The position numbers and the translations under genes were made by a program. The notes beneath the pieces are model-generated. The model was not told the origin of the DNA, searched no databases, and saw nothing but the letters and a program-made list of their open reading frames with translations. Shown here in pieces: positions 1 to 64,000 of a stretch of 64,000 nt of DNA (the stretch's first letter is position 1; each line of letters opens with the position of its first letter). Origin of the DNA: Acetobacter oryzifermentans (GTDB lineage: Bacteria; Pseudomonadota; Alphaproteobacteria; Acetobacterales; Acetobacteraceae); NCBI RefSeq assembly GCF_001628715.1, contig NZ_CP011120.1, positions 868,001 through 932,000 on the forward strand, given 5' to 3'.

Positions 1-609
1 TTGCGGGCCAAGCATTGTCCAGAACCGATATTCCGCTGTGGCAGATAGCCCAACAACCCACGGAATGGGGAAGGCGAGGCCAAAAATGCCCTGATAGGCA
101 AAATTGCCAAACGTGCCGCCCATTTTTTCTGCAAGCTGGTTGCCCGGTGCGGTTACGGATGTGCGCATGGCGGTCCAGCCATAGCCAATACCGGCCCCAA
201 AATACGGAAACAGCCACGGCTTGCCGACATCCAGATCAAACAGGGCATTGGCCATAACGCCATAAGTCTGGCGGCGGCCATCTGCACGGCTGTTGAAGGT
301 GTTGGTAACAAACCGCTGGTAGCCCATGCTGCGGTAATCACCTTCAACTTCCACACGAAAGCCGTTGCCCAAGCCCCAACCGATGGAGCCAATACCCGCA
401 GCGCCAGTGCGCCAGCGGTCTCGCCCATCAGGAAACTGTGCGGACGTACGTACGCGCTGATCCTGGTTAAAGGTAGCACCACCTTCACCCGCGATATAAA
501 GCCCCTGCACAGGCTGGGCTTTTGCGGTTACGGCAGCACACAACAGAAGCCCCGCGGCCAGCGGCGCAGAAAGCAGCGTTTGCGCAAGCAATTTCTGGCG
601 CGGCTTCAT
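1..609 (-). CDS. Outer-membrane beta-barrel protein, C-terminus beyond window edge
   Basis: The gene starts with ATG at 609, behind a GGGAGAAG ribosome binding site six bases upstream, and runs in frame to base 1, so at least 203 codons are present and the C-terminus is missing. The first 29 or so residues are a typical signal peptide (Lys/Arg start, hydrophobic stretch, cleavage near AKA). The rest has alternating aromatic and glycine-rich strands, such as GWGLGNGFRVEVEGDY and FPYFGAGIGYGW, as in OmpA/OmpW-type 8-stranded barrels. The same strand motifs recur in the OmpA-family gene at 42073-43203, so the two are likely paralogues. Whether a peptidoglycan-binding OmpA domain follows cannot be seen here. 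It probably acts as a structural or porin-like outer-membrane protein. Confidence 0.75.
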   Translation of the reverse strand, partial: MKPRQKLLAQTLLSAPLAAGLLLCAAVTAKAQPVQGLYIAGEGGATFNQDQRVRTSAQFPDGRDRWRTGAAGIGSIGWGLGNGFRVEVEGDYRSMGYQRFVTNTFNSRADGRRQTYGVMANALFDLDVGKPWLFPYFGAGIGYGWTAMRTSVTAPGNQLAEKMGGTFGNFAYQGIFGLAFPIPWVVGLSATAEYRFWTMLGPQ

Positions 610-810
610 GGTCTTCTCCCTGCTATGGCAGTAGTCGCGCGATACGTCCGGCATCGCATCTAATAGTACGAAGGCACACATGCTTGCCTTCTTTGCTGTA
701 AAGTTGCCCAGTGTGCAACAGGTAGAACGGCCAGTTGACACAAACAGACGGGTTTTATGTGTAATAAATGCCGCAGGCGTGTGCGATAAGCCACAATTAA
801 GCAAATTGTA

Positions 811-1152
811 TCAGAGCAGTATTGCTTCAAACGAAGGGCTGAAGCTGTCCGATTCAATTTCCAGAACCCATAAGTCGGGGTCAAACTTAACCTGACGTTC
901 TATAAACTTCTGAATCTGTTCCGCATCAACAGGCGTATTACCTGTTGCACGCAGCCATGCGGGTTCACCTTCTGGTGTACGGGTCTGGCTTAAAACCACG
1001 CCACAACCGTTGCGCGCCGCCAACACCACCAGAATGCCACCTGCATCTGGGTCTCCCTTGCGCAAAAGCATGGCGGAACGGCCATCTTGCCCGCTTTGGC
1101 GGAGTATGGCGCGGGCCATGATATCGGTTTTAAGGCGGGGTGGGGGTGCCAT
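811..1152 (-). CDS. DUF1491 family protein
   Basis: This 113-residue soluble protein matches the alphaproteobacterial DUF1491 pattern: N-terminal RLKTDIMARAILRQ, then RKGDPDAGG, and a C-terminal FDPDLWVLEIE motif. The molecular function is unknown. It starts 10 bases after the stop of the S41 protease gene, so it is probably the last gene of the long gltX-topA transcription unit. No signal peptide or membrane segment is visible. Confidence 0.75.
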   Translation of the reverse strand: MAPPPRLKTDIMARAILRQSGQDGRSAMLLRKGDPDAGGILVVLAARNGCGVVLSQTRTPEGEPAWLRATGNTPVDAEQIQKFIERQVKFDPDLWVLEIESDSFSPSFEAILL

Positions 1153-1162
1153 ATATCCTGCT

Positions 1163-2890
1163 TTAAGGGGCTGCGGAAATCTGGGGGGCGGTTACGGCAT
1201 CATCCGGAATGGCGTTGATGGCCGTTTTATACCACTGTGGATTCTCCAGCACGCTACGCGCCACGTTTACATCCCGGTCAGTTCCCAAAGCGGCGGGGCA
1301 GGTTTTGCGGATAGACATGATCTGGGAAACGGGAATCGGAAAGCGCGCATTGCGAGAAGCCGTAATGGCAGCCTGATTGGCCACTTGCCCTTCTGCCAGA
1401 TCATGCAGATTTTTTTCTACATCAGCAGCGCCAAGGCTGGTGCAAACCTGTGGCATGACACCAAGGCCCTGCAACGGCCACCGCAACGGCGCTATAACGC
1501 GGCTCCATGTTACAAACAGCTCACCTTCATCAGGCAGTTGCGCCACGGTTTGCACAAGACCTTTGCCCAATGTGGCGCTGCCAATCACTACCGCGCGGCG
1601 ATGGTCCGCCAAGGCTGCGGCCAGAATTTCTGCCGCACTTGCGGTGCGTCCATCTACTAAAATGGCAATGGGCAGGCCGTTTGTCATGTCTCCACCCTGC
1701 ACGGCCCAGATGTGGTTTGCCTGAGAATCCCGCCCGCTGGTTACAGCGGCCACACCTCTATCAAGCAGCAGGGCTGCGGCGGTTACGGCCTGTTGCAGCA
1801 CGCCGCCACGGTTGCCGCGCAAATCTATAATCAGGCCTTTTAAGTGCGTATCCTGCACGGCCTGATCCAGATACTGGCTCATTTCCTCTGCGGTATCGGA
1901 GGAAAAGGCCGTTACGCGCAGCACCACAATGGAACCACTGGCAAAAGCAAATACGGTTTCGGGCGGGGTTTTGGCGCGGCGCAGGGTTACGGTGCGGGCG
2001 CGGCGCTGGCCGGGGGTGAGCAGGCGCAGCACAACGGGGGTATCTTCCTCTCCGCGCAGCCATTCCATAACCGTTTCGGGCGTTTTGCCTGCTGTTAAGC
2101 GGTTGTTGACGGAAAGCAGCCTGTCACCCGTATCTATGGCGGCTGTCCAGGCCGGGCCGTTGGCGTTTATGGCGGATACAACAAGGTAGCGGCCACTTTG
2201 CCCCAGGCTAACGCCAATATCTGCTTCTCCACCCACACGCGCAGCCCGATCTGATGTGGCGGAAGTGGGGCCAATATAGCGGGAATAGGGGTCTAGATGG
2301 TTAAACAGTTCATCAAAAAACGCCTGCACCAGCTCTTCGCGGCTGGTTGTGCGCACGGCAAGGGAATGGGCGCGGGCTGTATCCAGAAAATCCACGGCAA
2401 TTTGTGCCCAATCATCTGCTGAACCATCTGTAGGGGCAGGGCGGGAGAGCAGGCTGGTTTGGCCAGAAAGAAGCTGGATATTGGCCCCGCGGGAATCGAA
2501 AGACAGGGAAGGATCAAGCGCAGAAAGGCTGGCCAGCCCCCAAAGTGTGAAATCCCGATAGCTATGAGCTTCCAGCGTGCGCGGCTGTAAAAACTGAAGG
2601 GCGGTGCTGATAACGGATTTAACCATCAGCATATCCGGCACAGGTGCTTTGTCTGGCGCCGCAGTAGCGGAAGCAGCGGGTTGTTGTTCTGCCGCAGGTG
2701 CTACGGATGCAGTAGCCTGTGTTGCAGAGGCCGAGCCCGGAGCACTGTCTGGCAGCGGTGTATCGGATTTGCTTTGGGCGTGCAGGGGTGCAGGCTGGCA
2801 AAAAAGCAACACAGCCAGCACCATGCCCGGCAAGGCACGCGGCAGACCACGCACAAACCAGATGGCGGTTTCAGTGCTCATATACGGCAT
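1163..2890 (-). CDS. S41 family serine protease with PDZ domain (CtpA-like)
   Basis: Residues 11-39 form a signal peptide or membrane anchor ending in LHAQ, followed by an Ala/Ser/Pro-rich linker (to about 85). A PDZ domain lies near residues 220-300 and the S41 catalytic domain near 315-470. The catalytic serine is expected in GRTASAAEI (Ser418) and the lysine base in TLGKGLVQ (Lys443). C-terminal processing peptidases of this kind act in the periplasm on unfolded or tagged proteins; the substrate here is unknown. The ATG at 2890 overlaps the rnr end by 20 bases; a second ATG at 2881 is equally possible. At 575 residues it is somewhat longer than usual because of the linker and C-terminal tail. 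Confidence 0.85.
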   Translation of the reverse strand: MPYMSTETAIWFVRGLPRALPGMVLAVLLFCQPAPLHAQSKSDTPLPDSAPGSASATQATASVAPAAEQQPAASATAAPDKAPVPDMLMVKSVISTALQFLQPRTLEAHSYRDFTLWGLASLSALDPSLSFDSRGANIQLLSGQTSLLSRPAPTDGSADDWAQIAVDFLDTARAHSLAVRTTSREELVQAFFDELFNHLDPYSRYIGPTSATSDRAARVGGEADIGVSLGQSGRYLVVSAINANGPAWTAAIDTGDRLLSVNNRLTAGKTPETVMEWLRGEEDTPVVLRLLTPGQRRARTVTLRRAKTPPETVFAFASGSIVVLRVTAFSSDTAEEMSQYLDQAVQDTHLKGLIIDLRGNRGGVLQQAVTAAALLLDRGVAAVTSGRDSQANHIWAVQGGDMTNGLPIAILVDGRTASAAEILAAALADHRRAVVIGSATLGKGLVQTVAQLPDEGELFVTWSRVIAPLRWPLQGLGVMPQVCTSLGAADVEKNLHDLAEGQVANQAAITASRNARFPIPVSQIMSIRKTCPAALGTDRDVNVARSVLENPQWYKTAINAIPDDAVTAPQISAAP

Positions 2891-4901
2891 CAGTCAGCAT
2901 CAGCGTACCTCGTGCCGGGCAGGTGCCCGCCAAGGTAACTGAAAGTACAGCCCCACTTTGCACGTGGGGGTGATGTGCCAAGGCATGGGTGTGCTGCGAG
3001 TCGTCATTCATCCCTGTGCGATCCGGAAAAGCTGACCATGCAAGGAAAGACGGAGTTCCGGTTTTCGTCAATCTCACCCGCAAGCCATGCCGTGTTGCTG
3101 TCATGACATGGGCGGACATTCTCTGGCCAATAAGTGGAGCAAGAAAGAGAGCAGCCAGCCGGTTCAGACTATCCTGCATGATGGTTGCTGCCCGGCGTTC
3201 TGTAAAGTTTAGCTGTGATACCAAAGCCACATCTGGTGCTGGCAGGGGGACGTGAGGCAGCGCAGAGGAGTCGTTTATATGGGTTAAGGCGCGGTGTGCT
3301 AGCAGATCTGCATAGCGGCGGATGGGGCTGGTAAAATGCGTGTAGTGCTTGAGCCGCAGGCCATAATGTGGTGCTGCGCAGGTGCTGTAGCGTGCCATAG
3401 GGCGCGGGCTATCGGGGCTGGGCTGCGCATGGGTACGGAAAAGTGCTGGCAGCGCCCGCGCTTGCAATTTTTCCGCTGCGATCTGATTAGCCAGAATCAT
3501 GCACGCCGCCACCATATAATGTGCTTCCTGAGTGTTACGCGGCACAAAGGCACAGGGTTGCCCGCTGCTATCAAACTGCACGTTCCAACCTGTTTCTTCC
3601 CGTTCCATAACACCGCGTTGGAGGGCTGCGCGCCGAATGGCGGCCCCCGCATTGCGCAATGCGGGAAGTAGCGCAGGTGCTAACAGGGCCGCAGGGTGTT
3701 CGGGTGGCAAAGTGGGCTGATGTGCTTGTGTCTCAAAGACTTGCTGCACGGTTTCATATGTCAGCCGCGCTGCACTTTGCATGATCCCACGGCCAATATG
3801 AGCAGAAACTACATGCCCATCCGGGGTAATGTGGATATCAGCAAAGAGGCAAAGCCGATCCTGCCCCGGCAAAAGGGAACAAGCCTGTGCAGAAAGAGCC
3901 AGTGGCAGCATGGGCACCACTCTGTCTGGCAGATAAATGGAATTGCCACGTTCTTGCGCTTCCATATCCAGCGCGGAGCCGGGCTTTACCCAATGCGCTA
4001 CATCGGCAATGGCCACAATAAGATGAAAACCCTCAGCCGTTTGTTCGGCCCAGAGTGCATCATCAAAATCATGCGCTGAGGCATCATCAATGGTGATAAG
4101 CGGCAGGTGGCGTAAATCTGTGCGGCCAGAAGGCGCAGGTGCGCTCTGTAAGGCAGTGTTCTGGTGTGCGATCTGCCGGGCTTCGGCCTCGGCCTGTTCT
4201 GAAAATGTAGTGGGTGGATGATGGATAAGCAGGCTGAGGCGTGAGGGCATGCCTGCATCATCAACCTTGCCCAAAACGCTGTGCACACGTCCCGCATAAG
4301 CGCCATGAGGCAGAGCATGCGGTGTTGCAAGCCCAATCTGTTGCGGTGCGAGAGGGAGGGTGTTTGTACTTTCTTCTGGGGTAAGCGGCAGGTTTAACCG
4401 CGCATCACATGGCAGCAACAAGGGTTCTGGCGTGTTGGCGGGAGTAACGGGCAGGTTGTTATCAAGCCGGGTAAGAAGCCGCAGGCCACGCGCCTCGCGC
4501 TTTTGAGTGTCCGTTGCCGGGCGCAGGCGTACCAGCACAATATCGCCGGGAAAAAGATACGGCGTATCCGGCGGCTTTATCAGCAATACAACAGGGCGGG
4601 AGAGTGCATCATCGGCCAAAAAGCCAGCCGCGTTGCCATCATCCCGAATATAGGAAACCCGCATACGGGCAACATCTGGCAGGCCGATGGAAGCCTTGAG
4701 CGTGCCGGCAGCAAGATCAAGCAGATCCCCCGCAACGGCCATATCGTGCAGCAAAGCGCGTATGCTGGCCTTTTGCCGCACGGGAAGCTGGAAGGTGCGC
4801 AGAATGTCCGTTAGCCCGGTGGCGGCTCCGGCGCGGCTTTCAAGAAAAGCCCGTAGCTCCTGCACAGATGGCAGGGCAGAAACATACGGGCTTGCCGACA
4901 T
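2871..4901 (-). CDS. rnr: Ribonuclease R-like 3'-5' exoribonuclease (RNB domain)
   Basis: This is an RNase II/R family exonuclease that degrades structured RNA processively from the 3' end. The N-terminal region (1-75) resembles the winged-helix domain, and cold-shock-like segments occupy about 80-230. The RNB domain begins near 265 with the metal-binding Asp cluster in TIDDASAHDFDDAL (Asp272, 278, 280, 281). A short divergent S1-like segment follows from about 600. At 676 residues it is shorter than typical RNase R (about 730-810) and lacks the basic C-terminal tail. It starts six bases after the topA stop, so topA and rnr are co-transcribed, as in other alphaproteobacteria. Confidence 0.9.
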   Translation of the reverse strand: MSASPYVSALPSVQELRAFLESRAGAATGLTDILRTFQLPVRQKASIRALLHDMAVAGDLLDLAAGTLKASIGLPDVARMRVSYIRDDGNAAGFLADDALSRPVVLLIKPPDTPYLFPGDIVLVRLRPATDTQKREARGLRLLTRLDNNLPVTPANTPEPLLLPCDARLNLPLTPEESTNTLPLAPQQIGLATPHALPHGAYAGRVHSVLGKVDDAGMPSRLSLLIHHPPTTFSEQAEAEARQIAHQNTALQSAPAPSGRTDLRHLPLITIDDASAHDFDDALWAEQTAEGFHLIVAIADVAHWVKPGSALDMEAQERGNSIYLPDRVVPMLPLALSAQACSLLPGQDRLCLFADIHITPDGHVVSAHIGRGIMQSAARLTYETVQQVFETQAHQPTLPPEHPAALLAPALLPALRNAGAAIRRAALQRGVMEREETGWNVQFDSSGQPCAFVPRNTQEAHYMVAACMILANQIAAEKLQARALPALFRTHAQPSPDSPRPMARYSTCAAPHYGLRLKHYTHFTSPIRRYADLLAHRALTHINDSSALPHVPLPAPDVALVSQLNFTERRAATIMQDSLNRLAALFLAPLIGQRMSAHVMTATRHGLRVRLTKTGTPSFLAWSAFPDRTGMNDDSQHTHALAHHPHVQSGAVLSVTLAGTCPARGTLMLTDAVYEH

Positions 4902-4907
4902 GACAGA

Positions 4908-7598
4908 TTACTCGGTCTCGGCTTTTTTCTTGCGCGTTGTGGTGGTGGCCTTCTTTTTAGCGGGTGCTTTTTTCTTGGGCGCCGCTTTTTCCGCACCGTC
5001 TTCATCAGCCTTGGCTGTGCTTTTGGTTGCGGTTTTCTTTTTGGCCGTTGTTTTGGTGGTGGCTTTCTTTTTGGCGCCAGCCTTGGCTTTTAGGGGTTTG
5101 CCCTTGTCTACCAACAGAGCCACGGCCTCATCCAGCGTTACGGCATCCATATCTGTGCCGCGCGGCAGGGTGGCTACTATCTGACCATGCTGCACATATG
5201 GGCCAAAGCGGCCCTTGCGCACCATAATCGGTTCACCATCCTTGGGGTGCACACCCAGATTGCGGATGGAGGCCAGCTTTTTGGCCAGTGCATCCACAGC
5301 GCGGTTCAGGCCGATGGTTAGAACGTCATCGTCCTTGTCCAGAGAGCCATATACTGCGCCCATTTTTACAAATGGACCAAAGCGCCCAAGCCCGGCCTGA
5401 ATGGGCTCGCCCGTTTCGGGGTGAACGCCAACAAGGCGGGGCAGGGAAAGCAGGCCAAGGGCCTGATCCAGCGTAATGCTTTCCCCATTGATATTTTTGG
5501 GCAGAGAAGCACGCTTGGGCTTGGCTTTTTTGTCTTCGGGGTTGGGTTCACCCTGCTGCACATACAGGCCCCACGGGCCTTGGCGCACGGTAATATCCTC
5601 ACCTGTTTCGGGGTTCTGGCCCAAAAGGCGCATACCGTCCTTAAGGGCAGCATCATCACCTTCTTCGGCGCTATCTGCCGTTAAGCGGCGGGTGTACTGG
5701 CATTCCGGATAGTTGGAGCAACCAATAAATGCGCCATAACGGCCGAGCTTCAGCCCAAGGCGGCCTGTGCCGCAGGAAGGGCAAACCCGCGGGTCTGATC
5801 CATCCGCCCGATCGGGGAAGAAGAATGGCCCCAAGTCCTTATCGAGTGCGTTGAGCACATCGGTAATGGTGAGTTCCTTGGTGCCGGATACGGCCTTGGA
5901 AAAATCGTTCCAGAACGCGGCCAGAACCTGCTTCCACTGTGCGCGGCCACCGGAGATATCATCCAGCAGTTCTTCAAGGCTGGCGGTAAAGCCCGTATCC
6001 ACATATCGCTCAAAGAACGAGACAAGGAAGGCCGTAACCAGACGTCCGCGCGCTTCGGGAATAAAGCGGCGGTTTTCAAGCCGCACATAGCTGCGATCCT
6101 GCAATACGGTCAGGATGGAAGCATAGGTAGAGGGGCGACCAATACCCAGCTCTTCCATCTTTTTGACCAGCGATGCTTCGGAATAACGCGGTGGCGGCTG
6201 GGTGAAGTGCTGCTCGGCATCCACTTTTTCGCGCTTGAGCGGGTCTTTTTCCTGCATGCTGGGCAGCATACGGGCATCATCATCCGCTGCTTTTTCCGTA
6301 TCATCGCGCCCTTCACGGTAGAGCTTGAGAAAGCCCTCAAACGTGATGATGGAGCCATTGGCGCGCAGCACGGTCTGGCCGGAGGGGCCAGCAATATCCA
6401 CCGCCACCTGATCCAGAGATGCAGATTCCATCTGGCTGGCAACTGCACGTTTCCATACCAGTTCGTACAGCCGGCGCTGATCATTGTTCAGGAACCGAGC
6501 AACGGAGTCGGGCGTGCGGGAAACATCTGTGGGGCGCACGGCCTCATGCGCTTCCTGCGCGTTTTTCACCTTGGAAGTATAGATACGCGGCTTGGCGGGC
6601 ACATATTCCGTGCCAATTTTCTGGCCGATATGCTGACGGATAGCATTAATGGCTTCCTGCGCCATCGTCACGCCGTCGGTTCGCATATAAGTGATCAAAC
6701 CTACAGTTTCACCGCCCAGATCCATGCCTTCATAAAGCTGCTGGGCGGTGCGCATGGTGGTTTGTGCGCTCATGCCCAACTTGCGGGAGGCTTCCTGCTG
6801 CAACGTAGAGGTGGTGAACGGTGGCTGCGGGTTGCGGCGAACCTTGCGGCGCTCAATAGATTTTACGGCAAGGTTTTCAGCTTCCACCGCTTTTTTGGCA
6901 GCTTCGGCCAGTTCGGCGTTGTGCAGATCAAACTGATCCAGCTTTTTGCCGTTCAGATGCGTTAGCCGTGCGGTAAAGGCGGCACCCGCAGGGGTAAGCA
7001 GCGATGCAATAACGCTCCAGTATTCCCGCGGTTTAAAAACCTCAATCTCGGCTTCGCGCTCACAAATCAGGCGGAGCGCCACAGATTGCACACGCCCCGC
7101 ACTGCGAGAGCCGGGCAGTTTGCGCCACAACACGGGGGAAAGCGTAAAGCCCACCAGATAATCCAGCGCCCGGCGGGCCAGATAGGCCTCAATCAGCGGG
7201 AAATCCAGATCCCGCGGGTGTTCCATGGCGTACCGAATGGCGGATTTGGTAATTTCGTTAAACGTAACGCGCTGAACATCCACCCCTTTCAGGGCTTTGC
7301 GTTCTTCCAGCATAGCACGCACATGCCACGAAATGGCTTCACCCTCGCGGTCAGGGTCAGTGGCCAGATACAGTCGGTGGGCGCCTTTAAGCGCCTTGGC
7401 AATGGCGGCAACCTGCTTCATGCCCCGTTCATCAGACTGCCACTTCATGGTGAAGTCTTCATCCGGCAGCACGGAGCCATCCTTGGGTGGCAGATCGCGC
7501 ACATGCCCGAAGGAGGCCAGCACCGTGTAGCCATCACCCAGATATTTGTTGATCGTTTTTGCCTTTGCGGGCGATTCGACCACAACAACGTCAGTCAT
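4908..7598 (-). CDS. topA: DNA topoisomerase I
   Basis: Type IA topoisomerase that relaxes negative supercoils. The Toprim domain is at the N-terminus (VVVESPAKAKTI, and the acidic DPDREGE at 81-87). The active-site tyrosine is Tyr304 in LITYMRTDG. A four-cysteine zinc motif (CPSC ... CSNYPEC) follows near residue 615-645, then several topo-C repeats (GRYGAFIG, GRFGPFVK, GRFGPYVQ). The last 65 residues are a Lys/Ala/Thr-rich tail typical of alphaproteobacterial TopA. At 896 residues the protein is full length. It lies 29 bases downstream of dprA and just upstream of rnr. Confidence 0.97.
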   Translation of the reverse strand: MTDVVVVESPAKAKTINKYLGDGYTVLASFGHVRDLPPKDGSVLPDEDFTMKWQSDERGMKQVAAIAKALKGAHRLYLATDPDREGEAISWHVRAMLEERKALKGVDVQRVTFNEITKSAIRYAMEHPRDLDFPLIEAYLARRALDYLVGFTLSPVLWRKLPGSRSAGRVQSVALRLICEREAEIEVFKPREYWSVIASLLTPAGAAFTARLTHLNGKKLDQFDLHNAELAEAAKKAVEAENLAVKSIERRKVRRNPQPPFTTSTLQQEASRKLGMSAQTTMRTAQQLYEGMDLGGETVGLITYMRTDGVTMAQEAINAIRQHIGQKIGTEYVPAKPRIYTSKVKNAQEAHEAVRPTDVSRTPDSVARFLNNDQRRLYELVWKRAVASQMESASLDQVAVDIAGPSGQTVLRANGSIITFEGFLKLYREGRDDTEKAADDDARMLPSMQEKDPLKREKVDAEQHFTQPPPRYSEASLVKKMEELGIGRPSTYASILTVLQDRSYVRLENRRFIPEARGRLVTAFLVSFFERYVDTGFTASLEELLDDISGGRAQWKQVLAAFWNDFSKAVSGTKELTITDVLNALDKDLGPFFFPDRADGSDPRVCPSCGTGRLGLKLGRYGAFIGCSNYPECQYTRRLTADSAEEGDDAALKDGMRLLGQNPETGEDITVRQGPWGLYVQQGEPNPEDKKAKPKRASLPKNINGESITLDQALGLLSLPRLVGVHPETGEPIQAGLGRFGPFVKMGAVYGSLDKDDDVLTIGLNRAVDALAKKLASIRNLGVHPKDGEPIMVRKGRFGPYVQHGQIVATLPRGTDMDAVTLDEAVALLVDKGKPLKAKAGAKKKATTKTTAKKKTATKSTAKADEDGAEKAAPKKKAPAKKKATTTTRKKKAETE

Positions 7599-7627
7599 AC
7601 TCTCTCCGACCTGCCTGCAAGCAGCAC

Positions 7628-8866
7628 TTACCCTGCCGTTTCTGCCTGATTATCCGCCAGACCGACCATGCCCCCAGGATAAGTGGAGACGCAGCCAGAA
7701 AGCTCAAGTTCCGTGAGCGCGACAAGCACGGCAGAAGCCGAGAACTGGCAGCGCCTTATCAGATCGTCAACCGCTATGGGCGTAAAGGAGAGGAGCGAAA
7801 GCAGGTTTTCGCGCACATCTTGTGCGGTGGAAGGCGCTGAAAAATGCGGTTTTAAGGCAATTGGCTCTTTTTCATCCACATTTTGGGGAGAAGTAAAAAA
7901 TGCAGGCTCCGGAGGGTCTGAAACAAAAGGCAGGCCAGTTTGCGCAGCAGATGCAGATTTTTTCTGGCGTGGTGCGGTAACGCTGGAAAAGGGGTGCGTA
8001 GAGCCAGCAGGTTGAGGAACAACAGGCGGCAAATGCGGCAAAATATCTGCCACGCTTTCTGTTAAAACAGCGCCATTACGCAAAAGATTGTTACTGCCCC
8101 TGCAACGCGGGTCTAGCGGTGATCCGGGAACGGCAAATAACTCCCGCCCATAATCTACTACCATGCGGGCGGTAATGAGTGTGCCAGAATGGGGTGCTGC
8201 TTCCACCACCACGCAGCCAAGGCCCAAGCCTGCAATAAGCCGGTTACGGCGTGGGAAGTGGCGCGCCAAAGGGGCCGTGCCTAGTGGGGCTTCGGTTACC
8301 ACTGCGCCTTTTTGGGCAATTTCTGCCTGAAGGCTGGCATTTTCTGGTGGGTAGGGGCAATCCAGCCCACCGGCAATGGCGGCTACGGTGCAGCCCAGCC
8401 GATGGAGCGCCCCTTTATGGGCGGCTTTATCAATGCCGCGCGCCAAGCCGGAAATAACGCTTAGCTCGGCTTCTACCAGTTCTGTTGCAAGGCTTTCTGC
8501 CAGCCGCATGCCCTGTGCAGAGGCATTGCGTGCCCCCACAATGCTGACTCCTGCACGGCTAAGGCATGCAACATCGCCCAGAACACTTAGCACAGGCGGC
8601 GCATCCGGAATCTGGCGTAAAAAAGCAGGGTAATCTGTATCAAAAAGTGTCAGAAAACAGCCACCCATTTGCAAGGTGGCGTCTATCTCCCTCATCACCA
8701 CATCCATCGGCGGCATAACCGGCTGGTTACGCCCCCGCACTGGCAGATAAGGCAGGGCTTCCAGCGCTGCTGCGGCAGAGCCGTATTTATCTACCAGTTT
8801 CCGCCATGTGCGTGGGCCAACCTGTTCAGTACGGGCCAGACGTAGGCAGGCGGGTAGAGATGTCAT
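7628..8866 (-). CDS. dprA: DNA-processing protein DprA (Smf)
   Basis: DprA binds single-stranded DNA and loads RecA during natural transformation. The Rossmann-like core spans about 105-310 with the diagnostic SIVGARNAS and SGLARGIDKAAH motifs and GSGT-like HSGTLITARM. A low-complexity linker (310-350) leads to a C-terminal winged-helix domain (about 355-405). The N-terminal 60 residues resemble the helical SAM-like domain. At 412 residues it is complete. It sits between plsY and topA in a conserved operon; comEC, another competence gene, is 4.3 kb away, so DNA uptake is plausible. Confidence 0.93.
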   Translation of the reverse strand: MTSLPACLRLARTEQVGPRTWRKLVDKYGSAAAALEALPYLPVRGRNQPVMPPMDVVMREIDATLQMGGCFLTLFDTDYPAFLRQIPDAPPVLSVLGDVACLSRAGVSIVGARNASAQGMRLAESLATELVEAELSVISGLARGIDKAAHKGALHRLGCTVAAIAGGLDCPYPPENASLQAEIAQKGAVVTEAPLGTAPLARHFPRRNRLIAGLGLGCVVVEAAPHSGTLITARMVVDYGRELFAVPGSPLDPRCRGSNNLLRNGAVLTESVADILPHLPPVVPQPAGSTHPFSSVTAPRQKKSASAAQTGLPFVSDPPEPAFFTSPQNVDEKEPIALKPHFSAPSTAQDVRENLLSLLSFTPIAVDDLIRRCQFSASAVLVALTELELSGCVSTYPGGMVGLADNQAETAG

Positions 8867-8896
8867 ATGCGAAAAATCAGACAGCCAAGTTGCAGA

Positions 8897-9538
8897 TCAC
8901 GGCTTTTTCTCACCAATCCGCGGCTCTTTCCCGCTAAAAATGCGGACAATGTTTTCATGATGCCGCGCAATCACCAACACGCTGATCAGCACAGCAGCCA
9001 ATGGCTTGGGAGAGGCATGAAAGGAAAAACCATAAAGTGCGAGCACCACCACCGGCATGATGATGAAGGCCGCTAAAGCACCGGCAGAGGAAATGCGTGT
9101 CAGCTTGGCAACACCGAGCCATGTGGCGCAGCCAGCCAGCCCGGTAAGCGGAGAAAGGGCCAGCATGGTGCCCAGCCCGGTTGCAACGCCCTTGCCGCCT
9201 TTGAACCCCAGAAAAATCGGGTAGCAATGGCCCACCACAGCGGCCAGTGCAGCCACGGTTACGGTGTTGTCTGAAAAATCAGGCGGCGTCATAATCCAGG
9301 CAATGGCAACTGCCAAAAAACCTTTGGCAGCATCCAGCAGCAGCGTTGCGGCTGCCAGATCCTTCCGGCCCGTGCGCAAGACATTGGTGGCCCCGATATT
9401 GCCGGAACCAATTTTGCGTAAATCTCCCGCACCAGCCAGATTGGTAAGGAGCAGCCCAAAGGGCACGCTGCCCAGCGTGTAGCCCATGAACGCCATGGCC
9501 GCGATAAGCTTTAAGGCATAAGGGGGCAGGGAGTCCAT
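8897..9538 (-). CDS. plsY: Glycerol-3-phosphate acyltransferase PlsY
   Basis: This integral membrane enzyme transfers the acyl group from acyl-phosphate to sn-glycerol-3-phosphate, the first step of phospholipid synthesis in the PlsX/PlsY pathway. The 213 residues form about five membrane helices. Diagnostic motifs are GSGNIGATN (44-52) and the later GFKGGKGVATGLG. The start ATG overlaps the pyrC stop by one base (TAATG), indicating translational coupling. PlsC at 26737 would catalyse the second acylation. Confidence 0.95.
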   Translation of the reverse strand: MDSLPPYALKLIAAMAFMGYTLGSVPFGLLLTNLAGAGDLRKIGSGNIGATNVLRTGRKDLAAATLLLDAAKGFLAVAIAWIMTPPDFSDNTVTVAALAAVVGHCYPIFLGFKGGKGVATGLGTMLALSPLTGLAGCATWLGVAKLTRISSAGALAAFIIMPVVVLALYGFSFHASPKPLAAVLISVLVIARHHENIVRIFSGKEPRIGEKKP

Positions 9539-10830
9539 TATGCCTGCCCTGCCTCATAAACCCGGCGGCCGGCTTTCCATGTGCCAAGCACACGGCCTTC
9601 CAGCGGGCGACCATCAAAGGGTGTGTTTTGCGCCCGGCCCGGCAGTTTGCCAGCTTCCACCAGCCAGCTTTGTTCGGGATCGAACAAGCACAGATCAGCC
9701 GCAGCGCCAACGGCCAGCGTGCCGCATTCTGCACCCAGCAACTGTGCCGGGCGATGGGTTAGCAAAGAAAGAGCCTGAGGCAGTGTGAGCGTGCCATCAT
9801 GCACCCGTGCCAGCGTAACACCCAGAAGCGTTACCAAACCTGTGCCGCCGGTTGCGGCCTGCGCAAAGGGCAGGCGCTTGTCATCTGCATCACGCGGGAG
9901 GTGGTCTGAACCAATGGCGTCTATCGTGCCATCTGCCAGCGCGGCGCAAATGGCCAGCCGGTCTTCCTCGCTCCGCAATGGGGGAGAGAACTTGGCGTAG
10001 GTGCGGAAATCACCAATCGTGTTTTCGTTCAGGTCAAAATACGGGGGCGCGGTATCACAGGTTACATTTAACCCGCGTTCCTTGGCTTGGCGGATAAGGG
10101 CCACACCTTCACCGGTGGAAACATGGGCAAAATGCAGCCGCCCGCCCGTAAGTTCAGCCAGCCGCATATCCCGCGCAATCATAATGGCTTCTGCCGCTGC
10201 GGGAATACCGGGTAACCCCAGCCGTGTGGCCAAAGCCCCAGCGGTGGCGCAGCCAGAGCCTGCCAGCGAAGGTTCTTCAGGGTGCTGTACAATCATGGCC
10301 CCAAAGCCACTGGCGTAGGAAAGGGCCAGCCGCATTAACCGCGCGGGGTCTAGCGCACGTGCGCCATCTGTAAAGGCCACGGCTCCCGCTTCGTGCAGCA
10401 GGCCAATTTCGGCCAGTTCCTTGCCTTCGCACCCTTTGGTGAGAGCACCGTAGGGCAGAATGGTGATGGCTCCGGTGTCTTCCCCACGGGTGCGCAGCAT
10501 ACGCACAAGGGCCGGGTTATCTATGGCTGGTTTGCAGGTGGGCAGCACGGCAAGGGTGGTAATACCCCCGGCGGAAGCGGCCCGCGCGGCGGAGGAAACG
10601 GTTTCACGGTATTCATACCCCGGTTCACCAATTTCTACGCGCATATCTACAAGGCCGGGGCACAGCACAGCGTTTTTGCCATCAATAACGGTGGCTTCTT
10701 CCGGTGCGCCTTCGGCTCCGGCTTTATCTGTGCCAACAATAACGCCATCACGCACCAGCAGGCGGCCGGGTTGATCCAACCCGGATGCGGGGTCTATCAG
10801 GCGGACGTTTTCAAATAAAAGGGTATTCAT
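9538..10830 (-). CDS. pyrC: Dihydroorotase-like protein, probably PyrC' lacking zinc ligands
   Basis: The fold and length (430 residues) match class I dihydroorotases of pyrimidine synthesis. However, the metal-binding HxH after PGLVDM is replaced by R64-V-E66 ([10 protein letters not shown]). The usual TPHH segment reads TAPPYF, and HCED reads QHPEE. HVSTGEG and SDHLPRD are kept. In pseudomonads a similar inactive PyrC' is a structural partner of PyrB, with an active PyrC elsewhere; that role is inferred here. The start overlaps the pyrB stop by four bases (ATGA) and the stop overlaps plsY by one. Many genomes label it simply dihydroorotase. Confidence 0.85.
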
Positions 10831-11768
10831 GCGGCGGGCCTGCTGCGGGTAAGGCGGTCCAGAACGGCCATGCGCACGGCAACGCCCATTTCAACCTGTT
10901 CCTGAATCACGCTCTGGTCAGAATCAGCGACAAGACTGTCTATTTCCACGCCGCGGTTCATGGGGCCGGGGTGCATTACCAGCGCATTCTTGCGGGCCAA
11001 CTGCAACCGGCGCTGATCCAGCCCGAAAAAGCGGAAATATTCACGCGCGCTGGGGATAAGGCCAGAGGACATGCGCTCACGCTGCAAGCGCAGCATCATC
11101 ACCACATCCACATCTTGCAGGCCTTCTTCCATGTTGTGGAAGATATCCACCCCGCGTTGCTTCATGGCGCCGGGTACCAGTGTGGGTGGCCCAACAAGCC
11201 GCACCGTGCTGCCCATGCCTGTAAGCAAGAAGATGTTGGAGCGCGCCACGCGGGAATGGGCTACATCCCCACAAATGGCTACCTTTAGCCCACCTAATGT
11301 GCCCAAGTGGCGGCGAATTGTGAGCGCATCCAGCAGGGCCTGTGTGGGGTGCTCGTGCATGCCGTCACCCGCGTTTACCACGCTGGCTTCCACCTTTTGC
11401 GCCAGCAGGGCCGGTGCGCCGGATTGAGCATGGCGCACCACCAGCAGGTCTGTCCGCATGGCGTTAAGTGTGGCGGCGGTGTCCAGCAGGGTTTCACCCT
11501 TGTTCACAGAGGATTGGGCAACGGACATATTGATAACGTCCGCCCCCAAACGCTTGCCCGCCAGCTCAAAAGATGTGCGGGTGCGCGTGCTGTCCTCAAA
11601 GAACAGGTTGATAAGGGTGCGCCCCCGCAGCACATCACGCGGCACCTTGCGGGAGCGGTTGAGCAGGGCATAGCTTTCGGCCAGATCCAGCAAAGGCTCA
11701 ATCTGGTCGGGCGTCATGCCTTCCAGCCCGAGCAGATGCCGGGTGTGGCGGCCGGGAAAGCTAGCCAT
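10827..11768 (-). CDS. pyrB: Aspartate carbamoyltransferase catalytic subunit
   Basis: ATCase condenses carbamoyl phosphate and aspartate. The carbamoyl-phosphate motif [15 protein letters not shown] and the [12 protein letters not shown] and HPGPMNRG motifs are intact. I chose ATG at 11768 ([18 protein letters not shown], 313 residues), which overlaps the gltX stop by eight bases; an in-frame upstream start would overlap gltX by about 100 bases and add an unconserved tail. Overlap of its stop with pyrC suggests the two products form one complex. No regulatory PyrI is present. Confidence 0.95.
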
Positions 11769-13167
11769 GCAGAACGGCTCCCAAACGGGCGAGGGTTTCA
11801 TCCTTGCCCAGCGCTTGCAGGGTGGCATCAATGCCGGGGGATGTGTTGGAGCCTGTAACGGCGGCACGCACAGGCTGCGCTACTTTACCCAGCTTGAGTT
11901 CATGCTTTTCAGCAAAGTTGCGCAAGGTGGTATCAATGGCTTCTGGCGTAAAATCTGGCACGGCGGCCAAATCACGCGCCAGTTCACCCAGCATGGTGCG
12001 GGCTTCTGGCGTGAGCAGCTTTTGTGCTTTGTCATTGAATGCCAGCGGCACCTGACGGCCAAGGAAAGCCGCACTTTCTGCCAGTTCAACCAGCGTGCGT
12101 GCGCGTTCCTTCAACCCCGGCATCAGGGCAGCCACGCGGGCGCGGGTGGTTTCATCCACACTTACGCCGTCCATCTTTTTAAACCGTTCCATCACATCGT
12201 TGGTCAGGCGTTCATCATCCGCCTGCCGCAGCCATACGGCGTTGATGTGCAGCAGCTTGGCATAATCCATGCGGGAAGGAGAGCGGCCAACGCCATCAAT
12301 ATCAAACAGCTTGATCTGCTCTTCTCTAGAGAGGATTTCTGCATCCCCATGTCCCCAGCCCAGACGCAACAGGTAGTTGCACAGGGCTTCGGGCAGGTAG
12401 CCCATTTCACGGAATTCCACCACAGACTGCGCGCCGTGGCGTTTAGAAAGTTTGGCGCCATCCGGGCCATGAATAAGCGGCAAATGCCCAAAGCGTGGCA
12501 GATCCCACCCCATGGCGCGGTAGATCATGGCTTGGCGGAAGGTGTTGGTTAAGTGGTCATCACCACGGATAACGTGGGTAATGGCCATATCGTGGTCATC
12601 CACCACAACGGCGTGCTGATAGGTGGGGGTGCCATCGGACCGCAGGATGATCATGTCATCCAGTTCGGCATTGGCAACGCGCACTTCACCCTGCACAAGG
12701 TCATGAATGGTGGCTTCCCCTTCACGCGGGGCTTTAATACGCACGGCAAAAGGTGCGCCAGCCGGAGCCTCGGAGGGGTCCCGATCTCGCCACATGCCGT
12801 TATAGCGTGGGGGCAGGCCTTTGGCCTTGGCATCCTCACGCATCTGGTGCAGCTCTTCCGGCGTGCAATAGCATTTATAGGCGAGGCCCTTTTCCAGCAG
12901 CTCAAGGGCAACTTCCCGGTGCCGCGCCTCACGCGAGGATTGGAAGGCGGGTTCTTCATCCGGTTCAATCCCCATCCAGGCCAGACCGTCAAAAATAACG
13001 TCTACAGCCTGTTGGGTGGAACGCTCACGGTCGGTATCCTCAATACGCAGGAGGAACTCGCCGCCGTGATGACGGGCAAAGAGGAAATTGAACAGGGCTG
13101 CGCGGGCGTTGCCAATATGCAGCAGGCCTGTAGGACTCGGAGCGAAGCGTGTACGGATGGTGGTCAT
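11761..13167 (-). CDS. gltX: Glutamate-tRNA ligase
   Basis: Class I aminoacyl-tRNA synthetase that charges tRNA-Glu in the cytoplasm. The HIGH motif is [11 protein letters not shown] (His17) and the KMSKS motif is KLSKRHG. The start ATG at 13167 ([14 protein letters not shown]) is chosen because conservation begins there; an ATG at 13185 would add six residues. The 468-residue length is normal. It is the first gene of the long minus-strand unit, and its start lies only 38 bases from the divergent comEC start. Confidence 0.97.
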
Positions 13168-13205
13168 GGGGTGGTTCCATACCATGCGCAAGCGCAAGGA
13201 GCCAT

Positions 13206-15395
13206 ATGCCACGCTTGATGTTACACCTGCATTCTTTGCTTGTTCAGGAACAAAGGCGGCTGGTGTTGTGGGCACCGGTGGGCTTGGCGCTGGGTGCGGT
13301 GCTGTATTTTGGCCTGTTGCACACAGAACCCAACCTGCCGGTGGGGTTTGTGCTGCCGTGTGGTGTGGCTGTGCTGGCCAGTATTGCAGCATGGCGCAGG
13401 CGTTATTCGCTTTGGGGGCGTCTGCTCTGGGGCGGGTGCATAACTGTGGCTATTGGGTTTGCCGCGGCGTGGGGTGGCACGCACAGGCATACGCCTATGC
13501 CCGATTTACCCCGATTTGCTACAGAAATAGCGGGCACAGTGCAGGCTATTGCTCTGTTGCCGCCAGAAGATGGCATGGATGCCCCGTTCCAGCGCAGAGT
13601 AGATCTGGCGCAGGCCGTTTTTTACAATGCGTTGGATGATGGCATGCCGCCGCTGCGGCGCGTGCTTTCTGTGTATCTCCAACCCAATGATCCGGCTGCG
13701 CTGCGGGTGGGAGATCATCTTCGGGTTAAGGCTCTTTTGCAGCCCCCTCCATTTCCAGTGCTGCCCGGCGCGCGGGATAGACAGTTTGAGGCATGGTTTG
13801 CCAATCAGGCGGGAAGTGGCCGGGCTTTGGGGTTTGTGCAGCTTGTTGTGCTGGCACAAGGCCATAAGCTGCAATTGCGGTTTGAAAACCTGCGCGAACG
13901 CATAAATGCCCGCATCCATACCATTCTACCCGGCCCAGAAGGTGGCGTGGCTGCCACCGTGCTGGTGGGGGCTTCCGAAACTGTAGAAAAACAGTTGCGG
14001 GAAGATTTTGCAGCCTCCGGCTTGGCGCATCTTCTGGCTGTTGCAGGGCTGCATCTGGGTATTGTGATGGGCCTTGTTATGGCCGCTAGCCGTCTGCTTT
14101 TGGCGACTACGGAATACACAGCCTTGCGCTGGCCCTGTAAGGCATTGGCCGCCTTTTGCGCGTGGGGTGCGGGGCTGGTTTATGTGCTGCTGACAGGGGC
14201 GCATCTGCCTGCTCAGCGCAGCCTGTTAATGGCCGCAGTTGCCGTGCTGGGCATTGCGGCGGGGCGGCGTGTTGTTTCCATGCGCGGCTTGGCGGTGGCG
14301 GCCTGTGTGCTGGTGCTATGGATGCCGCAGGTGGTGATGGGTGTTGCGTTTCAGATGTCTATGGCGGCAGTGATGGCGCTGGTAGCAGGGTATGAGGTGT
14401 TGCAGCCAAAGCTTATGCGCTGGCGGGCCAGCACAACAGGGCTTGGGCACTGGCTGGCGTGGCATAGCGTTGTTTTGGCATTGACCAGCGTGCTGGCAGG
14501 ATGTGCCACCTTACCGGTGGCTATGGCGCATTTTGGCGTTATTCAGCCATTTTTTGTGGTGGCCAATATGGTGGCTGTGCCGCTGATGGCTGTGTGGATT
14601 ATGCCGCTTGGCTTAATTGCCCTTGCGTTTATGCCCCTCCACATGGATGCCCCGTTTTTATGGCTGCTGGGTGTGGGTATCCGCCCCATTATATGGCTGG
14701 CGCATATGGTGGCGCATTGGCCTGCTGCGCGTGTGGTTGTGCCGCACATGCCTAGGTGGGGGCTTCTGGCCGTTATGTTGGGCCTGTGCTGGATATGTCT
14801 GTGGCGGCAGCGCTGGCGTTGGGCGGGGTGCGCTGGTTTGGTGCTGGGTGTGGTAAGCCCGTGGCTTTTAGTGCAGCCAGATGTAATTATCAGCCCGGAT
14901 GGTGGGTTGGTAGGGGTAAGAGAGTCTGACAAAATATATGTCATGGGCCAATCCCGTGCAGCGCGGCCTGTTATGCAGGCATGGGGCCAATATTTTGCTC
15001 AACCCGTAGGCATATTTCCGCCGGAGGGAGAAACGCCCGATGGCGCCCTTACATGCGGAGCAGAAAACACGCCAGATACCTGCGTGGCGTTGCTGCATGG
15101 GCAGGATGTTGTAGTGCGCAGGCAGGATGCCTCGGATGGGCGTTTACTTCTGCCTGTCGATATATGTACGGGTGCGGATGTGGTTATCAGCGTGGCACCC
15201 TTACGTGCTTCCTGCCTGAATGCGCCTATAAGGCTGGATCGGTTTTCAGCGTGGGAAAACGGGGCAGAAGCAATATTTTTGCATAAAAGCGGCAATGTGC
15301 TCAGAACAGACCGTGCATGGCGTGGGCAACGCCCTTGGGTGTTAAAGCCCGGCGGCCACGGTATGCCTGTTCTGCCACTAGCACCTTCAGAATAA
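13206..15395 (+). CDS. comEC: ComEC/Rec2 family DNA-uptake channel protein
   Basis: ComEC is thought to move single-stranded DNA across the inner membrane during natural transformation. The 729 residues contain an N-terminal membrane helix pair, a soluble segment (about 95-220), and a polytopic competence domain starting near the motif LAVAGLHLGIVMGL. I chose ATG at 13206 because AAGGAG precedes it by four bases; the in-frame extension to 13149 has no such site. The C-terminal region has no obvious HxHxDH, so the metallo-beta-lactamase domain seen in longer ComEC proteins appears missing or degenerate. Its stop lies inside a small palindrome shared with the convergent gene. Confidence 0.88.
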   Translation: MPRLMLHLHSLLVQEQRRLVLWAPVGLALGAVLYFGLLHTEPNLPVGFVLPCGVAVLASIAAWRRRYSLWGRLLWGGCITVAIGFAAAWGGTHRHTPMPDLPRFATEIAGTVQAIALLPPEDGMDAPFQRRVDLAQAVFYNALDDGMPPLRRVLSVYLQPNDPAALRVGDHLRVKALLQPPPFPVLPGARDRQFEAWFANQAGSGRALGFVQLVVLAQGHKLQLRFENLRERINARIHTILPGPEGGVAATVLVGASETVEKQLREDFAASGLAHLLAVAGLHLGIVMGLVMAASRLLLATTEYTALRWPCKALAAFCAWGAGLVYVLLTGAHLPAQRSLLMAAVAVLGIAAGRRVVSMRGLAVAACVLVLWMPQVVMGVAFQMSMAAVMALVAGYEVLQPKLMRWRASTTGLGHWLAWHSVVLALTSVLAGCATLPVAMAHFGVIQPFFVVANMVAVPLMAVWIMPLGLIALAFMPLHMDAPFLWLLGVGIRPIIWLAHMVAHWPAARVVVPHMPRWGLLAVMLGLCWICLWRQRWRWAGCAGLVLGVVSPWLLVQPDVIISPDGGLVGVRESDKIYVMGQSRAARPVMQAWGQYFAQPVGIFPPEGETPDGALTCGAENTPDTCVALLHGQDVVVRRQDASDGRLLLPVDICTGADVVISVAPLRASCLNAPIRLDRFSAWENGAEAIFLHKSGNVLRTDRAWRGQRPWVLKPGGHGMPVLPLAPSE

Positions 15396-15414
15396 GCAAA
15401 AGGGGCTTATTCTG
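15388..15414. terminator. Palindrome spanning convergent stop codons
   Basis: CAGAATAAGC and GCTTATTCTG form a perfect 10-bp inverted repeat with a 7-base loop. Both the comEC stop (15393-15395) and the stop of the facing gene (15407-15409) lie inside it. There is no strong T-run, so it is a weak candidate bidirectional terminator or 3'-end stabiliser. Confidence 0.4.
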
Positions 15415-15745
15415 GCGTATCTTCAAACGCTTCCATCACGCGGCTGGAATAAACAAGGGCGGCCCCTGCATTTAGCGCTACGGCCACGCCAAGGGCTTCG
15501 GCTATTTCTTCCTTGGTTGCACCAGCTTTTTTGGCGGCGGCGGAGTGTACGGCAATACAGCCATCGCACCGGGTGGTAACAGCTACGGCCAGTGCAATCA
15601 GTTCACGCGTTTTATCATCCAGATGCTTTTTTTCTGGTAGGGGTGTTTCCAGCGTTTGCAGCCCTTTAAGAGTATTGGGTGTTAGGGACGCCAGCGTTTT
15701 GACATTCTGTGCCATGTTTGCACGGTAAGCATTCCAGTCTGTCAT
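15407..15745 (-). CDS. Carboxymuconolactone decarboxylase/AhpD-like protein
   Basis: This 112-residue protein carries the AhpD-like C-x2-C-x3-H motif (Cys60, Cys63, His67 in TRCDGCIAVHSAA). The motif belongs to the alkylhydroperoxidase core, which relays thiol redox equivalents in peroxide defence. The C-terminal AGAALVYSSRVMEAF is also typical. It is divergent from zapE and convergent with comEC, so it is probably monocistronic. The precise substrate is not clear; a gamma-carboxymuconolactone decarboxylase role is less likely because no aromatic degradation genes are nearby. Confidence 0.88.
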   Translation of the reverse strand: MTDWNAYRANMAQNVKTLASLTPNTLKGLQTLETPLPEKKHLDDKTRELIALAVAVTTRCDGCIAVHSAAAKKAGATKEEIAEALGVAVALNAGAALVYSSRVMEAFEDTPE

Positions 15746-15876
15746 GATCGCCTCTCTGAATTATGTGGTCTAAACCGATCACAACTGCATCAGATGTGGC
15801 GCTTTTTGTCACGACACGGTTAGGAGAGGCTTGTACGCTTGCGGAAAGTGCGGTGGAGCCGTTATCGGGCAGGATT

Positions 15877-17112
15877 ATGACACAGACAGACATGAACGGG
15901 GCATCGGCCGCAATACGGCTGGGGCCATTGGCAGTTTACCAGCAGCGTATTGCGGCAGGGGAACTGAAGAGTGATCCAGACCAGCTGCGCGTTGTAACGC
16001 GGCTGAACACCTTGTGGCAGGAGCTTGCTTCCATGCCCGCCACGGCTGCGCCGCCTCCTGTGGAAGGGATAGAAGGCAGAGCCAAGGGGCTTTTGGCTGG
16101 GTTGGCCCGCAGGCTGCGCCCGCAGGCAGATACGTTTGCCACCCGCCCGGCGCGCCCGCGTGGGCTGTATATTGTGGGCCGTGTGGGGCGCGGCAAAACC
16201 ATGGTGATGGATCTGTTTTACGCCTGCGCACCCGTGCAAAAAAAGGAACGCATCCACTTTTTGCGCTTCATGCAGGATGTGCATCGTGATCTGCATGATC
16301 TTAAAGCCGCCAACCCCAATATGGCAGATCCCATTCCGCCTTTGGCCAAAACCATCGCCAGCAAGGCGCAGCTTCTGTGCTTTGATGAGTTTCAGGTGAA
16401 TGACATTGCCGACGCCATGATTTTGGGGCGGCTGTTTGAGGCCTTGTTTGCTAATGGGGTGGTTATTGTTGCCACCTCCAACACAGATCCTTCGCAGTTG
16501 TTCCAGAACCGCCCCGGCGCAGATGCGTTTAAGCCGTTTATTGCCATTATCCAGCGCGAACTGGATACGATTGAGCTGGATTCGCAGCGTGATTATCGCC
16601 GTGGGCGCGAGCAAGACCGTGAAACATGGCTTGTGCCTGCGGATTCTCAGGCCAAAAGCAGGCTGGACAGAATTTTTGCCCGCTATGCAGCAGATGAAAA
16701 GCCCGGCCCGGTAGACCTAAAATTTAGTGGGCGCGTGTTTGAGGTGGATATGGCGGCAGGCCCGGTGTGCCGGTTTGATTTCAACTCTTTGTGTGGCAAA
16801 CCGCGTGGGCCGAATGATTATCTGGCGCTGGCCAAGCATTTTCCGGTGGTGATTGTCGATAACATTCCGTGCATGGGGCAGGATGATGCCAACCTTGCCC
16901 GGCGCTTCATCACGCTCATAGATGCCTTGTATGACAACGGAAATCTGCTGTTTGCCTCGGCTGATGCCCAGCCCGACCAGTTGTTTACAGATGGAGATGG
17001 TGCAGATGCGTTTGCCCGTACGGCATCACGTCTCGCTGAGATGGGAAGTGAAAGCTGGCTGGAGCATGGGGCGCAGGCTGCGCAACAGGCTCATAGCCTC
17101 TCTAGAGCGTGA
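15877..17112 (+). CDS. zapE: ZapE/AFG1-like P-loop ATPase
   Basis: AFG1 family ATPase, in E. coli a division-associated protein that destabilises FtsZ polymers under stress. The Walker A is GRVGRGKTMVMD, the Walker B LLCFDEFQVND, and a conserved IVATSNTDPSQLF follows. I chose ATG at 15877 (MTQTDMNG, 411 residues, weak AGGA upstream); an in-frame ATG at 15892 is possible, and the longer version from 15763 adds 38 unconserved residues. It lies upstream of sucA with a 209-base gap. A ZapE homologue immediately upstream of TCA-cycle genes is common in alphaproteobacteria. Confidence 0.9.
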   Translation: MTQTDMNGASAAIRLGPLAVYQQRIAAGELKSDPDQLRVVTRLNTLWQELASMPATAAPPPVEGIEGRAKGLLAGLARRLRPQADTFATRPARPRGLYIVGRVGRGKTMVMDLFYACAPVQKKERIHFLRFMQDVHRDLHDLKAANPNMADPIPPLAKTIASKAQLLCFDEFQVNDIADAMILGRLFEALFANGVVIVATSNTDPSQLFQNRPGADAFKPFIAIIQRELDTIELDSQRDYRRGREQDRETWLVPADSQAKSRLDRIFARYAADEKPGPVDLKFSGRVFEVDMAAGPVCRFDFNSLCGKPRGPNDYLALAKHFPVVIVDNIPCMGQDDANLARRFITLIDALYDNGNLLFASADAQPDQLFTDGDGADAFARTASRLAEMGSESWLEHGAQAAQQAHSLSRA

Positions 17113-17321
17113 CATCCCACGCCCTTGTTCCCGCCACATACGCGGTCTAGCTCTTTGATGCAGAACAAGCCGGAAGCGGGATGGCTTTCCGGCAAAAAGG
17201 ACACAGGGGACGCTCCGCGCTATGGGGCGGAGTGAAGAAAAAATGGTCCGGTTTACGGTGGAGAACAACGCAATATCTGGCCAACGGTGCGCATGTGCCC
17301 CGCGGCAAGGAGGAATGTGAG

Positions 17322-20195
17322 ATGGCGGTTTCGGACGTACTGGCAACCGCTCTTAACGGTGCCAATATCGCTTACCTTGCGGATCTGTATGCCCAGTGGG
17401 CGAAGGATCCTAAAAGTGTAGATCCGTCCTTCGATATTCTGTTCAGCTCGCTGGGCGATGATGAAGCCGCAGTGCTGAAGGATGCCGTTGGAGCCTCTTG
17501 GGCGCCACGCCCTTCCATTATCACGGGGGATGAACCCGCACCCGCTCCGAAAGGAAAAGGTGGCCCGGCTGGTGGGTTGGCCGCGCAGGATAGCTTGGCC
17601 ATTGCCCGGCTGATCCGTGCGTATCGTGAATACGGTCATAAGGAAGCCTCGCTTGATCCGCTGGGCCTGAAGGTGCCGCATAAAACCGAGGAACTGGACC
17701 CCGCATCATACGGTTTTGGTGAAAAAGACCTAAACCGCGAAGTGTTTATTGGATCACTGCTTGATCCGTTGCTCAAGGGCAAGAACACGGCCAAGGTTTC
17801 CGAGGTTATTGCGGCGCTGCGTTCTGTGTATTGCGAAAGCATTGGCGCGGAATACATGTATGCCCGTAACCACGAACAGCGCGAATGGCTGCGCAAACGG
17901 TTGGAAGGCGATAACTGGCGCGCCCGCGTAACGGTGGAAGAGCAGAAGGTTATCCTAGCCAATCTGACCGAAGCAGAAGGGTTTGAAGCCTTCTGCCAGA
18001 AGCGCTACGTGGGTGCGAAGCGTTTTGGTTTGGAAGGGGGGGAAATCTCCATTCCATCCTTGCACGCTATTATTGATTCCTGCGCCAGCCAGGGGGTAAC
18101 CTCTGTTGCCATCGGCATGGCGCATCGTGGGCGTTTGAACACGCTGGTGAACGTAGTGCGCAAGCCTTACGTGGCCATCTTTAACGAATTTGCTGGTGGT
18201 TCCTTCAAACCAGACAATGTTGAAGGTTCGGGTGACGTTAAATACCACCTTGGCTCCTCCACAGATGTGGATGTAGCAGGCAAGGCGGTGCATATCTCCC
18301 TCCAGCCCAACCCTTCCCATCTGGAAGCGGTTGATCCGGTCGTGTGCGGTAAGGTGCGCGCCATTCAGGATGATGCGGGTGATACGGAAAAACGCCTGTC
18401 CAGCCTTGGCGTTATCATCCACGGTGATGCGGCGTTTGCCGGGCAGGGTATTGTTTACGAAACCTTTGCTATGTCCCAACTGCCGGGGTACCGCACCGGC
18501 GGCACCATCCATATGGTGGTGAACAACCAGATTGGCTTTACCACCAATCCGGAATGTGGGCATTCGGGCGTTTACGGCACCGATGTTGCAAAATCCATTG
18601 AAGCCCCCGTGCTTCATGTTAATGGTGATGATGCCGAGGCGGTCATTTACGTCTCCCGTCTTGCTGCGGATTATCGTCAGGCTTTTGCAAGCGACATTGT
18701 GCTGGATATCATCTGCTATCGCCGCCACGGGCATAACGAAACGGATGAGCCCGTCTTTACGCAGCCGGTGATGTACAAAGCCATTGCCGCGCACGATACG
18801 CCACACACGCTTTATGCAAAACACCTTGTAAAAGCAGGCGTTGTGACGGATGACGAAGTGAAGGCCCAGTGGGATGCCTTCCACGCCAAGCTGGATGAAG
18901 ATTACAAGGCTGCTCAGTCTTATAAGGTCAACAAGGCAGACTGGCTGGAAGGTGGCTGGAAAGGTCTTGTGGCTGCCGGGCATGATCCGGAACGCGCCTT
19001 CCCTGAAACAGGTGTTGCACTGGATGCGCTGCGCAAGATTGGCGAAGCCATTACAAAAGTGCCAGAAGGCTTCAACCTGAATTCCAAAATTGCCCGCCAG
19101 CTTAAGGCCAAGGCAAATATGTTCAGCACGGGTGAAGGGTTTGACTGGGCAACTGGTGAAGCTCTGGGCTTTGGCTCTCTGCTGCTGGATGGCCACCGTG
19201 TGCGTCTTTCTGGTGAGGATTGCCAGCGTGGCACGTTCAGCCAGCGTCATGCCGTGTGGACGGATCAGGTCAACCAGACACCATTTACGCCGCTCAACCA
19301 CATTCAGGACAAGCAGGCGCAAATCGAAATCTGGAACTCGCTTCTTTCAGAATACGGCGTGCTTGGGTTTGAATACGGATATTCTGTGCGCAACCCGCAA
19401 ACGCTGGTGCTGTGGGAAGCCCAGTTTGGTGATTTTGCCAACTGTGCTCAGGTAATTATCGATCAGTTTATTGCTTCGGGGGAAACCAAGTGGCTGCGTA
19501 TGTCCGGTTTGGTCATGCTGCTGCCGCATGGTTACGAAGGGCAAGGGCCGGAACATTCTTCTGCCCGTCTGGAACGGTATCTTCAGCTTTGCGCTGAAAA
19601 TAACATGTTTGTTTGCAACATCACCACGCCAGCAAACTACTTCCATGCTCTACGCCGCCAGCTTAAATTGGATTACCGCAAGCCGATGATCCTGATGGAA
19701 CCGAAATCTCTGCTGCGGCACAAACTTGCTGTTTCCGCACTGGCAGATTTTGGGCCCGGCACACGCTTTAAACCCGTTATTGGCGAAATTGATGATCTGG
19801 GTGCCGATAACAAAGTGCGCCGCGTGGTGATCTGCTCTGGCAAGGTCTATTACGATCTGCTGGCCGAACGCCGGGAAAAAGGCATTAAGGATGTTGCCAT
19901 CCTGCGTCTGGAACAACTCTACCCCTTCCCGGAAGCAGCCCTAGCCGCCGAACTTAAGCGCTATCCTGAAGCAGACATTGTCTGGTGTCAGGAAGAAACG
20001 GAAAACGGTGGTGCATGGCATTTTGCAGACAGGCGGATTGAAGCAGCCCTTGTTGCCGCAGGCCATAAGGCAGGCCGCCCGCAATATGTGGGCCGTGCAG
20101 CAGCAGCCAGCCCGGCCACCGGCCTTGCCCGTATTCATGCGGCAGAGCAGGCAGACTTGGTTGAACGCGCATTGGGGCTGAAAAAGTCTGGCTGA
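17322..20195 (+). CDS. sucA: 2-oxoglutarate dehydrogenase E1 component
   Basis: Thiamine-diphosphate enzyme that decarboxylates 2-oxoglutarate in the TCA cycle. The 957-residue product starts at ATG 17322, eight bases after a strong AAGGAGG; the in-frame extension upstream is unconserved. Visible landmarks are the N-terminal 2-oxogl_dehyd_N segment (YLADLYAQWAKDPKSVD), GMAHRGRLNTL, the GDAAFAGQG thiamine-binding loop, and the VVNNQIGFTTNP motif. It is followed by sucB and lpd in one cluster. Acetobacter often lacks succinyl-CoA synthetase, and indeed no sucCD genes are here. Confidence 0.97.
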   Translation: MAVSDVLATALNGANIAYLADLYAQWAKDPKSVDPSFDILFSSLGDDEAAVLKDAVGASWAPRPSIITGDEPAPAPKGKGGPAGGLAAQDSLAIARLIRAYREYGHKEASLDPLGLKVPHKTEELDPASYGFGEKDLNREVFIGSLLDPLLKGKNTAKVSEVIAALRSVYCESIGAEYMYARNHEQREWLRKRLEGDNWRARVTVEEQKVILANLTEAEGFEAFCQKRYVGAKRFGLEGGEISIPSLHAIIDSCASQGVTSVAIGMAHRGRLNTLVNVVRKPYVAIFNEFAGGSFKPDNVEGSGDVKYHLGSSTDVDVAGKAVHISLQPNPSHLEAVDPVVCGKVRAIQDDAGDTEKRLSSLGVIIHGDAAFAGQGIVYETFAMSQLPGYRTGGTIHMVVNNQIGFTTNPECGHSGVYGTDVAKSIEAPVLHVNGDDAEAVIYVSRLAADYRQAFASDIVLDIICYRRHGHNETDEPVFTQPVMYKAIAAHDTPHTLYAKHLVKAGVVTDDEVKAQWDAFHAKLDEDYKAAQSYKVNKADWLEGGWKGLVAAGHDPERAFPETGVALDALRKIGEAITKVPEGFNLNSKIARQLKAKANMFSTGEGFDWATGEALGFGSLLLDGHRVRLSGEDCQRGTFSQRHAVWTDQVNQTPFTPLNHIQDKQAQIEIWNSLLSEYGVLGFEYGYSVRNPQTLVLWEAQFGDFANCAQVIIDQFIASGETKWLRMSGLVMLLPHGYEGQGPEHSSARLERYLQLCAENNMFVCNITTPANYFHALRRQLKLDYRKPMILMEPKSLLRHKLAVSALADFGPGTRFKPVIGEIDDLGADNKVRRVVICSGKVYYDLLAERREKGIKDVAILRLEQLYPFPEAALAAELKRYPEADIVWCQEETENGGAWHFADRRIEAALVAAGHKAGRPQYVGRAAAASPATGLARIHAAEQADLVERALGLKKSG

Positions 20196-20243
20196 ACCGG
20201 ATTAGGCTGAATTGAAGAAAACGGCCCGCAAATACGGGCGCAC

Positions 20244-20281
20244 CCCCGGTGCCATTGCCAAAAATTAAAATGGCGCCGGGG
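20244..20281 (+). other. Stem-loop between sucA and sucB
   Basis: A 13-bp stem with one G-T mismatch (arms around CCCGGTGCCATT and AATGGCGCCGGG) lies 26 bases before the sucB start. No T-run follows, so it is not a classic terminator. It may stabilise or process the polycistronic message. Confidence 0.45.
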
Positions 20282-20306
20282 ATTTGAAGAAAAGATGGGG
20301 AACAGG

Positions 20307-20466
20307 ATGTCTGTCGAGATCAAGGTGCCGACACTGGGTGAAAGCGTAACCACAGCAACCGTGGCCAAGTGGCTGAAGCAGCCGGGCGAAGCGGTGCAGG
20401 CAGATGAACCGATTGTTGAGCTGGAAACAGATAAGGTGAGCGTAGAAGTTTCTGCGCCGCAGGCTG
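20307..20466 (+). repeat. Lipoyl-domain coding repeat, copy 1 (sucB)
   Basis: The first 53 or so codons of sucB closely match the first 53 codons of lpd at 21629-21788. Shared stretches include CTGGAAACAGATAA and the peptide [10 protein letters not shown]. The similarity is at both protein and DNA level and points to domain duplication within the cluster. Confidence 0.75.
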
Positions 20467-21548
20467 GTATTCTGGGCCCGCAGGCTGCCAAGGAAGATCA
20501 GGAAGTAGAAGTGGGCGCACTGCTAACCACTCTGGAACCCGGTAAGGCCGGTGCGGCACCAGCAGCCAAAGCCGCTGCCCCGGAAAAGAAAGCAGAACCC
20601 GTAGCTGCGGCTGCTCCGGCAAAAGCCGCAGCGCCAGCTCCTAAGGCCGCCGCACCTGCGCCAGCAGTAGATGCCGGTGCCGCTCTGCCAGCAGCCCGCA
20701 AGATGATGGCTGAAAACGGCCTGAGCGCACAGCAGCTTGCAGGCACAGGCCTTGGTGGCCGTATTACCAAGGGTGATGTGTTGGGCTTTTTGGCTAACCC
20801 ACAGGCTGCAACACCAGCCGCTGCCCCCAAGCCGCCGCGTAATGATGACCCGCGTGAAGAACGCGTGAAAATGACACGCCTGCGCCGCACCATTGCCCGC
20901 CGCCTGAAGGAAGCACAAAACACGGCGGCCATGCTGACAACGTTTAATGAAATCGACATGTCCGGCGCTATGGCGCTGCGTGCCGAATATCAGGACTCGT
21001 TTGTTAAAAAGCACGGTGTCAAGTTGGGCTATATGTCCATCTTCTCCCGCGCTGTTGTGGCAGCCCTGAAAGAATTCCCGGCCATTAACGCAGAAATCGA
21101 CGGTGATGACGTTATCTACCGTGATTTCGTAAACCTCGGCATCGCCGTGGGTGGGCCAAATGGGCTGGTGGTGCCGGTTATCCGTGATGCCGACAAAATG
21201 GGCTATGCCGAAATTGAAAAAACCATTGCAGGTTTTGGCAAGGCAGCGCGTGAAGGCACGCTTAAGCTGGATCAGCTTTCTGGCGGCACCTTCTCCATCA
21301 CCAATGGCGGTATTTACGGCTCTTTGCTGTCCACCCCCATCCTGAATGCACCGCAGTCTGGTATTCTGGGCATGCACTCCATTCAGGAACGCCCGGTGGC
21401 AGTGAACGGGCAGGTGGTGATCCGCCCGATGATGTATATTGCCCTTTCTTATGATCACCGCATTGTAGATGGCAAGGAAGCGGTTAGCTTCCTTGTGCGG
21501 GTGAAGCAGAACGTAGAAGACCCGCGCCGCCTTCTGATTGAAGTTTGA
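20307..21548 (+). CDS. sucB: 2-oxoglutarate dehydrogenase E2, dihydrolipoyl succinyltransferase
   Basis: E2 core enzyme that transfers the succinyl group from lipoate to CoA. The lipoyl domain (1-77) carries the lipoylated lysine in ETDKVSVEV, followed by an Ala/Pro linker (about 80-125). The E1/E3-binding domain is next ([15 protein letters not shown]) and then the catalytic acyltransferase domain (about 190-413) with [10 protein letters not shown] chose ATG at 20307 ([13 protein letters not shown], 413 residues); an ATG four codons upstream at 20295 is possible. Its lipoyl domain is nearly duplicated in the E3 gene immediately downstream. Confidence 0.96.
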
Positions 21549-21628
21549 TAGCGCGGTTGCCGAAGGGGTGGATGTGCACCTCTTCGGCCAATTTTTCTGC
21601 ATATCCCTACGTGAGCGAGACGAGACCC

Positions 21629-21788
21629 ATGCCGATTGAAATTAAAGTTCCCACACTTGGAGAAAGCGTTACGACCGCCACGGTGGGGAAGTGGCTGAAG
21701 CAGCCGGGTGAAGCTGTAAAAGTAGATGAGCCCGTTGTTGAGCTGGAAACAGATAAAGTAAGCGTAGAAGTGCCTGCTCCTGCATCCG
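21629..21788 (+). repeat. Lipoyl-domain coding repeat, copy 2 (lpd)
   Basis: This is the second copy of the lipoyl-domain coding segment, aligned over about 53 codons with the sucB start at 20307-20466. It keeps the lipoylation lysine, so the domain is probably functional. Confidence 0.75.
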
Positions 21789-23356
21789 GTCGGCTTGAAA
21801 ATCATGCCGTTAAAGAAGGTGATGAAGTAGAAGTGGGCGCTGTGCTGGCTACGCTGGAAGCCGGTGCTGCTGGTTCTGCGCCCGCCGCAAAAGCTGCCGC
21901 TCCTGCTGCCAAGGCAGAAGAAGCTAAGCCCGCTGCCGCAACGGCCCCGGCAGCACAGGCTCCGGCAGAAACAGATTACGATGTAGTGGTTATTGGTGCT
22001 GGCCCCGGTGGGTATGTGTGCGCCATTCGCGCTGCACAGCTTGGCTTTAAGGTTGCATGTGTTGAACAGCGCGCAACGCTTGGCGGCACCTGCCTGAACG
22101 TGGGCTGTATTCCTTCCAAGGCGCTGCTTCAGTCTTCCGAAAACTACCATGCCGCCGGGCATGATTTTGCCGCTCATGGTGTGGTGATTGATAGCGTAAA
22201 GCTGGATCTGGCCCGCATGCAGGCCCGTAAGGCAGATATTGTTGGCGCCAACGTGAAGGGCGTTGAATATCTGTTCAAGAAGAATGGCATCACCTGGCTG
22301 AAAGGCCACGGCAAGGTGGAAGGCACAGGCCGCCTTAGCGTGGATGGCAAGCCCGTTACCGCCAAGCACATTGTTATTGCCAGCGGCAGCAACAGTGCAA
22401 ATCTACCGGGCATTGAGATAGATGAAAAAGTTATTGTCACCTCCACGGGTGCGCTGGAGCTTTCCGAAGTGCCCAAGCGCCTTGTCGTGATTGGTGGCGG
22501 CGTGATCGGTCTGGAACTTGGCAGTGTATGGGGCCGTTTGGGTGCCGATGTAACTGTTGTTGAATTCCTTGATCGTCTGGTGCCAGGCACGGATAATGAG
22601 GTGGCCTCCCAGTTCCAGAAGCTGCTGGTGAAGCAGGGCTTCAAAATGAAGCTGGGCCATAAGGTGACCAAAGCTGAAAAAACCAAAAAAGGCGTGGTGC
22701 TGACGGTTGAACCTTCAGCCGGTGGTGCCGCCGAAACGCTTGAGGCCGATGTAGTTCTGGTTGCTGTGGGCCGCACCGCTGCCAGCAAAAACATGGGTCT
22801 GGAAGAAGCCGGTATTGCGCTGGATAAGCGTGGCCGTGTTGAGGTGGATGCACATTACGCTACCAGCGTGCCGGGCATTTACGCCATTGGTGACGTTATT
22901 GCAGGCCCCATGTTGGCCCATAAGGCAGAAGAAGAAGGCGTAGCTTTGGCAGAACTGCTGGCTGGTCAGGCTGGGCACGTCAATTACGATGCCATTCCGG
23001 GTGTGATTTACACATGGCCGGAAGTTGCCTCCGTTGGCTTTACGGAAGAGCAGCTTAAAGAAAAGGGCGTGGCTTACAAAACCGGCAAGTTCCCCTTCAT
23101 GGCCAATGGCCGTGCCCGCGCTTTGGGCATGACGGATGGCTTTGTAAAGGTGCTGGCAGATAAGCAGACAGACCGCGTTCTGGGTGTGCATATTATTGGC
23201 CCATGTGCTGGTGAACTGATTGCCGAAGCCACAATGGCCATTGAATTTGGGGCCTCTGCCGAAGATATCGGCCGCGTGTGCCACGCACATCCAACCCTGA
23301 GTGAAGCCGTGAAGGAAGCCGCGTTGGGCGCTGACAACCGCGCGATCAACATCTGA
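21629..23356 (+). CDS. lpd: Dihydrolipoamide dehydrogenase (E3) with N-terminal lipoyl domain
   Basis: Flavoprotein that reoxidises dihydrolipoate with NAD+. A complete lipoyl domain (1-78, lysine in ETDKVSVEV) and an Ala/Pro linker precede the usual E3 chain. Landmarks are the FAD motif [14 protein letters not shown], the redox disulfide in [16 protein letters not shown], the NAD motif [12 protein letters not shown], and the C-terminal HAHPTLSE with the catalytic His. The start is ATG at 21629 ([13 protein letters not shown], 575 residues), where conservation with sucB begins; plain E3 is about 465-475 residues. It closes the 2-oxoglutarate dehydrogenase cluster and could also serve other lipoamide complexes. 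Confidence 0.95.
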
Positions 23357-23421
23357 AAGTTTCCTTCTGGTTGAAAGTGGTGTCATACTCTCTTCCATTC
23401 AGAAGATGGGAGAGAGGTGGC

Positions 23422-24456
23422 ATGTTTGTGCCAAGGCATCCAACTGTATGGGCAATGGCTGGTAGCCTGCTTTTGGCACCGGGCGGGTTTGCTGCGGCCC
23501 AAACGCCTGCGCCAGATGCGGCCTCTCAAACCGAAGAATCCCGGCCAGAAAAACCACCCATACAGGGTGATGGCGCACAAACACCTGTAACCACGCAGGC
23601 AGCCCCGGATGGGCATGTGCCTTATACTCCACCACCGGAAGAAGCCGCGCAGCTTCCCCCAATGCCTGTGGTGGATGATGATGAAGCCCGTAAGGAAGCA
23701 GATAGCCTTACGCGGGATTTCCGGCACGAAGTGCCCGTAGCCCTTAAAGTTTCAACCGCACGTAAAACCGCATGGATTGCATTGGCACGCCAGCAGTTGG
23801 AACAGGCCGGGTACACTATTGATCGGCCACAGGTTTTGGTGGTGGTGGATCGTAACCCGTCTGTGCAGCGTCTGTGTCTGATTCTGGCTTTGCCGAATGA
23901 TCCAGACTGGCAGGTTATTGGCAGCACCAAGGTTTCTACCGGCACAACGGGGCGTAAGTATTATTACATCACGCCAACAGGGGTGTTTACCAACACGGCA
24001 GATCGGCTGGGTTACCGTGCGCTGGGCACCAAAAATGAAAATGGTATTCGTGGCAACGGTATCAAAGGCATGCGGGTATGGGATTTTGGCTGGCAGTGGG
24101 CTGAAAAAGGCTGGCTGCCCAGCCGAGAAAAAGGCCAGATCCGGTTGGAAATGCACGCAACCGATCCCGTTTATCTGGAGCAACGGCTAGGCCATACGGC
24201 ATCTGAGGGCTGTATTCGTATTCCGGCATCGTTAAACGTGTTTATTGATAAGCACGGCCTGATAGATGCGGAATATGAGCAATGGGCTGCCGTGGATATT
24301 CGCTTTAGAGCCCTATTGCGGCCAGACAGAAAGCCCACCGCCATTTCGGGTTTAGCCGTGGTGGTGGTGGATTCGGCAGATTATCACCCGGATTCTGATA
24401 AAACCGCAGCACTTAAAGAAAATACAGGCCCATCCAAATTAGCTGCGCGTGGATAA
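23422..24456 (+). CDS. L,D-transpeptidase (YkuD domain)
   Basis: Periplasmic enzyme class that crosslinks peptidoglycan (3-3 links) or attaches lipoproteins. An N-terminal signal peptide (about 1-27, ending FAAAQ) is followed by a Pro/Glu-rich linker. The YkuD domain contains RLEMHATDP and the catalytic HTASEGCIRIP, with His258 and Cys264 as likely active residues. I chose ATG at 23422 because GGGAGAGAGG lies just upstream; the in-frame start at 23371 is a TTG. It follows lpd by 65 bases and may be read from the same transcript or its own promoter. A terminator follows at 24531. Confidence 0.87.
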   Translation: MFVPRHPTVWAMAGSLLLAPGGFAAAQTPAPDAASQTEESRPEKPPIQGDGAQTPVTTQAAPDGHVPYTPPPEEAAQLPPMPVVDDDEARKEADSLTRDFRHEVPVALKVSTARKTAWIALARQQLEQAGYTIDRPQVLVVVDRNPSVQRLCLILALPNDPDWQVIGSTKVSTGTTGRKYYYITPTGVFTNTADRLGYRALGTKNENGIRGNGIKGMRVWDFGWQWAEKGWLPSREKGQIRLEMHATDPVYLEQRLGHTASEGCIRIPASLNVFIDKHGLIDAEYEQWAAVDIRFRALLRPDRKPTAISGLAVVVVDSADYHPDSDKTAALKENTGPSKLAARG

Positions 24457-24530
24457 ATGTAGGCCGGGGCCGGGTGTTACGGTTTGGGGCTAAAACCAAA
24501 TGTGCCTGTGTCTGCTTGATGCCTTAATAA

Positions 24531-24569
24531 AAAAGGCGTGCCGCCCGTAAGCAGCACGCCTTTTATTTT
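24531..24569. terminator. Bidirectional rho-independent terminator
   Basis: AAAAGGCGTGC and GCACGCCTTTT form an 11-bp stem with a 12-base loop, flanked by A-runs on the left and T-runs on the right. It lies between the convergent L,D-transpeptidase and DUF3597 genes and can serve both. Confidence 0.85.
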
Positions 24570-24600
24570 AACCGGTAAAACTGGTTTTTCTTACCAGATA

Positions 24601-24996
24601 TTACAGGCCAGCAGGTACTTTACCGCCGTTTTCGGCCAGTTTCTGGCGCACTTCTTTAATCAGCCAAACGTTCATGGTGGCGCTATCGTTTGTGTCACCC
24701 GTATAGCCCAGTTCGCCAGCCAGCTTTTTGCGGGCATCCAAGGAGCTGTCGAGGCCCAGAAGCTTCAGCAGATCCACAATGGATTCCTGCCAGTTCAGGT
24801 TCTGGTCATTTTTTGCAGCCATATCGGCCAGCACGGCATCAACATTTACCGGCGTGCCAGCAGGCGGAATGGTGCCCGGAGCGGCAGCGGCAGCAGCAGA
24901 AGGCTGTGCGCCAGCATTGGCGGGGGATGTGGTGTCTGGCGTGGCAGCCTTGGCATGATGGAAAATGGCGGAGAGAATGGAGCCAAAAATGCTCAT
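24601..24996 (-). CDS. DUF3597 family protein
   Basis: The 131-residue product begins MSIFGSILSAIF, typical for DUF3597, then has an Ala/Pro linker (about 25-50). The conserved C-terminal domain contains VDVDAVL-like NVDAVLADMA, NWQESIVDLLKLLGLDSSLDARKKLA and GDTNDSATMN. The C-terminal fold resembles LysM/peptidoglycan-associated small domains in some annotations, but the function is unknown. ATG at 24996 has AAAGGA nine bases upstream; an upstream in-frame start at 25038 is less likely. Confidence 0.8.
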   Translation of the reverse strand: MSIFGSILSAIFHHAKAATPDTTSPANAGAQPSAAAAAAPGTIPPAGTPVNVDAVLADMAAKNDQNLNWQESIVDLLKLLGLDSSLDARKKLAGELGYTGDTNDSATMNVWLIKEVRQKLAENGGKVPAGL

Positions 24997-25204
24997 GTTC
25001 AGAAATCCTTTCGCAAGAGCCAGCATGACTTTGTACAATACAATGAAGCAGAATGCTTAAAGGCAAGCCATGCAACTGCCCCTAAGCATACAGCAGCATT
25101 GCTTGTTGCATAGAGCGCTTAATGCTTTCTGAATATTAAGTTTTTTTACAAGAGATGGCCAGAAAAAGGCAGCCTGTCCCGTAAAGGCAAAGCAGGCAGA
25201 ACAT

Positions 25205-25247
25205 AAAAAAGGGGTATGGGCCAACTGGCGGCCCATACCCCTTTTGT
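25205..25247. terminator. Rho-independent terminator of ahcY
   Basis: A perfect 16-bp stem (AAAAGGGGTATGGGCC and its complement) with a 7-base loop ends 20 bases after the ahcY stop. On the minus strand it is followed by a T-run, so it terminates ahcY. Confidence 0.9.
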
Positions 25248-25265
25248 GTCTCTGATTTGAAAAAA

Positions 25266-26555
25266 TCAGTAGCGGTAGTCTTGGTGCTTGAACGGGCCGT
25301 TTACATGCACGCCAATATATTCGGCCTGCTCTTTGTTCAGCTTGCTCAGATGTGCGCCAACCTTGGCCAGATGCAGGGCCGCAACCTTTTCATCCAGCTT
25401 TTTAGGCAGGGTGTACACTTTGGCTTCGTATTTACCTTCCGGCGCTGTCCACAGTTCAATCTGGGCCAGTGTCTGGTTGGTGAAGGAAGCAGACATCACA
25501 AAGGAAGGGTGGCCTGTGGCATTGCCAAGGTTCACCAAACGGCCTTCGGACAGAACAATCAGGCGCTTGCCATCGGGGAACACAACTTCGTCCACCTGCG
25601 GCTTGATGTTGTCCCACGTAAAGTTACGCAGCGCGTTAATCTGAATTTCAGAATCAAAGTGGCCGATGTTGCACACAATGGCGCGGTTTTTCATGGCGCG
25701 CATGTGGTCAAGCGTAATAACGTCCACATTGCCGGTGGCGGTTACAAAGATATCACCACGGGGGGCACCTTCTTCCATCGTCACCACTTCGTAGCCTTCC
25801 ATGGCGGCCTGAAGGGCGCAGATGGGGTCTACTTCCGTAACCAGAACGCGGCAGCCTGCATTGCGCAGGGAGGCAGCAGAACCTTTACCCACATCACCAT
25901 AACCGGCAACAACGGCAACCTTGCCAGCCATCATGACATCTGTGCCACGGCGGATTGCGTCCACCAGGCTTTCACGGCAGCCATACAGGTTATCGAATTT
26001 GGATTTGGTAACGCTGTCGTTCACGTTAATGGCCGGAACCTTCAGCGTGCCTTTTTTCTGCATTTCCCACAGGCGGTGCACACCTGTTGTGGTTTCTTCA
26101 GAAAGGCCTTTCACGTTGGCCAGCAGTTCGGGGTATTTGTCGTGCATCAGCACGGTCAGATCACCGCCGTCATCCAGAATCATGTTCGGGGTCCAGCCAT
26201 CGGGGCCCTTCACTGTCTGTTCAATGCACCACCAGAATTCTTCTTCCGACAGGCCTTTCCATGCAAATACGGGAACGCCCGCAGCAGCAATGGCAGCCGC
26301 AGCATGATCCTGCGTAGAGAAGATGTTGCAAGATGACCAACGCACCGTGGCGCCAAGGGCCACCAGTGTTTCAATCAGCACGGCGGTCTGGATGGTCATG
26401 TGCAGGCAGCCAGCAATGCGTGCGCCTTTCAGCGGCTTGCTTTGGCCGTATTCCTCGCGCAGGGCCATCAGGCCGGGCATTTCGCCTTCGGCAATGGAAA
26501 TTTCCTTGCGGCCCCACTCAGCGAGAGAGAGATCCTTAACCTTGTAATCGCTCAT
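25266..26555 (-). CDS. ahcY: Adenosylhomocysteinase
   Basis: S-adenosylhomocysteine hydrolase cleaves the by-product of methylation to adenosine and homocysteine using tightly bound NAD. The NAD-binding motif [12 protein letters not shown] and the catalytic region around [16 protein letters not shown] are present, and the C-terminus ends HQDYRY as usual (Lys-Tyr-Arg-Tyr variant). At 429 residues it is full length. The leader (26556-26736) is shared with the divergent plsC; I inspected it for SAH or SAM riboswitch signatures and saw none. An AGGA ribosome binding site lies about six bases upstream. Confidence 0.97.
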
Positions 26556-26736
26556 ATTATCCTGTCTTCCTGTGCAGATCGGGCTTTTCTATACAGCGTG
26601 GGGCAGGTGGATGCCAGCCGAAACAGGCATGGCAGATGCAGCACCTGTATGCTTGCCGCTTGCATATGGGCTTTTTTTCTGGTGTCCAGATGCAACATGT
26701 CATGAATGATCTTTGAGGCTGCGCTGGGTTTTTTGA

Positions 26737-27447
26737 ATGTCTGTGTTTCGTTCCGTTCTGTTTAACGTTCTGGCTTTTCTGCTTACGCTGCTTATGGGGG
26801 TGGGGGCTTTTCCCATTCGTTGGTTTGCGCATAGGCTGGCGCTGCCTTATGCAAAATTGTGGTCTCGGCTGGTTTTGGCGCTGTTTCGCAGTATTTGCGG
26901 CGTAAAGGTGGAAATCACGGGGCTGGAGCATCTGCCCACCCATGGCCCGGCACTTATTGCATCCCAACATCAATCCGCTTTTGATACGTTGGTATGGATG
27001 CTGCTGCTGCCCCGCCCCTGTTATGTGATGAAGGGTGAGCTGCGGCGTATTCCGCTGCTTGGCCCCATGCTGGTTTTAACGGGCATGATGCCTATTGAGC
27101 GTGCGGCAGGGGCTAAGGCCATGCGCATGCTGTTGCAGGAAACAGATAAAGCCCTGAAGGCAGACCGGCAGATTATTATTTTTCCTGAGGGCACACGCAC
27201 GGCGCCGGGTGAGCACGTAGCACTTAAACCGGGCATTGCCGCCATGGCTAACCACGCCAAGCTGCCTGTTATTCCGGTTGCCACCAACTCTGGCCTGTTC
27301 TGGGGGCGCAATGCGTTTTTCAAACGCTCTGGCGTTTTGCATATTGCTATTGGCCCAGCCGTAGGCCCCGCCAAGCGCGCAGCCTTGCTGGCGGATATTG
27401 AAGCAGGTTGGCGCGAACAGGAAAAAACATTTCAGCCCTTAGCCTGA
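26737..27447 (+). CDS. plsC: 1-acyl-sn-glycerol-3-phosphate acyltransferase
   Basis: PlsC acylates lysophosphatidic acid to phosphatidic acid at the inner membrane. An N-terminal hydrophobic helix (about 5-27) is followed by the acyltransferase motifs HQSAFD (motif I, HX4D) and FPEGTR (motif III). The 236-residue length is normal. The gene is divergent from ahcY. With plsY at 8897 and pssA/psd at 37-38.6 kb, the window holds much of the phospholipid pathway, although not in one operon. Confidence 0.93.
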   Translation: MSVFRSVLFNVLAFLLTLLMGVGAFPIRWFAHRLALPYAKLWSRLVLALFRSICGVKVEITGLEHLPTHGPALIASQHQSAFDTLVWMLLLPRPCYVMKGELRRIPLLGPMLVLTGMMPIERAAGAKAMRMLLQETDKALKADRQIIIFPEGTRTAPGEHVALKPGIAAMANHAKLPVIPVATNSGLFWGRNAFFKRSGVLHIAIGPAVGPAKRAALLADIEAGWREQEKTFQPLA

Positions 27448-27786
27448 TGGCGGGGGATAAAATCCCCAAAGCATGTGGATAACTTTGTGGAATTTACCTT
27501 GCGCATGTGTGCGGTAGCATCAGTAATCGGGGTGGTTTTTCTGTAAATATCTGTAAAATGCGAAATGAATACTTTGTAAATTTTTTGTGAATGACAGGTC
27601 TGTCTTATTTTTGTCTTTCATATTCAGGGATTTTTTTGAAAAGATTTTCCCGCGTAAAAAGCAGCATCAGGTTTTCCCCTACAAACTGTTTTGAATATGA
27701 CAGAATAACGGCGAAGCGCCTTTGCCTGTGGATAAAAGCCGAGACTCTGTAGAAAACCGCCATGAATGTTCAGAAAAAGGGTGTGA
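27448..27786. other. AT-rich intergenic region with two perfect DnaA boxes
   Basis: This 339-base gap is visibly more AT-rich than its surroundings (for example 27560-27660). It contains TGTGGATAA at 27474-27482 and again at 27727-27735, each the exact complement of the consensus DnaA box TTATCCACA, in the same orientation. A short hairpin GGGGAT-AAA-ATCCCC lies at 27453-27467, just after plsC. No tRNA or small ORF was recognised. It could be a replication origin, a DnaA titration or control site, or the promoter of the DUF2125 gene. Confidence 0.5.
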
Positions 27787-28869
27787 ATGAAAAAAGCGCT
27801 TCTTAGTTTTGCTGTAGGGGCTGGTGGCTGCTTTCTGGTTTTAAGTGGCTATTGGTGGGCAAGCGCGCAGTATCTGCAAAAGCAGGCAGACACCATGCCC
27901 TTAGGGTGCCAGATGCATTACACATCCCGCGTGGTAAATGGGTGGCCGTGGTATGCGCAATTGGATACGCAAAATATGCGTATGGTCTGCACGCCATTAT
28001 TGGCGGCGCGGTCCTCTGCTTTTCAGATCATTTACGCTGCTACCCGCGTTACAGCGAATACAGCTTTCTGGCGTCCTTTTTTCGTACACGTGCGGCTGGT
28101 TAGTCCGATGGTAATGGAAACGCTCCATAATGCGCAGGAAGGGGAGGAAACTCCCGTTGTGTTGCGGATGGAGGGAGACCCTATAGAACTGGATCTTCCG
28201 TTAAGCAGAAGGGCGGCGGGCCATACCGTTTTTCAAACACCTTTCTTGCATGTGCTGTTCCCTGCCGGTGCCAGCCATATGGGTGATATGGTGCTGCAAA
28301 ATGTGCGGGGCAAAGCCTTTTGGAACATGCAGGCCACGCAGGAACAAAGCACCGCCTCCATTTTTGTTAAGGCCCAGCGTTGGGGCATAACGGGTTGGCA
28401 AACGGTGCTGGAGGATGTGCAGGCTGCTGTTGCCATACCGGGGCCAACAACAAATGTGCGCGAAAGTATTTTTCCATCCAATGGTGCCGCCGCATGGCCA
28501 GATGTATTGGTGCAACGCTTTACAGCCCGCTGGCGTGATCTGAACCTGAAAATGACAGGGCAGGTGCGCGGCGGAGAGCTTTTACACCCCACGGGAGATT
28601 TTTGGCTGAGCGTTGCAAACTGGCAGCCCTTTTTAGAGAACTTGCGGCGTGAAGGCACACTTTCTGCGCAGGAAGCCGCAGGCATGGCCACTATGCTTGC
28701 GCGTGTTACGCGGGAACAACCCGATAACCTGCAAATGCCGTTAATGTTGCGTAACGGCACCATGCAGTTGGGAACGCTGCCGGTTTCTGCCCTGCAACCT
28801 GTTTTTCAGGCAGCACGCCATGCAGCGCAAGAAACCGGAGCACAAGTAGGGCGTGCGCGCGCAAACTGA
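27787..28869 (+). CDS. DUF2125 family protein, membrane-anchored
   Basis: The 360-residue product starts with a Lys pair and a membrane helix (about 5-28), leaving the rest periplasmic. The segment VVNGWPWYAQLD matches the conserved 'GWP/GFP' motif of alphaproteobacterial DUF2125 proteins, and the beta-rich pattern throughout fits that family. Function is unknown; related proteins (YdgA-like) are thought to face the periplasm. It follows the DnaA-box gap and is convergent with gloB with a 5-base gap. Confidence 0.65.
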   Translation: MKKALLSFAVGAGGCFLVLSGYWWASAQYLQKQADTMPLGCQMHYTSRVVNGWPWYAQLDTQNMRMVCTPLLAARSSAFQIIYAATRVTANTAFWRPFFVHVRLVSPMVMETLHNAQEGEETPVVLRMEGDPIELDLPLSRRAAGHTVFQTPFLHVLFPAGASHMGDMVLQNVRGKAFWNMQATQEQSTASIFVKAQRWGITGWQTVLEDVQAAVAIPGPTTNVRESIFPSNGAAAWPDVLVQRFTARWRDLNLKMTGQVRGGELLHPTGDFWLSVANWQPFLENLRREGTLSAQEAAGMATMLARVTREQPDNLQMPLMLRNGTMQLGTLPVSALQPVFQAARHAAQETGAQVGRARAN

Positions 28870-28874
28870 AGGGT

Positions 28875-29600
28875 TTAAAACGTATCTTTTTCGCGGCGTA
28901 GTTGAGCAAAGGTTTGCACGTTTTTTGCGCGTAAAAAAGGGTTGGTGGCGCGTTCCATCCCCAATGTGGAGGGTACGGTGGGTTTGTTTTCGGCCCGCAG
29001 GCGGCGCACCTCCGCTACACGTTCCTTTAACGCAGCATTCTGTGGTTCTGCATGTAAGGCAAAGGCGCTGTTGCTCTGCGTATATTCGTGCCCGCAATAA
29101 ACACGCGTTGCATCGGGCAGGGCATCCAGCTTGTGCAGGCTCTCAAACATCTGTGCAGCGGTGCCTTCAAATAGTCGGCCACACCCAAGGCTGAACAGCG
29201 TATCCCCACAAAACAGGGAAGGTGGGTTGGGGAAGTAAAAGCAAATATGGCCCAGCGTATGGCCCGGCACAGCAATAACAGTGCCGGTACAGGCCCCTAC
29301 GGCAAGGCTGTCTTGATCGTGCAAAGCAATATCCAGCGGCGGCATGCGCTGTTGCTCGGCCGCGGGGCCAGCTACGCGGGCATGATAGCGCTGGCGAAGT
29401 GCTTCCGTGCCGCCGGTGTGATCATGATGGTGATGCGTGAGCAAGATCAGATCCAGCCGCCCACCTTCTTTTTCAATAAAGTTCACAATGGGCGCGGCTT
29501 CTCCGGGGTCTATCACTGCGGTTGTGCCTGTTTCCGTATCACGTAAAAACCACGCGTAATTGTCGGACAGAACAGGAATGGCCTGAACATCAAGAGGCAT
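28875..29600 (-). CDS. gloB: Hydroxyacylglutathione hydrolase (glyoxalase II)
   Basis: Metallo-beta-lactamase-fold enzyme that hydrolyses S-lactoylglutathione in methylglyoxal detoxification. The metal motif THHHHDH lies at residues 55-61, and the C-terminal HAGH-like YCGHEYTQSN region is present. I chose ATG at 29600 (MPLDVQAIPVLSDNYAW, 241 residues), eight bases after AGGAG; the upstream extension to 29696 would overlap the divergent methyltransferase gene. The pair gloB/methyltransferase is a common alphaproteobacterial arrangement. Confidence 0.94.
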   Translation of the reverse strand: MPLDVQAIPVLSDNYAWFLRDTETGTTAVIDPGEAAPIVNFIEKEGGRLDLILLTHHHHDHTGGTEALRQRYHARVAGPAAEQQRMPPLDIALHDQDSLAVGACTGTVIAVPGHTLGHICFYFPNPPSLFCGDTLFSLGCGRLFEGTAAQMFESLHKLDALPDATRVYCGHEYTQSNSAFALHAEPQNAALKERVAEVRRLRAENKPTVPSTLGMERATNPFLRAKNVQTFAQLRREKDTF

Positions 29601-29682
29601 GGGGAAAGCTCCTGCTGTGGAAATTTGAAAATAGGGAAGGCAAATCATGACGGGGTCACAAACCGTATGATAGACATGCAGA

Positions 29683-30456
29683 ATGCTCGATGTCATGCCG
29701 CCGGAAAGCAGTTTTTACACAACAGCAAGAGGCCAGTGCTTTCTGGCTCTGGTTGGTGAACGTCTGCGCTGGTTCTGGCCAGATCTGGGGCAGCAGCACG
29801 CTGTGCTGGGGCTAGGGCATACGGCTGCGTATCTGGAAAAGTTGGAGAATGGCAGAGCCACACCAGCCTGTTTGGTTGCTGCCAATGCGCCGCTATGGGG
29901 CGCGACATCCACGCCCGGTCTAAGCTGTGTGGTGGATCTGCACAGCCTGCCGTTTCAGCCCAAGCAGTTTGACCGGGTATTAATGGTGCATGCGCTGGAT
30001 GATCGCCAACACTCCGTATCTGTTCTGCGAGCCGCCGGGCAGGTGATGAAGCCCGATGGCAGGTTGCTGTTAATTGTGCCCAGCCGTTTTGGTGGCCGGG
30101 CGCGGTTGCGGGGCACGCCATTCCGGCACGATGCGGCTTTTTCCCGCCGATGTCTCAAGCAAACGCTTGCATCTGCCATGCTTAAACCAGAACAATGGGA
30201 TGAAGCTCTTTTTCTACCCACGGGCGCTATGAGTTGGATGCGCCATAACGGACGAAAAATGGATATTGCAGGCAAGGTGCTCTGCCCCGGCGCGGGTAGC
30301 CTGATATTGGTGGAAGCGGTGCGGGATGAGTATTCTGCCCTCTCCCTGCCAGTAAAGGCGCGGCAGCGTTGGCTTGCCCGTTCCCTGTTGCCGGTAAGGG
30401 GCACAGCAAAGGCCATACAGGACAGAAAATACGTTTCACGCATTTCGCGGCGTTGA
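29683..30456 (+). CDS. Class I SAM-dependent methyltransferase
   Basis: The 257-residue protein has a methyltransferase-11-type core: a divergent glycine-rich motif I (VLGLGHTAAYLEKL), an acidic CVVDLHSLPFQPKQFDRVLM motif, and the post-motif region QVMKPDGRLLLIVPS. The C-terminus is basic and helical. The substrate is unknown; proteins at this position next to gloB are usually annotated only as methyltransferase-domain proteins. Its start codon lies 82 bases from the gloB start on the opposite strand. Confidence 0.8.
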   Translation: MLDVMPPESSFYTTARGQCFLALVGERLRWFWPDLGQQHAVLGLGHTAAYLEKLENGRATPACLVAANAPLWGATSTPGLSCVVDLHSLPFQPKQFDRVLMVHALDDRQHSVSVLRAAGQVMKPDGRLLLIVPSRFGGRARLRGTPFRHDAAFSRRCLKQTLASAMLKPEQWDEALFLPTGAMSWMRHNGRKMDIAGKVLCPGAGSLILVEAVRDEYSALSLPVKARQRWLARSLLPVRGTAKAIQDRKYVSRISRR

Positions 30457-30480
30457 ATAGATTGTCATTAACCGGCTGTC

Positions 30481-32214
30481 ATGGTGTTATCCGCCGGATT
30501 TCATAGCAGGTTGGGGCCGGGTTCCATTTTCACCTCCTTTGTTCTTTGCAGTTTGCTGGCGATATTTGCTGCGCTGGGCGTTTTTGCAGTGCTGCCAGAC
30601 AGGCTTCTGCGTGGTGCTGCGGTGTGGCGGGCAGAAATTATGGGTGGCCTGTGGGCGCTCTGTGGCGTGTTGGCCATTGTGGGAGCTGCGTGCAAGCTGG
30701 AGGGCGAACTTAGCTGGTTTCCGGTTTTTGGGCTGGATGGCCCAGCCTTGCCCATGCTTGTTTTGCTGGCGTTTGCCGGGGGCGTAGCCGGTAGTGGCGC
30801 TGCGGCGTTGGCCTGCGTGTTTGTGGGCATGGGCTTTCTGGCCCTTTCTCCGCTGGTATTTGGGTTGCTTACGGGCACGGCACTGGTGCTTTTAGCGGCA
30901 GGCGGGTGGCGCAGTGTGTGTCTGCCATTTGCTGTGTTGCCCGCTTGTATTCCTGCAGATAGCCCTTTTTGTGTGCCGCTTTTGTGCCTGACTGTGCTGC
31001 TGATGGGCTGGGCGGTTTCTGTGCAAAAAGGGCCAACGGCTGTGCTGCCCGGTATGGTGGGGCTGTTTTTGTTGGGCCGCCTTTTGGCCGAAGTGGGTGA
31101 GCTTTCTGTGCTGCCACAGGTTATGCTGGTGGCCAGCGGATGTTTGGTGGCGGCAACAGGCACTTTGCAAGCCATGCGCGATAAAGGTCTGGCGCGTATT
31201 GCATCTGGGCTATGTGCGGCATGGTATGGCATATTGGTGGTGGCTGTTGCGCTGGCTTTGGTTTCCAGTTTTGGCGGTATGGAAACATTCCGTATGGCCA
31301 TTATTCTGGGTATGGGCGCCCCCATGCTGGCCCTTATTGGCCTGTTATGGCTGGCGCAATGGCAGCAGGTAGAACCAAAGCGCCGCATTGCCTCCCTTTC
31401 TGGCCATGTGCTGGTTGCTGGCTTGTTAATGCTGTTTTCCATTATGCCGCCTTTTGGCGGGTTTGCCGTTTTATGGAGCCTACTTGTTGGCGCGTATGAT
31501 GCCATTGCCGTGGCGCAACCCGTTGGCGCGCTTACCATAATGCTGCTGCTTGCACTGCTGGGCAGCATTATGGTGCTTATGGGGGCCGGGTTGCTGCGCG
31601 CAGGTGCGGCCCTGCTGTTTCCTTCCACTGTTTTTCAGCCAAATCAGGCCCCCGTGGCGGCAGAGTTTGTGTGGCCTAGCTGGATATGTGCTGGGGCCGC
31701 CATGTTGCTTGTGCTGTTACCGGGGCTATGGCTTTCGCTGGCGGATCATTTGGTGGTGGGGCCTGTTGTGCCGCCGCTGAAGTGGAGCCGCATTGCTACA
31801 ATCTGGCTGGAAGGCGGCGGGGCCAGTTTTACCCCTGTTTTTACATTTTTGGCGTTGGGTGCGGCCTTGGCGGTGGCTGCCGTGCTGGTAAGGCTGCTGG
31901 GTTTTCTGCCCTTTGAGCGTGTTATCAAGCCGGTGCCAGTATGGCGCCAAGGCGCACCTATCATACAGCCCGCAGAAGGGCGCACAGTTTCTTACGAGGG
32001 CGCGGCGCCTTTATGGCCTGCCTGCATGGCGCTTTTTGGGTTGGTGGCTGAAACCCGAAAGGACAAACGGCTGGCCCGCCGTAGCCGTGTTGCCCTGCGT
32101 TACGGCAGGCGTTGGTTGTTCCGGGGTGCCGAATGGTGTGAAACACAGGGCTTGGTGTTGATTCTGCTGCTTTTGGGTGGCGGCCTGCTGGTGGGGCTGT
32201 TTGTAGGAAAATGA
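30481..32214 (+). CDS. Hydrogenase-4/complex I antiporter-like subunit (HyfB-like)
   Basis: First gene of a six-gene complex. The 577-residue polytopic protein resembles HyfB/NuoL-type subunits, with about 14 membrane helices and the segment ATGTLQAMRDKGLARIASG. That segment corresponds to the conserved 'ALxQxDxKRxLAYSS' stretch of proton-antiporter-like subunits. The following helix, which normally holds an HxxxK pair, reads ILGMGAPMLALIGLLWLAQW and has neither residue, so proton translocation may be impaired or altered. HyfB of E. coli is about 670 residues, so this one is shortened. Its stop overlaps the next start by four bases. Confidence 0.75.
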   Translation: MVLSAGFHSRLGPGSIFTSFVLCSLLAIFAALGVFAVLPDRLLRGAAVWRAEIMGGLWALCGVLAIVGAACKLEGELSWFPVFGLDGPALPMLVLLAFAGGVAGSGAAALACVFVGMGFLALSPLVFGLLTGTALVLLAAGGWRSVCLPFAVLPACIPADSPFCVPLLCLTVLLMGWAVSVQKGPTAVLPGMVGLFLLGRLLAEVGELSVLPQVMLVASGCLVAATGTLQAMRDKGLARIASGLCAAWYGILVVAVALALVSSFGGMETFRMAIILGMGAPMLALIGLLWLAQWQQVEPKRRIASLSGHVLVAGLLMLFSIMPPFGGFAVLWSLLVGAYDAIAVAQPVGALTIMLLLALLGSIMVLMGAGLLRAGAALLFPSTVFQPNQAPVAAEFVWPSWICAGAAMLLVLLPGLWLSLADHLVVGPVVPPLKWSRIATIWLEGGGASFTPVFTFLALGAALAVAAVLVRLLGFLPFERVIKPVPVWRQGAPIIQPAEGRTVSYEGAAPLWPACMALFGLVAETRKDKRLARRSRVALRYGRRWLFRGAEWCETQGLVLILLLLGGGLLVGLFVGK

Positions 32215-33227
32215 AGCAGGATTTAACATGGGGCTGGGCATTTGGCTGTGTTGCTGCTCTGGCCATTCAGGCAGCCCTTATGGTGCTTGTAGCACCGTGG
32301 TTTGCGGGGTGGGTGCATCGTCTTGCTGGCCGATTGGTGGGTGAACCGCGCTTTCCTGCAGGGGGGAGGTGGCAGGAAATCTGGCATCAGTTCCGCCGTC
32401 CGTCCTTATATGGACGGCAAGATGGGCTGAACGGCGTTTTTTGTGCCTTGGCGTTGGTTCTGGCAGTGTTGGCTTGTGGGTTGGTGCCGGTATTTACACT
32501 TACAATGCCGGGCTTTCCCGCACCGGGCATGCTGCTTGTATGCACCATTCTGGTGGCCGTAGGTGTTTTGCTGGACTTGCCGCAGGCTGTGCAGGAGGCC
32601 TCTGCCGCACAACAAGGATGCGCGGCCATTGTGGCGGATGCGTTGCTCTTGCCGGTGTTAACGCCCGTGCTGTTGCTAACCGGGGCGCATGATCTGGTTG
32701 CGTTTTTGGGCAGGCTGCATGTGCTTTCTCCTATTACAGAAGGCGCACCTTACGTGCTGGCTGGTGTGGCGTTGTTTTTGGCAACAGCCTTGGCACGGCG
32801 GGATGAGCAAACAGCTTCTGCCACACTTTCCGGCCCGGATAGAGCCATGTGGCTTTTAGCAGCAGATTGCATGCAGATGTGCTGGGTTACGTTGGCGGCA
32901 GATGTGGCTTGGGCAGGCAGCTTGGCCATGCCGGGAGAAAGCGGGGCCGAAAACTGGCTGACCCAATGTGTAGAAGGCTTGGGCCTATGGATGTTTAAGC
33001 TGCTTGTGGCGTCTTTCATGCTGGCGGTGCTGCGTATGGCTCTGCTGCCTGCAGGGCGTAGGGCGCGTGTGCGGTTGGGTGCTATTTTTCTGCTGGGCGT
33101 TCTGGCATGGCAGGTCACTTCTTCTCACGTTGCAGCCCCCCCATCTGAGCCTGAAAACCACAACGTTGAGGATGAAAACACCCAAGGCTATTCAACAGAA
33201 CCAGCGCCGGAAGGAGAACCTTCATGA
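32211..33227 (+). CDS. Hydrogenase-4 component C/NuoH-like membrane subunit
   Basis: The 338-residue membrane protein resembles HyfC/HycD and NuoH, the subunit that connects the peripheral arm to the membrane arm. The N-terminal GWVHRLAGRLVGEPRF and RRPSLYG stretches match that family's cytoplasmic loops, followed by about eight helices. A 40-residue hydrophilic tail at the end is unusual for the family. It overlaps both neighbours by four bases (ATGA), so the operon is translationally coupled. Confidence 0.75.
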   Translation: MKQDLTWGWAFGCVAALAIQAALMVLVAPWFAGWVHRLAGRLVGEPRFPAGGRWQEIWHQFRRPSLYGRQDGLNGVFCALALVLAVLACGLVPVFTLTMPGFPAPGMLLVCTILVAVGVLLDLPQAVQEASAAQQGCAAIVADALLLPVLTPVLLLTGAHDLVAFLGRLHVLSPITEGAPYVLAGVALFLATALARRDEQTASATLSGPDRAMWLLAADCMQMCWVTLAADVAWAGSLAMPGESGAENWLTQCVEGLGLWMFKLLVASFMLAVLRMALLPAGRRARVRLGAIFLLGVLAWQVTSSHVAAPPSEPENHNVEDENTQGYSTEPAPEGEPS

Positions 33228-33814
33228 CACTGGCCGCCATTCTCATGCCCTTGCTGGCGCTATGCGTTGTGGCGCGGGGTATCGGTTTTTTGCCTTTGCT
33301 GGGGCTGGTTGCCGCTGCTGCTATGCTGGTGGACGGGCATACTCCTTTACAGCAGGCAGGGGCGGCGATGGCCGCAGTTTTTGCCATAGGGCCAGTGCTG
33401 TTTTTACTGCGCTATCAGCATGATGCCGCGCGGGAACGCACAGGCAGCGCCATACCGTTTTTTGCACTTGGCCTGATGGTGTTGTTGCTTCTGGCCTGCA
33501 CGCGCGCAGGTGTTGCGGTGTTTCCTGCCAGTTTATGTGTGGTTGTGGCTGGCCTGGTTTCGGTTATCTGCCACCATAGCATGGTATGGCAATGGGCCGG
33601 GTTGCTTACGTGTGTTGAAGGTGTGCTGCTGTGTGGCGTGCAGGCGCATCAACCTTCTGTGGTGGGTGTGGCCGGTTTGGCTGGTGCTGTTGTGGCCATG
33701 CTTGGGGGGATGTGCATCCACCGTATTATGCCGCGCGTGGTGCCATTGCGCCCACCTTCCGCCCGTAAAAAAACCTCCCCCGACTCTCCAGAAAAGAACG
33801 GAGATGCAGCATGA
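33224..33814 (+). CDS. Hydrogenase-4 component E-like subunit (HyfE/NuoK-like)
   Basis: A 196-residue hydrophobic protein with about six helices and a basic cytoplasmic tail (RKKTSPDSPEKNG). Size, topology and position between the HyfC-like and HyfF-like genes fit HyfE, a membrane subunit whose C-terminal half resembles NuoK. Sequence motifs are weak, so the call rests largely on gene order. It overlaps both neighbours by four bases. Confidence 0.6.
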   Translation: MTLAAILMPLLALCVVARGIGFLPLLGLVAAAAMLVDGHTPLQQAGAAMAAVFAIGPVLFLLRYQHDAARERTGSAIPFFALGLMVLLLLACTRAGVAVFPASLCVVVAGLVSVICHHSMVWQWAGLLTCVEGVLLCGVQAHQPSVVGVAGLAGAVVAMLGGMCIHRIMPRVVPLRPPSARKKTSPDSPEKNGDAA

Positions 33815-34944
33815 CAGGCACAGCAGGGGCAGGCATGTTTCTGGCGGCACTGGCATTTGTGTGGCCCTTTTTGGGGGCGGCCGCAGTATGTGCGGTGCCT
33901 GTGGCGCGTAGCCGTGAACTGGCAATATGGATGTCTGCCATAGGCTGTGTGCTGGCGTTGGCAGTTTTTGTTTTTCCGGCGTCGGGCGCTGTGGCCGCTG
34001 GGTGGGATGATGACCCCGTGCAGCGTGCCGGGCGTGTCATGCTGGCTTTTGGCCTGCTGCTGATGGTGCTTGAAAACGGCATCTTGCATGATAGGCTGGT
34101 ACGTAGCCTGCCGCATGTTTCCACCGCTTTGGCGGGGTTGGCCTGTGTTGCGCCAGACCCCGCTGTGGGGTTGGGTATTTTAGAAGCCGCTTTGGCATGG
34201 GGGGTATTTGTTTTTACCCGTCCAGCCGGGCAGGCCAGAATGGGGTGGGGGCTTATCCGTAATGGCTCGGTTGGCACGTTTTTGGTGCTTTCCGGCTTGC
34301 TGCTTCCAGCCAATACCGTTGTTTCTGGCCTGATGATGGCTTGCGGATTGGTGGTGTTAACCGGCCTTTCTCCCTTTGGGCAATTTTGGCAGGATGAAAA
34401 TGATACTTTCCTGTTTTTGCCATTTGCCGGGGCGGCCCTGTTGCTGGCCATGCGCCTGCGCACACATGGGGGAGAGGTGTTTGAAACCGCCCTTGTGCTG
34501 TGTGGTCTGCTTTCTGTGTGGCTTACGGCCTGTGCCGGGCGCTTTCCCGATAGGCAAAGGTTGTTCCGCACCTTTCCATCTGCATTGGCGTTGATAGCGG
34601 TTGGTATTCAGGCCGATGTGGCAGCGTTGCTGTTTTTATGCGGTTGGTGCCTTGCCGGTGGCGGGCGTGCAGGCCGTGGTTGGGCTGTTAATACCTTGGC
34701 CTGTTTTCCGCCCAGCGCGCCATTTGTGGGCTGCTTGCTCCTGCTTTCCATGATGAGTGATTGGTCATGGCCGCTGGCGTTACTGACAGTTGCGGGTATT
34801 TTGGCGGCAGTTACGCGTGCTGTGCCTGCGCGGGACATTACGCATCATTTCTGGCCGCAGGATGCTGCCGGGCGTGTAGCCTGTTCCGTGCTGACAGCTA
34901 CGGGGCTGCTGGTGCCACTGGCTATGATGCTGGGAGCTTTCTGA
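33811..34944 (+). CDS. Hydrogenase-4 component F-like antiporter subunit
   Basis: A 377-residue polytopic protein with about ten helices, fitting HyfF/NuoN-type antiporter subunits by position and by the LTGLSPFGQFWQDEN segment (compare 'GxPPxxGFxxE/K' of NuoN-like proteins). HyfF is normally about 525 residues, so this version lacks several helices. Charged residues usually found mid-membrane are sparse. The start overlaps the HyfE-like stop, and the next gene follows after one base. Confidence 0.6.
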   Translation: MTGTAGAGMFLAALAFVWPFLGAAAVCAVPVARSRELAIWMSAIGCVLALAVFVFPASGAVAAGWDDDPVQRAGRVMLAFGLLLMVLENGILHDRLVRSLPHVSTALAGLACVAPDPAVGLGILEAALAWGVFVFTRPAGQARMGWGLIRNGSVGTFLVLSGLLLPANTVVSGLMMACGLVVLTGLSPFGQFWQDENDTFLFLPFAGAALLLAMRLRTHGGEVFETALVLCGLLSVWLTACAGRFPDRQRLFRTFPSALALIAVGIQADVAALLFLCGWCLAGGGRAGRGWAVNTLACFPPSAPFVGCLLLLSMMSDWSWPLALLTVAGILAAVTRAVPARDITHHFWPQDAAGRVACSVLTATGLLVPLAMMLGAF

Positions 34945-34945
34945 A

Positions 34946-36442
34946 ATGAATGCGGCTTCTCATATCTGGGCGGGGGAGGAAACAGAAACCCCGTGGCGCT
35001 TTCGGCTGCAAGAAATGGCATGGCGCGATTTGGTAGATGCGCTCAAGCATGATGATCTGCCGTTTGTAGGCCTGTGGTGTGATGGCACAGATGTACATGC
35101 GCTGTTTTTACCAGATGGCCAACCGCTGGCAGCCACATTGACGCTGGAAGATGGGCGATACCCTGCACTTTCTCCCGCAAGAGATATTTCCTGCCTGTAT
35201 GAACGCCGCATTTACGATCTGTATGGCGCAGAGGGTATGTGGGCTACGGATGTCAGGCCTTTGTTGGACCATGATGTGTGGTCTTCTTCCATGCCTTTGG
35301 CGGAGCATCCGGGGGCTGGCGGAGGGCAGAAGGGGCTTATCCACTTTCAGCCTGCGGAACATATGCACCAAGAGGGTGATATGGCGGATGGCTGGGGGCC
35401 TGCCACAGGCGGCATGGAACCACCTTTGCATGTGGCGTTGGCCCTGCGAGAAGGGCGTATTCGCGCAACGGAAACAGTTACCGGTTACGCACATCGGGGC
35501 ATGGAACTGCGCTGGCGTAACAGCCGGGTGGAAGATGCGTGTAAACTCAGCGCACGTGTGGCGGCTGGGCAATCTGTTGCGCAGCAGGTGGCGTTCTGTT
35601 TGGCTGTGGAAGATGCCTGCAAGGAGCAGGTCGGCCCGGAAATTCGGCTGCTGCGTGTTGCATTGCTGGAACTGGAACGTATTTACCACCATCTTTTTCT
35701 ACTGGCGGATATGGCGCGTCTGGCAGGGGCACGATTGGTAGCCTCTGGCTGCATGGCGCTACGAGAGCGGATGATACAGGAGGCCGCCCCTATTACCGGC
35801 TCACGCCTGTTGATGGATGTATGTGTGCCGGGTGGCCTTTCCCTGCGCCACGCCACGCAAATGGGTGATATGTGCGCCCGCCTGTGCGAGGTGGCCGCGC
35901 GTGATTACCCAGCCTTGCTGGCTTTGTGGCAAGAATATCCGGGTCTTTCCATGCAACTGGCGGGCATGGGTAAGGTTACGGCAGATTTGCTGGAGCGTGT
36001 GGGGCTGGATGGCCCCACAGCACGTGCCGCCGGGTGGGATTGTGATGGCCGCCGCATGATGCCGGGTTACGAAGGTATATGGCGCTTCACCTCTGGCAGG
36101 CAGGATGGCACGGTAGAAGACCGCGCCATGCTTTTATTGGAAGAGGTAGGGGAAAGCCTGCGTATGCTGGATGAAGTGGCCTCCCGCATTGGGCTAACGG
36201 CTGGTGGCAGCGTGCAGCTTTCCATGCAGGATGGTGAAGGCACAGGCATGGTGGAAGGCCCGTGGGGCGGTATTCTGTACTGGGTGCGCCTGCGTGATGG
36301 CCGGGTAGAACAGGTTTTTACCCGCACCCCATCTTCCGCCACTTTGTTGACGTTTGAGGCGATATTGCCGGGGCATCAGCCAGATGATGTTGCCTTGCTT
36401 GCACGGTCATTGGATATCAACGCAGCAGCGCTGGATAGGTAA
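34946..36442 (+). CDS. Fused NuoC-NuoD-like large subunit lacking [NiFe] ligands (HyfG-like)
   Basis: The N-terminal 130 or so residues resemble the NuoC-type 30-kDa domain (ISCLYERRIYDLYG), and the rest is a NuoD/hydrogenase large-subunit domain. The HRGMEL motif (183-188) is kept. The first Ni-binding CxxC, expected after LSARV, reads A206-A-G-Q209, and no C-terminal DPCxxC exists; the end (ILPGHQPDDVALLARSLD) has no cysteine. The protein therefore cannot bind a [NiFe] centre in the usual way and is closer to NuoCD. It has 498 residues versus about 570 in E. coli HyfG. It is coupled to a NuoB-like subunit downstream. Confidence 0.8.
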   Translation: MNAASHIWAGEETETPWRFRLQEMAWRDLVDALKHDDLPFVGLWCDGTDVHALFLPDGQPLAATLTLEDGRYPALSPARDISCLYERRIYDLYGAEGMWATDVRPLLDHDVWSSSMPLAEHPGAGGGQKGLIHFQPAEHMHQEGDMADGWGPATGGMEPPLHVALALREGRIRATETVTGYAHRGMELRWRNSRVEDACKLSARVAAGQSVAQQVAFCLAVEDACKEQVGPEIRLLRVALLELERIYHHLFLLADMARLAGARLVASGCMALRERMIQEAAPITGSRLLMDVCVPGGLSLRHATQMGDMCARLCEVAARDYPALLALWQEYPGLSMQLAGMGKVTADLLERVGLDGPTARAAGWDCDGRRMMPGYEGIWRFTSGRQDGTVEDRAMLLLEEVGESLRMLDEVASRIGLTAGGSVQLSMQDGEGTGMVEGPWGGILYWVRLRDGRVEQVFTRTPSSATLLTFEAILPGHQPDDVALLARSLDINAAALDR

Positions 36443-36477
36443 ACAGTGCACGTGGGCGGAATGAAAGGCAAAAACAC

Positions 36478-36975
36478 ATGGGGCTGATACGGGCAGTATT
36501 TGATGCAGCCTTTAAGCAGGATATCCGGCGCATGAAGCCCGTAGGCCCGCGCTGGCCGCTGCTTTTGTTCCATGTGGATACAGGTGGCTGTGGCGGCTGT
36601 GGGATGGAGCTACAGGCCCTGCGTTATGCGCCATATGATATGGAAGGCGCGGGCTTTGGTTTTGTAACATCGCCTCGCAATGCTGATGTGCTGCTCATAA
36701 CCGGCGCGCTTACGCGTGCCATGGCTCCGGTGCTGGAAGCTGCATGGCAGGCCATGCCTACCCCTAAAGGGCTGATTGCCGTAGGAAGCTGCGCTTTGGA
36801 TGGCGGCATGTTTCCCGAAAATTATACGGTATTGGGTGGGTTGGAGCGCCGGGTTTCCATAGATCTGAAAATACCCGGCTGCCCGCCTGCGCCTCAGGAT
36901 GTTCTAAACGGTCTGTGTTCCCTGTTTGGCAAACAGGCCGTTCCTCCAAAGGAACCTGAAACCTCAGCTGTGTGA
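36478..36975 (+). CDS. NuoB/HyfI-like iron-sulfur subunit
   Basis: The 165-residue protein carries all four ligands of an N2-type [4Fe-4S] cluster: Cys38 and Cys41 (GGCGGCGMEL), Cys105 (VGSCALDGG) and Cys135 (IPGCPPAPQ). In hydrogenase-4 and complex I this cluster passes electrons next to the large subunit or quinone. It is the only redox cofactor site visible in the operon, since no ferredoxin-like HyfA or HyfH gene is present. It lacks the ferredoxin-like tail of longer homologues. Its stop overlaps the convergent pssA stop by 12 bases. Confidence 0.9.
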   Translation: MGLIRAVFDAAFKQDIRRMKPVGPRWPLLLFHVDTGGCGGCGMELQALRYAPYDMEGAGFGFVTSPRNADVLLITGALTRAMAPVLEAAWQAMPTPKGLIAVGSCALDGGMFPENYTVLGGLERRVSIDLKIPGCPPAPQDVLNGLCSLFGKQAVPPKEPETSAV

Positions 36976-37869
36976 AGGTGCTGGGGTTTCTTCCATATCG
37001 TCTTCATCGGTTTGCAGGTCTTCTGCTGCTTTTTTAAGCCGCAGAAAACTTAGGCGGCTGAGGGGCAATAGGAACATATAAATCACGCCCGCAGCGGCCA
37101 GAGCAGCCCACGGATCCGCCACCAGCACCACAGCATAAAGCCCGGTACCCAGCATAAGCGGCAGAACATACTGAGCTGGCACCTTGAAGTTCTTGAATGA
37201 CCAGACCGGCAAAGTGGAAACCAGCAGCAACCCTGTGCTTGCCAAGGTAAGTGTAGGAATCCACGGCAGACGCGTGAGCCGGTAAAGCCAGTCTATGCCA
37301 AGCTTTTGTGCTTCCAGCCCCAAAAAAAGCGGGAAAAGAGCCAACCCGGCACCTGCGGGTGCAGGCACGCCAGTAAAGAAGTTGCTGGCATATTTGGGCT
37401 GATGATGTTCGCCATCCAGATTGGCGTTAAACCGCGCCAACCGGAGCGCCATGCACACGGTAAACATAATGCACGGCAGAAAAGCGTAACGCCCTCCATC
37501 CTTTAGCGCCCAGAAATACAGTAAGAAGGAAGGAGCCACCCCAAAGCACAAAAAGTCGGAAAGGCTGTCAAACTCTGCGCCAAAACGGGTTGAACCGCGT
37601 AACAGGCGGGCAATACGGCCATCCAGCCCATCAATAAAAGCGGAAATCAGCAAGGCCACGGCAGCGGCCTGAAAACGCCCATCCACAGCAAAGCGCATAC
37701 CCATAAGGCCACCGCAAAGCCCCAACATGGTGAGTATATTGGGGATAAGCCGGTTAAAGGATGGCCCGCGTATTTTACTGCGTACCCGCCGCCGTAAACG
37801 ACGACGACGGCGCGGTGTTTCGGAAGTCTGCTGCGCAGGAGCAGAAGGAGATGAGGAAGGTTGTGTCAC
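36964..37869 (-). CDS. pssA: CDP-diacylglycerol-serine O-phosphatidyltransferase
   Basis: Membrane enzyme that makes phosphatidylserine from CDP-diacylglycerol and serine. The CDP-alcohol phosphotransferase motif is complete: DGLDGRIARLL followed by FGAEFDSLSD. A very basic N-terminus (RRRRRLRRRVR) and an acidic C-terminal tail flank about seven helices. It starts 12 bases after psd, so both are co-transcribed and act in sequence to make phosphatidylethanolamine. Confidence 0.95.
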   Translation of the reverse strand: MTQPSSSPSAPAQQTSETPRRRRRLRRRVRSKIRGPSFNRLIPNILTMLGLCGGLMGMRFAVDGRFQAAAVALLISAFIDGLDGRIARLLRGSTRFGAEFDSLSDFLCFGVAPSFLLYFWALKDGGRYAFLPCIMFTVCMALRLARFNANLDGEHHQPKYASNFFTGVPAPAGAGLALFPLFLGLEAQKLGIDWLYRLTRLPWIPTLTLASTGLLLVSTLPVWSFKNFKVPAQYVLPLMLGTGLYAVVLVADPWAALAAAGVIYMFLLPLSRLSFLRLKKAAEDLQTDEDDMEETPAPSHS

Positions 37870-37881
37870 GATTGCTCTGTT

Positions 37882-38571
37882 TTACAACCGCGCCATGACG
37901 GTTTCACCGCCTACCATCGTCTGCCCAACAGAAACCAGAGGTTCCACACCCGGTGGCAGATACAGATCTGTGCGCGAACCAAAGCGGATAATACCAAAGC
38001 GTTCGCCAGCTTCCACTTTGTCTCCTTCCTTTACGGAGCACACAATGCGGCGCGCCACCAACCCGGCAATCTGCACCACAGCCATCATGCGGCCATCAGG
38101 CAGGGTAAGGCTTAGGGCGTTGCGTTCATTCTGTTCAGAAGCCTTGTCCAGGCTGGCGTTCAGGAACAAGCCTGGGTGGTAGGCAACACGTGTAACCGTG
38201 CCAGCGGCAGGCATGCGGTTAACATGCACATCCAACACGGAAAGAAAGGTGGCAATGCGCCATACTGGTGCTGTGCCCATATCCAGTTCTGCCGGTGGGG
38301 CCACTTTTTCGATGGAAACAATGTGCCCATCAGCCGGGGCTACAGCTACATCGTTACGGGCAGGGGTAACCCGCTCTGGATCACGAAAGAAATACAGGCA
38401 GAAGCCAAAAAAGCCTGTGCTGGCATGGCCCACGCGGCGCAATACGGGGCAGCGCAGTTTACAGCCAGCCCAATAGGCCAAAGCAGCCGTGGCACCAGAT
38501 GCCAAAAGGAAGGGGCGCGCTTCCCGGTGCGGGCGCGCAATAACAAGTTTAAGCGAAGCAAGTAGCGACAT
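37882..38571 (-). CDS. psd: Phosphatidylserine decarboxylase proenzyme
   Basis: Converts phosphatidylserine to phosphatidylethanolamine. It belongs to the short bacterial type (229 residues). The self-cleavage site is Gly198-Ser199 in [13 protein letters not shown]; cleavage makes the pyruvoyl-containing alpha chain. A membrane segment (about 21-39) anchors the beta chain, and [10 protein letters not shown] and [11 protein letters not shown] are conserved family motifs. It pairs with pssA downstream. Confidence 0.95.
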
Positions 38572-38610
38572 GGAGTAATCCTTACGCGAAAGCCAACATG
38601 AAGGAAAGAA

Positions 38611-38642
38611 AACGGGAAGGCGCCTAGGAGTTCCTTCCCGTT
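38611..38642. terminator. Rho-independent terminator after alaS
   Basis: AACGGGAAGG and CCTTCCCGTT form a 10-bp stem with a 12-base loop. On the minus strand a T-rich stretch follows. It sits just downstream of the alaS stop and upstream of psd. Confidence 0.75.
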
Positions 38643-38653
38643 TGGCCGATGTT

Positions 38654-41299
38654 TCAGGCCATGGTCTTCAGGGCTTCACGCACAGCGGCAAATGCAGCAT
38701 CAGCAGCCTGTGCATCCGGGCCACCAGCCTGCGCCATATCGCGCCGCCCGCCGCCACCTTTGCCACCCATGGCGGCACTGGCAGCACGCACAAGGGCTAC
38801 GGCATCCACTTTTTCCACCATTTCCGGGCCAACGGCGGCAACAACGCTGCCTTTGCCATCTGCGGTGGAAATCAGCACCACCACATCGGCATTGCCCTGC
38901 TTGAGAATGGTTTCTGCCAGCCCTTTGAGTTCACGCGGGGGCGTTTCACCCACATTGCGGGTAGCCAGACGTGCCGCGCCAATTTTATCTACACCCGCTG
39001 CGGCCACGTTGCCTGTTGCCAACTGGCGCTGCAAATGGGCAATCTGTTTTTCCATCTGGCGGCGTTCTTCAAGCACTGCGGCCAAACGCTCTGGCGCATC
39101 GGCCACAGAAACCTTCATCATGGTGGCCATCTGTGTCAGGCGCTGTTCGTTGGAAACAGTAAGATCCTGCGCAGCTTTGCCTGCAACGGCTTCAATACGC
39201 CGCACACCGGCGGAAACGCCGTTTTCCGAAACAATACGGAACTGCCCGATATCCCCCGTGCGGTTGACGTGCGTGCCGCCGCACAGCTCCATAGACCACG
39301 GGGCCTTGTTGTCTGCACCAGCACCCATGGAAACCACGCGCACTTCATCACCGTATTTTTCACCAAACAGGGCGGTGGCCCCTTCGGCAATGGCTTCATC
39401 CGGTGTCATGGAGCGTGTGACAACCTGCGAGTTCTCGCGGATACGGTTGTTCACTTCTGCCTCAATGGCGGCCAGTTCCTCATCCGTAATCGGGCGGGGT
39501 TGGCTTACATCAAAGCGGAGGCGTTCGGCCGTGTTCAGGCTACCTTTCTGCGCCACATGCGCACCTAAATGGCGGCGGAGGGCTTCGTGCAGCAGGTGGG
39601 TGGCGGAGTGATGCGCGCGAATGGCGCTGCGGCGGTCATGATCCACCGTAGCGGTTACAGCCATGCCGGGGCGCAGCGTGCCTTCTGTTACCGTGCCGTA
39701 ATGCACGATCAGATCCCCTGCTTTTTTCTGCGTATCCGTAATGGCAACTTTAACACCAGAGGCTGTTAGAAAGCCTGTATCCCCCGCCTGACCACCGCTT
39801 TCACCATAGAAAGGGGTTTGGTTCAGCAGCACGGCCACTTCAGATCCAACCGGGGCTTCTTTCAGGAATGCATTGCCAGCAATAACGGCCTGAACTTCAC
39901 CATCCGCCTGTTCTGTGCTGTAGCCCAGAAATTCGGAAGCCCCGAACTTGTCTCGTGCTTCAAACCAGATGGTTTCTACAGCTGTATCGCCAGAGCCTGT
40001 CCAAGCTGCGCGGGCGCGCTGGCGCTGCACAGACATGGCATCTTCAAACCCTTTAACGTCCACATCATGGCCAGAACCGCGCAGGGCATCCTGCGTAAGA
40101 TCTAGCGGGAAGCCGAACGTATCATACAAACGGAAGGCCACATCACCCGGCAGGGGCGCACCACTGGCCAGATGAGATTTTTCTTCTTCCAGCAAGTGCA
40201 GGCCACGATCCAGCATGGCTTTAAAGCGTTCTTCCTCACCACGCATGGTTTCACGGATAAGGGCTTCACCATGCACCAGTTCAGGATACGCGCCACCCAT
40301 CTGCTGAATAAGGGCAGGAAGGAGCTTGTAGAAGGTGGGTTCTGTGGTGCCCATCATGTGCAGGTGGCGCATGGCGCGGCGCATGATGCGGCGCAGCACA
40401 TAGCCTCGGCCATCCTTGGAAGGCAGCACGCCATCGGCAATCAGGAAGGCAGTGGAGCGCAGATGGTCGGCCACCACGCGGTGGCTGGCTTTGAATGGGC
40501 CATCAGCAGCCTGATGTGTGAGATCCGCCGAAGCCTGAATAAGGGCTACGAACGTATCTGTATCGTAGTTATCGCGCTTGCCCTGCATGATAGCGGCAAA
40601 GCGTTCCAGCCCCAGCCCTGTATCAATAGAGGGACGCGGCAGAGGAGAACGTGTGCCCGGTGGGTCTTCGAAATACTGCATGAACACGAGGTTCCAGATT
40701 TCGACAAACCGATCCCCATCTTCATCAGGGGAGCCGGGCGGGCCACCGGGAACATCTGGGCCGTGATCGAAAAAGATTTCGGAGCAAGGGCCGCAGGGGC
40801 CGGTATCCCCCATACGCCAGAAGTTATCTGATGTGGGAATGCGGATAATGCGGCTGTCATCCAGCCCGGCAATGGAGCGCCACAGGCCTGCGGCATCTTC
40901 ATCTTCTGCAAAAACGGTGACCAAAAGCTTGTCTTTGGGCAGGTTGAAGCCCTTGGTTACCAAATTCCATGCAAATTCAATCGCTTCGGGTTTGAAGTAA
41001 TCACCGAAGGAGAAATTGCCCATCATTTCAAAAAACGTGTGGTGCCGTGCTGTATAGCCCACATTGTCCAGATCGTTATGCTTACCGCCGGCGCGCACAA
41101 CCTTTTGCGCAGTGGTTGCGCGAGAGTAGGGGCGGGTTTCCTGGCCGGTAAACACATTCTTGAACTGCACCATGCCCGCGTTGGTAAACAGCAGGGTGGG
41201 GTCGTTCTTGGGAACCAGAGACGATGAAGGTACAATCTGGTGACCGTTGCTGGCAAAATACTCCAGAAAAGCGGTGCGAATTTCGTTTGTTGTCAGCAT
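38654..41299 (-). CDS. alaS: Alanine-tRNA ligase
   Basis: Class II synthetase charging tRNA-Ala, with editing. The N-terminal catalytic domain has [19 protein letters not shown], the editing domain has [13 protein letters not shown] and the zinc-site [13 protein letters not shown], and the C-terminal domain ends [14 protein letters not shown] chose ATG at 41299 ([15 protein letters not shown], 881 residues) by alignment with known AlaS starts; the upstream GTG at 41350 adds 17 unconserved residues. The ribosome binding site at either start is weak. Confidence 0.97.
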
Positions 41300-41471
41300 G
41301 GCGTGAGGCAGACGATCCTGAAACTGGTTGGGCACGTGATGCTTCCACACTTGCGGAAAGGGGCCTCACGGCCAGATGAAAACGGCAAGGTTCTCTTAAC
41401 CTGTGTTCCAGATGTAGCGCACACTGCGCTGATCTGAAAGAGGGCAGAGAATGGCCCGTGATATGGCTAAA

Positions 41472-41975
41472 TTACGTATCAGAGGTTTGATGCGAAGTTG
41501 GCGGTGAAATTTCCACCGACATTTCCGCCAGTTCCAGCGCAGAAGCTGGCGGTTTTTCCCGAAAGACTACTTTCTGGCTCATGCTGAAATTGGCCAGCAT
41601 GCCTGCCCCGGCTCCTGCGGCCAGCGCAATAATGGGGTGCTGCATGCAAAACGGGAAAATATAGAAAAGCAGGTAAACCGTGCCGCGGTTTAGAAAAAAA
41701 CCAAGGCTGTTGGCACTCAGGAATCTGAGCCACTGAAGCACAGGGTGTTCATGGTGGCCTGCGCCTTTGAATGTCCAGATTCGGTTAAAAATCCAGTTAA
41801 GCGTGGCGGCTACAAAATACGCCACCAATGTTGCAGGCGTAAGCCCGATAAGAGGGCGCAATGCGTAAACGGTGCCAGAATCCCACAAAAAACCAAGGCT
41901 GCCCACCATGCCAAACTTTATCAGGCGGATAAGCTTGGTTGTAGCGGCGGAAGCAGAAGGGGGCGCAGTGTTCAT
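41472..41975 (-). CDS. GtrA family membrane protein
   Basis: The 167-residue product has four membrane helices in the GtrA arrangement: IKFGMVGSLGFLWDSGTVYAL opens the first and YFVAATLNWIFNRIWTFK follows, with a shorter second half-repeat. GtrA proteins are linked to flipping or transfer of sugar-lipid intermediates for cell-surface polysaccharides. No glycosyltransferase partner gene is nearby. ATG at 41975 is chosen; a longer version would run into the upstream terminator region. Confidence 0.88.
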   Translation of the reverse strand: MNTAPPSASAATTKLIRLIKFGMVGSLGFLWDSGTVYALRPLIGLTPATLVAYFVAATLNWIFNRIWTFKGAGHHEHPVLQWLRFLSANSLGFFLNRGTVYLLFYIFPFCMQHPIIALAAGAGAGMLANFSMSQKVVFREKPPASALELAEMSVEISPPTSHQTSDT

Positions 41976-42015
41976 GGCATAAAGCTTTAAACTGGAATGC
42001 AGAAAAAGCAGACAT

Positions 42016-42051
42016 AAAAAAAGAGGTGCCCGAAGGCACCCCTTTCTTTTT
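42016..42051. terminator. Terminator of the OmpA-family gene
   Basis: On the minus strand GGGGTGCC-TTCG-GGCACCTC forms an 8-bp stem with a stable UUCG loop, followed by a run of T. It lies 22 bases after the stop of the gene at 42073-43203. Confidence 0.88.
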
Positions 42052-42072
42052 CCGAAACCGGAAGCAGGCCGA

Positions 42073-43203
42073 TTAGTGGAGGATGATTTCCACGCGACGG
42101 TTCTGCGGTTCGCGAGTGTTCGGGCCGGTCGGAACCAGCGGGTGAGCTTCACCGTAACCGTGCACGTCAATGGCGGAAGCCGGAACGCCGTCACGGATCA
42201 GTTCTGCCTTCACGCTGTCAGCACGACGCAGGGACAGACCCAAGTTGTACTTTTCACCGCGCGGGCCGGGGTGAGCCGCGGAGTTATCGGTGTAACCGTT
42301 AACTTCGATGCGGGTTGTCTGAACGTGGGTGGAAGCCTGAGCAGCTTCTGCCACGATCTGGCGAGCGCGAGCGGTCAGGACAGACTTATCCCAATCGAAG
42401 AACACCAGGTAGGAACGAGCTGGCAGCGGAGCCGGAGCAGCAACAACCGGAGCCGGCGGCGGCGGCGGCGGAGCCGTATCGAACGCATAACGCAGGCCCA
42501 GAATGAACTGGTGGTTGAAGCGGTGATCGAAGTTCACGTTACCGCCGGTGCCCTTGGAACCGGAGTAGTGGAATGCACCGTCAGAGAAGGAGCCCGGCTG
42601 ACCGATCATGCGGTATTCCGTGGTCACCTGGAAGCCCGGGATGCCTGTGTCGTAAGCGGCACCGACGATACCCTGGTAAGCGAAGCCACCGTTTGTGCCA
42701 CCGATGCGGGTATGACCAGCGCCGTGAGCATAGTTGGTGTCAATCGGGTTGTAGTGCTGCCACAGGTAACCGGCACCAACACCAACAAACGGCGTGACAG
42801 GTGCATCAATACCGAACTGCTTCAGGTCGATATCATACAGCACGTTCACGAAACCGCCGTAGGACTGGTCGGAACCACGGGTATGGCCAGGAAGGGATGT
42901 GCCCGGACGGTGGTCAATGTTGGAGTAGTTGTAAACGCCTTCAACTTCAGCGCGCAGGCCGTTGCCGAAGCCCCAACCAAACGCACCAAAACCGGTGAAG
43001 CCGGTGTTGTGGCGCAGCTGAGAGGAGGTTCCACCCGGAGGGGCGCCAGCAGCGTTTGCACCGTTCAGGTGAGCGTGCTGATTCTGAACCAGGTTATAAC
43101 CACCGGCCACGTTTACATACGGGCCTGTAATCGTGGTGGCAGATGCGGCCGCCGGAGCCGCTGCCATCAGTGTCGTTGCAAGTAACGCCGTGCGGAGACG
43201 CAT
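42073..43203 (-). CDS. OmpA-family outer-membrane protein
   Basis: Signal peptide (about 1-22, ending ASA), an N-terminal beta-barrel of about 220 residues (GWGFGNGLRAEVEGVYNYS, VGVGAGYLW, RMIGQPGSF), a Pro-rich hinge (PPPPPPAPVVAAPAP), and a C-terminal OmpA peptidoglycan-binding domain (VFFDWDKSVL, VNGYTDNSA, NLGLSLRRADSVK, NRRVEIILH). It tethers the outer membrane to peptidoglycan. Codon use is strongly biased to a few C-ending codons, suggesting high expression. A GAGGACC ribosome binding site precedes ATG 43203, and a clear terminator follows. Confidence 0.93.
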   Translation of the reverse strand: MRLRTALLATTLMAAAPAAASATTITGPYVNVAGGYNLVQNQHAHLNGANAAGAPPGGTSSQLRHNTGFTGFGAFGWGFGNGLRAEVEGVYNYSNIDHRPGTSLPGHTRGSDQSYGGFVNVLYDIDLKQFGIDAPVTPFVGVGAGYLWQHYNPIDTNYAHGAGHTRIGGTNGGFAYQGIVGAAYDTGIPGFQVTTEYRMIGQPGSFSDGAFHYSGSKGTGGNVNFDHRFNHQFILGLRYAFDTAPPPPPPAPVVAAPAPLPARSYLVFFDWDKSVLTARARQIVAEAAQASTHVQTTRIEVNGYTDNSAAHPGPRGEKYNLGLSLRRADSVKAELIRDGVPASAIDVHGYGEAHPLVPTGPNTREPQNRRVEIILH

Positions 43204-43520
43204 TTTTTGGTCCTCAATATTTCATCTGTTCGACTAACCCACCAACCATTTCAGCGGGCAGGTCCAGCTAGATGCCTAAAGCCGTATAAAACGATCAGTT
43301 CCAAAATAGAAACCCGAAGCTTCATACTCTTAGTGATTACAAGCCATAACCGTGTTGTATTTGCAACAGTTCATTTCGTGGGACGAATATGTTTCTGACG
43401 CAAAAGTATTTCCACGGTTTCTGGCTCTTTCCATAACATGTTGCAAAAGCATGTATCTCGCCCTCATTCTCGTCTGATTAAGGCGGAATTGCGGCAAGGT
43501 GACACATTTACAACCCGATA
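43204..43520. other. Intergenic leader of the OmpA-family gene
   Basis: About 317 bases with no recognised ORF or structured RNA. The minus strand must hold the promoter and a long 5' untranslated region of the OmpA-family gene, but I could not place -35 and -10 boxes with confidence. The left end of the aroKB terminator begins at 43521. Confidence 0.4.
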
Positions 43521-43552
43521 CTTAAAAGCGGCTGTGTGTAGCCGCTTTTAAG
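43521..43552. terminator. Palindromic terminator overlapping the aroKB stop
   Basis: CTTAAAAGCGGCT and AGCCGCTTTTAAG form a perfect 13-bp stem with a 6-base loop. The aroKB stop codon (43548-43550) lies inside the right arm, so the hairpin forms as translation ends. Confidence 0.75.
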
Positions 43553-45281
43553 CCACGCTACCGTCTGCTTCCAACACCTCTTTTACGGCTGTTGCGGGTA
43601 CATCCCGCGTGGTGAATGCCTGACCGATTCCGTGTGCCAGCACGAAGGAAAGGCGCCCATCCTGCATCTTCTTATCGCGCTGCATATGGGCCATGAGATC
43701 CTGCGTGCGGAAGGTGTGGGGCAGATCCCGGATGTGTGCGGGCATACCCAAGGCTTCCAGATGGCGATTCACGCGTTCCATATCCGCGCGGGGACACAGG
43801 CCTAAACGGACGGAAAGCGCAAAAGCCAGATTCAGGCCGATGGAAACAGCCTCTCCATGTAAAAGGCGGCCATCATAACCCAGTTCGGCTTCTAGTGCAT
43901 GGCCAAATGTGTGGCCCAGATTGAGCAGGGCGCGGCCATTGCTTTTTTGTTGCTCGCGCTCATCGGCCGCCACAACGCGGGCTTTAAAGGCGCAAGCCTG
44001 CTGTACGGCCATTGCCAGTGCTTCGGGGTCTTGGTCCAGCACGGCGGCGCCGTTTTCTTCGCACCATGCAAACAGTGCTTCATCCCCAATCAGTCCGGAC
44101 TTCACAATTTCGGCATAACCAGCCACCAGCTCACGGCGCGGCAAGGTTGCAAGGGTAGAAACATCTGCCAGCACGCAAAGTGGTTGATGAAACGCCCCCA
44201 ACAGATTCTTGCCCCAACGGGTGTTGATGCCCGTTTTGCCCCCAACCGAAGAATCGACTTGAGAGAGCAGCGTGGTTGGAATTTGCACAAAAGGCAGACC
44301 CCGCAGCGTGGTAGCCGCCACGAATCCGGCCAGATCCCCCACCACGCCGCCACCCAGCGCAATAATGCTGGTGCGGCGTTCTATGCCGTGCTCCAGAATG
44401 TTGTTTGTCAGTTTTTGATACATTTCCAGACACTTGGTCTGTTCCCCCGGCGGCACGCGCAGGCTGCGGGAGGTAATGCCGGTTTCCGCCAAGGCGGTTT
44501 CCAACTGATGCAGGTAGCGCGGCGCCACGTTTTCATCTGTAATAATGACAACGTTTTTCTGCGGCAGCACCGGGGCCAGCAAGGCACCCGCGCGGCTGAT
44601 CAGATTCGTGCCGATCACCACATCATAGGATGTATGCGCCAAGGTAACAGGTAACCTTAACGGACGGCGCGAAAGGGCAAGGGCTTCCATAACGCGCGTG
44701 GTTGTGTGCTCCACGTTGTTGTCTCCACAATCAACAATAATATCCGCCTCGGCGTAAACCGGATGACGGATGGCCATAAGGTTTTCCAGCACGTCACGCG
44801 GGGATGTCGTGTTTAAAAGCGGGCGATGCGTGCGCCCGCTAACACGGCGCACCAGCACGGGCAGGGGGCAACGCAGCCAGATGGAAACTGCACGCTCACG
44901 CACCAAGGCGCGGGTGGTGGAATCCATAAACGCGCCGCCGCCAGTGGCCAGTACCATGGGGGGGCCTTCCAGCAACCTGCGAATCACCCGCCGTTCTCCA
45001 TCACGAAAAGCGGCTTCACCGTACAGGCGAAAAACATCTGCAATAGAGCAGCCCGCCGCGCGTTCTATTTCTACATCGGCATCAACAAATGGCAGCCCCA
45101 GCCGCGTGGCGAGGGGGCGGCCAATGGTGGTTTTTCCTGCCCCCATAAGGCCGACAAGCACAATGCTGCGGCCAAAGGGGATGATGCCAGAACCGTGGCT
45201 ACGGCTGACCCGTTCCAGATCAAGCGGAATGGGCGGCGGGTCCGTTGTTTCGGAGTGGGGAGAAGAGATACGTGATGACAT
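43548..45281 (-). CDS. Fused shikimate kinase/3-dehydroquinate synthase
   Basis: One chain carries two steps of aromatic amino-acid synthesis. The shikimate kinase domain (about 38-200) has Walker [13 protein letters not shown] (Lys50) and the substrate motif GGGAFMD. The 3-dehydroquinate synthase domain (about 215-570) has [15 protein letters not shown] for NAD, and the metal ligands in [18 protein letters not shown] and [11 protein letters not shown] chose ATG at 45281 (577 residues); the longer reading to 45431 overlaps the divergent small-protein gene. Elsewhere these are usually two adjacent genes, aroK and aroB. Confidence 0.95.
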
Positions 45282-45343
45282 GGAACACAGCTTAACATAC
45301 AGCAGACAGAACACACCTATATCAGTTAAGGGAGCCAAGCTGC

Positions 45344-45682
45344 ATGAACCGCACGGTTCTGATTGTTGCCGCCGCAGTGTTTGCGGTTGTTCTGGGCGGT
45401 TTTGCCGCGCTGGGCCTAAGCGCACACCCACCAGTCCCCCAGCCAGTGCATCGTGATCTGCCGCTGGCTACCCCGGCCATATCTGCCGCTGCTACCAGCG
45501 TGGCGGTGCCTGCCGCACCTCCGGCCCCGGTGGTTTCTGCTGTTGTGCCAGCAGCGCCTGCCCAGCCCACCATCACGCCTGCTGCGCCTGCTGCCCCGCC
45601 TGCGGCTGTTGCGCCGCCACCGCCTGTGGCCCCTCCGCCACCGGTTGCCGCTCCGGCCCCGGCAGCACCTGCACATCCGTAA
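45344..45682 (+). CDS. Small Pro/Ala-rich membrane-anchored protein
   Basis: A 112-residue product with one N-terminal membrane helix (about 4-26) followed by a low-complexity tail of alternating Pro, Ala and Val (such as [17 protein letters not shown]). No domain is recognised. The tail would be periplasmic and extended. The stop lies three bases before the xerD start, so translation is likely coupled, which supports it being a real gene. Function unknown. Confidence 0.6.
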
Positions 45683-45685
45683 GCC

Positions 45686-46606
45686 ATGATAAGTGGGGGC
45701 GTTGATCTTTTTTTGGAGATGCTGGCTGCCGAGCGCGCAGCCGCCCCCAACACGCTGGCTGCGTATGAAGCAGACCTAACCTCCTGCGCTGAAAGTCTGG
45801 CGCGGGAGGGGCAAACCCTGCAAACGGCTACAACCGAGGGGTTGCAGAACTGGATGGCTGCATTGGTAGGCAGCGGGCAGGCGCGGCGCACGGTTGCGCG
45901 GCGTTTGTCCTGCATCCGGCAATTTTATCTGTTTTTGCTGCGTGAAGGCATGCGGGCCGATAACCCGGCGGCGCATCTGGATAGCCCCAAACCCCGCACG
46001 CCTTTGCCGCGTTTTTTATCCGAATCGGAAGTGCTTGCACTGCTGAATGCCTGCGCTGAACCAGATGGGGCATCTTTGCCTAAAAAACGACGCGGTATTT
46101 TGGCCAAGGCAGCGCTGGAGCTGCTGTATGCCTCTGGCTTGCGTATTTCTGAATTATTGGCCTTGCCACGCAAAGCCGTAGCTGGTGACCAGCGGATGAT
46201 TATGGTGCGCGGCAAAGGTGGGCGGGAACGCCTTGTGCCGCTTTCAGATAGCGCGCGGGAAGCCGCACAAGCGCTGCTGGAAGTGGATGCGCATTTGGAA
46301 AGCGCCTTTCTTTTCCCCGGTCGTGACCCTGCAAAACCCATGACACGGCAGGCGTTCGACCGGATTCTGCACACAGTGGCCATACGGGCAGAAATTGATC
46401 CGGCACGTCTTTCTCCCCACGTGCTGCGTCATTCCTTTGCAACGCATTTGCTGGCGCATGGGGCGGATTTGCGGGCTTTGCAGATGTTGCTGGGGCATGC
46501 AGACATCGCCACCACCCAGATTTATACGCACGTGCAGACAGAACGCCTGCAAAAAGCTGTGCAGGCGCATCACCCATTGGCGGCGGATTCTGCCCACACC
46601 AAGTGA
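45686..46606 (+). CDS. xerD: Site-specific tyrosine recombinase XerD
   Basis: Resolves chromosome dimers at dif with a partner XerC. The N-terminal SAM-like domain spans about 1-95. Catalytic residues are Arg153, Lys177, His245, Arg248, His271 and Tyr280, in GLRISELL, RGKGGRERLVP, HVLRHSFATHLL and LGHADIATTQIYTHV. The neighbourhood aroK/aroB-xerD-accA is typical for XerD in alphaproteobacteria, which favours XerD over XerC. Length (306) is normal. Confidence 0.88.
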   Translation: MISGGVDLFLEMLAAERAAAPNTLAAYEADLTSCAESLAREGQTLQTATTEGLQNWMAALVGSGQARRTVARRLSCIRQFYLFLLREGMRADNPAAHLDSPKPRTPLPRFLSESEVLALLNACAEPDGASLPKKRRGILAKAALELLYASGLRISELLALPRKAVAGDQRMIMVRGKGGRERLVPLSDSAREAAQALLEVDAHLESAFLFPGRDPAKPMTRQAFDRILHTVAIRAEIDPARLSPHVLRHSFATHLLAHGADLRALQMLLGHADIATTQIYTHVQTERLQKAVQAHHPLAADSAHTK

Positions 46607-46680
46607 AAAATCGACATTCAGATATGTTTGGTTGCATGAAGTGACTTGGTTTTACACGTCATTGTGCTATCGGCTTCTGC

Positions 46681-47637
46681 ATGCGTCAGTTCCTGGATTT
46701 CGAAAAGCCCGTCGCCGAACTTGAAAACAAGATCGACGAATTGCGGCAAATGACTGACCCTGAAGGGGTCAACATAGAAGAAGAAACGGCCCGTCTTTCT
46801 GAAAAGGCGGAAAAGCACCTGCGTGCCATCTATGCCAAGCTTACGCCGTGGCAGAAGGTGCAGGTGGCCCGCCATGCGCAACGTCCGCACACGCAGGACT
46901 ATGTGAATGCGCTGATAACAGACTTTACGCCGCTGGCGGGGGATCGTCTGTTTGCAGATGATAAAGCTGTTATTGGTGGCATGGGCCGTTTTGACGGCAC
47001 ACCGGTTATGGTGATCGGGACTGAACGCGGTTCAGACCTTGAAACCCGGCTTCAGCATAATTTTGGCATGGCGCGGCCAGAAGGCTACCGCAAGGCGCAA
47101 CGGCTGATGAGAATGGCCGGGCACTTTAACATGCCAATTCTAACATTTATTGATACCGCAGGCGCATGGCCCGGTATTGATGCCGAGCAGCGCGGGCAGG
47201 CCGAAGCCATTGCCCGTTCTATTGCCACCTGTTTTGAAGTGCCCGTACCACTTGTTGCCACCGTAATTGGTGAAGGTGGTTCTGGTGGCGCCGTGGCGCT
47301 GGGTGCGGGTGACCGGGTGATGATGCTGGAAAACGCCATCTACTCCGTTATCTCGCCCGAAGCTTGTGCGTCCATTTTGTGGCGTGATCCCAAGCAGGCC
47401 AGCACGGCAGCAGAAACGCTGCGGCTGACGGCGCAGGATTTGCAGAAGCTGGGGCTGATTGACCGGATTATTCCTGAGCCTGTAGGCGGGGCACAGCGGG
47501 AGCCTGCTGTTGCAATCGAATCTGTGCGCACAGCGCTGACAGAAGAACTTAAAACGCTTCTGCCAATTGCACCGGCACGCCTGAAAGAATTGCGGCGTGA
47601 AAAGTTTCTGGCAATGGGGCGTGAAGCCCTAAGTTAA
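46681..47637 (+). CDS. accA: Acetyl-CoA carboxylase carboxyltransferase subunit alpha
   Basis: With AccD, this subunit transfers carboxyl from biotin to acetyl-CoA to start fatty-acid synthesis. The 318-residue chain begins RQFLDFEKPVAELENKI and contains MPILTFIDTAGAWPG and GEGGSGGAVALGAGD, as in E. coli AccA. It follows xerD by 74 bases. A 9-bp inverted repeat (TTCCTCCCC/GGGGAGGAA at 47649-47683) lies after the stop, without a clear T-run downstream. Confidence 0.96.
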   Translation: MRQFLDFEKPVAELENKIDELRQMTDPEGVNIEEETARLSEKAEKHLRAIYAKLTPWQKVQVARHAQRPHTQDYVNALITDFTPLAGDRLFADDKAVIGGMGRFDGTPVMVIGTERGSDLETRLQHNFGMARPEGYRKAQRLMRMAGHFNMPILTFIDTAGAWPGIDAEQRGQAEAIARSIATCFEVPVPLVATVIGEGGSGGAVALGAGDRVMMLENAIYSVISPEACASILWRDPKQASTAAETLRLTAQDLQKLGLIDRIIPEPVGGAQREPAVAIESVRTALTEELKTLLPIAPARLKELRREKFLAMGREALS

Positions 47638-47692
47638 CACACGCATTTTTCCTCCCCACGAGTGCAAACGCGGCGGGGAGGAAGCCTAGGCG

Positions 47693-48448
47693 TTAGACAG
47701 GCGGCTCTCCTTCTATAGGGGTGCCGCCTTTTGTTTTGATAAGATCATGGATAGCACTGGCGGCTTCTTCCACTTCGGCCCGGTTCTGTCCTTTGGCCAC
47801 AAGGGCCACACCCCGGCGGCCATCTTCCCGGTGGAAAGGGTAGGAGCCGATATCCAGATCCAAAAAGCGATTCTGAATGGCTTCCAGCCCATCGGCCAAC
47901 GTGCCTTCAAAAAGTGATGTGGTGTGCCATGTGCGGGAAAAAACAGGCGCGCCTTTTTGCAGGCTAGGGGCAAGGGCATCAAACATGCCGCGCATAATAC
48001 GCGGTACGCCTGCCATAACGTGCACATTGCCAATGCTAAAGCCGGGCGCGAGTGAAACAGGGTTTACAATGGGTATGGCCCCCTGCGGCAGCTTGGCCAT
48101 ACGCTGGCGGGCAGCGTTAAACTCTTCTGGCCCAAAATAGGTTTCCAGCAGTTTGAAGGTGGGGGGGTGGAACTCCCACGGCACCCCAAAAGCTTCGGCA
48201 ACACAGGGGGCTGTGATGTCATCATGCGTGGGGCCAATGCCGCCGGTGGTAAAAACCTCATCATATTTCGCACGCATTTCTGTCACGGTGCTGATGATGG
48301 TTTCCCGAATATCCGGAATCACACGGATTTCGCGCAGAGGAATCCCCAGTTCACCTAAGCGGAGGGCCAGAAACTGGATGTTTTCATCTTTTGTGCGGCC
48401 GGAAAGGATTTCGTTGCCAATAAGAATAAGGGCGGAGGTGCGGCGCAT
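47693..48448 (-). CDS. CinA-like molybdopterin-binding domain protein
   Basis: The 251-residue protein matches the N-terminal MoCF/CinA domain: ILIGNEILSGRTKDEN near the start and TTGGIGPTHDDITA, a motif for the phosphate of molybdopterin or nucleotides. The C-terminal nicotinamide-nucleotide amidase domain of full CinA is absent. Standalone proteins of this type are common in alphaproteobacteria; possible roles are NMN/ADP-ribose handling, but this is not shown. It is divergent from lysS. Confidence 0.85.
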   Translation of the reverse strand: MRRTSALILIGNEILSGRTKDENIQFLALRLGELGIPLREIRVIPDIRETIISTVTEMRAKYDEVFTTGGIGPTHDDITAPCVAEAFGVPWEFHPPTFKLLETYFGPEEFNAARQRMAKLPQGAIPIVNPVSLAPGFSIGNVHVMAGVPRIMRGMFDALAPSLQKGAPVFSRTWHTTSLFEGTLADGLEAIQNRFLDLDIGSYPFHREDGRRGVALVAKGQNRAEVEEAASAIHDLIKTKGGTPIEGEPPV

Positions 48449-48606
48449 GGGTTGAGCCTGTCCTTTGCTGAAGCCTTCTTGATTTAGGTGTCAAGCATGA
48501 AACGCAGGGCTGTTAACGTCAATGATATGGTAAAATTTGCCCTTATCCTTCCTGTGCTGCGCGTTTTTGGATTGACCGCAGCGTGTCCAGTTCATAGCTT
48601 CCCGCC

Positions 48607-50232
48607 ATGTCAGAAAGCCGATCCGCTCCCGTTTCCGATCTTCCACGTGCCTGGCCTTTTGAGGAGGCGCGTAAACTAGCCGATCATGTTGGTGTGCGCA
48701 GCACCACCAACGGTGAGGACGATGCACGCCCGGCGCTGCTGGAAACGGGCTATGGCCCTTCCGGCCTGCCGCATATTGGCACGTTTGGTGAGGTAGCCCG
48801 CACATCATGGGTGCGGCAGGCCTACACAGCCCTAACAGGCCGCCCTTCGCGCCTGCTGGCTTTTTCCGATGATATGGATGCCTTGCGCAAGGTGCCCGAT
48901 AACGTGCCCCAGCGTGACATGCTGGAAAAATATATCGGTCAGCCTCTTTCCCGCGTGCCAGATCCGTTCGGCACGCACGAATCGTTTGCCGCGCATAACA
49001 ATGCCCGCCTGTGCGCGTTTCTGGACAGCTTCGGCTTTGAATACGAGTTTGCGTCTTCCACCCAGTATTATACCTCTGGTCGGTTTGATGCGGCACTCCG
49101 CCGCGTGCTGGAAGTGCATGATGACATTCTAAAGGTTATTCTGCCCACTTTGGGGGCAGACCGGCGCGCCACCTATTCCCCCGTTCTGCCGCTCCACCCC
49201 CGTACAGGTGAAGTGATGCAGGTGAAGATGGACGCCATAGATGCCGCAGCCGGTATTGTGCGCTGGACAGATCCTTCCAACGGTGAGGTGTTTGAAACAC
49301 CCGTAACCGGCGGCCATGCCAAAATGCAGTGGAAGGCCGACTGGGCCATGCGTTGGTATGCGCTGGGCGTTGATTATGAAATGTCTGGCAAGGATCTGAT
49401 AGACAGCGTGCGGCTTTCTGGCCGTATCTGTAAGATTCTGGGCGGCACTCCGCCAGCGGGCTTAACGTATGAGCTGTTTCTGGATGAAAAAGGCCAGAAA
49501 ATTTCCAAATCCAAGGGTAACGGGCTTTCTGTTGAAGAATGGCTGCGTTACGCCCCGCCAGAAAGCCTTGGGCAGTTCATGTTTAATCAGCCGCAGCGCG
49601 CCAAGCGGTTGTATTTTGATGTTATCCCCAAAACGGCGGATGAATATCTTACACACGTTGATAAAGCCAAGGTGTTGCAGGCCGAAAACCCCACGGGGAA
49701 TGATCTGCGTGCCAACCCGGCATGGTTTATCCATAAGGGCCACATTCCAGAAGATGCAGGCAGCCCGGTGCCGTTTAGCATGCTGCTCAACCTTGCCAGC
49801 GTTGCCAATGCAGATACGCCAGAAGTGCTGTGGGGCTTTATCCGCCGGTACGATGCTGCCGTTTCGCCCGAAACACACCCCATGCTGGCATGCTTGGTGA
49901 AACATGCTGTAGCGTATTACGCAGATTTTGTGCGCCCGGCCAAAACCTTCCGTGCGCCCACCGAACAGGAACGCGCTGCCCTGACTGATCTGGCAGAATG
50001 CCTGCGTGGCTATGAAGGTGAAGCCGCAGATGCTGGCACCTTGCAGAATCTGGTGTTTGAAGTAGGCAAGCGCCACGCGTTTGAACCGCTGCGGAGCTGG
50101 TTTACCTGCCTGTATGAAGTGCTGCTGGGGCAGAAGGAAGGGCCGCGCTTTGGTGGCTTTGTTGCGCTGTATGGCGTGGCAGAAACCGTGGCTCTGATAG
50201 ATACAGCCCTCCTGCGCGAGACGCAGGTTTAA
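48607..50232 (+). CDS. lysS: Lysine-tRNA ligase, class I
   Basis: Archaeal-type LysRS charging tRNA-Lys (sometimes named lysK). The HIGH motif is GPSGLPHIGTFGE (His56) and the KMSKS motif is KISKSKGNG (298-306). At 541 residues it is complete. Class I LysRS is the usual type in alphaproteobacteria. A gene for an MprF homologue, which uses Lys-tRNA as donor in other bacteria, starts 20 bases downstream, a suggestive pairing. Confidence 0.96.
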   Translation: MSESRSAPVSDLPRAWPFEEARKLADHVGVRSTTNGEDDARPALLETGYGPSGLPHIGTFGEVARTSWVRQAYTALTGRPSRLLAFSDDMDALRKVPDNVPQRDMLEKYIGQPLSRVPDPFGTHESFAAHNNARLCAFLDSFGFEYEFASSTQYYTSGRFDAALRRVLEVHDDILKVILPTLGADRRATYSPVLPLHPRTGEVMQVKMDAIDAAAGIVRWTDPSNGEVFETPVTGGHAKMQWKADWAMRWYALGVDYEMSGKDLIDSVRLSGRICKILGGTPPAGLTYELFLDEKGQKISKSKGNGLSVEEWLRYAPPESLGQFMFNQPQRAKRLYFDVIPKTADEYLTHVDKAKVLQAENPTGNDLRANPAWFIHKGHIPEDAGSPVPFSMLLNLASVANADTPEVLWGFIRRYDAAVSPETHPMLACLVKHAVAYYADFVRPAKTFRAPTEQERAALTDLAECLRGYEGEAADAGTLQNLVFEVGKRHAFEPLRSWFTCLYEVLLGQKEGPRFGGFVALYGVAETVALIDTALLRETQV

Positions 50233-50252
50233 AACGTAGCGCCGCAAGTTAC

Positions 50253-52340
50253 ATGACGCAGACCCCACCCCCACCAGCTCCCCCTTCTTCGCTTCCGGGC
50301 GGAGGGGGATGGAAAAAGTGGCTCAAGCATCTGCCGCATATTCTTGGTTTGCTGCTTATGGTGGCCGCCATTGTGGTGGTGCAGCACGAACTGCGGCATC
50401 TGCGCATTTCAGACATCCGCCACGCTATGGAGGCTATTCCGGCCCGGCAGATGTGGATGGCGGTTGGCTGCACGCTGCTGTCTTATTTTATCTTGTCCTT
50501 TTATGATCAGCTTGCTGTCATTCAGGTAGGGTATCGTAAGCTGCCTTTCCGGCGGGCGGCTTTTGCGGCGTTCTGTTCCTATGTGCTTTCACACAATCTG
50601 GGCTTTTCCGCTGTATCTGGCGCTGCCGTGCGGTATCGGCTTTACCGCAACTGGGGCCTTAATTCTTTTGCCATAGCCCAGATTATTGCCTTCTGCTCCG
50701 CCACTTACCTGTTGGGTGCTGCGGTGCTGATAGGTGCCGTGTTGATCTGGGAACCCACAGTGTTGCCAGGCATTGGCCACCGCGTGCCCGCATCTGTGCT
50801 GGCGGTTATTGGCGCGCTGATGTGGTGCGGCGTGGCGGCTTACATCGGGCTGGCGTTTAAGGTGCGGGAATTCCGCTTCCGTAAATGGGTGGTGGAACTG
50901 CCATCCCCCCGTATGGCCATTATGCAAACACTGGTGGCTACGGCAGAGGTTGCGGCTACGGCCAGCATTGCTTTTGTGCTACTTCCCCCCAGTGCTGGGG
51001 TAGATTTTGGCTCGTTTCTGGCCATTTACATTGCATCTTATACAGCTGGGCTGGTGGCCAGTGTGCCGGGTGGTTTGGGCGTGTTTGATGGGGCCATGCT
51101 ACTGGCTTTAGGCCCTTATATGCCTGCGCCACAAATTTTGGGCATGGTGCTGATTTTCCGGCTTTTCTATTACATTATTCCGTTGTTTCTGGCGGGTATC
51201 ATGTTTGCTGGGCATGAGCTGTTTTTGCGTGGCGATGCCGCTCTGGCAGAAAAGAAAAACCGCAAGATACAAAATAACCCAGATGCCGCCACGGCTCCTA
51301 TGCCCATGCAGCGCAGGCCCAGCCAAGTGGTGCGGGAAAGTGAAGCCGCTTTTTCTGTAGCTGTGGCAACGGGCACGGTTTCACTTTGCGGGGTTATGCT
51401 GATCTGTCTGGTGATGCTGGACCCCGTGCCCAAATTTGCCATGGTGCCAGAAAGCCTGCTGACAATGGCCCGTGTGGGCGGCAACTATGTGCTTTCCCTT
51501 ATGGGGGTGGTGCTTATCAGCTTGGCTATTGGGCTTTCCCAGCGGGTTACGCTGGCATGGCGTGGAGCGCTTTATCTGCTGCTTACCGCAACTGTGCTGA
51601 CATTTTTACGGGGCAATACATTTTTTGTGCCGGTTATGCTGGGGCTTTCCGCGCTGTTTATTGCGCCGTTCCGCTCCTGCTATTACCGGCACGCGCGGCT
51701 TTTGAGCGAACCTCTCTCCACCGGCACTCTGCTATCTTTGCTGCTGTTATTTGGGTGCGTCATCGCGTTGGCAACACGGCATGATACATCTGGCAGTTGG
51801 TGGCAGATGATGTTGGCTACGCAGGCCCGTGGCTCGGTCAGATGGACCATTGCGCTTTCCGTAGGGCTGGCGCTGTTTGTTGTGGCGCGGTTGATGTGGC
51901 CGGGGCGTATTATCGTGCGTGAGTGGGATGAAGACGCCTACACACACTATAAAAATCTGGATCATGCTCTGCCAGATATTCAGGCCTTCCGGCCGCAAGG
52001 GTATGTTACGGGGGAAGCGGGAGAGGCCATTCTGCCGCTTTACCGGAGAGATAGCTATCTGGTGGCATTGGGTGATCCGGCAGGGGGAGAAGCAGACAGC
52101 ATTTCTGCTATCTGGAAATTTCGGGATCTAGCCTTGCAGGAAGGCCTTAAACCCGTGTTCTGGCAGGTGGGGGATGACTTCCTGCGCATTTACGATGATA
52201 TCGGGCAGAGTGTATGGACACTTAATGATGGCAGCAAATTTAATTTCTGCTATCCAGCGAACGATATTGCGCAGGCATCACGCTTTGTTAGAACGTACAA
52301 GGGTGGTGCGGGCAATTTGGTGCCATCAGATTTTTCGTGA
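50253..52340 (+). CDS. MprF-like lysylphosphatidylglycerol flippase/synthase homologue, short C-terminus
   Basis: MprF proteins combine a membrane flippase domain with a cytoplasmic DUF2156 (tandem GNAT) domain that transfers lysine from tRNA to phosphatidylglycerol. The N-terminal 540 or so residues form about 14 helices with the flippase motifs GAAVRYRLYRNWG and SVPGGLGVFDGAML. The C-terminal part contains the first GNAT half (YLVALGDPAGG, GLKPVFWQVGDDFLRIYDDIG) but stops at residue 695, whereas MprF is usually 840-870. The next gene begins 57 bases later, leaving no room for the rest. Flipping may remain while lysyl transfer is doubtful. Confidence 0.82.
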   Translation: MTQTPPPPAPPSSLPGGGGWKKWLKHLPHILGLLLMVAAIVVVQHELRHLRISDIRHAMEAIPARQMWMAVGCTLLSYFILSFYDQLAVIQVGYRKLPFRRAAFAAFCSYVLSHNLGFSAVSGAAVRYRLYRNWGLNSFAIAQIIAFCSATYLLGAAVLIGAVLIWEPTVLPGIGHRVPASVLAVIGALMWCGVAAYIGLAFKVREFRFRKWVVELPSPRMAIMQTLVATAEVAATASIAFVLLPPSAGVDFGSFLAIYIASYTAGLVASVPGGLGVFDGAMLLALGPYMPAPQILGMVLIFRLFYYIIPLFLAGIMFAGHELFLRGDAALAEKKNRKIQNNPDAATAPMPMQRRPSQVVRESEAAFSVAVATGTVSLCGVMLICLVMLDPVPKFAMVPESLLTMARVGGNYVLSLMGVVLISLAIGLSQRVTLAWRGALYLLLTATVLTFLRGNTFFVPVMLGLSALFIAPFRSCYYRHARLLSEPLSTGTLLSLLLLFGCVIALATRHDTSGSWWQMMLATQARGSVRWTIALSVGLALFVVARLMWPGRIIVREWDEDAYTHYKNLDHALPDIQAFRPQGYVTGEAGEAILPLYRRDSYLVALGDPAGGEADSISAIWKFRDLALQEGLKPVFWQVGDDFLRIYDDIGQSVWTLNDGSKFNFCYPANDIAQASRFVRTYKGGAGNLVPSDFS

Positions 52341-52397
52341 TTAAATGGTGTTTCCTCGGGTAGAGGGCGGATGCCTCGGACAGAACGGTGAGGGGTT

Positions 52398-53135
52398 ATG
52401 TCAGCTCATTTTCCCGCAATGCTGTTAACGGCAACAGCATTTACATCCTCTATTTCCTCGTTTCTGCTGGCGTTTCCTGCGTTGTTTTCCATCGTCAACC
52501 CGTTTGGGGCTGCGCTTATTTTTGCGCAGGCAACGGCAGGCCGCTCGCAAACTGAAATTATGGCACTGGCGCGGCTGGTGTCTTTTTATTCCCTCTGCCT
52601 CATTATGGCTTCGCTTTGGCTGGGCAGTATGGTGCTGGCGTTTTTCGGTATTACCGTAAACGCGCTGCGGGTTGCGGGCGGGCTGGTTGTGGCTGTGCGT
52701 GCATGGGATCTGCTGCAAAGCCCGGAAACGGTTGAAGCGCAAAAGGAAAAGCAGGCCTTACAAGGTGGCCGTACGGTGATGGCCCCCAATTGGGCCGATG
52801 CTGCGTTTTTCCCGCTTGCCATGCCATTTACGGTGGGGCCAGGCACAATTGCTGTGGCTATTGCCCTTGGTTCTGGCTGCCCATCGGATGAGCCTTTTTG
52901 GGCATACACCATTGGCACCACGTTGGCTGGTGTATGCGTGGTGGCTATTGTGTGGGCCGCCTATTCTGGTGCGGATAAGCTGGTATCCATGCTGGGTGTT
53001 ACCGGCACGCGTATTGTTAGCCGTATGGCTGCGCTGGTGCTGTTGTGTATTGGCGTGCAGATTCTGGCCGCAGGTGTGCAGGGCTTTGCCATAGATATGT
53101 GGCGGCACCTGCTGGCCATAAAATTACACGCGTAA
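52398..53135 (+). CDS. MarC family membrane protein
   Basis: The 245-residue protein has six membrane helices and the MarC motifs FSIVNPFGAALIF near the N-terminus and PFTVGPGTIAVAIAL in the middle. MarC proteins were once linked to multiple antibiotic resistance in E. coli, but that role was not confirmed; they may transport small molecules. It follows the MprF homologue by 57 bases and may share its transcript. A small palindrome overlaps its stop. Confidence 0.9.
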   Translation: MSAHFPAMLLTATAFTSSISSFLLAFPALFSIVNPFGAALIFAQATAGRSQTEIMALARLVSFYSLCLIMASLWLGSMVLAFFGITVNALRVAGGLVVAVRAWDLLQSPETVEAQKEKQALQGGRTVMAPNWADAAFFPLAMPFTVGPGTIAVAIALGSGCPSDEPFWAYTIGTTLAGVCVVAIVWAAYSGADKLVSMLGVTGTRIVSRMAALVLLCIGVQILAAGVQGFAIDMWRHLLAIKLHA

Positions 53136-53153
53136 CGCCATTAAAGGCGTTAT
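53131..53153. terminator. Palindrome spanning convergent stop codons of marC-like gene and rlmJ
   Basis: TAACGCC (53133-53139) and GGCGTTA (53146-53152) form a perfect 7-bp stem with a 6-base loop. The stop codons of both facing genes lie in the arms, as at 15388-15414. No T-run follows. Confidence 0.35.
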
Positions 53154-53971
53154 TCTGCCACAAGCTGGGTTACGCAGCTTTCATGCGCGCCCAGCGCGTG
53201 TTGCAGTTGTTCAAGCTGTACACTTGCTTTTTCTGCAAAGCCAAAAGGCGGCCGTATAACAAGTAAGCCTGCGCCGTTAAGCTGATCCGGGTTGTGTGGC
53301 GGCTGCATAAGTAACTCCGCCACGCAGATATTGCGGATACCGGTGGCCATTAACGTTTCATGAAAAATACGAACGGGCGTGCGGTGCTTGATGGGATACC
53401 AAATGGCAATAATGGCATTGGCAAAGCGGGCCTGAATGGTCTGTACGGCTTGTGCAAGCCGGTCGAATTCCCCCGGTTCTTCAAACGGCGGATCAATCAG
53501 AATAAGCCCGCGCTTGGCGGTTTTGGGCGGAAGCAGGGCGCGCAGGGCTTCATAGGCATCTCGCTCATGCACCGTTACATTTGGAGTGTTGGCAAATAGT
53601 CGGTAGAGGCTGCGCTTATCTTCCGGGTGTTTTTCGCAACAAATGAGTGAATCCTGCGTTCGCAGCATCTGCGCAATAATGAGCGGAGAACCGGGATAAA
53701 ACTCTGGGCCGCCCGCTTGTTTTACCTGTTCCAGCCAATCTGCCAGTGGGCTGGAAGCATCTTCATGCCACAGTTTGCCTACGCCATCTTGCCATTCCTG
53801 CGTTTTTTCAGCTTCGGGGCTGTGCAGATCATACCGCCCGATACCAGCATGTGTATCCAACACCATAAAGGGTGCAGGTTTGCGTAAAAAGCTTTGCAGC
53901 AAGGTGACAAGCAAGGCGTGCTTCATGCAGTCGGCAAAGTTACCGGCGTGGTAGGCGTGGCGGTAGTTCAT
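53150..53971 (-). CDS. rlmJ: 23S rRNA (adenine-2030-N6)-methyltransferase RlmJ
   Basis: This enzyme methylates A2030 of 23S rRNA. The N-terminus MNYRHAYHAGNFADCMKH is diagnostic, followed by VLDTHAGIGRYD (motif I) and LILIDPPFEEPGEFDRL (motif IV, DPPF). The 273-residue length is normal. Its start overlaps the tsaD stop by four bases, so it is co-transcribed with tsaD. Confidence 0.94.
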   Translation of the reverse strand: MNYRHAYHAGNFADCMKHALLVTLLQSFLRKPAPFMVLDTHAGIGRYDLHSPEAEKTQEWQDGVGKLWHEDASSPLADWLEQVKQAGGPEFYPGSPLIIAQMLRTQDSLICCEKHPEDKRSLYRLFANTPNVTVHERDAYEALRALLPPKTAKRGLILIDPPFEEPGEFDRLAQAVQTIQARFANAIIAIWYPIKHRTPVRIFHETLMATGIRNICVAELLMQPPHNPDQLNGAGLLVIRPPFGFAEKASVQLEQLQHALGAHESCVTQLVAE

Positions 53972-55089
53972 GTGGTGGGTGTTTCTGCTTCAAAACGGCT
54001 GGCCATGTCTTCCAGTGGCCAGCGCGGGCGGGGGCGTAGGGCGTTATCGTTTATGGGGGGCAGGTGGCGTGTGGCGGCTTCCTGCCACGTTTCCAAGGCT
54101 GCCCAACCCACCATAACGGCATTATCCGTGCACAAGCGTAAAGGGGGAGCTGCAAAGCGTAGGCCACGTTGTGCGGCTGTTTTTTCTAAAGCCGCACGCA
54201 AAACTGTATTTGCAGCCACGCCACCGGCAGCCACCAACAGTTTGGCTTCGGGCATCATATCTAGTGCGTGCTCAATACGGTTGGTCACTACATCTGCTAC
54301 GGCTTGCTGAAAGGATGCCGCCAGATCTGCCGCAAACTGGCGGGGCAAAGGCGCCTTGCCAAAAGGTGCGAGCTTTTGGGAGATGGCGGTTTTTAGGCCG
54401 GAGAAAGAAAAATCGCAGCCCTCACGCCGCCAGAGGGGGCGGGGTAGGGAGACGGCTTTGGGGTTGCCTTCCCGCGCCAGTTTTTCCAGTTCCGGGCCGC
54501 CGGGCCAGCCAAGACCCAGCATTTTGGCAACTTTATCAAACGCTTCACCGGCGGCATCATCAATCGTGCCGCCTAGTTTGCGGTAATGGCCTACGCCTTC
54601 CACTGCAATACATTGGCAATGGCCACCAGAAACCAGCAGCAGCAGGTAAGGGAAGGGGGCGCCATCGGGCACAATACCGGGCAGCCGCGCCGTAAGGGCA
54701 TGGGCTTCCACATGGTTGACTGCTACAAACGGAATACCCAGCGCCAATGCCAGCCCCTTGGCAAAACCGCTGCCCACAATCAGCCCGCCAATAAGCCCCG
54801 GCCCGGTGCTGGCGGCAATGAAAGACAGAGTCGCGGGGGGGGTGTTGGCATCCTGCAAAGTGGCCCGAACCAGATTCGGCAGTAGGGCCAAATGAGCGCG
54901 TGCCGCAATTTCTGGCACCACGCCACCAAAATCTGCATGCCCATCCTGAGAAATAACACGCTGCGCCAGCACGGTGCCATCAGGGGCCAAAATGGCGCAT
55001 GCGGTTTCATCGCAAGAAGATTCAATGGCCAGTATTGGGCCATCTGGCCTGCGGTTTTGTGCGGTTTCGTTCATGGACGCATCATGCAA
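53968..55089 (-). CDS. tsaD: tRNA threonylcarbamoyladenosine (t6A37) transferase subunit TsaD
   Basis: Transfers the threonylcarbamoyl group to A37 of ANN-decoding tRNAs, with TsaB and TsaE. Landmarks are ILAIESSCDETACA, the metal motif NHVEAHALTA (HxxxH) and LLVSGGHCQCIAVE. The 373-residue length fits. Starts at 55089 and 55074 are both in frame. It is divergent from hemC, as is common in alphaproteobacteria. Confidence 0.96.
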   Translation of the reverse strand: MHDASMNETAQNRRPDGPILAIESSCDETACAILAPDGTVLAQRVISQDGHADFGGVVPEIAARAHLALLPNLVRATLQDANTPPATLSFIAASTGPGLIGGLIVGSGFAKGLALALGIPFVAVNHVEAHALTARLPGIVPDGAPFPYLLLLVSGGHCQCIAVEGVGHYRKLGGTIDDAAGEAFDKVAKMLGLGWPGGPELEKLAREGNPKAVSLPRPLWRREGCDFSFSGLKTAISQKLAPFGKAPLPRQFAADLAASFQQAVADVVTNRIEHALDMMPEAKLLVAAGGVAANTVLRAALEKTAAQRGLRFAAPPLRLCTDNAVMVGWAALETWQEAATRHLPPINDNALRPRPRWPLEDMASRFEAETPTT

Positions 55090-55219
55090 AACAGCGTATC
55101 CTTACGGTAACGCAATAGGTGGACGGGGGCGGAATGTTTTTTCGGTCGCGCAAGTTTTTCAGACCAGCCGGGCATCATCACTTCTTGTCCTTTCTCTACT
55201 CCCGGTAATAGACACTCTT

Positions 55220-56293
55220 ATGGATTCAGCCTACCCTTCCTCATCCGCCCCTTCTCCTGCGTTGCAGGAACTTGCGGCGGAAGCGGCGGCCCGCCAGAAA
55301 AAGGCAAGTGGCCATTCTGGGCGCCGCACCCTGCCTTTGCGTGTTGGCACGCGGGGTTCGCCCCTTGCGCTGGTGCAAACGCGCGCCTTCCTTACCACAC
55401 TGACACGCTTCTGCCCCGTCTTGCGGGATATGGGTGCGTTTCAGGAACACCAGATTAACACCACGGGTGATCAGGTGCAAAATCGGCGTTTGGCCGAAAT
55501 TGGTGGTAAAGGCCTGTTTGCAAAGGAAATTCATGAAGCCCTAGCCGATGGGCGGATTGATTTTGCCGTGCACAGCCTTAAGGACTTGGAAACCACGCTG
55601 CCCCCCGGCCTTGTGCTGGCCTGCACCCTTAAGCGGGAAGATGCGCGTGATGCCCTTATCCTTAGCCCTGGCCTTGCGCAGTCCGACCCGGATGATCCGT
55701 ATTCCGCCCTGCCAGAAGGTGCGCTTGTAGGCTGCGCATCCGTGCGTAGGCAGGCACAGATGCTGCATGTGCGGCCAGACCTGCAATTTGGCCTGCTGCG
55801 TGGCAACGTGCAAACCCGACTCGATAAACTCGCCGCCCATCAGTGTCAGGCTACGTTGCTGGCTCTGGCCGGGCTAAAGCGCCTTGGCATGGCAGAGCGT
55901 GCCAGCATTGTGCTGGACCCCACAGTTATGGTGCCAGCCGCAGGGCAGGGCATTGTAGGCGTAACCGTGCGCGAAGATGATGTTGAACTGCGCGAACTGT
56001 TATCTGCAATTGAAGATTACGAGGCCCGCGCTGTTGCCACGGCAGAGCGTTCTTTGTTGGCGGAACTGGATGGCTCCTGCCGTACGCCTATCGGTGGCTA
56101 TGCACAGCTTCTTCCCGCCGAGGAGGGCAAAGACCCCAAGCTGCATCTTACGGGCCTTGTTGCGCGTGAAGATGGGTCTTTCCTGTTAAAGCGTAGCATT
56201 ACTGGCATGCCGGAAGATGCTGCAAGGTTGGGTAAGGAGCTGGGTGAAAGCCTGCGCAAAGATAGCCCTTCTGATATTTTTGAGGAAAACTGA
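55220..56293 (+). CDS. hemC: Hydroxymethylbilane synthase (porphobilinogen deaminase)
   Basis: Polymerises four porphobilinogen units for heme. Landmarks are RVGTRGSPLALVQT, GGKGLFAKEIHEAL, DFAVHSLKDLETTLP and LDGSCRTPIGGYA, whose Cys binds the dipyrromethane cofactor. I chose ATG at 55220 (357 residues), which gives an unusual N-terminal extension of about 45 polar residues before the conserved start; longer in-frame readings into the tsaD promoter region are implausible. It is followed nine bases later by hemD. Confidence 0.95.
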   Translation: MDSAYPSSSAPSPALQELAAEAAARQKKASGHSGRRTLPLRVGTRGSPLALVQTRAFLTTLTRFCPVLRDMGAFQEHQINTTGDQVQNRRLAEIGGKGLFAKEIHEALADGRIDFAVHSLKDLETTLPPGLVLACTLKREDARDALILSPGLAQSDPDDPYSALPEGALVGCASVRRQAQMLHVRPDLQFGLLRGNVQTRLDKLAAHQCQATLLALAGLKRLGMAERASIVLDPTVMVPAAGQGIVGVTVREDDVELRELLSAIEDYEARAVATAERSLLAELDGSCRTPIGGYAQLLPAEEGKDPKLHLTGLVAREDGSFLLKRSITGMPEDAARLGKELGESLRKDSPSDIFEEN

Positions 56294-56302
56294 GGTAACG
56301 CC

Positions 56303-57031
56303 ATGCGTCCGCGTGGTGTGATTGTCACACGCCCGGAACCGGGGTTGAGTGAAACAATGGCAGCCGTTGCGGATGCAGGGTGGCTGCCATTGGCCTCACC
56401 TGCATTGGTTGTGCAGCGGTATACGCTGCGTCTGCCCCAAAAATTACCCGCAGCCATATTGCTTACCAGTGGGCAGGCTGTTTCTGCTGTGGTTGTAGCC
56501 GCACAGCAGGCCAAAGCGCTGGATATGCCGGTTTACGCAGTAGGGGATCGTACAGCCCAACGCGCGCGTGATGCCGGGTTTACATGTGTGAAAAGCGCAG
56601 ATGGTGATGCCCGTGCGCTTGTCTCGCTTTTACAAACCCACCAACAGCCAGAACAAGGCAGCTTGCTGCTCTGCTCTGGGGCAAGGCAGGGCGTAGAGCT
56701 TGCGGCTTGGTGCAGGCAGGCGGGGTTTAAGGTTATGCGCCGCGTTGTGTATGCGGCCAAACCGATCCAGAAAATAACCGAACAAACGCGTACAGCCATT
56801 CAGGCTGCCAAGGTAGCGGTTGTTCTGTTTTTTTCAGCAGAAAGTGCAGCAAGCTGGTTGGCAGCTTTGCCAGAAGCCGAGCAAAAGAGGCTGGCAGCGC
56901 AGGCGCGTGCGGTGGTGATATCTGGCCGTGTGGCAGATGTTTTGCGTAACGCGGGTTGGCACGATGTGCATATAGCGGCCCATGTTTCTGCCGCAGCAGT
57001 TATGGAAGTTCTGGGACTATATCACGTATAA
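56303..57031 (+). CDS. hemD: Uroporphyrinogen-III synthase
   Basis: Closes hydroxymethylbilane with D-ring inversion. HemD proteins are poorly conserved, but the 242-residue length, the GVIVTRPEPGLSETMAAV start, AVGDRTAQRARDAGF and the position right after hemC support the call. A terminator follows at 57031. Confidence 0.9.
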   Translation: MRPRGVIVTRPEPGLSETMAAVADAGWLPLASPALVVQRYTLRLPQKLPAAILLTSGQAVSAVVVAAQQAKALDMPVYAVGDRTAQRARDAGFTCVKSADGDARALVSLLQTHQQPEQGSLLLCSGARQGVELAAWCRQAGFKVMRRVVYAAKPIQKITEQTRTAIQAAKVAVVLFFSAESAASWLAALPEAEQKRLAAQARAVVISGRVADVLRNAGWHDVHIAAHVSAAAVMEVLGLYHV

Positions 57032-57066
57032 AAAAACCTCCGCACCCGTAAGTGCGAAGGTTTTTT
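57031..57066. terminator. Bidirectional terminator between hemD and secB
   Basis: AAAAAACCTCCGCAC and GTGCGAAGGTTTTTT form a 15-bp stem with one mismatch and a 6-base loop, with A and T runs on the two sides. It serves both convergent genes. Confidence 0.88.
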
Positions 57067-57093
57067 GCAACCCTTAAAGCAAAGGCAACGCGA

Positions 57094-57591
57094 TTATGCG
57101 TGGCCTGCTGCTTCGGGGAATTCTGCGCGGCGTGCCTGCCACAGAGCCACAAAGTCGATCGGCTGTAGCACGATGGGCGGGAAGCCGCCATCACGCGTTA
57201 CATCGCTGATGATGTTACGGGCGTAGGGGAAGATCAGGCGCGGCACTTCAACCAGCAGGATCGGTTCGATCAGTTCCTGCGGCGGGTTGGTAAGCGTTAC
57301 GACAGCGGCGTAAACCAGCTCGGTCAGGAACACAGTGCGGCCAGCGGGGCCACCTTCCTTTTCCGGGGCTTCCTTGGCTTCTGCCTTAATGGACAGAACA
57401 ACCTCGTAAACCATCTGGTCATCCTGCAGGCGGTTGGCCTGCACATCAATGTTCACGCCAATCTGGGGCTGGCTGCGCAGGGTGGCAAAAATTTCTGCAC
57501 CAACCGGCACTTCAAACGACAGATCGCGGGTGTACTGCAAATTAACGGCAAGCGGCAGTGCGGGTGGGGCACTCTGTTCTGTTTCAGACAT
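57094..57591 (-). CDS. secB: Protein-export chaperone SecB
   Basis: SecB keeps preproteins unfolded and delivers them to SecA. The 165-residue chain contains the family pattern QYTRDLSFEVP, VYEVVLSI, YAAVVTL and YARNIISDVTRDGGFPP. I chose ATG at 57591 (MSETEQSAPP); the longer reading adds a Cys-containing unconserved leader. It lies near a Tim44-like gene (58395), a known alphaproteobacterial neighbourhood. Confidence 0.95.
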   Translation of the reverse strand: MSETEQSAPPALPLAVNLQYTRDLSFEVPVGAEIFATLRSQPQIGVNIDVQANRLQDDQMVYEVVLSIKAEAKEAPEKEGGPAGRTVFLTELVYAAVVTLTNPPQELIEPILLVEVPRLIFPYARNIISDVTRDGGFPPIVLQPIDFVALWQARRAEFPEAAGHA

Positions 57592-57715
57592 CGGTTCTGC
57601 TTTCGTCAGCTTCAACTTTGGATACCCTTCGCGGTAGCATGCCCGCAGGCATCCGCCAACTGTAAGCGGCATGTTTGGCAGGGTATCTGGGCTGTGCGGG
57701 GCGTTTTATGCGCGC

Positions 57716-58234
57716 TTAGGGGGAAAAATGTTGCCAGTCTCCATTTTCAAAACTCTCCCCTGTCAGGCTCAGCAAAAACCACCAATGAGAGACCACAAGA
57801 GTTTCGGATGCTCTGGCATCCTGCGCCATAATCTGGCGGAATTGTTGCGCCCGGTTTTCCAGGCTTGCGCTGCTTTCTGGCAGCGGAGACCACCAGTGTT
57901 CATCTATGTGGGCGAAATCCAGATGTGGCCATGCTGATGCTAAAACAGAGGCTGGTGTACCTTTATCACAGGAATACATGCCGCGTTCGCGCACAAGCGG
58001 CATAATTTGTGGGGTAATGCCCAACCGCTGCGCCAAAGGCGTGGCGGTTTGCAGCGCACGTGTGAAGGGGGAAACCAGTATGCGCCGGATTCCCCTATCC
58101 GCCAGTTTCAGGCCCAGTTCCTGCGCGTGGGCCTTGCCCTCAGCAGAAAGATGTGGGTCTTCCAACCCCGGATCTCCCCCATGAAGGTTGTAATGGCGGT
58201 TGAATTCGCTTTCGCAGTGTCGCAGGATAATCAT
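57716..58234 (-). CDS. Histidine phosphatase family protein (phosphoglycerate-mutase-like)
   Basis: The 172-residue protein has the branch-1 histidine phosphatase pattern: N-terminal ILRHCES with the phospho-acceptor histidine, SPFTRALQTATPLA, and a second histidine in LVVSHWWFLLSL. The usual RHGE motif has Cys in place of Gly (RHCE). The substrate is unknown. I chose ATG at 58234 because the conserved first strand (MIILRH) starts there; an upstream reading adds 38 residues overlapping the divergent gene. Confidence 0.85.
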   Translation of the reverse strand: MIILRHCESEFNRHYNLHGGDPGLEDPHLSAEGKAHAQELGLKLADRGIRRILVSPFTRALQTATPLAQRLGITPQIMPLVRERGMYSCDKGTPASVLASAWPHLDFAHIDEHWWSPLPESSASLENRAQQFRQIMAQDARASETLVVSHWWFLLSLTGESFENGDWQHFSP

Positions 58235-58394
58235 GATACCCGCAAGGTAGGAAGCATAATGCCCCTTTAGCAAGAGGGCAGGTGATTGTATCCCCCCATG
58301 CGCGTGACTATGTGATAAGTAACACGCGATTCTCCGGTTCTGTTTCATGTACTATGGCAGAATAGGCGCAAGGTTTTTGGTGGACGTAAGACAG

Positions 58395-59075
58395 ATGGAT
58401 TTTTCTCTCGGCCATTTCCCGGTCGATCTGGTGCTTCTGGCTCTGGTTGCGGCATTTCTGGTGCTGCGGTTGCGTAGCGTGCTGGGCAAGCGCGTGGGTA
58501 TTCAGCCGGTACAGGTGCAGCTTCAGGTTCGGCCGGATGCAGCGCCCAGAGTGGTGGAAGGCAAGCCAGAACAGGCCGAAGCTGCGGCGGAATTTGATAT
58601 TCCTGCTCCGGGTACGCGCGTGGGCACATTGCTGGCAGATATCCGGCAGAAAGATCCTTCTTTCACACCTCAGCAGTTTCTCAACGGTGCGCAAACTGCA
58701 TTTGCGCAGGTGGTGGGGGCCTATGCACAAGGCAACCTGAATGTTCTGAAAACGTACCTGACACCTGCTGTTTTTTCTGCATTTGAGGCAGGCATTACAG
58801 CCCGCACCAATGCAGAAGAAACGCAGCGGACAGATGTTAAAGCCATTCGGTCTTTGGCAATTGAAGATGTGCGTCTAACACCCATGGAAGCCGGTACGGC
58901 AGCCGCTATTGATGTGCGCATTGTTTCGGATCAGATCAGCCTTGTGCTGAACAAGGAAGGGCAGCCGGTAACAGGTACGGATGCCGTAACCGAATTTTCC
59001 GATCTGTGGACTTTTGAGCGCTTGCTGGATGTAAATGGCAGCACATGGCGCCTTGCGGCGGCGCGTAGTGCGTGA
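58395..59075 (+). CDS. Tim44-like domain protein
   Basis: The 226-residue product has an N-terminal membrane helix (about 8-25), a linker, and a C-terminal Tim44-like domain (about 80-226) with FLNGAQTAFAQVVGAYAQGN and WTFERLL near the end. In mitochondria Tim44 links the import channel to Hsp70; the bacterial role (TimA) is suggested to be in protein transport or membrane assembly. Proximity to secB supports that. I chose ATG at 58395; the upstream extension overlaps the phosphatase gene. Its stop overlaps the next start by four bases. Confidence 0.88.
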   Translation: MDFSLGHFPVDLVLLALVAAFLVLRLRSVLGKRVGIQPVQVQLQVRPDAAPRVVEGKPEQAEAAAEFDIPAPGTRVGTLLADIRQKDPSFTPQQFLNGAQTAFAQVVGAYAQGNLNVLKTYLTPAVFSAFEAGITARTNAEETQRTDVKAIRSLAIEDVRLTPMEAGTAAAIDVRIVSDQISLVLNKEGQPVTGTDAVTEFSDLWTFERLLDVNGSTWRLAAARSA

Positions 59076-59929
59076 AAGCTGCCAAAGGTAACGGGGCATC
59101 CCGCGCCAACACCACCCACACCAAACCACCACGCGCCCGCCGTTATAAAATTGGGCAGCAGGAAATAGTAATGGGTGATTGCCTGCGTGCGCTCAAGCGC
59201 GTGCCGGCGGAATCGGTGGATGTGGTTGTTACGTCTCCCCCTTATAATATCGGCCTGTCCTACCGCAGTTATCCGGACAGGCGGGAAGAAGAAGATTATC
59301 TGGACTGGATGCTGGAGGTTGCGCAGCAGTTGCAGCGCATCCTTAAGGATGATGGGTCATTCTTCCTGAATATTTCCGGCTCATCCGCACAACCTTGGTT
59401 GCCGTTTGAGCTGGCAGTGCGGCTGCGTGATCTGTTTGTGCTGCAAAACCATATCTCGTGGGTGAAATCCATTTCCGTGGGGGAAGATAGCTTCGGGCAC
59501 TTCAAACCCATGAACAGCCAGCGGTTTCTGCACCGCGGGCATGAACATGTTTTCCACTTCACGCTGCACGGAGATGTGCGGCTTGATCGGTTACGTGCCG
59601 GGGTGCCGTATAAGGATAAATCCAACATTGCCCGGCGTGGCCACAGGCAGGATAGGCGCTGCCGGGGTGATACATGGTTTATCCCGTATGAAACCGTGCG
59701 GGGCCGGGCAGAAAAGTTTGATCACCCCGGCACCTTCCCCGTAGCGCTGCCTGAACAGTGTATTCTGTTGCATGGGCGAGAAGGTGCGCGCGTGCTTGAT
59801 CCATTTATGGGCACGGGCACCACACTGCTGGCTGCCCAAAGGTTGGGCTGTTACGGGCTGGGGATGGAGTTGGACCCGGAATACGTGGCTATTGCCCGTG
59901 CGCGGCTGAAGGATGATTTGGCGTCCTGA
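59072..59929 (+). CDS. Orphan beta-class DNA methyltransferase
   Basis: The 285-residue protein has motif IV SPPYNIGLSY (55-64) before motif I DPFMGTGTTLLAA (243 onward), the order of beta-class amino-methyltransferases. SPPY is more usual for N4-cytosine and DPPY for N6-adenine enzymes, so the methylated base is uncertain. It is shorter than CcrM (about 358) and lacks CcrM's C-terminal domain. No restriction endonuclease gene is adjacent, so it seems to be a solitary methyltransferase. The GTG start at 59072 overlaps the Tim44-like stop (GTGA); an ATG at 59171 would cut the first strand. Confidence 0.88.
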   Translation: MKAAKGNGASRANTTHTKPPRARRYKIGQQEIVMGDCLRALKRVPAESVDVVVTSPPYNIGLSYRSYPDRREEEDYLDWMLEVAQQLQRILKDDGSFFLNISGSSAQPWLPFELAVRLRDLFVLQNHISWVKSISVGEDSFGHFKPMNSQRFLHRGHEHVFHFTLHGDVRLDRLRAGVPYKDKSNIARRGHRQDRRCRGDTWFIPYETVRGRAEKFDHPGTFPVALPEQCILLHGREGARVLDPFMGTGTTLLAAQRLGCYGLGMELDPEYVAIARARLKDDLAS

Positions 59930-59984
59930 ACGCCTCATCATCGAAAAGATCAATCATTAAAATAAAAACAATCGTTTGGACATA

Positions 59985-59998
59985 TTGATATGTATCAA
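59985..59998 (+). promoter_or_regulatory. Perfect FNR/CRP-type binding site (FNR box)
   Basis: TTGATATGTATCAA matches the FNR consensus TTGAT-N4-ATCAA exactly, with fully symmetric arms. Its centre is at 59991.5. If it sits at -41.5 (class II activator position), the start of transcription falls near 60033 and the -10 hexamer at 60021-60026, where TAAAAG is a plausible match. This predicts oxygen-responsive activation of the peroxidase gene at 60064. Confidence 0.8.
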
Positions 59999-60063
59999 AC
60001 ACAATGCAGGTAACAGCGCATAAAAGCTATTCAATCAAGGCGTAGAAATTAGGAGACCGGGTT

Positions 60064-61494
60064 TTGAAACGATTAGTCGTGTCAGCAGTAGGTGTAGCTC
60101 TGCTGGCTTATGGTGGCACAGTCGCTTACCTGCAGCATTTTGACCACATTACAGCACCAGAATTACCAGCATCTTCCCCCACGCTGAAAGATCCCGTGGC
60201 GCTGGCAGCATTTAACGCCCTGCGTGAGGCGCGGTGTGATTACTGCCATGCCGAACAGCGCGATCTGCCGTTTTACTTCCGTGTGCCGGTTGCCAAAACG
60301 CTTATGGAAAAAGACCGTGCCAACGGGCTGCGTCATTTCCGTGTAGAACCAGTGCTGGATGCGTTTGAACAGGGCACTGTGCCTACGGAAGAGCAGCTTT
60401 CCCGCATTGAGGAAGTGATTACGCAAAACCGTATGCCACCCAACCTGTATCTGATGATGCACTGGCACGCCCACCTGTCCAATGCAGAGCGTGAAGCTGT
60501 GCTGAAATGGGTGCAGGATACACGCCGCAAAAACTACAACAACACAGGTGCGGCAGAGCAGTTTGCAGCAGAGCCTATTCGCCCTGTGCCAGAAAGCGTG
60601 GAAGCCAATCCGGCAAAATGGACGCTGGGGCGCAAGCTGTTCTTTGATAAGAGCCTGTCGGGCGATAACACGCTTAACTGCGCAAGCTGCCACGGGCTGG
60701 ATACCGGCGGGGTGGATAATCTGGTTACCGCCACCGGCATTGGTGGGCAGAAAGGCCCCATCAACACGCCTACGGTGTATGATGCCTACTTTAAGATGGC
60801 GCAGTTCTGGAACGCCCGTGCCACCACGCTGGCAGATCAGGCCGCTGGCCCTGTTATGAATCCGGTGGAAATGGGCTCTCATAACTGGGAGGAAGTGGCC
60901 AACAAGCTGAACGCCAACCCGGAATACGCACCGCTGTTCCAAGAAGCATTTGGCCCCGATGCCAAGGTTGATGAAAAAACCATCACCACGGCTATTGGCG
61001 AGTTTGAAAAAACGCTGGTTACGCCAAATGGTGCCTTTGATGAATACCTTAAAGGCAAACCGGACGCCATTAGCGAGCAAGCTAAACGTGGGTATGAACG
61101 CTTTAAGGCGATTGGCTGCTCTGGTTGCCATACTGGCATTGGTGCAGGTGGGCGCGGCATGGAAATCATGGGTCTTGAAGGGGATTATTTCAAAGACCGT
61201 GGAGGCAAGCTAACGGATGCTGATGAAGGCCGTTACGCGGTGACACATGAAGCGGGTGATATGAACCGTTTTGTTGTGCCCAATTTGCGGAATGTTGAGC
61301 TGACAGGTCCATATTTCCATGATGGCAGCGTAAAAACCTTGGATGAAGCCGTGCGCAAAATGGCCCGTTACCAAACCCCGGATCAGAACATCTCTGATCA
61401 GGATGTAGCGGACATTGTGGCCTTTCTGAAAACGCTGACAGGGCGTTACGATGGCAAGCTGCTTACCAACAGCAATCCAGCCGCCAAACAGTAA
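60064..61494 (+). CDS. Triheme cytochrome c peroxidase (YhjA-like)
   Basis: Periplasmic, membrane-anchored peroxidase that likely takes electrons from quinol. An N-terminal helix (about 4-22) anchors it. Three CxxCH heme sites are seen: CDYCH (58-62), CASCH (206-210) and CSGCH (352-356). Classic bacterial CcpA has only the last two; the extra N-terminal heme domain is the hallmark of YhjA-type quinol peroxidases. The start is TTG at 60064, eight bases after AGGAG (60051-60055). An FNR box lies 66 bases upstream. A terminator follows. Length 476 residues is as expected. Confidence 0.93.
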   Translation: MKRLVVSAVGVALLAYGGTVAYLQHFDHITAPELPASSPTLKDPVALAAFNALREARCDYCHAEQRDLPFYFRVPVAKTLMEKDRANGLRHFRVEPVLDAFEQGTVPTEEQLSRIEEVITQNRMPPNLYLMMHWHAHLSNAEREAVLKWVQDTRRKNYNNTGAAEQFAAEPIRPVPESVEANPAKWTLGRKLFFDKSLSGDNTLNCASCHGLDTGGVDNLVTATGIGGQKGPINTPTVYDAYFKMAQFWNARATTLADQAAGPVMNPVEMGSHNWEEVANKLNANPEYAPLFQEAFGPDAKVDEKTITTAIGEFEKTLVTPNGAFDEYLKGKPDAISEQAKRGYERFKAIGCSGCHTGIGAGGRGMEIMGLEGDYFKDRGGKLTDADEGRYAVTHEAGDMNRFVVPNLRNVELTGPYFHDGSVKTLDEAVRKMARYQTPDQNISDQDVADIVAFLKTLTGRYDGKLLTNSNPAAKQ

Positions 61495-61504
61495 ATCTGG
61501 CGTA

Positions 61505-61540
61505 AAAAAAGCAGCCTTCTAAATGGAAGCTGCTTTTTTC
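61505..61540. terminator. Rho-independent terminator after the peroxidase gene
   Basis: AAAAAAGCAGC pairs with GCTGCTTTTTT, extended by TTC/GAA around a short loop, followed by TTTTTTC. It ends 46 bases after the peroxidase stop. Confidence 0.88.
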
Positions 61541-61626
61541 TTTTCTTGAAAGATGGCCCGCAGGCAGGTGATAACCAAGCCTGACGGGCCATTTTTGGTT
61601 TTAAGGCATGAAACGTAGAGGGTGAT

Positions 61627-62259
61627 GTGAACAGGCGTCGGCGGCACTTGCAAGAGGGGGAAAAGGCGTTATGGGCGCTTGTCATGCGGGATGTGGCCCC
61701 CCTGCATGTGGCCGAACTTGTGCCACCCGCTGCACAGAACGAACCAGAGCCACAGGCTATTCCGCGTGCGCAGGCTAAGGTGGGCAAAAAGTCTCAGGGC
61801 AGTGGGCTTATGGCGTCTTCATCTGGTGGTGGAAGAGGTGTGGCGGAAGTCGGTTATGGTTTTATGGCTCCGCGTGCTTCAACTGCGGGCCCACGTGTGC
61901 AGCAGGCTCCGCGCCCGGCAGAAACCATAGGCAAACGCCAACCCGGAGTGGATGATTACAGTTGGCGGCGCTTTACCCAAGGTAGTTTCAAAGTAGAGCG
62001 TCGGTTGGATCTGCACGGTATGGTGGCGCAGGAAGCTTTCCATCGGCTGATGGAGTTTATGGACGTGGCTACCCATAGGGGTTTGCGCTGTGTGGAAATT
62101 ATTACTGGTTTGGGCACAGGGCAGGAAGGCGGAATTTTACGGCGCGAATTGCCGCATTGGCTGGAAAGGCCAGAAATCCGCCGCCGCATTCTGGGGCTTA
62201 CATACCCTCATGCAGGCAACCGAGGGTCTGTTCGCGTATTACTGCGTCGGCGGCGTTGA
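61627..62259 (+). CDS. Smr domain protein (MutS2-type small MutS-related)
   Basis: The 210-residue protein has a basic N-terminus, a variable linker, and a C-terminal Smr domain (about 125-210) with DLHG (128-131) and the glycine-rich ITGLGTG (159-165). Smr domains nick branched DNA or cleave RNA in other proteins. The start is GTG at 61627 behind GAGGG. In alphaproteobacteria an Smr gene often lies near secB and the Tim44-like gene, as here. Its 3' end overlaps the convergent gene by 21 bases. Confidence 0.9.
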   Translation: MNRRRRHLQEGEKALWALVMRDVAPLHVAELVPPAAQNEPEPQAIPRAQAKVGKKSQGSGLMASSSGGGRGVAEVGYGFMAPRASTAGPRVQQAPRPAETIGKRQPGVDDYSWRRFTQGSFKVERRLDLHGMVAQEAFHRLMEFMDVATHRGLRCVEIITGLGTGQEGGILRRELPHWLERPEIRRRILGLTYPHAGNRGSVRVLLRRRR

Positions 62260-63453
62260 AAGTAGCGCCGGGGGCGTGGCATCGCGCCAGCGGGGCAGGC
62301 TTTGGGCAAACCAGCGGCGCAGCGCCATCAGCACGTGTGGCTCGGGCATAAGCGTTTCATAAAACGGGATACCAGCCGTGCCAGCCAGAATGGTTTGGTT
62401 TTCTGCCAATGCGGCTTGCTGAATGGCTGGGTGGTTTGCGCATATTTCAGCCGCATGGCGCCATTGGGCAATACTGTCTGGTTGCGTAAGGGCAGGCAGC
62501 ACAAGCCCAGCACGCAAGCTGCACGCTGCGGCAATGGCCCCCCAAGCAGGTAGCAGAAACGCAGGTTGGGAATATTTGTGTTCCTGTTGCAGCACAGTGA
62601 GCAGATCTGGCGGCAGATTGGGCTGGTGGATCTGCATATCGGGCCGGGCGTTATTAATAAACAGAGGCGTAAAACCCGCAGCCTGTAAGGAGGCAATACG
62701 GCTGGGATAGCTGGCATCCAGCGGCAATTGGATAACGTCTGTCTGGCCTGTCTGTAACGTGGCCATTGCGGCTTCTGGCGTGGCATGTCCGGCTACAGGC
62801 TGAGGGCGCAAGCCCAACATATCCAGCGCCAGAACGGTGGTTAGCTCTGGCCCTGTTAGTTTGGAAACAGCAACACGCGTAAGCTGCCCGGTTAGACGAG
62901 CACGGAAAGACTGATGCAGGCTTACGCGCCCTACGGCAACGCTAGGTTGTGCCACCAGAAACACCGGGGCCCAGCGTCGATAATCAAAATGAATACGCGG
63001 CCCACCCAACATGGCAGAAAGTATAGCCGTACCAGGCACCATAAGCCCAACAGGGCCGGGGGTTGTTTGCTGCTGTGTATCAAACAGATTAGCCCCGGTT
63101 ATGCCATCCCATCCGGTTGTAGGGGTAAGCTGTAAAGGCGGGCTAAGGTGTAGTTCTTCTTCTAATGCAGGCGCCAGCAAACTGGCCCAACGTCCACATT
63201 CTGAAGAAGTGGCGCCACCAATAATAAGCGCAGATCCGCTATCCGCACTGGTAGAAAGAGAATCCTCCGCATGTGCTGTGTGCGTGCCCGCCATAATGGC
63301 CGCACCGCTGCCCAGCAGAGTGCTTAGAAACATGCGGCGCGAAAATTGCCGTTCAGGCATCACAAAAAGTCGGGGCTGATCAGCGTGGGGCAAGCGCGGG
63401 AGATCCTCTTCCTGTTTCTCCATCATATTAAGCGCATATGAGGGAAGAATCAC
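62239..63453 (-). CDS. Tat-exported periplasmic protein, possibly solute-binding (TctC/Bug-like)
   Basis: A twin-arginine signal, QFSRRMFLS, at residues 37-44 is followed by a hydrophobic stretch and AHA cleavage site near 62, so the protein is folded before export. The mature part resembles tripartite tricarboxylate receptor (Bug) proteins in pattern (GPVGLMVPGTAILS, ATPEAAMATLQTGQTDVIQLPLD), but the match is weak. No TctA/TctB genes are near. Possible starts are 63453, 63423 and 63360; the last would leave the Tat signal five residues from the start. Function open. Confidence 0.55.
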   Translation of the reverse strand: MILPSYALNMMEKQEEDLPRLPHADQPRLFVMPERQFSRRMFLSTLLGSGAAIMAGTHTAHAEDSLSTSADSGSALIIGGATSSECGRWASLLAPALEEELHLSPPLQLTPTTGWDGITGANLFDTQQQTTPGPVGLMVPGTAILSAMLGGPRIHFDYRRWAPVFLVAQPSVAVGRVSLHQSFRARLTGQLTRVAVSKLTGPELTTVLALDMLGLRPQPVAGHATPEAAMATLQTGQTDVIQLPLDASYPSRIASLQAAGFTPLFINNARPDMQIHQPNLPPDLLTVLQQEHKYSQPAFLLPAWGAIAAACSLRAGLVLPALTQPDSIAQWRHAAEICANHPAIQQAALAENQTILAGTAGIPFYETLMPEPHVLMALRRWFAQSLPRWRDATPPALLSTPPTQ

Positions 63454-63463
63454 GCGTGTTTTA

Positions 63464-64000
63464 TTATGGCCATTTTACTTCGGGCGGCATGCTCATCAGA
63501 ATGGCTTCTGTATGGCCGCCGGTTTTCAGGCCAAACAACGTGCCTCTGTCATGTAGCAGATTGAATTCCACATAGCGGCCACGGCGGATAAGCTGGGCCT
63601 CACGCTGCTCTGGTGTCCAGGGTTCCATCATGCGGCTGCGAATAATTTCGGGAAACACGTTCAGAAAAGCCAAGCCTACATCTTTTGTAAAGACAAAGTC
63701 TTCCTGCACATCACCACTGTTCAGCCGATCATAAAAAATACCGCCCAAACCGCGAGGTTCATTACGATGGGGTAGGAAGAAGTACTTGTCACACCATGCC
63801 TTGAAGCGCGGATAATATTCTGGGTCATGCGCGTTGCAGGCCTGCGCAAAAGCGGCATGGAAGCGCGCGGCGTCATCCTGCGCTTCTGCGCTGTCGGGAA
63901 ACATGGGGGTAATATCCCCACCGCCACCAAACCAGCCTTTGGTGGTGATAATCATGCGAGTGTTAAAATGTGCGGCAGGTACAAGTGGACTGCACATATG
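63464..64000 (-). CDS. hemF: Aerobic coproporphyrinogen-III oxidase, 5' end beyond window edge
   Basis: Converts coproporphyrinogen III to protoporphyrinogen IX using oxygen. The C-terminal 178 or so residues are present, including VPAAHFNTRM, WFGGGGDITPMF, FFLPHRNEPRGLGGIFYDRL and RRGRYVEFNLLHDRGTLFGL, all diagnostic for HemF. The start codon lies beyond base 64000. Together with hemC and hemD it gives the window three heme genes. Confidence 0.96.
   Translation of the reverse strand, partial: HMCSPLVPAAHFNTRMIITTKGWFGGGGDITPMFPDSAEAQDDAARFHAAFAQACNAHDPEYYPRFKAWCDKYFFLPHRNEPRGLGGIFYDRLNSGDVQEDFVFTKDVGLAFLNVFPEIIRSRMMEPWTPEQREAQLIRRGRYVEFNLLHDRGTLFGLKTGGHTEAILMSMPPEVKWP

Follow-up and report, generated by a model that had tools for sequence, protein, structure and literature searches.

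A Ni-Fe-free complex I relative of acetic acid bacteria that has lost proton-path residues and may have become a pseudoenzyme complex

The window analysed here is a stretch of 64,000 nucleotides from Acetobacter oryzifermentans (contig NZ_CP011120.1, positions 868,001 to 932,000). A check of its open reading frames confirmed six intact, closely packed genes at positions 30481-36975, designated A to F, which follow a methyltransferase-like gene on the same strand:

29683..30456, plus strand: methyltransferase-like gene (PF08241, 2.1e-05; synteny), ending 24 bases before A
30481..32214, plus strand: A, HyfB/HycC (NuoL/M/N, MrpA/D)-type antiporter-like subunit of 577 aa, canonical proton-path residues lost
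32211..33227, plus strand: B, NuoH/HyfC/HycD-type subunit of 338 aa, without a Pfam match of its own, assigned via homologues
33224..33814, plus strand: C, HyfE-type small membrane subunit of 196 aa, assigned by position, about six TM helices and an iterative HMM
33811..34944, plus strand: D, HyfF-type antiporter-like subunit of 377 aa, homology via intermediates
34946..36442, plus strand: E, NuoD/HycE/HyfG-type large subunit of 498 aa (PF00346; HycE match), without Ni-Fe ligands
36478..36975, plus strand: F, NuoB/HyfI/HycG-type small subunit of 165 aa (PF01058; HycG match)

The subunit types agree with those proposed in an earlier note on this DNA. The intergenic spacings from A to F are -4, -4, -4, +1 and +35 bases; the tight coupling described in that note as four ATGA overlaps or near-contacts is accordingly found as three four-base overlaps and one near-contact, while the remaining junction is a 35-base gap. 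The methyltransferase-like gene is a possible operon companion in Acetobacter. E and F were assigned by Pfam (PF00346, 6.1e-20, and PF01058, 1.1e-26) and by a search of solved structures that yielded HycE (7z0s_E, 2e-17, residues 70-495) and HycG (7z0s_G, 3e-30). Pfam returned nothing for A, B and D at E up to 1 and a single irrelevant row below the cut-off for C. The types of A, B and D were established through intermediate sequences, the B homologues in L057 and L068 matching PF00146 with 5e-18 and 8.7e-38, respectively, and for A additionally by a fold comparison, in which the predicted fold of this subunit, the only one modelled, still matched HycC of formate hydrogenlyase. The HyfE-type assignment of C, based on position, size, helices and the iterative HMM, is the weakest of the six.

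Formate hydrogenlyase and hydrogenase-4 thus provide the best solved-structure matches for A, E and F, but the window operon differs from them by the absence of Ni-Fe ligands, of a nearby ferredoxin-type subunit and of HypD. As previously noted, E carries HRGMEL (at residue 183) along with A206 and Q209; beyond C366, its 498 residues include no further cysteine. Both Group 4 motifs, RxCGxC and DPCxxC, are missing, with RVAAGQ and SLDINAAALD in their places. A frameshift in 34946-36442 hiding Ni ligands was looked for and rejected, since E aligns co-linearly with related sequences and no locus row holds both L1 cysteines except L143 and L155. These two were discarded as orthologues because they represent true Ni-Fe enzymes (CGIC, DPCxSC). 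The ferredoxin pattern CxxCxxCxxxC has a single match in the 64 kb, located at position 2690 and far from the operon, in line with the earlier claim that the locus lacks a ferredoxin, HyfA or HyfH-type subunit, and the operon of six genes includes neither NADH-module nor NuoI-type electron-input genes. No HyfA- or HyfH-like insertion was detected in the 34 loci that were scanned for the pattern over stretches of 3.4 to 21 kb; judged by their letters, the pattern matches in L005, L069, L070 and L130 look like wrong-frame chance matches. The Ni-Fe maturation protein HypD (PF01924) was not found in the genome with a profile that detects it in four of 14 control genomes.

The NuoB-like subunit F retains all four ligand cysteines of an N2-type [4Fe-4S] cluster (C38, C41, C105 and C135), as had been claimed, and also carries C147. 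The four positions are invariant columns in an alignment of 20 rows (A4), and they are present in 51 of the 52 rows of the branch described below, comprising 44 of 45 rows with F in place and all seven moved copies. The moved copies are distant from the operon in G022, G008, G085 and G046, and in three g32 genomes they lie at a distance of about 4 kb. Two species of the genus g100 have lost three of the four ligands in genes that are still open, and in G126 the E gene is in pieces and the unlinked F gene is interrupted as well.

The Ehr family was reportedly defined in a paper by Marreiros from 2013. The window complex shares with it a NuoD-like subunit without the Ni-Fe CxxC (AAGQ and INAAA), a NuoB-like subunit with the ligands of a predicted [4Fe-4S] cluster and, by homology, NuoH-, HyfE- and antiporter-like membrane subunits. 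An Ehr cluster of six syntenic genes without Ni-Fe motifs is reported in Sulfobacillus (PMC4378227), EhrA/C/L/S of Geobacter are of the Ehr type (PMC7894505), and the antiporter-like subunits of Ehr members are suspected of linking redox chemistry to the translocation of charge (PMC6349859). Descent from a Ni-Fe-free Ehr-type complex without a visible electron-input subunit, as suggested earlier, is supported, but the joint lack of Ni-Fe and electron input that had appeared distinctive turned out to be usual for this six-gene family. Among 26 related loci in which the proton-path residues are preserved, 15 of them from other alphaproteobacterial families with the same Ni-Fe-free gene order, none has the L1 CxxC in E and none contains a credible ferredoxin-motif gene within the available stretch. 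This combination is not the novelty, as similar Ehr complexes are already published. What the note had missed is that three membrane subunits of the window lineage (A, B, D) have also lost their proton-path residues, and E its conserved site motifs, which shifts the question from the supply of electrons towards whether the complex is still an enzyme.

In the 26 loci, termed canonical, the customary Glu, Lys and His of the proton path are present in the antiporter-like subunits A and D and in the NuoH-like B; they are absent from nearly every row of the window branch, termed eroded. Both labels were assigned from the A and D sites, with loci lacking a usable A row labelled by D; L071 was labelled by default on the basis of an incomplete D with the TM10 Lys retained. 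The rows of L143, L155, L156 (E broken) and L075 (complex I itself) were dropped, and the site table of A leaves out rows under 340 aa (L051, L055). At six sites of A, the residues E, K, K, H, K and E stand in all 23 canonical rows (the His in 22), and each of them in none of the 31 eroded rows. The TM7 Lys of D is present in 26/26 canonical versus 0/48 eroded rows, and none of the latter 48 has the TM12 Glu; in B, the Glu of the AEP motif is found in 24/24 versus 2/49 rows. In the window itself, B has lost this Glu and that of EYSG, and D has lost the TM7 Lys, the His, the TM10 Lys and the TM12 Glu; a Glu is retained in the TM5 column of D, as it is in 12 of the 14 Acetobacter cluster rows. 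The Lys-His-Lys/Glu axis that is missing from both antiporter-like subunits is described as the proton wire of such modules (PMC11496545); the window complex differs from other Ehr complexes in the loss of the canonical residues for the suspected charge translocation. Many eroded A rows, including that of the window, are gapped rather than substituted at the columns of TM5 and TM7, next to which two predicted helices were located:

30850..30894, plus strand: residues 124-138 of A, uncharged predicted helix near the canonical TM5 Glu column, at which the window row is gapped
30970..31023, plus strand: residues 164-181 of A, uncharged predicted helix near the canonical TM7 Lys column (GSKAGL), at which the window row is gapped

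The intermediate loci L062 and L072 display substitutions in place within well-aligned sequence (GSKAGL to GSLAGL; AMTKVAL to AMLPVAL in L062). In Gluconobacter-side loci, A is not recognised by the HMM and a membrane ORF of only 393-492 aa occupies its place.

In E, the two site motifs that characterise Ni-Fe-free relatives, SGDS and NKSFNxSYSG, are both changed:

35555..35584, plus strand: residues 204-213 of E, L1 site, RVAAGQSVAQ (RxSGDSTVA(H/Y) in Ni-Fe-free relatives, RxCGxC in Ni-Fe enzymes)
36401..36436, plus strand: residues 486-497 of E, L2 site, ARSLDINAAALD (NKSFNxSYSGxDL or DPCxxC in relatives)

The acidic residue of the L1 site (D208) is Asp in a fraction of.08 and Asp or Glu in 5 of 50 eroded rows. 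The change of K487 to Arg in the window is mild, and columns outside the site motifs (159, 259 and 336) are lost as well. H183, R204, E242, R360 and D367 are present in all 50 eroded rows, and since E of L071 and L057 retains SGDATVAH, the erosion of this subunit is graded. The genome also encodes, at a separate locus (NuoD at C1:1802130-1802942), a respiratory complex I, the core subunits of which share ancestry with the window complex; its NuoL and NuoM retain the proton-path residues. Of the complex I quinone site, E keeps the His (H183), and RVAAGQS, which contains no Tyr, aligns with RLDYVSP of the genome's own NuoD, the Tyr of which belongs to the quinone site.

Along with the losses, the eroded rows share new charged residues, mainly in B, where D210, R211, D219, D231 and R275 occur in 39, 36, 35, 40 and 35 of 49 rows, respectively, versus 0 to 2 of 24 canonical rows. 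R150 of D is found in 39/48 eroded rows, and K183, located just past the helix of residues 164-181, and R540 of A each in 23/31 and in no canonical row. The number of charged residues in hydrophobic stretches separates the two groups more widely for B (6.42 vs 4.16) than for A (4.3 vs 3.83) and D (4.69 vs 4.12), for which they hardly differ. The new charged columns argue against plain decay; a new route for ions, or new contacts, would explain them as well as a scaffold would.

In the tree of E, the 50 eroded and two intermediate rows form one branch with support of 100/99; the tree labels predate the recognition of L155, the only 'eroded' row off this branch, as a Ni-Fe enzyme. The six genes are under purifying selection, with dN/dS values between the window and L004 of.043 (A),.020 (B),.029 (C),.019 (D),.042 (E) and.008 (F), those of the flanking genes being.018 (alaS),.030 (psd),.011 (pssA),.102 (gloB) and.131 (methyltransferase). 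An E orthologue without a second, NuoD-type match occurs in 11 of 33 genomes. The broader genome-wide count of 388 matched genomes out of 397 includes NuoD of complex I and is not a count of this complex. An aldo/keto reductase gene lies 5' of A in many loci of acetic acid bacteria, also in canonical L068 and L056, and at some distance from A in canonical L157; the 15 loci from other families do not have it in front of A, so that this neighbourhood may be plain synteny.

With both catalytic and proton-moving residues gone, the complex may no longer be an energy-converting enzyme. The ancestor would have been a six-subunit, Ni-Fe-free, Ehr-type complex I relative in the membrane. In the branch to which the acetic acid bacteria belong, the ancestral proton-path residues have disappeared from the three large membrane subunits and the conserved site motifs from E; the fold, as modelled for A, and almost everywhere the [4Fe-4S] ligands of F have been kept, and some new conserved charges have been gained, mainly in B. 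Such a complex would still assemble without pumping or catalysing as its ancestor did, and might serve, in a mostly non-catalytic manner, as a scaffold in the membrane or as a sensor or regulator that depends on Fe-S. Judged from the sequences, the chances are about even that an Ehr complex has lost its ancestral chemistry and pumping and been put to another, probably non-catalytic use.

An altered but active enzyme, in which an unlinked donor feeds electrons to the F cluster and something is reduced in a remodelled cavity of E while few ions, if any, are pumped, would account for the F ligands in 44 of 45 in-place rows and 7 of 7 moved copies, as in a working cluster, for the constancy of H183, R204, R360 and D367 and for the lowest dN/dS value being that of F. 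The change of both site motifs in E and the two g100 species with open genes and three F ligands lost make it unlikely in our view. Ion pumping by another route, with new charged residues replacing the old path, draws on the new charges of B, on R150 of D and K183 of A, which occur in most of the branch, and on the similar charge counts of A and D in both groups. It appears rather improbable, since none of the modelled core helices of A contains Lys, R200 of A is ancestral (R in 23/23 canonical rows), R373 (31/31 eroded rows) is already R in 15 canonical rows, and A has lost ten conserved charge columns against three gained, two of them C-terminal.

Another reading is a structural aid to complex I or to a different respiratory supercomplex. 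Such a role has been proposed for the deranged bc1 complex of the same bacterial family, the Acetobacteraceae, in which this bc1 and a COX1-like protein, belonging to complexes other than that of the window operon, are retained after the loss of their cofactor ligands (PMC10715153). The main text of that paper contains neither 'antiporter' nor 'formate hydrogen' and mentions 'hydrogenase' once, for a type 1 enzyme, and among the literature matches listed, none deals with this complex in Acetobacter or Gluconobacter. Eleven genomes have the E orthologue and no NuoD match, so that in these the client is not complex I, and such a helper role is quite improbable. That the operon is a decaying relic on its way out is hardly credible: the orthologue is missing from 8 of 33 genomes and E is broken in one, the ORF in place of A is short on the Gluconobacter side, and two GC-rich pairs from outside Acetobacter have dN/dS values as high as.54-.55, but the ratio is at most.154 across the eight Acetobacter pairs, the reading frames are open across the examined loci apart from G126, and new charges have become conserved.

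The new conserved charges and the retention under selection, also in genomes without a NuoD match, suggest a new membrane role, and it is somewhat short of an even bet that a whole six-subunit complex I relative has turned into a pseudoenzyme complex kept for such a role in the sampled acetic acid bacteria. Pseudoenzymes made of a single protein are well known; to our knowledge, it would be rare for a respiratory-type machine of several subunits to retain its architecture once its ancestral chemistry has been lost. Database records of vinegar bacteria call the E gene an NADH-quinone oxidoreductase or hydrogenase subunit, names that may mislead metabolic models. The series from canonical through intermediate to eroded complexes constitutes a natural experiment on which residues of complex I serve pumping and which serve assembly.

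The six open reading frames of the operon at 30481-36975, here termed A to F, were all found and intact, and their spacings of -4, -4, -4, +1 and +35 bases bear out the tight coupling described in the earlier note, the residue statements of which on E and F are exact. E is clearly a NuoD/HycE-like and F a NuoB/HycG-like protein, whereas Pfam and NCBIfam searches with A to D gave no useful family match, so that the names of these subunits (HyfB-, NuoH/HyfC-, HyfE- and HyfF-type) needed proof. Complex I of this genome is encoded at a separate locus, and HypD had no match anywhere in the genome. A methyltransferase-like gene (29683-30456) is located 24 bases upstream of A; its homologue lies downstream, past pssA-psd, in many other loci of acetic acid bacteria.

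Related loci were classified by the proton-path residues of A and D as canonical (residues kept) or eroded (residues lost, including the window), with L062 and L072 as intermediates. With the canonical relatives as reference and TM labels set by analogy with NuoL/M, six sites were defined in A, namely Glu (TM5), Lys (TM7), Lys (TM8), His, Lys (TM10) and Glu (TM12), which 23/23 canonical rows keep (His 22/23) and each of which occurs in 0/31 eroded rows. The TM5 and TM7 columns are gaps in many eroded rows; in A of both intermediates the TM5 Glu is kept and each Lys is lost through substitution in place, so that in these two rows the residues were replaced and the alignment is not at fault. In D, the TM7 Lys is present in 26/26 canonical and 0/48 eroded rows, and the latter contain the TM12 Glu in 0/48, the TM10 Lys in 1/48 and the TM5 Glu in 12 cases, all within the Acetobacter cluster. 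The AEP Glu of B occurs in 24/24 canonical and 2/49 eroded rows, the Glu of EYSG in about 3/49 eroded rows. In a structure model of A, helices 124-138, 164-181 and 280-297 are free of charged residues, and Lys is absent from every helix as far as residue 473. The genome's own NuoL and NuoM, by comparison, keep their proton-path residues. Since such residues are gone from A and D, and the Glu from B, pumping by the complex I mechanism is unlikely.

The sites of E that align with the Ni-binding motifs of Ni-Fe enzymes read SGDS or close (L1, versus CGxC) and NKSFNxSYSG (L2, versus DPCxxC) in the canonical relatives, and AAGQ and ARSLDINAAA in the window. Losses extend to columns 159, 259 and 336, off both motifs. 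The D208 column holds D or E in 5/50 eroded rows, and K487 is Lys in none of the 50, being Arg in the window; every one of the 50 retains H183, R204, E242, R360 and D367. Because both motifs have changed, the ancestral chemistry is unlikely. The window strain carries H213Q (35582-35584), a position that is His in the other Acetobacter rows.

All four cluster ligands of F are present in 23/24 canonical and 2/2 intermediate rows, in 44/45 eroded rows with F in place and in 7/7 moved copies (83 rows minus three duplicates, the G126 piece and the L155 row, with moved copy L161 counted once). The exceptions are L134, a locus from another family with AAPP at the last ligand region and an end that looks out of frame, and L159, where three of four ligands are gone, as in its sister species (L083). 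In this genus, g100 (L159, L083/L084; G100, G157), the frames are open in both species checked, and dN/dS between them is.225 for D,.121 for E and.359 for F. F is located outside the operon in G022, G008, G085 and G046 and about 4 kb away in three g32 genomes; a match was found in 13/13 genomes searched. In G126, F is broken by TAG (C1:218450-218896) and E is in pieces with TGA (C1:1813620-1814954); in its genus mate G046 the unlinked F and E are both open.

The operon is common to 12 Acetobacter loci (L003-L014; a contig end cuts A in L013), and L015 contains only the end of E plus F. The family-wide stretches came from genomes hand-picked, non-randomly, from match lists; names on matches to E of the relative L064 include Gluconobacter, Swingsia, Neokomagataea, Aristophania, Saccharibacter, Oecophyllibacter and Parasaccharibacter, among others. 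A search of a class sample with the E alignment yielded 28 of 289 genomes passing an E-value of 1e-60, three of them from the family Acetobacteraceae. Among 16 loci examined from outside the family, 15 (L128-L142) are orthologous; the sixteenth, L143, encodes a genuine Ni-Fe enzyme. Accordingly, the Ni-Fe-free six-gene complex is alphaproteobacterial and patchy in distribution, and the lack of a ferredoxin gene, pointed out in the earlier note, belongs to the type within the stretches examined. The observation in that note stands, and its interpretation is supported in part. In a midpoint-rooted tree of 79 E rows, 50 eroded rows and the two intermediates form one branch (support 100/99) that adjoins canonical members from the same family and extends beyond acetic acid bacteria proper; the sole row labelled eroded outside it, L155, is a Ni-Fe enzyme. 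L155 (G029, an Acetobacteraceae genome) and L143 (G417) specify genuine Ni-Fe type large subunits with CGIC and DPCxSC. L138 (G564), from an alphaproteobacterial genome of about 0.9 Mb rated 100% complete, retains the canonical complex. An aldo/keto reductase gene, preceded by leucyl aminopeptidase and holC in loci of acetic acid bacteria, lies directly 5' of A in many of these and in two canonical loci; examples are 4285-5130 in L059 and 2950-3786 in the canonical locus L068.

A charged column was regarded as gained if 65% or more of the eroded rows share it and no more than 25% of the canonical ones do. The gained columns of B, nearly absent from canonical relatives, are at the following window positions:

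32838-32843: residues 210-211 of B (eroded rows: D210 39/49, R211 36/49)
32865-32867: residue 219 of B (D219 35/49)
32901-32903: residue 231 of B (D231 40/49)
33033-33035: residue 275 of B (R275 35/49)

Further gains in eroded rows are R150 of D (39/48), K183 (23/31), R540 (23/31) and R544 (21/31) of A, and R189 and D480 of E (33/50 each); counts of charged residues within hydrophobic stretches of A and D are nearly alike in canonical and eroded rows. C of the A. malorum/cerevisiae group (L010, 7681-8883; L012, 7657-8883) has a tail of about 200 residues that is acidic and rich in Pro and Glu; the tail in L008 is shorter.

Pairwise Nei-Gojobori estimates (own script) for 17 pairs, some without A or F and two canonical, gave dN/dS below.56 for every gene compared, with some dS above 1, and at most.154 across eight Acetobacter pairs. 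Between the window and L004 the six genes range from.008 to.043; the flanking genes gave.018 (alaS),.030 (psd),.011 (pssA),.102 (gloB) and.131 (methyltransferase).

The shared new charges speak against plain decay of the complex: the branch was remodelled and not solely eroded. A role solely in support of complex I does not fit those genomes that lack NuoD: of 33 genomes, 24 carry an orthologue of E as judged by score, one a broken copy (G126) and eight none (including G029, whose match is the Ni-Fe enzyme), and 11 of the 24 lack a second, NuoD-type match (G032, G118, G170, G061, G136, G070, G101, G158, G054, G131, G302). The complex might instead act through a new mechanism, as an enzyme or an ion mover; the lost motifs suggest that it may no longer be an enzyme. 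It keeps its architecture, the ligands of a single cluster and, in E, a conserved shell, and the new charges lie mostly in B. The best reading is that the complex was repurposed and is probably non-catalytic. 'Deranged' respiratory proteins of Acetobacteraceae, described in PMC10715153, are a precedent for such proteins in the same family.
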